From positions 1-20,776 of IMG/VR virus record IMGVR_UViG_3300002835_001356: a DNA stretch of 20,776 nucleotides; one strand, written 5' to 3'. Position numbers and translations under genes: made by a program. The notes beneath the pieces were generated by a model. It was not told the DNA's origin. It searched no databases and saw only the letters and a program-made list of their open reading frames with translations. This document shows positions 1 to 20,776 of this stretch, in pieces. This stretch comes from a virus. Each line of letters opens with the position of its first letter. The stretch's first letter is position 1.

Positions 1-800
1 CCGTTCATTTCAAGAATATCATCTCTGAGATTCTGGTTGCGCTTTTCAATGTTAAGCACTCGAGTAAAGGAATTAGTGATAGCAGCAGTATAATAAGCAA
101 AAGGATTTTGTGATTTTGATTCATCAAATTGTAGTCCTATCTGGGAAAGTTGAAGCAGGGCTTGACTACGCATTTCATCATTATACGTGTATCCTCTCCA
201 GTTACTTCGTGTAGCATAACGTTCGCACAGCTTCATGAACATGTGTGCTAGCTTGTTGGTCATTGTGCCGTGTTCTTTACTGAATTTTCCGCTATTGATG
301 TCCCCTTTCCAGTGGCTTTTACCTACACAATAAGGATCTCCTGATTCGTTAACTTTATAATGCTGGAAGGGAGGAAAATTACATTTGGTATATTTTGCCG
401 GTACAACAGGTTCTACATCGTCGTATTCGGTTGATAACGGTTCGTCATCATCGATTACTTTTTCAACTGTTTTCTTTTTGCTTTCATCAAATGGAACATG
501 ATCCCAGGTCATTACTCTAAAAACTACATCTGTTTCGGGAATTTTAGTATATTTGATTTCAAATTCATCGAGCTTACGCTTAACACCACCAGCAGCAGTA
601 GCAGCTTCGTGTGCCAACTTGGCTAATCTTTCTGCACGATTACGGCGAGCTTGAAGGATATTTTTCTTGTTAATTTGTTTTTCATTACCAACTATCATAT
701 CATAATCAGCACATTCTGGGCCAATATAACTACAGTAGGTATTTTTGCTTTTGTGTATTTCTTTGAGTATATCTTTGTTGTTAAGATAGTTTACTTTCAC
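1..800 (-). CDS. 55: T4 gp55-like late-transcription sigma factor (partial, C-terminus beyond left edge)
   Basis: In T4, gp55 is a small sigma-family protein that binds host RNA polymerase core and recognises the late promoter octamer, working with the sliding clamp. I translated the minus strand: 266 codons from a GTG at 800, with no stop before base 1. An in-frame TAA lies just upstream of the GTG, and AAAGGAAA at 807-814 gives a Shine-Dalgarno site about 8 bases away, so the start is well fixed. Recalled T4 gp55 features are matched: an N-terminal NYLNNKDILKEI (T4 NYVNNKELLQAI), then GYT at residues 203-205, FDESKSQNPFAYYT (T4 FDETKYKNPHAYIT) and NSFTRVLNIEKRNQ, which is the sigma region 2-like core. 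T4 gp55 is about 185 residues with GYT near residue 60, so this copy has roughly 140 extra residues between the N-terminal motif and the core. The family call is firm by motif order; the role is inferred from T4. Confidence 0.85.
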   Translation of the reverse strand, partial: MKVNYLNNKDILKEIHKSKNTYCSYIGPECADYDMIVGNEKQINKKNILQARRNRAERLAKLAHEAATAAGGVKRKLDEFEIKYTKIPETDVVFRVMTWDHVPFDESKKKTVEKVIDDDEPLSTEYDDVEPVVPAKYTKCNFPPFQHYKVNESGDPYCVGKSHWKGDINSGKFSKEHGTMTNKLAHMFMKLCERYATRSNWRGYTYNDEMRSQALLQLSQIGLQFDESKSQNPFAYYTAAITNSFTRVLNIEKRNQNLRDDILEMN

Positions 801-837
801 TGTGGGTTTCCTTTAATTCTGTAATAATGTTAACAAA

Positions 838-846
838 ATTATAACA
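838..846 (-). promoter_or_regulatory. Extended -10 promoter candidate for gp55
   Basis: Read on the minus strand this is TGTTATAAT, a perfect extended -10 element (TGnTATAAT) of the host sigma-70 type. It lies about 38 bases upstream of the gp55 GTG, giving a short leader that contains the Shine-Dalgarno site. No good -35 is present at 17-base spacing, which extended -10 promoters tolerate. A host-sigma promoter makes sense because gp55 must be made before late promoters can be used. Motif seen; function inferred. Confidence 0.42.
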
Positions 847-871
847 CTATGGTCAACCTTTTATGCGGGAA

Positions 872-884
872 ATCATTAAATGAT
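872..884. other. 13-base palindrome ATCATT-A-AATGAT in the divergent control region
   Basis: Two perfect 6-base arms around one central base lie between the gp55 promoter candidate and the late promoters. The loop is too short for a stable hairpin unless inner pairs open, so a protein-binding dyad is more plausible than a terminator. Such short palindromes also arise by chance in AT-rich DNA. Confidence 0.2.
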
Positions 885-899
885 GCTATTTTAGGGCAC

Positions 900-907
900 G
901 ATAAATA
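900..907 (+). promoter_or_regulatory. Late promoter (GATAAATA) for the baseplate genes
   Basis: GATAAATA fits the NATAAATA late promoter form described for marine T4-like phages and differs by one base from T4 TATAAATA. It is 30 bases upstream of the first baseplate gene, so transcription would start about 10-20 bases before the Shine-Dalgarno AGGA at 928-931. It is the only such octamer I noticed between this point and the one at 9161, so it probably drives the genes from 938 to at least 9140. Confidence 0.65.
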
Positions 908-919
908 CTGGTAGAACTA

Positions 920-927
920 TATTTATT
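920..927 (-). promoter_or_regulatory. Late promoter-like octamer facing gp55 (AATAAATA)
   Basis: The plus strand reads TATTTATT, giving AATAAATA on the minus strand, pointing at the gp55 gene 120 bases away. If used, gp55-programmed polymerase would transcribe its own sigma gene. It sits 12 bases from the oppositely directed octamer at 900-907, so the two could compete. Motif seen; use is inferred, and one 8-base match in AT-rich DNA may be chance. Confidence 0.35.
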
Positions 928-937
928 AGGAACAACA

Positions 938-2041
938 GTGGCTACTTCTTCTTTTGATGGCTCAGGCTATCAACCTCCTGTATCAAACAGCGGTCTGCCC
1001 AACCCATGGTCAAATAATGCCCAAAAAGCAGCGGCGTGGGACAACTTATCTGCAGACGATCAAAGGTGGATCGGGAAGGGAGATCCAACTGACCAGTTTA
1101 TTCTTGCAAGATCTCCCAGCAGGAAAAAACAAAAAAGCAATACAACGCCGGACAATCGATTTAAAGATCCATTTGCACAGCCTGGTCCCAATAACGGTGT
1201 GCCCGGTACAGGCGGTGCCGGAGATCCTACACAACAACGATTAAATGCAGCTGGATTAAGCCAAGGCGGATTACTGCCCGGGGCTACACTACCAAATCGC
1301 GATACTCCGGTGGCTGTGGCTACACAACGCGGTACAACGTTAGCTCTATTAGAGGACGACTGGCGTGTGAGAATTAGTTTGGCTAATTCATCTAAGTTAT
1401 TTTACAAAAGCAACACAGCCGGTATTCAAGGTGTTTTACGAGGAACCAATGGTGTGGTGTTTCCCTATACCCCTTCAATAAGTGTAGCCCATACTGCTAG
1501 ATACAGCGAACAAAAATTGACTCACTCTAATTATGCGAATTATTACTACGAAGGCAGCGAAGTGCAAGCAATTACTGTACAGGGCGAATTCAGCGTACAA
1601 ACTCCTGAAGAAGGAAAATACCTATTGGCAGCAGTAGCGTTTTTTAGAAGTTGTACAAAAATGTTTTTTGGAAAAACCAATCAACAACCCTTAGCTGGCA
1701 GTCCACCACCTTTGGTTTTTTTAAACGGATACGGCAAATACATTTTTCCAACAGTGCCATGTGTAATTACTTCGTTCCAGCAGACCATGCCCGGTGACGT
1801 TGACTATTTAGAAGTAAGTCATTTCCTTGACGAAGTTGATCCTACAGGTTTTGCGAATGGCTCAGGCAAATTTAAATCAGAGATTGCACTGTTAAATTCT
1901 GCTGTAACCAGAGTACCAACCAATAGCACTTTGAGTGTAACACTACAACCAGTATACAGTAGAAAAACAGTACACGAAGATTTTAACTTGGACAGATTTG
2001 CCAGCGGCGAGTTACTGGTAGGACGAGGAGGGTTTATCTAA
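938..2041 (+). CDS. gp48-like tail-tube initiator / baseplate protein
   Basis: 367 residues from a GTG start with AGGA at 928-931, six bases upstream. Residues 1 to about 130 are rich in Pro, Asn, Gly and Gln and look like a flexible extension. The rest looks like a tail-tube-type beta domain. Pattern similarity to T4 gp48 (364 residues) is visible by eye: VQGEFSVQTPEEGKYLLAAV then FFRS and MFFG near residues 212-245 (T4 TWDLTPRS, then YFNYFSYG), LNGYGKYIFPTVPCVITSFQ near 265-290 (T4 GPCQIQSIRFDKTPNG), and a beta C-terminus near 335-367. gp48 sits on top of the T4 hub and, with gp54, starts tube assembly. Its place just before gp53 fits a baseplate role. Identity is low, so gp54 or another tube-like baseplate protein is possible. 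Its stop overlaps the next start by one base. Confidence 0.55.
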   Translation: MATSSFDGSGYQPPVSNSGLPNPWSNNAQKAAAWDNLSADDQRWIGKGDPTDQFILARSPSRKKQKSNTTPDNRFKDPFAQPGPNNGVPGTGGAGDPTQQRLNAAGLSQGGLLPGATLPNRDTPVAVATQRGTTLALLEDDWRVRISLANSSKLFYKSNTAGIQGVLRGTNGVVFPYTPSISVAHTARYSEQKLTHSNYANYYYEGSEVQAITVQGEFSVQTPEEGKYLLAAVAFFRSCTKMFFGKTNQQPLAGSPPPLVFLNGYGKYIFPTVPCVITSFQQTMPGDVDYLEVSHFLDEVDPTGFANGSGKFKSEIALLNSAVTRVPTNSTLSVTLQPVYSRKTVHEDFNLDRFASGELLVGRGGFI

Positions 2042-2343
2042 TGGCAGTAGAATATTCAAAAACAAGTCCCTATTTTGCAACTACACTTTACGGACAATTT
2101 TTAGATATAATTAACTTTAGACAAATATCTAAATTATCTGATGATGTGTACTACGAAATAGACAAGATTTACAGCAACAGACCTGATCTATTGGCATTTG
2201 ACCTATACGGTGATGCCAACTTATGGTGGGTGTTTGCGGCGAGAAATCCAAACGTAATTAGAGATCCTATTTTTGATTTTCTTCCGGGAGTTAGAATTTA
2301 TATTCCAAAAAAAACTACAATTGATCGAGATCTTGGTTTATAA
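2041..2343 (+). CDS. 53: Baseplate wedge protein gp53
   Basis: 100 residues covering the conserved gp53 domain: a YG(x)FLDIINFRQ start, RPDLLAFDLYG (residues 47-57), LWW at 61-63, RNPN, then PG at 82-83 and a closing YIP near 87-89. T4 gp53 is about 196 residues, so this is the compact form. In T4 it is the last wedge component added and lets wedges join around the hub. The start is supported by GAGGAGGG at 2025-2032 with an 8-base spacer, and its ATG overlaps the upstream TAA (TAATG), so translation is probably coupled. Confidence 0.9.
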   Translation: MAVEYSKTSPYFATTLYGQFLDIINFRQISKLSDDVYYEIDKIYSNRPDLLAFDLYGDANLWWVFAARNPNVIRDPIFDFLPGVRIYIPKKTTIDRDLGL

Positions 2344-2346
2344 CAC

Positions 2347-5300
2347 ATGGCTACACTAGCACAATTAGAAGCTGAAAGAGCAAGACTATTAGCAGAACAA
2401 GAATCTCTATCTAGAGAGTTTGGATCGGCCCGCGGCGGACGAGATTTCCTCACAGGAGCTGCATTAGAGGATTGGGAAAGACGTTCTGCATTAAATGATC
2501 GAGCACTAGGGAAGGTGAATTATCAAATTAGGTTACTGCAAGACGCAAGTCAGACTGCCAAGAGCCAAACAGCGGCCGATAATCAAAAACTAGATAAAGC
2601 AGCTGACGGAACAGGCACAAATGCAGGTTCAAATACTAATGCTGAACCTCTCAGCGATAGAGAAAAACACGCCCTAGCAAATAAAAATATACCTAGTCAA
2701 GACAGTAAAGAAGAAGTAGTACAAAGCTCTGGGCCTACCACAAACTCTGGTCCTGTTGCAGCATTTGGTGCTAATGCACAAGGTCAACCTAGTACAGCTC
2801 CCAATTCCGGAGGCGGGCCAGTTTTTACTGAAACGCCTACTAATTCGCCTACATTAAGTAATGGTCAAACTCCTGCCAAAAGTTCCGAGCCTGCACTGAC
2901 CTACGAAGAAACACAACGAGCAGTAAGAGAAAGACTTGCCCAGCAGTCTGTAGGATCGGGAGTTAAAAACGACGCCAACAATCCAGGTGGCGCTGGCCTA
3001 GAAGAAAAACAAGCCAAAACTGAAAAAGAAATTTATAGTATTACCTATAATCCGTTAAACGATTATGCAACTTATACCTATGGTTTCAGTCTCCACGTAC
3101 TAACAGCCGAAGCATACAATCTATTGGCAAGAGGGACCAAAGGCATGGAGTGGTTTAAAGGAGCCTATACTCTAATAGCAAGTGGCGGACGTTGGGGAGA
3201 AAGAGACGCTAAAAATCCCTATGCTTTTAATCGTCCTCCTGAATTTAAAGATGATTTTTATATTGATGACATTGCTATAAAAACTATCATGGGAATGACC
3301 TCTGAAACTAGAGGAAGTAATGCTGTTAAATTTGATTTTACAATTACAGAGCCATATGGATTGACTTTAGTTAACAGATTATTAATGTTATCAAAAAGAA
3401 TCAATCAACCTAACTACACAGAAAATCCATACGTGCTACAATTAGATTTTTTTGGTAATACTGACGGAGGAGATGTTGTACATCCTATTCCCAAGATTAC
3501 AAAATATCTACCAATTAACATTCAGACAATGGACATCAAAGTTGGTGTTGGTGGCACAACTTATACCTGTGTAGCAACAGCATACAATCACTCAGCATTT
3601 GATCAATCAGTTGCATCTACGCCGACTGATTTTGAAGTCACAGCCAGAACCGTAGGCGACTTTTTTGCTTCTGGCAAAGACGATGCAAATTTTAGAAAAG
3701 CACTACAACAAAGACAGCAGCAAAGAGAAAAGAAAGAATCCATTCAAAAAAGAGCAAAAGAAAGAAAAGACCAGAAGCTAACTGCCGAAGAAGAAAAACA
3801 AGTTAAAGAATTAGAAGCCGCCTACACTACAGCTATTAGAACAAAAAGTTATACACAGGCTTATAACTTGCATCAACTATTCCTTAAAGATATTGAAGCT
3901 ATTCAACACCCTACTGAAATTCGATTTGAAATAGATCCAGAAATTAAAAAAAGTCCAATAGTACAAGCGGACACAAATTCAGTTAGTAATAGACCCATGT
4001 CTAATCCTAAAGATGCCAAAGACGCTAAACAATCGGCAAATAGTAAGGTACCAAGGAAAAATGCTCAAACACCGGCTGCTGGTCCTAACGAAAATTTTTC
4101 TAAATTTAATGTCAAGGCCGGCGAAAATTTATTAGAAATAATTAATAAAGTTATTAGATCCAGCAAATATGTCACAGATCAACTTCGGGACGACAGCAAA
4201 AATGATAGCGATAAAGAAAAAAAACAGGAAAAAAAACAGGTAGATTTATTTAAGGTTATTCCTAGAATAGAATTGAAAGATTTTGATTACAAACTCAACA
4301 AGTGGTCAAAATTGATTACATTCAGTATTATAAAATGTGAGGCTCATAATCATCAGCATCCTGAGATGGTTCAAGCCGATGCCGAGGCAGTTTTAAAAGA
4401 TATTAGAAAAAAATACGAATACATTTATACCGGAGAAAATTTAGATATATTAGACTTGGAAATAAATTTTAAAAGTACATTTCATACACAGGTAGCGGTA
4501 TTACAACAAAATACTCAGGCTCTGGCAAATTCGCAAGAAAAAGCTTTAGATAAAAAGAAAGCTTCGAATACAAAACAAAAAAAGTTTACTAAAATACCCA
4601 ATCAGGTCGTCAACACTGTTCAACCTAACAAAATTATTACTGTAGTGGCCAGTCAAAACAACAGCGGGTTTCATTCTAATCAAAATATAAAAGTTAAAAC
4701 CGCAGCTGATGTATTGAATACATTGTACACTTCACAGGGCGGTGACATGGTTAATCTAAATTTGAAGATAGTAGGCGACCCGGATTTTATAAAACAAGAC
4801 GATATTTATTACAGCCCTAATACAGAAAATCATCCTGGTCTAGATGCAAAATATAGTCCTAACGGCAGTATAATGACAGATAGGGGCACAATCTATTGCT
4901 ATGTAAGATTTAGAACACCAGTTGATATTGACTTGGAAACCGGAGGATTAAGACAATTAGATTCAGTACAGAAAGAATACTTAGATTCTAGCTTTACTGG
5001 AGTTTACATGATAGTCAGTGTAGATAATAATTTTAGTCAAGGCAAGTTCGAGCAAACACTACAAATGGTAAGAATACAAAACGCAACAGTGCAAGAACAA
5101 GTAACAGAAAGTATAAGACAGCGATCAGAAAAAAATGCTGGAACCAAAACAGGACAAAGCGAATTAAATTCAATACAAGCCAATGCAACTGTGCAATCGG
5201 GCGTTACATTGCCTCCTAGAGAAGAATCTTATGCCAGTTACAGTCAAACTCAGAAAGCTGTGGTGGCGGCAATTACCGGTACTAGACAAGAAGAAACAAC

Positions 5301-5970
5301 TCAGGCAGGCAGCACTACAAATTCAGATCCGCAACAACAAAGCAAACTTAACGAAGTTGCTGCCTTTGGTCCTACTAAAACTCCCGACGAACAGGCCAAA
5401 GAAGCTGCACTTGATAAAACAGGAACTATACCTAGTAACAAAGAAGCCACTAATCCTAGTGTGGCCTCCGAATCTAGTCCTCCGGTTGACGGCACAAAGA
5501 ACAGTGCACCGGCAGGATCAAAAAATATTGATAATAACAATCTACCTAGCGGTGTCACTAGAGACCCTAACACTGGACTTTACAACTATAGAGGAACAAG
5601 AATACAAGCCAATGACAGCGCAGATTTAAATGCTAAAATTTCTGCTATAGACAACAAAACTACTATAACAACTGAAAAGATTGACCCCACTACCGGCGAA
5701 GCAAAAAAAGTAGAATTTGATGGAAGCAAAATGAGAGCGGAAAGCAAAGATCCTGAAATAGCCAATCTGCAACAACAATATAAAGAAGCATCGGATGTTG
5801 AGTGGAACGCACAAAGAAGATTAAACAATGCCAATAGCGGAATGTTTGACGACGAGCCTGCTAAAAAACAAAATATTATTACAGTCAATACCAAGACACT
5901 GGCTGACGCACAAAAACGTAAGCAAGACATAGAAATACAATTAAGAAACAAAGGAGCTGCACCGGCTTAA
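2347..5970 (+). CDS. Large baseplate hub/structural protein (gp27- or gpD-like features)
   Basis: 1207 residues, three bases after gp53. I do not recognise a single named family along its length. Residues 1-70 are helical and charged (LAQLEAERARLLAEQ), likely coiled coil; 75-225 are low-complexity Ser/Thr/Pro/Asn/Gln. Residues 229-430 form a compact domain starting YNPLNDYATYTYGFSLHVL with FDFTITEPYGLTL inside. Residues 450-515 are a Lys/Glu-rich helix and 640-720 another ordered segment. Residues 788-910 carry KIVGDPDFIKQDDIYYSP, then TGVYMIVSVDNNF and GKFEQTLQMVR, a pattern typical of hub proteins of the gp27/gpD class. Residues 920-1207 are low complexity ending in a second helical section. 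Lying between gp53 and gp5, a hub that mounts the gp5 spike is the best guess. No strong Shine-Dalgarno site is seen. The family call is inference; the reading frame is certain. Confidence 0.5.
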   Translation: MATLAQLEAERARLLAEQESLSREFGSARGGRDFLTGAALEDWERRSALNDRALGKVNYQIRLLQDASQTAKSQTAADNQKLDKAADGTGTNAGSNTNAEPLSDREKHALANKNIPSQDSKEEVVQSSGPTTNSGPVAAFGANAQGQPSTAPNSGGGPVFTETPTNSPTLSNGQTPAKSSEPALTYEETQRAVRERLAQQSVGSGVKNDANNPGGAGLEEKQAKTEKEIYSITYNPLNDYATYTYGFSLHVLTAEAYNLLARGTKGMEWFKGAYTLIASGGRWGERDAKNPYAFNRPPEFKDDFYIDDIAIKTIMGMTSETRGSNAVKFDFTITEPYGLTLVNRLLMLSKRINQPNYTENPYVLQLDFFGNTDGGDVVHPIPKITKYLPINIQTMDIKVGVGGTTYTCVATAYNHSAFDQSVASTPTDFEVTARTVGDFFASGKDDANFRKALQQRQQQREKKESIQKRAKERKDQKLTAEEEKQVKELEAAYTTAIRTKSYTQAYNLHQLFLKDIEAIQHPTEIRFEIDPEIKKSPIVQADTNSVSNRPMSNPKDAKDAKQSANSKVPRKNAQTPAAGPNENFSKFNVKAGENLLEIINKVIRSSKYVTDQLRDDSKNDSDKEKKQEKKQVDLFKVIPRIELKDFDYKLNKWSKLITFSIIKCEAHNHQHPEMVQADAEAVLKDIRKKYEYIYTGENLDILDLEINFKSTFHTQVAVLQQNTQALANSQEKALDKKKASNTKQKKFTKIPNQVVNTVQPNKIITVVASQNNSGFHSNQNIKVKTAADVLNTLYTSQGGDMVNLNLKIVGDPDFIKQDDIYYSPNTENHPGLDAKYSPNGSIMTDRGTIYCYVRFRTPVDIDLETGGLRQLDSVQKEYLDSSFTGVYMIVSVDNNFSQGKFEQTLQMVRIQNATVQEQVTESIRQRSEKNAGTKTGQSELNSIQANATVQSGVTLPPREESYASYSQTQKAVVAAITGTRQEETTQAGSTTNSDPQQQSKLNEVAAFGPTKTPDEQAKEAALDKTGTIPSNKEATNPSVASESSPPVDGTKNSAPAGSKNIDNNNLPSGVTRDPNTGLYNYRGTRIQANDSADLNAKISAIDNKTTITTEKIDPTTGEAKKVEFDGSKMRAESKDPEIANLQQQYKEASDVEWNAQRRLNNANSGMFDDEPAKKQNIITVNTKTLADAQKRKQDIEIQLRNKGAAPA
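4216..4240 (+). repeat. Tandem 12-base repeat with two A8 tracts inside the hub gene
   Basis: The unit GAAAAAAAACAG occurs twice in succession (4216-4227 and 4228-4239), encoding EKKQEKKQ at residues 624-631 of the 1207-residue protein. Each unit has eight consecutive A. The +1 frame meets TAG at 4241 and the -1 frame meets TAA within a few codons, so slippage would give a product of about 630 residues. Confidence 0.85.
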
Positions 5971-5982
5971 CGGATCAAAATT

Positions 5983-8751
5983 ATGACACTCAACACAAGA
6001 TTAGTAAACAAAATTCCTAACTGGGCAAACAGAGACAGTACGCCTGGCGTTAAATTTGATACCGCTGTTATGGTCGGTATCGTAAAAAATAATCTTGACC
6101 CGGCCAGAACAGGAAGGCTTCAATTATTTGTTCCGGACTTAGGTGGTAACGAGGATGATCCTTCAAATTGGAGAACTTGTAACTACGCCAGTCCTTTCTT
6201 TGGAACAACATATAATCCAAATCAAGGACAAAATAACACCTTTACAGATACCCTGCATTCGTACGGAATGTGGATGGTACCACCAGATTTAGGCAATCAA
6301 GTTTTAGTTGTATTCGCCAACGGCGACCCGGATAGGGGCTATTGGTTTGCCTGCGTACACTCAAATATCGTTAGTCATTTCATGGTACCGGCCACATCCG
6401 CAGGAAATGCTGTAGACAGGACCACCGCGGCCAGCGATCTGCAAGGTACAATTAGTGAAGCTAGTTCTGTTCCTGTGGCAGAATTCAATGAAAGTGTAAA
6501 TGGTAGTATCAATGCAAATTTTATCAACAATCCCAAGCCAGTTCACGAATATCAATATAGAAGATTTCTTCAGCAGGGGCTTGATAAAGATAGAGTTCGT
6601 GGTGCTATAACATCAAGCAGTCAACGTGAAAGTCCTAGCACAGTTTTTGGCATTAGCACTCCGGGTAGATTTTTAGAAGGAGTAGAAGAAGCATTTCTAC
6701 AAAAAATTGAAGCAGGCACAGTGACTGAAACTGACTTTCCTAGCGGACCCAGACGCGGTGGTCACAGTCTTGTTATGGACGATGGCGATATTGCCGGGGT
6801 AGATAATTTAATTAGACTACGCAGTTCTGCAGGTCATCAAATTATAATGAATGACACAGAACGTGTCATGTATATTTCAAACAGCGAAGGCAGTGTATGG
6901 CTCGAATTTGCAGAAAACGGACAGATGCATGTATTTTCGGCCGGCGGCCTGAATATTAGAACGCAAGGAGATATGAATCTTCACAGCGATAAAAATATCA
7001 ATATCAATGCAGAAGGCAAGCTGAACATTACCGGTGTTGAAGCTATTAACATGGAAACCAATACGCTCAATTCCAGATCACTAGGTAAAACAACAATATA
7101 TGGAGCAGGAGTAAATGTAGGCAGCAGTGGCGATTTAAATTTATATGCCAGTCAAACAGGAAATTTTAAAGCAGGTACCTTGGCCTGTGTGGGTGGGCAG
7201 ATATTACTTAACAGCGGCGGTGGTGCAGTTGTAAATGAACCCGCTAAGTTAAATGTTTATACACATGCCGAGGCCAGTCTATCTGGCTTGGCTTGGCAGA
7301 GTGTGCCTAACTCGCTGGATAGTATTTGTACGGCGCTACCCACACACGAGCCCTGGAACAGACTCACAGGTGTAAACAGAGAAACTGGAGAAGCAGCAGG
7401 CGATGAAGGATCCGGAGTAATAGGACCCGGTAACGTCAATGCAGGACAAGCGCCAACACAAACAATTGCTCCAGTGGTTTGCGAACCCAAAGGTCCAGTT
7501 AAAAAAGACGCCAATGGCAATGTAGTCACCGACGGTAAAGGACAACCAGTACGAGCCAGTGCCGCAGAGACCGATCCTGGTCCCAAACAAGCAGCATCAC
7601 AGCCAGTCACTTTACCAATGCCCAGAGAATGGTTAAGTAAGCCCGATGTGCCCAATCCTCCAGGGGGCATAGGAACTTTAACTCAATATCAAGTTAAGTG
7701 TGTAATGGCACAAATGGCGTATAGTGAAAGCAAATTTAACTATGCAGCTAGAGACAGATCAACAGGGAATAGTCTAGGCCGATATTTAATTACAGCCAGA
7801 GATTTTGTAGATTTAAAGTATATTAAACAAGATTACTATCAACAATACCAAGCTGCTGCTGTTAAACAACCAGATGCATGGTTGGGTAAAGAAAATGTTA
7901 AAACAGATTCTGAATTTTTAAACAACAAAGCCTCCCAAGAAAGTGCAATGTACGAACTATTGGGTATAAACTACAATTTATTAACTAAAAAAATAGACGG
8001 GCAACAGGGAATAAAAGGCGACGATGATTTATGTACCGTGGCCGGAATGTTGTGTGTTGCACACTTATTAGGAGCAGCTGGTGCAAGAAAATGGAGGTAT
8101 AGTGCAGCAGGAGAACTAAACGGGTCAACAGGAGCTGTTTACTTTAATCGCGGTAGATACGCCATTGATGTGCTATCAAATGGCAATCAGACCACTGCAC
8201 CAGGGGGAGCAAGTAGTGCAGGACCAATCTCTAGAGTAGACGGATTGGGAATGACCCAAGCGGCCAAGGATGCAGCAGCAATGAATTTAAATCCCGATGA
8301 TTATTTTAACTTCATGCGCGGGGGAACAGGCAGCGGATCCAAGGAAAGATTCTTGCAAACACAGGAAGCATTTAGAGCTGCAATTACCGGAGCAGCCATG
8401 GAGTATAAAAAGGCAACTGGTAGAAAACTAACTGTAAACAGTACCATTCGAACTGCAGAAGATCAATTAAAGCTTTACAATGCATGGAGAGAAGCCGGAG
8501 GAAAATATCCAAGAGAAGGCGGTCCTCCTACAGTCAATACGCCAGGATTTGGACGTTTAAGTATTCCTACCCAGGGAGGAAATACAGGACAGCATGGTCG
8601 TGGACTAGCTATTGACCTACAACCCAACGAAGTTGACAAATTGATTCAGCTGGGACTAGTTGAAAAATATGGATTACAGTTCTTGGGACCAGTTGATCCT
8701 CCGCACTTGCAATATCCTCTATCTCGCACACCACCGCCTAAAAAAGGTTAA
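5983..8751 (+). CDS. 5: gp5-like baseplate hub spike with tail lysozyme and M15 peptidase domains
   Basis: 922 residues (T4 gp5: 575). Order: an OB-fold N-terminus at about 22-135 (KFDTAVMVGIVKNNLDPART, GRLQLFVPDLGG, QVLVVFANGDPDRGYW); a beta-helix needle at about 261-415 with short alternating repeats (MNLHSDKNININAEGKLNI); a Gly/Pro/Gln-rich linker to 545; a lytic glycosidase/transglycosylase-like domain at about 546-735 with a candidate catalytic Glu582 in MAYSESKFNY, then NSLGRY and GMLCVAHLLGAAGARKWR; and a C-terminal M15 peptidase-like domain at about 780-922 with STIRTAEDQ (Arg823), QHGRGLAIDL (His871, Asp878) and DPPHLQY (Asp905, His908), matching the usual zinc and catalytic residues. 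The trimer should puncture the outer membrane and cut peptidoglycan in the periplasm. In T4 the lysozyme lies between OB fold and needle; here hydrolases follow the needle. A weak GGA at 5972-5974 precedes the ATG. Confidence 0.92.
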   Translation: MTLNTRLVNKIPNWANRDSTPGVKFDTAVMVGIVKNNLDPARTGRLQLFVPDLGGNEDDPSNWRTCNYASPFFGTTYNPNQGQNNTFTDTLHSYGMWMVPPDLGNQVLVVFANGDPDRGYWFACVHSNIVSHFMVPATSAGNAVDRTTAASDLQGTISEASSVPVAEFNESVNGSINANFINNPKPVHEYQYRRFLQQGLDKDRVRGAITSSSQRESPSTVFGISTPGRFLEGVEEAFLQKIEAGTVTETDFPSGPRRGGHSLVMDDGDIAGVDNLIRLRSSAGHQIIMNDTERVMYISNSEGSVWLEFAENGQMHVFSAGGLNIRTQGDMNLHSDKNININAEGKLNITGVEAINMETNTLNSRSLGKTTIYGAGVNVGSSGDLNLYASQTGNFKAGTLACVGGQILLNSGGGAVVNEPAKLNVYTHAEASLSGLAWQSVPNSLDSICTALPTHEPWNRLTGVNRETGEAAGDEGSGVIGPGNVNAGQAPTQTIAPVVCEPKGPVKKDANGNVVTDGKGQPVRASAAETDPGPKQAASQPVTLPMPREWLSKPDVPNPPGGIGTLTQYQVKCVMAQMAYSESKFNYAARDRSTGNSLGRYLITARDFVDLKYIKQDYYQQYQAAAVKQPDAWLGKENVKTDSEFLNNKASQESAMYELLGINYNLLTKKIDGQQGIKGDDDLCTVAGMLCVAHLLGAAGARKWRYSAAGELNGSTGAVYFNRGRYAIDVLSNGNQTTAPGGASSAGPISRVDGLGMTQAAKDAAAMNLNPDDYFNFMRGGTGSGSKERFLQTQEAFRAAITGAAMEYKKATGRKLTVNSTIRTAEDQLKLYNAWREAGGKYPREGGPPTVNTPGFGRLSIPTQGGNTGQHGRGLAIDLQPNEVDKLIQLGLVEKYGLQFLGPVDPPHLQYPLSRTPPPKKG

Positions 8752-8759
8752 ATATTACT

Positions 8760-9140
8760 ATGGCTACAGTATATAAAGGTTTTAGTACATTCAATCGCGA
8801 TAAAAAATTCCGCGTGATAGATTTTGAATTGGTTAAACAAAATCTATATAATCACTTCAACATACGCAAAGGCGAAAAGCTTATGCAACCAAATTTTGGC
8901 AGCAATATTTGGAATATGTTATTTGAGCCACTTACTGAAGAAACTAGACAAATTATTGTAGACGACGTTAGGGCAGTGGCCGGATACGATCCTAGAGTTA
9001 ATGTATCAAATGTATTGGTCACACAATTTGATCACGGCATTCAACTAGTAGTTGAACTATCATATATTCCCAATAATCAACTTGAAACTTTAGTATTAAA
9101 CTTCGATAACAGATCCAGATCTTTGACTCGTAACGAATAA
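8760..9140 (+). CDS. 25: Baseplate wedge protein gp25
   Basis: 126 residues, close to T4 gp25 (132). The GPW/gp25 family signature is clear: RKGEKLMQPNFGSNIW at residues 36-51, then LFEPLTEETRQIIVDDV at 54-70, and a C-terminal beta section LVVELSYI followed by LVLNFD. The usual EPR motif reads EPL here (56-58), so the arginine is replaced. In T4, gp25 joins the gp6-gp7 core bundle of each wedge and touches the sheath. It starts eight bases after the gp5 stop; the only Shine-Dalgarno-like AAGG is rather far away (about 12 bases), so coupling to gp5 translation is likely. Confidence 0.95.
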   Translation: MATVYKGFSTFNRDKKFRVIDFELVKQNLYNHFNIRKGEKLMQPNFGSNIWNMLFEPLTEETRQIIVDDVRAVAGYDPRVNVSNVLVTQFDHGIQLVVELSYIPNNQLETLVLNFDNRSRSLTRNE

Positions 9141-9160
9141 AATACCCATATTTTATTCCA

Positions 9161-9168
9161 AATAAATA
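9161..9168 (+). promoter_or_regulatory. Late promoter (AATAAATA) upstream of gp6
   Basis: AATAAATA lies in the 46-base gap between gp25 and gp6, the longest gap in the plus-strand run, and matches the NATAAATA form. The gp6 ATG is 18 bases further on, preceded by AGGG at 9176-9179 with a 7-base spacer. Initiation would give a very short leader. This promoter would boost gp6 and the giant downstream gene separately from the first half of the module. Confidence 0.6.
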
Positions 9169-9186
9169 CAAAAACAGGGCATAGAT

Positions 9187-12100
9187 ATGGCTATTACTAC
9201 TCGTCAAACAAGTTTATTGGTACAACAAGATTGGAAAACAGTATATCAGACTTTCCGCGAAGCTGACTTTCAAAGTTACGATTTTGAAACGCTACGCAAG
9301 TCAATGATTGACTACATCCGTACCTACTATCCAGAAGATTTTAACGATTTTATTGAAAGCTCAGAATTTGTAGCTTTAATTGATCTTGTTGCCTTTTTGG
9401 GACAGAGTTTAGCGTTTCGAACAGATATCAATGCTAGAGAAAACTTTATTGATACTGCTGAACGTAGAGACAGTATCTTAAAACTAGCTAGACTAATTAG
9501 CTACAACCCTAAAAGAAATATAACCGCGTCGGGCTTGCTCAAATTTGACAGTGTTACTACGACAGAAAATGTTTTTGATTCAAATGGTTTAAACTTATCC
9601 AACTTGGTTATCAGTTGGAATGATAGTACCAACGACATGTGGCAAGAACAATTTACAGCGATTCTTGACGCAGCTTTGGCCAGCAGTCAAATCATTGGAA
9701 AACCCGGTAACAGCCAACCTATTAACGGTATACAAACAGATGAATATTCTATAAATTTAACCACTGGTACTAATCCTGTATTTAGATTTAGCAGTACAGT
9801 AGATGGCGGCGGAATGAATTTTGAAGCAATAAGTGCTACCAGTATCAACCAAACCTATTTGTATGAGCCTGCTCCGGCCACTGGCGGATTCTTTAATTTT
9901 CTATATAGAAACGACAATCTAGGAAATTCGAGCAATAACACTGGATATTTTATACATTTTAAACAGGGTGTTTTAAATTCACAAGATTTTAGCGTGGGCG
10001 ACAGTCTACCTAATCGTGTTGTTAGTATAAATTTTGATAACATTAACAATACAGATGTTTGGCTATACAAATTAAACAGTCAAGGCGACGAAGATTTGTT
10101 ATGGACTCAAGTACCTGCAGTCAGCGGCGTTAACGTAATTTATAACAACACCGAAGAGCGTAACTTATATGAAGTAGCAACTAGAGCCAATGATCAAATT
10201 GATTTAGTATTCGGCGACGGCGCATTTACCAATATACCGCAAGGCGATTTTAGATTATTTTATCGCACCAGCAACGCTTTGACTTACAAAATTACTCCTG
10301 ATGAAATGCAGGATATAGTTATACCTATTACATATCAAAGTAGAACTGGAAGAATCGAAACGCTTACTATTCGTGCAAGTTTAAACTATACAATTGCAAA
10401 CAGTGTTTCTAGAGAATCTCTAGAAGAAATTAGAACCAAGGCACCTCAAAGTTACTACACACAAAACAGAATGATCACCGGTGAAGATTATAATATTTTC
10501 CCTTATGTTCAATTTCCTAGTATATTAAAAGTTAAAGCCACTAATCGTAGTAGTTCTGGTGTAAGTAGATATCTTGATGTATTAGATGTAACAGGAAAAT
10601 ATTCTAGTACAAACATTTTTGCACAAGATGGATGGTTATATAGTCAAGATTTTATTGGTAGTTTTCCTTTTACGTGGGCAAGTACCACTGAAATTAGAGG
10701 AATTATCTATAATAGAATTATACCATTATTAAGTGCTCAGGAGTTGACACATTTATATTATACCAAATATCCACGATACACAGAAACAGACATTCAATGG
10801 ACCAGTACTAGCGCAGCATCGTCGGGCTCTGTGGGATATTTTAACGCAGTAAATTCCGTAACACCTTTGATTGTTGGACCAGAAACAATTAATAATTTAA
10901 AATATGTTACTGTAGGGTCATTGGTCAAGTTCAATGCCGGTGAAGGCAAATATTTTGATGCCCAAAATCAAATTCAAACAGGTTCTCCTTCGATCGAAGG
11001 GGACCGAACATATATCTATGCCGGAGTTATGTTGACCGAAACCACGGTAGTGACACTGAGCACTTTTATACCTGACGGCGCAATACTAGATCAAATTATT
11101 CCAGAATTTAAAAATGCACTCACAGAAACTCTGGTAGACAGTATAAGCGATAACATTAGAACCTACAACAGCTTTGGTTTAAGATACGATGCAACCAATC
11201 AAGCCTGGGCGATTATTGATCAACAGGATTTAAACGGTAGTGACGATCCTTACAATTTTAGTTTAACCAACGCAGGTGATACAAACGGACTAGGACTTGA
11301 TAGCAGTTGGTTGATACGTGTAACTTATAACGGTCTTGATTATAAAGTAAATTATCGCGGGATTAATTATATTTTCGAAAGCGAACTAGAAACAAGATTT
11401 TATTTTGATGAAAGAGTGAAAGTTTACGATACCCGTACCGGACTAACTTTAAATGATCAGATCAAAGTTTTAAAAGTAAACACACAGCCAGACAGTTTGT
11501 TCCCATTGGGAACAGATCAAACATGGTATGTGTATAAAAATATTGTAGAACCTGACGGTTATCAAAGTAGTCGCAGAATTCTAGTAACGTATCCTGACAG
11601 TAACTCCGACGGAGTACCAGACAATCCTGATTTATTTGAGCATATTGTATCACCATCTGTTAACAGTGCATACAAATATGTGTACCTACAGACAATAACA
11701 GATCCTAATAGGTTTATTTTCACAGAGCCGCTGGATAATAGTCTGGTTATCAGCGTGTACAGCACAAAAGCAGATATAGATAGAAATGCAAATTTATTCG
11801 AAAATAATCAATTATTTTATGCAACTGGTGAACGTGTATTTTATCAATTGGTTGTGGTAGGAAATTTAAGAACTACTTCTCTAAGAACTGATCTTACTGC
11901 TTATGTAGGTCGACAGAGACTGTACTTCCAGTATAGACATAATAGTCCTAACTATAGAAGAATTGATCCTAGTCCTAATAACATAATGGATTTATATATT
12001 CTTACAAAACAATATGCCACTGATTATAGTGCCTGGGTAACTGACACTAGCGGAGTGGTTGAAGAACCTACACCACCGACCACGGAATCATTGAAAATAG

Positions 12101-12561
12101 AATATTCTTCATTGGAAAACTTTAAAACATTAAGTGATACCATAGTTTACAATAGCGTACAATTTAAACCCTTGTTTGGAAGCAGAGCCAACCCTGCATT
12201 ACAGGCAAAATTTAAAGTAGTTAAAAATTCCAATGTGGTTATTAGTGATAACGATATAAAAACCAATTTAATTGGTGCTATTAACACTTACTTCGAAATA
12301 GCCAATTGGGATTTTGGAGAAACTTTTTATTTTAGTGAATTGTCAGCATATTTGCACTCTGCGCTATCGCCTAATATAGCCAGCGTGATTATTGTGCCAA
12401 ACGATAGTGCAGTTAGATTTGGTAACCTATATCAAATAAATGCCGAAGCAAACGAAATATTAATAAGTGCAGCAACAGTAGATGATGTTGAAATTATAAG
12501 TGCGATTACCGCCGTACAAATAAATCAAACAATGAGCTTAACTAGCGCAGGAAGTGTTTAA
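9187..12561 (+). CDS. 6: Baseplate wedge protein gp6 (enlarged)
   Basis: 1124 residues against 660 in T4. The N-terminal half is the conserved gp6 of T4-like phages: FIESSEFVALIDLVAFLGQS, NARENFIDTAERRD, LISYNPKR (residues 104-110) and a block ending APQSYYTQNRMITGEDYN (419-436) followed by SRYLDVLDVTGKYS. The C-terminus (about 979-1124) is the J-like part: FKTLSDTIVYNS, NDIKTNLIGAINTYF and WDFGETFYFSELSAYLHSAL. Between them, about 490-975 holds extra beta-rich sequence, including the calcium-loop motif DSNSDGVPD at 804-812. gp6 dimers form the continuous inner ring that holds six wedges together and drives baseplate opening. The start has AGGG at 9176-9179; the stop overlaps the next ATG by one base. 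Confidence 0.94.
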   Translation: MAITTRQTSLLVQQDWKTVYQTFREADFQSYDFETLRKSMIDYIRTYYPEDFNDFIESSEFVALIDLVAFLGQSLAFRTDINARENFIDTAERRDSILKLARLISYNPKRNITASGLLKFDSVTTTENVFDSNGLNLSNLVISWNDSTNDMWQEQFTAILDAALASSQIIGKPGNSQPINGIQTDEYSINLTTGTNPVFRFSSTVDGGGMNFEAISATSINQTYLYEPAPATGGFFNFLYRNDNLGNSSNNTGYFIHFKQGVLNSQDFSVGDSLPNRVVSINFDNINNTDVWLYKLNSQGDEDLLWTQVPAVSGVNVIYNNTEERNLYEVATRANDQIDLVFGDGAFTNIPQGDFRLFYRTSNALTYKITPDEMQDIVIPITYQSRTGRIETLTIRASLNYTIANSVSRESLEEIRTKAPQSYYTQNRMITGEDYNIFPYVQFPSILKVKATNRSSSGVSRYLDVLDVTGKYSSTNIFAQDGWLYSQDFIGSFPFTWASTTEIRGIIYNRIIPLLSAQELTHLYYTKYPRYTETDIQWTSTSAASSGSVGYFNAVNSVTPLIVGPETINNLKYVTVGSLVKFNAGEGKYFDAQNQIQTGSPSIEGDRTYIYAGVMLTETTVVTLSTFIPDGAILDQIIPEFKNALTETLVDSISDNIRTYNSFGLRYDATNQAWAIIDQQDLNGSDDPYNFSLTNAGDTNGLGLDSSWLIRVTYNGLDYKVNYRGINYIFESELETRFYFDERVKVYDTRTGLTLNDQIKVLKVNTQPDSLFPLGTDQTWYVYKNIVEPDGYQSSRRILVTYPDSNSDGVPDNPDLFEHIVSPSVNSAYKYVYLQTITDPNRFIFTEPLDNSLVISVYSTKADIDRNANLFENNQLFYATGERVFYQLVVVGNLRTTSLRTDLTAYVGRQRLYFQYRHNSPNYRRIDPSPNNIMDLYILTKQYATDYSAWVTDTSGVVEEPTPPTTESLKIEYSSLENFKTLSDTIVYNSVQFKPLFGSRANPALQAKFKVVKNSNVVISDNDIKTNLIGAINTYFEIANWDFGETFYFSELSAYLHSALSPNIASVIIVPNDSAVRFGNLYQINAEANEILISAATVDDVEIISAITAVQINQTMSLTSAGSV
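11596..11622 (+). other. Predicted Ca2+-binding loop in gp6 (DxNxDGxxD)
   Basis: Residues D804, N806, D808, G809 and D812 of the gp6-like protein form DSNSDGVPD, followed by NPD. This spacing matches the DxDxDG loops of EF-hand and thrombospondin type 3 repeats. It falls in the expanded middle region, not in the part shared with T4 gp6. Metal binding is inferred from spacing only. Confidence 0.45.
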
Positions 12562-15500
12562 TGGCTAATATTAGAACTGTAAATTTATTACCTAATGTCT
12601 TTAGAACTGATACAAATAAAAAGTTTCTTAATGCCACATTAGATCAGTTAGTATCTCGTCCTGAGTTACAAAAAATAAACGGGTACATTGGGCGTAGATT
12701 TGCACCAACCACTAAACCATCAGATAGTTACATTCCAGAACAAAATGTTTTAAGACAAAACTATCAATTAGAGCCAAGTGTTGTTTCTACAAATAAATCT
12801 GGAAAAACAGAATTTTTTGGAAGTTATATCGACCTTCTCCAACAAATTGAATATTTTGGTGGACTGACCGACGATCAAGACAGACTATTTAGAAACGAAA
12901 GTTATAGCTATAATGGACTAATTGATCTTGATAAACTAATTAATTTTAATCAATACTATTGGTTACCTGATGGCCCGGACACTGTTGACGTGTTGGCCAC
13001 TGGAATCCCGATTACCGATACTTTTACAGTTACCCGAGACTCCGGTAGCGGCAGTTACAAATTCACCAGTTACGGCAATTCTACTAACCCCGAAATTACA
13101 TTATGTCATGGTGGGGTATATCAATTTGTAGTCAACCAGCCTGGCCTCCCGTTTTACATTCAAAGTGATCCAGGAATCTCCGGTACTCGTCGCAACCAAC
13201 CAAACACATCAAGCAGAGAAATTTTAGGTGTTACAAATAATGGAGTTGACGTAGGTACAGTGACGTTCCGTGTTCCGACACCTACTGCTCAGGATAATTT
13301 TGCCAGTCTTGAATTAGTTGAAACTATAGATTTTGCACTTGATATACCTTACAATCAGATACAAAATCGTATGGTCAGTGTGATCAATGAAAACTATGGC
13401 GGACTAGATGGTATTCAAACAGGTTGGCAAGGAAAAAAAGTTATTTTTCTTGATCAGTCAAACGCAGAAGATCTTTGGACTAGCAACGGGATATTTGATT
13501 TTGAAGCTCTTGACACTGTTGAGTTTGAAAACTCCAGTCTGGTGCCGCAAAATTTGCGTTATAGCATTTGGACTATCCAGCTTCTTAACGATAACGGAAA
13601 CCAAATTGTTAGATTAATCAATCCGCAGATTATCACTGCACTTACTCAAAAAGTGTTTATCAGTAAAGGCGCTACAAACGCTAACAATGAGTTTTACATT
13701 AGTAGAAATGGATATTGGACACAAGTGCCAGCAATAACTGCTAGCAGTTTGTATTTGTATTATCAAGATGGTGGCGATAGCAATTTTGCCGGCCGAATTA
13801 AATTGACTGATCCAATAAGTGGCACGATTGATGTCGTTGACGAAATTATAGGTAAAACAGCATATACCAGTCCAAATGGAGTTAAGTTTACAAATGGACT
13901 TAAAGTACGTTTTGATCAAAATGTTATACCAACACTATACAGAGATAAAGAATATTTTGTTGAAGGTGTTGGTACTGCTATAACCCTGGTACTGGTAGAT
14001 CAACTAATAAAAAATGCAGAGTACGAAGATCAATTTGATCACATAACAATTAATCGTTCCAGTATTGATAGAAATCCATGGACTAGAAACAATCGATGGT
14101 TTCATATTGATGTAATTAACGCCGCCGCAGAGTATAACAATTTGATCTCTTCGGTAAATCAATCGCAACGTGCGCTAAGACCAATCATTGAATTTGATCC
14201 TAATATTCAATTGTTTAATAGTGGGGTAGAAGCCAAAGATGCCATCAATGTAATTATACTAGATACAGTTTTAAACGCTCTGGTGCAAGTAGAAGGTCAG
14301 TTAGCAGATAGTGCAATAACCACTCAGGTAGTTGTAGACGACTTAGAATTTACTATTAACGATGGTGATAGAATAGTTTTTGCATCTGACACTGATGTAT
14401 TAACTCGTAATAAAATTTTTACCGCCGAAATCATTGATATTAACAATGACGAACTGTTGCCCGACTATAGAGTTCATCTAGTAGAAACAGGTGAATTGGT
14501 AGTAAACGGAACAACCGTTTTTGCTTATAAAGTAATTTCATTGGCTGAGACAGTTGAAAATAATCAATATCATTTTGACGGTAATGTTTGGATTAAATCG
14601 CAACAAAAGACCACAGTTAATCAGGCACCATTATTTGACGTTGTAACAGAGAATAATGTAAGTCTAATAGACAATACATTATTTTTAAATAGTACGTTTG
14701 TGGGAACAACACTTTTTAGTTATAAAGTTGGATCAGGAGCCAACGATAACATTTTAGGATTTCCGCTGTCCTATAGAAATTTCAATAACGTCGGCGATAT
14801 ACAATTTGATAATAATTTTGATAACGATAGTTTCAACTACGAAACGTTTGGATCCACAACAGAAAACATTAACAAATATTACCTGAGACAAAATACTGGT
14901 GTTGAGTCGTATAATCTTAAAAATGTTTGGAACAAAACATCTGAACCTAGTAAGCAGTATCAAATTTTTAATTATACTTTTGATGGTAGCACAAATTATT
15001 TTGTAATTGATATTTTACCCGAAACTACAATGGGAGTACCTACACTAATAGTATATCGTAATAATGTAATACTAGACCCTACCACGTATGCAATTGTAAA
15101 TGTTGGCGCCAGAGCCGCAGTAAGAATTAGCATTGGCCAATTGACTGACGGTGATTTAATTGCAATTAAGATTTACAGCAAGAGTGTAAGTAAAATTGGA
15201 TTTTACGAAGTACCAAGAAATTTAGATCTTAATAGTATTAATAGTGATTTTGAAACACTGACCCTGGGACAATTGAGAAATCACCTGAGTACAATTGCTA
15301 GTAATAGCACCCTTGTGGTAGGTGCAGTTCCGGGCGTTAGTAATATTAGAGATTTGCCTATCAAGAATCAAGGCGGAAGTATTTTGCAACACTCTGCGCC
15401 TGTAATCTACAGTAATTTATTTTTATTAGATAAAAACATTAATTTTATCAAAGGAATAGAGTACGCCAGAAAAGAATATACCAAATTTAAGAATAAATTC

Positions 15501-18500
15501 TTAGAATTGGCAGTATCATCAAACTTAGTTGACATTAACAATATAGTTACTAGTGTTGATGTTTTGCTACAACAAATTAACAGAGTTAAAAACTCTAAGT
15601 TTCCGTGGCACTACAGCGACATGGTGGGCTACGGGGGTGTAAAACAAACACTTGAATACCGTGTACTCAATCCACAACTTCGTCGATATGAATTGTCAAA
15701 TATTTTTAACGACAAGCAGTTGTCAAACAGATCAGTATTAGTTTACTACTGCACTACCAAAAAGGATCAATACGGTAATATTGTACTAGATAATAATAAT
15801 CGGCCTGTAATACTAGATAGACAACAGTTAGTCAAAGACAAAGATTTTATATTTGAACAAGACCGACCAGCAATTCAATTAAAAGAATCATTTGTACAAC
15901 TGTATAACGATATCTTTGTTATTGATGATTACAGTAATACTGATGGCAGTTTCATTCCTGAGACACCTAGTAAGTTGGGACTATATCCTAGTTATGTTCC
16001 TGAAATTTTTACTGATAATACGTATCTATCTCCTACGGTAGTTATTAGAGGACACGATGGTAGTATCACTCCTTCGTTTGGTGACTACAGAGATGATTTG
16101 CTACTAGAGTTAGAACGTAGAATTTATAATAATATTAAAATAGATTATACAGCAAGTGACTTTAATGTTTATGATTACATACCTGGTAAATTTAGAACCG
16201 TTGATTACAGTTTACAGGAATGGAACGGCGTACTTACACAAAGCTTCTTAAAATGGGTAGGAACAAACAGAGTTGATTATATTACCAACTCTACTTTTAA
16301 TGCCAATAATCCGTTTACTTGGAATTATAAAAACTTTAAAGATGTATTACCTGGAAACGAAAATTTACCAGGTACATGGCGAGCTATCTACAGCTATTTT
16401 TATGATACAGACAGACCACATACTAATCCATGGGAAATGCTAGGGTTTAGTAAACGTCCAGACTGGTGGGAAGATAGATATGGGCCTGCTCCGTACACCG
16501 GCGGTAATCTAGTTCTTTGGGAAGACCTAGAAGCAGGTTACATCCATGGCGAAGATCGATTTGACAGTAAATTTGCTCGTCCTGGGTTAACAGATATTAT
16601 TCCAGTAGATGATGCTGGTAATTTACGTAGCCCTGAATCATTTGCAGTCCTAAACTTTACAAGCAGTAAAGCAAACACCAGTTATAGCGTAGGGGACATT
16701 GGGCCTACTGAAAACGCATGGCGTAAAAGCAGCGAATTTCCTTATGTAATTCAAATAGCCATTGCATTAACTAAACCTGGTGTATATTTTGGTTCTCTAC
16801 TGAATCTTGATCGTTACAACGTGAATACCAACTTAGATCAGTATGTGGTTAACGATAACTTACAGAGAATCACACCAACAACTATAACTATCAATGGCCT
16901 CAATCAGTTGGGACAAGTTAATAGATCTGCTGGGTATATCAACTGGATCACAGATTATCTAACCGGACTTGGTTATGCAGCTCCTGTGACTAAAATTCAA
17001 GATTACCTAAACGGGTTAGACGTAAGACTTAGCTACAAAGTGGCCGGATATACAGATAAGAAATATGTTAAGATATTAGCAGAACAAAGCAGTCCTACTA
17101 GCACCAACGAGAGTGTGATTATCCCGGACGAAAATTATCAAATATATCTAAGTAAGTCTACACCAACACGCAGAATTAGTTACAGTGCGGTAATAGTACA
17201 GAAGAGTGAGGCCGGCTATACAATCAATGGATACGATTTAGAAAATCCTTATTTCTATATTATACCTAGTTTGGCAAATAACAACCTAGCTAGAATTCAA
17301 GTAGGTAATAGTACAGGTATAATATATCAAGATTTTCAAAACTATAAGATTAAAATACCATATGGTTTTGAATTTAACACCAAACAACAGGTAGTTGACT
17401 TTCTGATTAGTTACGAAAGATACTTGGTTGGTCAAGGAATGAGATTTGATCAGTTTAACACCGACCTGCAAGTTCAGCAAGATTTTGTGCTCAGTGCTAG
17501 GGAATTTTTAACCTGGTCTCAACAAGGATGGAAATCTGGAAGTTTAATAATTCTTAGTCCTGTTATTGATCAACTGTATATAATCAATGATGTTGGCACA
17601 GTAGACGAAATTGAAAATTCTGCGACTGGTACTAAAATACTTGACGAAAATTTTAATATCGTAAAAAATACTCAATTTACTGTAAATCGTACAGGATCAG
17701 AATTTAGATTACGAGTAACATCGCAGCAAACCATCGGGCTGGCACAGTTAAATGTAGTTGAGTACGAGCATGCTTTGATTTTTGATAATACAACATTATT
17801 CAATGATATTATCTATAAGCCTGAGTTAGGAAATAGACAGTACAGATTAAAAGTAGTAGGCAACAAGACAGACAACTGGAACGGGCAACTGGATATTCCA
17901 GGATTTATATACAATAACGATATAGTCGAAGAATGGCAGACAGGCAAAGATTACAAAAAAGGCGCACTGGTTGCGTTTAAAAACAGATACTATGTGGCAC
18001 TACAAAACGTATTGGCCAGTACAGACTTTGTAGCTTCCACCTGGCAAGAAATAGAAAAAGACAGTATTAAAACCGGATTATTAAAAAACTTAACTTATAA
18101 TGCTGGTATATTAGAAAACGTTTATGACATCAATAATCAACCTGCTGACCGTACACTAAATCAGTTTAGTAATGGTTTAATTGGGTTTAGAGAAAGAAAT
18201 TATTTAACAGACCTTGGCCTAGATATAGAAACACAAACAAAATTCTATCAAGGTTATATAAAACAAAAAGGAACAAAAAATGCAGTAGGTGCGCTGAATA
18301 CTGTTGAACTTAGTAATCTTACCAGTACCTTGGAAACATTCGAGGAATGGGGACTACGTGTGGGCGAGTACGGAGCAATTGATAGTAACGATTACGTTGA
18401 AATTACTTTAGATGAGCAATTGTTTGGTAGAGATCCTAATACTCTGGTACTACTCAACAACAACGAAACTGCGCCAGACCAGATTGTTGGTATCAACTCA

Positions 18501-20776
18501 CAAGATCTATATAGACGTCCTAACAACTATAACCCATCAATTATTCGCACAGAAACAACGCCGAACGATAAGTTCAAGCCAATCAGTGCTGGATATGTTA
18601 ATCAAAGTGATATTGACGCAACAATTTTTGATTTGCAAAATTATGCAGAATTATACAGCGTACTAGGAAATATAGGCAACGGATATAAAATCTGGGTGGC
18701 TAAAGATTTCAATAGCGATTGGAACGTTTATAGGGTAACTGAAACTGGAAACTTTGTTACTGGGTATGAATATAATCTTAATACGTTAATTAAAATTACA
18801 ACTTTTGATCCCCATACTTTTTCTGTAGGGGACATAATTGCATTTAGAAATTTTGATCCAGATTTTGATGGATTCTATCGAGTATTCGAATTATTTGATT
18901 CAAATTCCTTTTACGTTATTTCCGCAAGAAACGCTGGGTTGATACAAGAAATTGGTCAGGTTTATGGCAATGGAATAATATTCTTGTTGACCAGTGTAAG
19001 AGCTTCTGATATAACAGGAGTTATTACAGCAGAACCCCCAAATTACTGGCGTAACAAAGACAAGATATGGATAGATAATAACGGCGATTGGCAAGTTTAT
19101 GAAAAAATTGAGCCATGGTCAGGAGGCAACGCCCTAGCACTAGGATCATCAGATTATGCATCTGGCAGTGAGTACGGTGCGTCTGTTAGATTTAATGAAA
19201 ACAGCACTTCGTTGGTTGTCGGCGCACCGGGCGTGGCTGAAGGTTTAGTTCGTCTATTTGCTAGGACAGCCGGAGGCGCCACATTCATTCCAGCATCCAC
19301 CATTCAACCGGCTGTCAGTTACGCAGCTGGATTTGGTCAAAGCTTAGATATTGGTAGCAGTGTGATTGTAGTTGGTGCGCCGTCTACGCTGGCCGACAGA
19401 GGCTTGGTTTTTGTTTACAACTACGACCCAACTGTTGGAACGAACTTTATTGCTGCCTTACGTGTACCAACCGGTGCTGCTAATCATAAGTTTGGTACCA
19501 GTGTTAGTATATCTAGAGATGATAAATGGCTGTACGTAGGTGCGCCCGGAGCCGACTCTTTTTACGCATTTAACAAAACCACTTTACCTTCACAATTGTC
19601 AATTGTGAATAAACTGGCAGGTACATACGATCAAACAACATCTAACGTTATTGTTGGTATAAATTCACACGGTTTTACAACTCCATCGGGGACGTACAGT
19701 CAGGCCGGAACTACTGTAACAGTCACCGCGACCGGCCACGGACTTAAAGTGGGACAGCCAATTTGGGCAAACGTACAATCCGGAGGCTCTACATCTGGCT
19801 CTTATCTAGTAAGTTCAGTTACTAGTGCAAATATTTTCAACTATATAGCTAGCACTTCTACCACAACCACTGGTACACTCAATACATCTCCACAGGTCAA
19901 TGTGTATGTAACATCAGGCCTGGCTATTTCTGGTTACGCCAATGTTACCGCAATATTAGATAACGATACATTCACGTTGGACTCGAATACAAGTGTGACT
20001 AGTTCGGGTGCAATTACAGTCACATCTTACGTATTAGACTATACACCGCAATCAATTGACACATTAGGAGTTGCCGGACAAAGTAGAATTTATGTGCCGG
20101 ATATTGATTTTACTTTAAGCGGCAGAGTTATTGATTTCCAATCACAAACTGGTACTGATATTGTATCAGTAAACGAATCTACATATTTCAAATTGATGGC
20201 GAACATCAATGCTCCGGCTGGAAATACCGGTGCATTTGGCCAAACGGTAAAATCAAGTACCGATGGCGCACAAATAGTGGTAGGTGCACCAAACGTCACT
20301 GTTGATGGAAAAGTAAATGCTGGATCGGCGTTTGTGTATGATAGAGTCAAAGAAGGTTTTTATACCGATGGCGGCACTTCGACATTTGTACCCAAAAGAA
20401 TTCTTGGAACCACCTACAGAGTTACAGTTAATGGCGTGGATGCTGTAGAAGGCACAGATTTTAACAAAGTTGTTAATTCAATAGTATTCACTAATCCGTT
20501 ACCTGGGGGCCAGTTTGTTGAAGTGGAAGTGAATAATTTTCAATTAATTGAAATTTTAGGAAGACAAGAAGCTACTACTTCTGCTAAATTTGGTTCTTCG
20601 TTAGACATGTGTCCTAACAATTGTTCAGTCTATATTGGAGCGCCATTTTATACCAAGCCAGAATATTTTGCCGGAAGAGTGTATAGATATGCCAATCAAG
20701 GAAGAATATACGGCACTATACTTGGTAATATAGTAAATCCGTTTGTAAATTTTCTCGGAACTTATGTGCAATCGGG
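12561..20776 (+). CDS. 7: Giant gp7-like baseplate wedge structural protein (partial, C-terminus beyond right edge)
   Basis: The frame is open from the ATG at 12561 to the window end: 2738 codons plus two bases. AGGAAG at 12549-12554 is a good Shine-Dalgarno site, and the ATG overlaps the gp6 stop (TAATG). T4 gp7 is 1032 residues and follows gp6, so position and the N-terminus (NIRTVNLLPNVFRTD, KFLNATLDQLVSRPEL, IGRRFAPT) suggest a gp7 relative. Segments in order: N-terminal region 1-150; cupredoxin-like domain about 155-260; beta-rich body with NPWTRNNRWFHIDV and IEFDPNIQLFNSG; VVIRGHDGS, FGDYRDDLLLELERRIYNNI; NPWEMLGFSKRPDWWEDRYG near 1290; a chitin-binding-like module 1792-1834; HGL-type small domains; FG-GAP repeats from 2205. 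No signal peptide or membrane span is seen. In T4, gp7 ties the wedge core to gp10 and gp8. Function beyond the N-terminal similarity is inference; it could be a fusion of gp7 with fibre-like parts. Confidence 0.72.
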   Translation, partial: MANIRTVNLLPNVFRTDTNKKFLNATLDQLVSRPELQKINGYIGRRFAPTTKPSDSYIPEQNVLRQNYQLEPSVVSTNKSGKTEFFGSYIDLLQQIEYFGGLTDDQDRLFRNESYSYNGLIDLDKLINFNQYYWLPDGPDTVDVLATGIPITDTFTVTRDSGSGSYKFTSYGNSTNPEITLCHGGVYQFVVNQPGLPFYIQSDPGISGTRRNQPNTSSREILGVTNNGVDVGTVTFRVPTPTAQDNFASLELVETIDFALDIPYNQIQNRMVSVINENYGGLDGIQTGWQGKKVIFLDQSNAEDLWTSNGIFDFEALDTVEFENSSLVPQNLRYSIWTIQLLNDNGNQIVRLINPQIITALTQKVFISKGATNANNEFYISRNGYWTQVPAITASSLYLYYQDGGDSNFAGRIKLTDPISGTIDVVDEIIGKTAYTSPNGVKFTNGLKVRFDQNVIPTLYRDKEYFVEGVGTAITLVLVDQLIKNAEYEDQFDHITINRSSIDRNPWTRNNRWFHIDVINAAAEYNNLISSVNQSQRALRPIIEFDPNIQLFNSGVEAKDAINVIILDTVLNALVQVEGQLADSAITTQVVVDDLEFTINDGDRIVFASDTDVLTRNKIFTAEIIDINNDELLPDYRVHLVETGELVVNGTTVFAYKVISLAETVENNQYHFDGNVWIKSQQKTTVNQAPLFDVVTENNVSLIDNTLFLNSTFVGTTLFSYKVGSGANDNILGFPLSYRNFNNVGDIQFDNNFDNDSFNYETFGSTTENINKYYLRQNTGVESYNLKNVWNKTSEPSKQYQIFNYTFDGSTNYFVIDILPETTMGVPTLIVYRNNVILDPTTYAIVNVGARAAVRISIGQLTDGDLIAIKIYSKSVSKIGFYEVPRNLDLNSINSDFETLTLGQLRNHLSTIASNSTLVVGAVPGVSNIRDLPIKNQGGSILQHSAPVIYSNLFLLDKNINFIKGIEYARKEYTKFKNKFLELAVSSNLVDINNIVTSVDVLLQQINRVKNSKFPWHYSDMVGYGGVKQTLEYRVLNPQLRRYELSNIFNDKQLSNRSVLVYYCTTKKDQYGNIVLDNNNRPVILDRQQLVKDKDFIFEQDRPAIQLKESFVQLYNDIFVIDDYSNTDGSFIPETPSKLGLYPSYVPEIFTDNTYLSPTVVIRGHDGSITPSFGDYRDDLLLELERRIYNNIKIDYTASDFNVYDYIPGKFRTVDYSLQEWNGVLTQSFLKWVGTNRVDYITNSTFNANNPFTWNYKNFKDVLPGNENLPGTWRAIYSYFYDTDRPHTNPWEMLGFSKRPDWWEDRYGPAPYTGGNLVLWEDLEAGYIHGEDRFDSKFARPGLTDIIPVDDAGNLRSPESFAVLNFTSSKANTSYSVGDIGPTENAWRKSSEFPYVIQIAIALTKPGVYFGSLLNLDRYNVNTNLDQYVVNDNLQRITPTTITINGLNQLGQVNRSAGYINWITDYLTGLGYAAPVTKIQDYLNGLDVRLSYKVAGYTDKKYVKILAEQSSPTSTNESVIIPDENYQIYLSKSTPTRRISYSAVIVQKSEAGYTINGYDLENPYFYIIPSLANNNLARIQVGNSTGIIYQDFQNYKIKIPYGFEFNTKQQVVDFLISYERYLVGQGMRFDQFNTDLQVQQDFVLSAREFLTWSQQGWKSGSLIILSPVIDQLYIINDVGTVDEIENSATGTKILDENFNIVKNTQFTVNRTGSEFRLRVTSQQTIGLAQLNVVEYEHALIFDNTTLFNDIIYKPELGNRQYRLKVVGNKTDNWNGQLDIPGFIYNNDIVEEWQTGKDYKKGALVAFKNRYYVALQNVLASTDFVASTWQEIEKDSIKTGLLKNLTYNAGILENVYDINNQPADRTLNQFSNGLIGFRERNYLTDLGLDIETQTKFYQGYIKQKGTKNAVGALNTVELSNLTSTLETFEEWGLRVGEYGAIDSNDYVEITLDEQLFGRDPNTLVLLNNNETAPDQIVGINSQDLYRRPNNYNPSIIRTETTPNDKFKPISAGYVNQSDIDATIFDLQNYAELYSVLGNIGNGYKIWVAKDFNSDWNVYRVTETGNFVTGYEYNLNTLIKITTFDPHTFSVGDIIAFRNFDPDFDGFYRVFELFDSNSFYVISARNAGLIQEIGQVYGNGIIFLLTSVRASDITGVITAEPPNYWRNKDKIWIDNNGDWQVYEKIEPWSGGNALALGSSDYASGSEYGASVRFNENSTSLVVGAPGVAEGLVRLFARTAGGATFIPASTIQPAVSYAAGFGQSLDIGSSVIVVGAPSTLADRGLVFVYNYDPTVGTNFIAALRVPTGAANHKFGTSVSISRDDKWLYVGAPGADSFYAFNKTTLPSQLSIVNKLAGTYDQTTSNVIVGINSHGFTTPSGTYSQAGTTVTVTATGHGLKVGQPIWANVQSGGSTSGSYLVSSVTSANIFNYIASTSTTTTGTLNTSPQVNVYVTSGLAISGYANVTAILDNDTFTLDSNTSVTSSGAITVTSYVLDYTPQSIDTLGVAGQSRIYVPDIDFTLSGRVIDFQSQTGTDIVSVNESTYFKLMANINAPAGNTGAFGQTVKSSTDGAQIVVGAPNVTVDGKVNAGSAFVYDRVKEGFYTDGGTSTFVPKRILGTTYRVTVNGVDAVEGTDFNKVVNSIVFTNPLPGGQFVEVEVNNFQLIEILGRQEATTSAKFGSSLDMCPNNCSVYIGAPFYTKPEYFAGRVYRYANQGRIYGTILGNIVNPFVNFLGTYVQS
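13023..13340 (+). other. Cupredoxin-like beta domain in the giant protein
   Basis: Residues of about 155-260 contain CHGGVYQFVVNQPGLPFYIQ, then ILGVTNNGVDVGTVTFRVP. This layout (GxxYxF, G-PFxI, GVxNNGxxxGTxxFxVP) resembles plastocyanin-like beta-sandwich domains found in virion proteins of marine phages. A full set of copper ligands is not evident, so a purely structural or adhesive fold is more likely. Confidence 0.45.
17934..18066 (+). other. Chitin-binding-like (CBM5/12-type) module in the giant protein
   Basis: Residues 1792-1834 read W-x-GKDYKKGALVAFKNRYYVAL, ending in STWQEIEKD. The pattern W...Y..G..V...N..Y.A......W is that of small chitin-binding modules of the CBM5/12 type, with three aligned aromatics. 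Polysaccharide binding is inferred. Confidence 0.5.
18792..19980 (+). repeat. Three diverged HGL-type small beta repeats
   Basis: Three stretches share the pattern T...H(G/T)(L/F)..G..(I/V)......G.Y.V..(V/L)....F. They are FDPHTFSVGDIIAFRN with GFYRVFELFDSNSF (18792-18915), TATGHGLKVGQPIWANV with GSYLVSSVTSANIF (19707-19853), and VTSGLAISGYANVTAI with DNDTFTLD (about 19892-19980, weaker). Such units are common in phage tail and fibre proteins. Confidence 0.45.
19173..20648 (+). repeat. FG-GAP-type beta-propeller repeats in the giant protein
   Basis: Five units of the form (F/Y)G-S-V......VVGAP are visible: YGASV to VVGAPG (residues 2205-2224), FGQSL to VVGAPS (2258-2275), FGTSV to YVGAPG (2311-2330), FGQTV to VVGAPN (2559-2578) and FGSSL to YIGAPF (2677-2696). 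An insertion of about 230 residues, containing the second and third HGL-type units, separates units three and four. More units may follow past the edge. FG-GAP repeats build propellers used in adhesion. Confidence 0.8.

Follow-up and report, generated by a model that had tools for sequence, protein, structure and literature searches.

The central spike protein gp5 of phage T4 consists of an OB fold, a single lysozyme domain (residues 174–339) and a beta-helical needle (residues 389–575), with nothing past the needle, and the T4 spike is capped by a PAAR protein (PMC4576200). Enzymes placed beyond the needle have been described for jumbo phages: a beta-helix with a C-terminal lysozyme was reported in 2013 for ORF078 of RaK2 (PMC3622015), and a lysozyme and possibly also a central M23-like domain in 2017 for CBB_240 (PMC5259590). 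Related devices are the tail hub protein gp15 of Anabaena phage A-1(L), which carries lysozyme, endoglucanase and peptidase domains and whose peptidase and endoglucanase activities have been demonstrated (PMC10966104), and, in type VI secretion systems, evolved VgrG proteins and cargo effectors such as Tae17 of A. baumannii, a transglycosylase plus amidase (PMC11796386).

We analyzed a 20.8 kb virus fragment from IMG/VR (hereafter the window), which encodes a spike of the gp5/VgrG kind. Like T4 gp5 this protein combines an OB fold, hydrolase-like domains and a beta-helix, but the strict T4 layout is not present, as no lysozyme was found between the OB fold and the needle of the window spike; instead, a lytic-transglycosylase-fold domain (C1) and an M15 zinc peptidase domain (C2) come after the needle (Table 1). 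An earlier note on this DNA had contrasted the window spike with the single lysozyme of T4 gp5 located before the needle, which the T4 residue ranges bear out, and had argued that two hydrolases past the needle imply a different spike architecture. Both domains and their position after the needle stand; such an arrangement was, however, already established in RaK2 (PMC3622015) and CBB (PMC5259590).

The hub proteins of the RaK2/GAP32/CBB type share with the window the OB fold, the needle and two hydrolase domains after it (M23-like plus GH24 lysozyme), but their enzymes are unrelated to those of the window, the needle ends with HxH and not with THEP, and a PAAR gene was not found in these phages. 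By eye, the M23-like domain of the RaK2 and GAP32 proteins (L092, L096) is without the usual zinc-binding histidines (GAP32 has NRNGW and FEYEIR) and may be inactive. Pairs of a glycan and a peptide hydrolase made up of unrelated enzymes, fused or adjacent, recur in RaK2, GAP32 and Vibrio 2.275 and in XacN1, where an SLT-like domain follows the needle and the gene of an M23 peptidase adjoins. Tae17 likewise brings paired glycan and peptide-side hydrolases to a VgrG spike, but it serves bacterial antagonism, is bound to VgrG non-covalently and has another second enzyme, and in A-1(L) the domains are carried on the hub and not on the spike. What is new in the window is the combination of enzymes; the principle was known before.

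The spike gene and its neighbourhood

The window contains a baseplate operon of the T4 superfamily with the gene order gp53, gp27-like hub, gp5-like spike, gp25 and gp6; its place and its relatives suggest that the divergent gene at the left end codes for a gp55-like sigma factor. The OB fold, the beta-helix needle and the baseplate neighbours gp53, gp25 and gp6 expected of a gp5/VgrG spike are all present, and residues 25–398 match phrog_13211 'baseplate hub subunit and tail lysozyme' with an E-value of 6e-35. For the needle, the DUF2345 match (residues 309–391, E 0.0016) is below the cut-off, and a profile of 44 relatives compared with the PDB matched gp5/VgrG beta-helices, 9gtr being the best (E 7e-5); phiKZ164 and T4 gp5 (4jiv) were matched as well. 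The open frame of 922 codons is intact, window position 7618 is the start of codon 546, and Glu582, His871, Asp878, Asp905 and His908 are found where the earlier note had placed them. Its label 'tail spike' has to be narrowed: the protein is a gp5-like central spike and not a receptor-binding tailspike.

Identical or related copies of the reading frame are present on independent IMG/VR contigs. The closest cultured spikes are those of the jumbo phages Atu_ph07, PA5oct, RaK2, GAP32 and SCTP-2, and no relatives were found in bacterial or archaeal genome contigs. In our judgement the protein is likely to be the PAAR-capped central spike of a T4-superfamily jumbo myovirus, with tethered transglycosylase-fold and M15 enzymes that would open the peptidoglycan at entry.

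Table 1. Features of the window and of its spike protein
Feature	Residues	Position in window	Strand	Basis
gp53 homologue		2041–2343		Pfam and PHROGs
gp27-like hub protein		2347–5970		gene order and PHROG 'virion structural protein' match
gp5/VgrG-like central spike protein	1–922	5983..8751	+	one open frame; phrog_13211; IMG/VR copies
OB-fold domain	about 25–140	6055..6402	+	PF04717 Phage_base_V, E 1e-8, above curated cut-off
Beta-helix needle	about 301–420	6883..7242	+	DUF2345 and profile matches to PDB helices
THEPW end-of-needle motif	454–458	7342..7356	+	[T/S/A]H[E/Q]P in 79/79 spikes
Gly/Ala/Pro-rich linker	459–545 (87 residues)	7357..7617	+	composition; length varies among relatives
C1, lytic-transglycosylase-fold domain	546–740	7618..8202	+	AlphaFold2 model m83f554816fc4, VIA-align, PF06737 in relatives
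Glu582, predicted catalytic acid of C1	582	7726..7728	+	invariant in 17-row alignment
GRYL, counterpart of G[KR]YQ with Q to L	599–602	7777..7788	+	alignment of 44 C1 domains
Second linker	741–780	8203..8322	+	model confidence low (pLDDT about 30 in first part)
C2, M15 (VanY/Ply500-like) zinc peptidase domain	781–922	8323..8748	+	phrog_2649, PF02557, VIA-align, Foldseek
Predicted zinc ligands His871 and Asp878 (HxxGxAxD)	871, 878	8593..8616	+	no variation among 28 M15 domains
Asp905-x2-His908, predicted catalytic acid and third zinc ligand	905, 908	8695..8706	+	96% conserved in 28 M15 domains
gp25 homologue		8760–9140		Pfam and PHROGs
gp6 homologue		9187–12561		Pfam and PHROGs

The end of the needle

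We collected 79 distinct full-length spikes by similarity to the window, which makes for a biased sample. Of these, 45 are without any of three hydrolase-like domains, 13 have C1, five have C1 and M15, and in the remaining 16 an extra transglycosylase-like domain precedes C1 and M15. Whatever comes next, the motif [T/S/A]H[E/Q]P is located directly past the needle in all 79. In an alignment of 44 sequences the P of the motif is invariant, and H and E are conserved in over 90%. What follows the motif differs: nothing in L050 and in the cultured phages SCTP-2 and PA5oct (the latter with FEP), and in other spikes enzymes, an unknown extension or a tail that looks helical. Spikes of the RaK2 type have HxH at the end of the needle in place of THEP. 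At the spike tips of other phages HxH binds iron. Within the literature searched we found no mention of the THEP motif in phage spikes.

A PAAR protein is encoded in all four complete genomes of the THEP/FEP type (Atu_ph07, Phosso, PA5oct with its FEP variant, and SCTP-2) and was found in none of six genomes of the HxH type (RaK2, GAP32, CBB, 121Q, XaC1 and Vibrio 2.275, the last being near-complete and deposited as partial); T4 served as positive control for this search, and its PAAR protein was found. With ten genomes of uneven relatedness, the association between motif and PAAR protein is suggestive only.

These data bear on the proposal of the earlier note that the needle may not be the tip, in which case the hydrolases would form the leading end of a spike without PAAR cap. 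The chain does run on beyond the needle, and no PAAR gene was found in nine metagenomic fragments of the THEP type (52–199 kb each, incomplete). The presence of the motif in 79/79 spikes together with the co-occurrence of PAAR proteins in the complete genomes makes such an arrangement less likely, and most jumbo myophages possess a standalone PAAR protein (PMC7824862); we consider a leading position of the hydrolases unlikely. Judged from the motif and the gene content, a PAAR protein probably still forms the tip of the needle, and a linker of about 85 residues would tether the hydrolases to the needle.

The lytic-transglycosylase-fold domain C1

Sequence searches with C1 mostly gave weak results. 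The domain of the window alone has no Pfam match, a single-sequence search of the PDB with residues 546–922 and a comparison of the C1 profile with PDB sequences returned chance matches only, and NCBIfam gave nothing for C1 or C2; the transglycosylase-like family PF06737 was matched in 5 of 17 relatives (best 2.4e-4). The assignment therefore needed a comparison of folds. An AlphaFold2 model for which 20 relatives were used has high confidence across most of the domain, with blocks mostly at pLDDT 85–98, and VIA-align superimposed it best on Cj0843 (Z 11.7, rmsd 3.1 over 141 residues), further matches being MltC (Z 11.2), MltE (11.0), phiKZ gp144 (9.4) and goose lysozyme (8.4), as well as MltF and Slt. 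All leading structural matches are lytic transglycosylases. In PHROGs C1 matches phrog_27932 'hub + tail lysozyme' at 7e-16.

Glu582-Ser583 corresponds to the conserved ES of the C1 relatives and to the catalytic Glu-Ser of lytic transglycosylases. A GLMQ-like motif as in family-1 lytic transglycosylases is not present: at this place G[KR]YQ is found in nearly every relative, and GRYL in the window. C1 has the fold and the catalytic Glu and is not filed as a full member of the family-1 lytic transglycosylases or of the goose-lysozyme superfamily. With GRYL instead of G[KR]YQ the activity of C1 in the window could be reduced.

A homologous C1 (profile E-values of 3e-41 to 7e-47) is found in the hub/tail lysozymes of the Pootjesviridae OLIVR5, phiM9, P10VF and Atu_ph04 and in the related ORM_20 (L097–L101). 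In contrast to the window, C1 is located before the needle in these proteins, no M15 domain was seen and there is no THEP motif; no PAAR protein was found in three genomes of this group that were searched. The side of the needle on which C1 is placed has thus been interchangeable in evolution.

The spikes with three hydrolase-like domains after the needle (L011, L012, L013, L019, L114, L120, L121, L125, L128, L131, L132, L134 and others) allow a comparison of C1 with and without a second transglycosylase. The model of the extra domain matches the phage lytic transglycosylase 9udh (Z 18.6, 35% identity), and the glutamate of its ETG motif is invariant in every row covering it. Where the extra domain is present, the Glu of C1 is kept in 11 of 18 sequences, has given way to I, L or V in six and is not covered in one, whereas it is kept in 20/20 sequences without the extra domain (Fisher p 0.0025 when the uncovered row is counted as a loss, a value that overstates independence, since the tree is compatible with a single loss followed by drift). 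I, L or V is found at this site in three more sequences as well, which are partial and lack their start. The Q of GKYQ is lost as well in spikes that have lost the Glu. The replacements were seen in L111, L113, L121, L122, L131, L132, L134, L140 and L141, and the extra transglycosylase is there wherever the upstream part is present. As the Glu is lost only in the company of a second transglycosylase, the pattern supports Glu582 as the predicted catalytic residue of C1, dispensable only when duplicated.

Few nonsynonymous changes are observed in C1 and C2 despite saturated synonymous sites, which points to purifying selection on both domains; between the window and L002, pN is 0.19 for C1 and 0.067 for the M15 domain against a pS of 0.79. 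Due to the saturation, dN/dS is not given for most comparisons.

C1 of the window might have become a peptidoglycan-binding domain that is no longer an enzyme, leaving the cutting to M15 alone. GRYL in place of the conserved motif and the decaying C1 active site of some relatives with a second transglycosylase would fit this reading. The window spike, however, lacks a second transglycosylase that could stand in for C1, it retains Glu582-Ser583, and its C1 is under purifying selection, so that we regard a mere binding function as rather improbable.

The M15 peptidase domain C2

C2 matches the endolysin family phrog_2649 (E 1.2e-8). VanY (PF02557) was matched in 7/7 family members (best 2.9e-7), the window's own row reaching E 0.048 and 13.9 bits against a curated cut-off of 25. 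The C2 profile matched Ply500 (2vo9, E 0.009), VIA-align gave Ply500 (Z 8.2 over 120 residues) and LysB4 (Z 8.1), and Foldseek gave VanXYc with a probability of 0.99. The Ply500 and LysB4 endolysins have the fold and the catalytic residues of C2, but they are lysis enzymes and not parts of virion spikes. Ply500 is named L-alanyl-D-glutamate peptidase in the PDB, and our best guess from the fold match with Ply500 and LysB4 is that C2 would cleave a bond of the L-Ala-D-Glu type.

The sole exception to DxxH among the 28 M15 domains is L131, which is without that stretch. An apparent loss of Asp905 in L011–L013 turned out to be an alignment gap, DxxH being retained. A related M15 domain is also located near the end of a 1021-residue protein without spike domains (L133, L135, L136).

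The window's own sequence is below the Pfam cut-offs for both enzymes, and the assignments therefore lean on the relatives and on the model. The earlier note had predicted a glycosidase/transglycosylase-like domain around Glu582 and an M15-type zinc peptidase with His871, Asp878, Asp905 and His908, and had set as its refutation the failure to find a lysozyme or transglycosylase match for residues 546–735 or an M15 match for residues 780–922. When this was put to the test, both stretches matched, and computation establishes the two domains with their folds, their order and their conserved catalytic residues.

Linkers and exchangeable cargo

The cargo after the needle is exchangeable among the related spikes also beyond the hydrolases described above. 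The spikes of Atu_ph07 (L090 5258–6511, PF13365 E 1.7e-17) and Phosso (L093 6302–7048, PF13365 E 2.5e-10) end with a trypsin-like peptidase domain after the needle, preceded in Phosso by a very long Gly-rich linker. In 18 representatives (L042, L048, L061, L070, L082, L089 and others) the spike has a C-terminal extension of 166–527 residues with a recurring NRxS...QYQAD; three of these extensions were tested and gave no convincing Pfam match.

The C-terminal part could also be cleaved off in the linker at maturation, the hydrolases then being absent from the virion or associated non-covalently. T4 gp5 is itself cleaved (Kanamaru 1999, as cited in PMC4576200), and the linker of the C1 plus M15 class is partly conserved. 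Across the classes, however, the linkers vary in length and sequence and no cleavage motif common to all of them was seen. The fusion protein of CBB was detected in virions at a coverage of 4% only (PMC5259590), which is uninformative in either direction. On balance we hold cleavage in the linker to be very unlikely. Nothing was found in favour of an assembly artefact behind the fusion or of similarity by chance; both are refuted by the same domain order on independent contigs from many samples and by purifying selection across both domains, and have virtually no probability left.

Proposed mode of action

Returning to the PAAR-capped spike with tethered enzymes, we infer a trimer, the PAAR cap, enzymatic activity, bond specificity and a role in entry. 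Upon tail contraction, three copies of the spike protein would be pushed through the outer membrane with the needle in front. This needle would end at THEPW and would probably be capped by a separate PAAR protein encoded elsewhere. Past the needle each chain would continue with the flexible first linker, the lytic-transglycosylase-fold domain, the second linker and the M15 peptidase. The six tethered enzymes could then cut glycan strands and stem peptides and thereby open the peptidoglycan around the entry site.

With about even confidence we see in these spikes the phage counterpart of an 'evolved VgrG', in which the end that docks PAAR (THEP) is conserved and the slot after it takes different cargo from phage to phage: none at all, a lone transglycosylase, a transglycosylase together with an M15 peptidase, a set of three wall hydrolases, or a trypsin-like protease. 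In this view redundant enzymes decay in place. Wall-cutting parts are exchanged at the end of the needle among related phages, being added in some and dropped in others, and the window is a new arrangement of a known kind of device. Our results indicate that in a large uncultured group of giant phages the piercing spike serves as a modular carrier for enzymes that cut the wall, with up to three per chain. The THEP motif is a sequence landmark that divides the conserved spike from the exchangeable cargo; with it, two matters become accessible to testing: the position that the hydrolases take up with respect to the tip of the needle while the phage enters, and the way in which phages on the one side and type VI secretion systems on the other arrived at loading enzymes onto a common type of spike.
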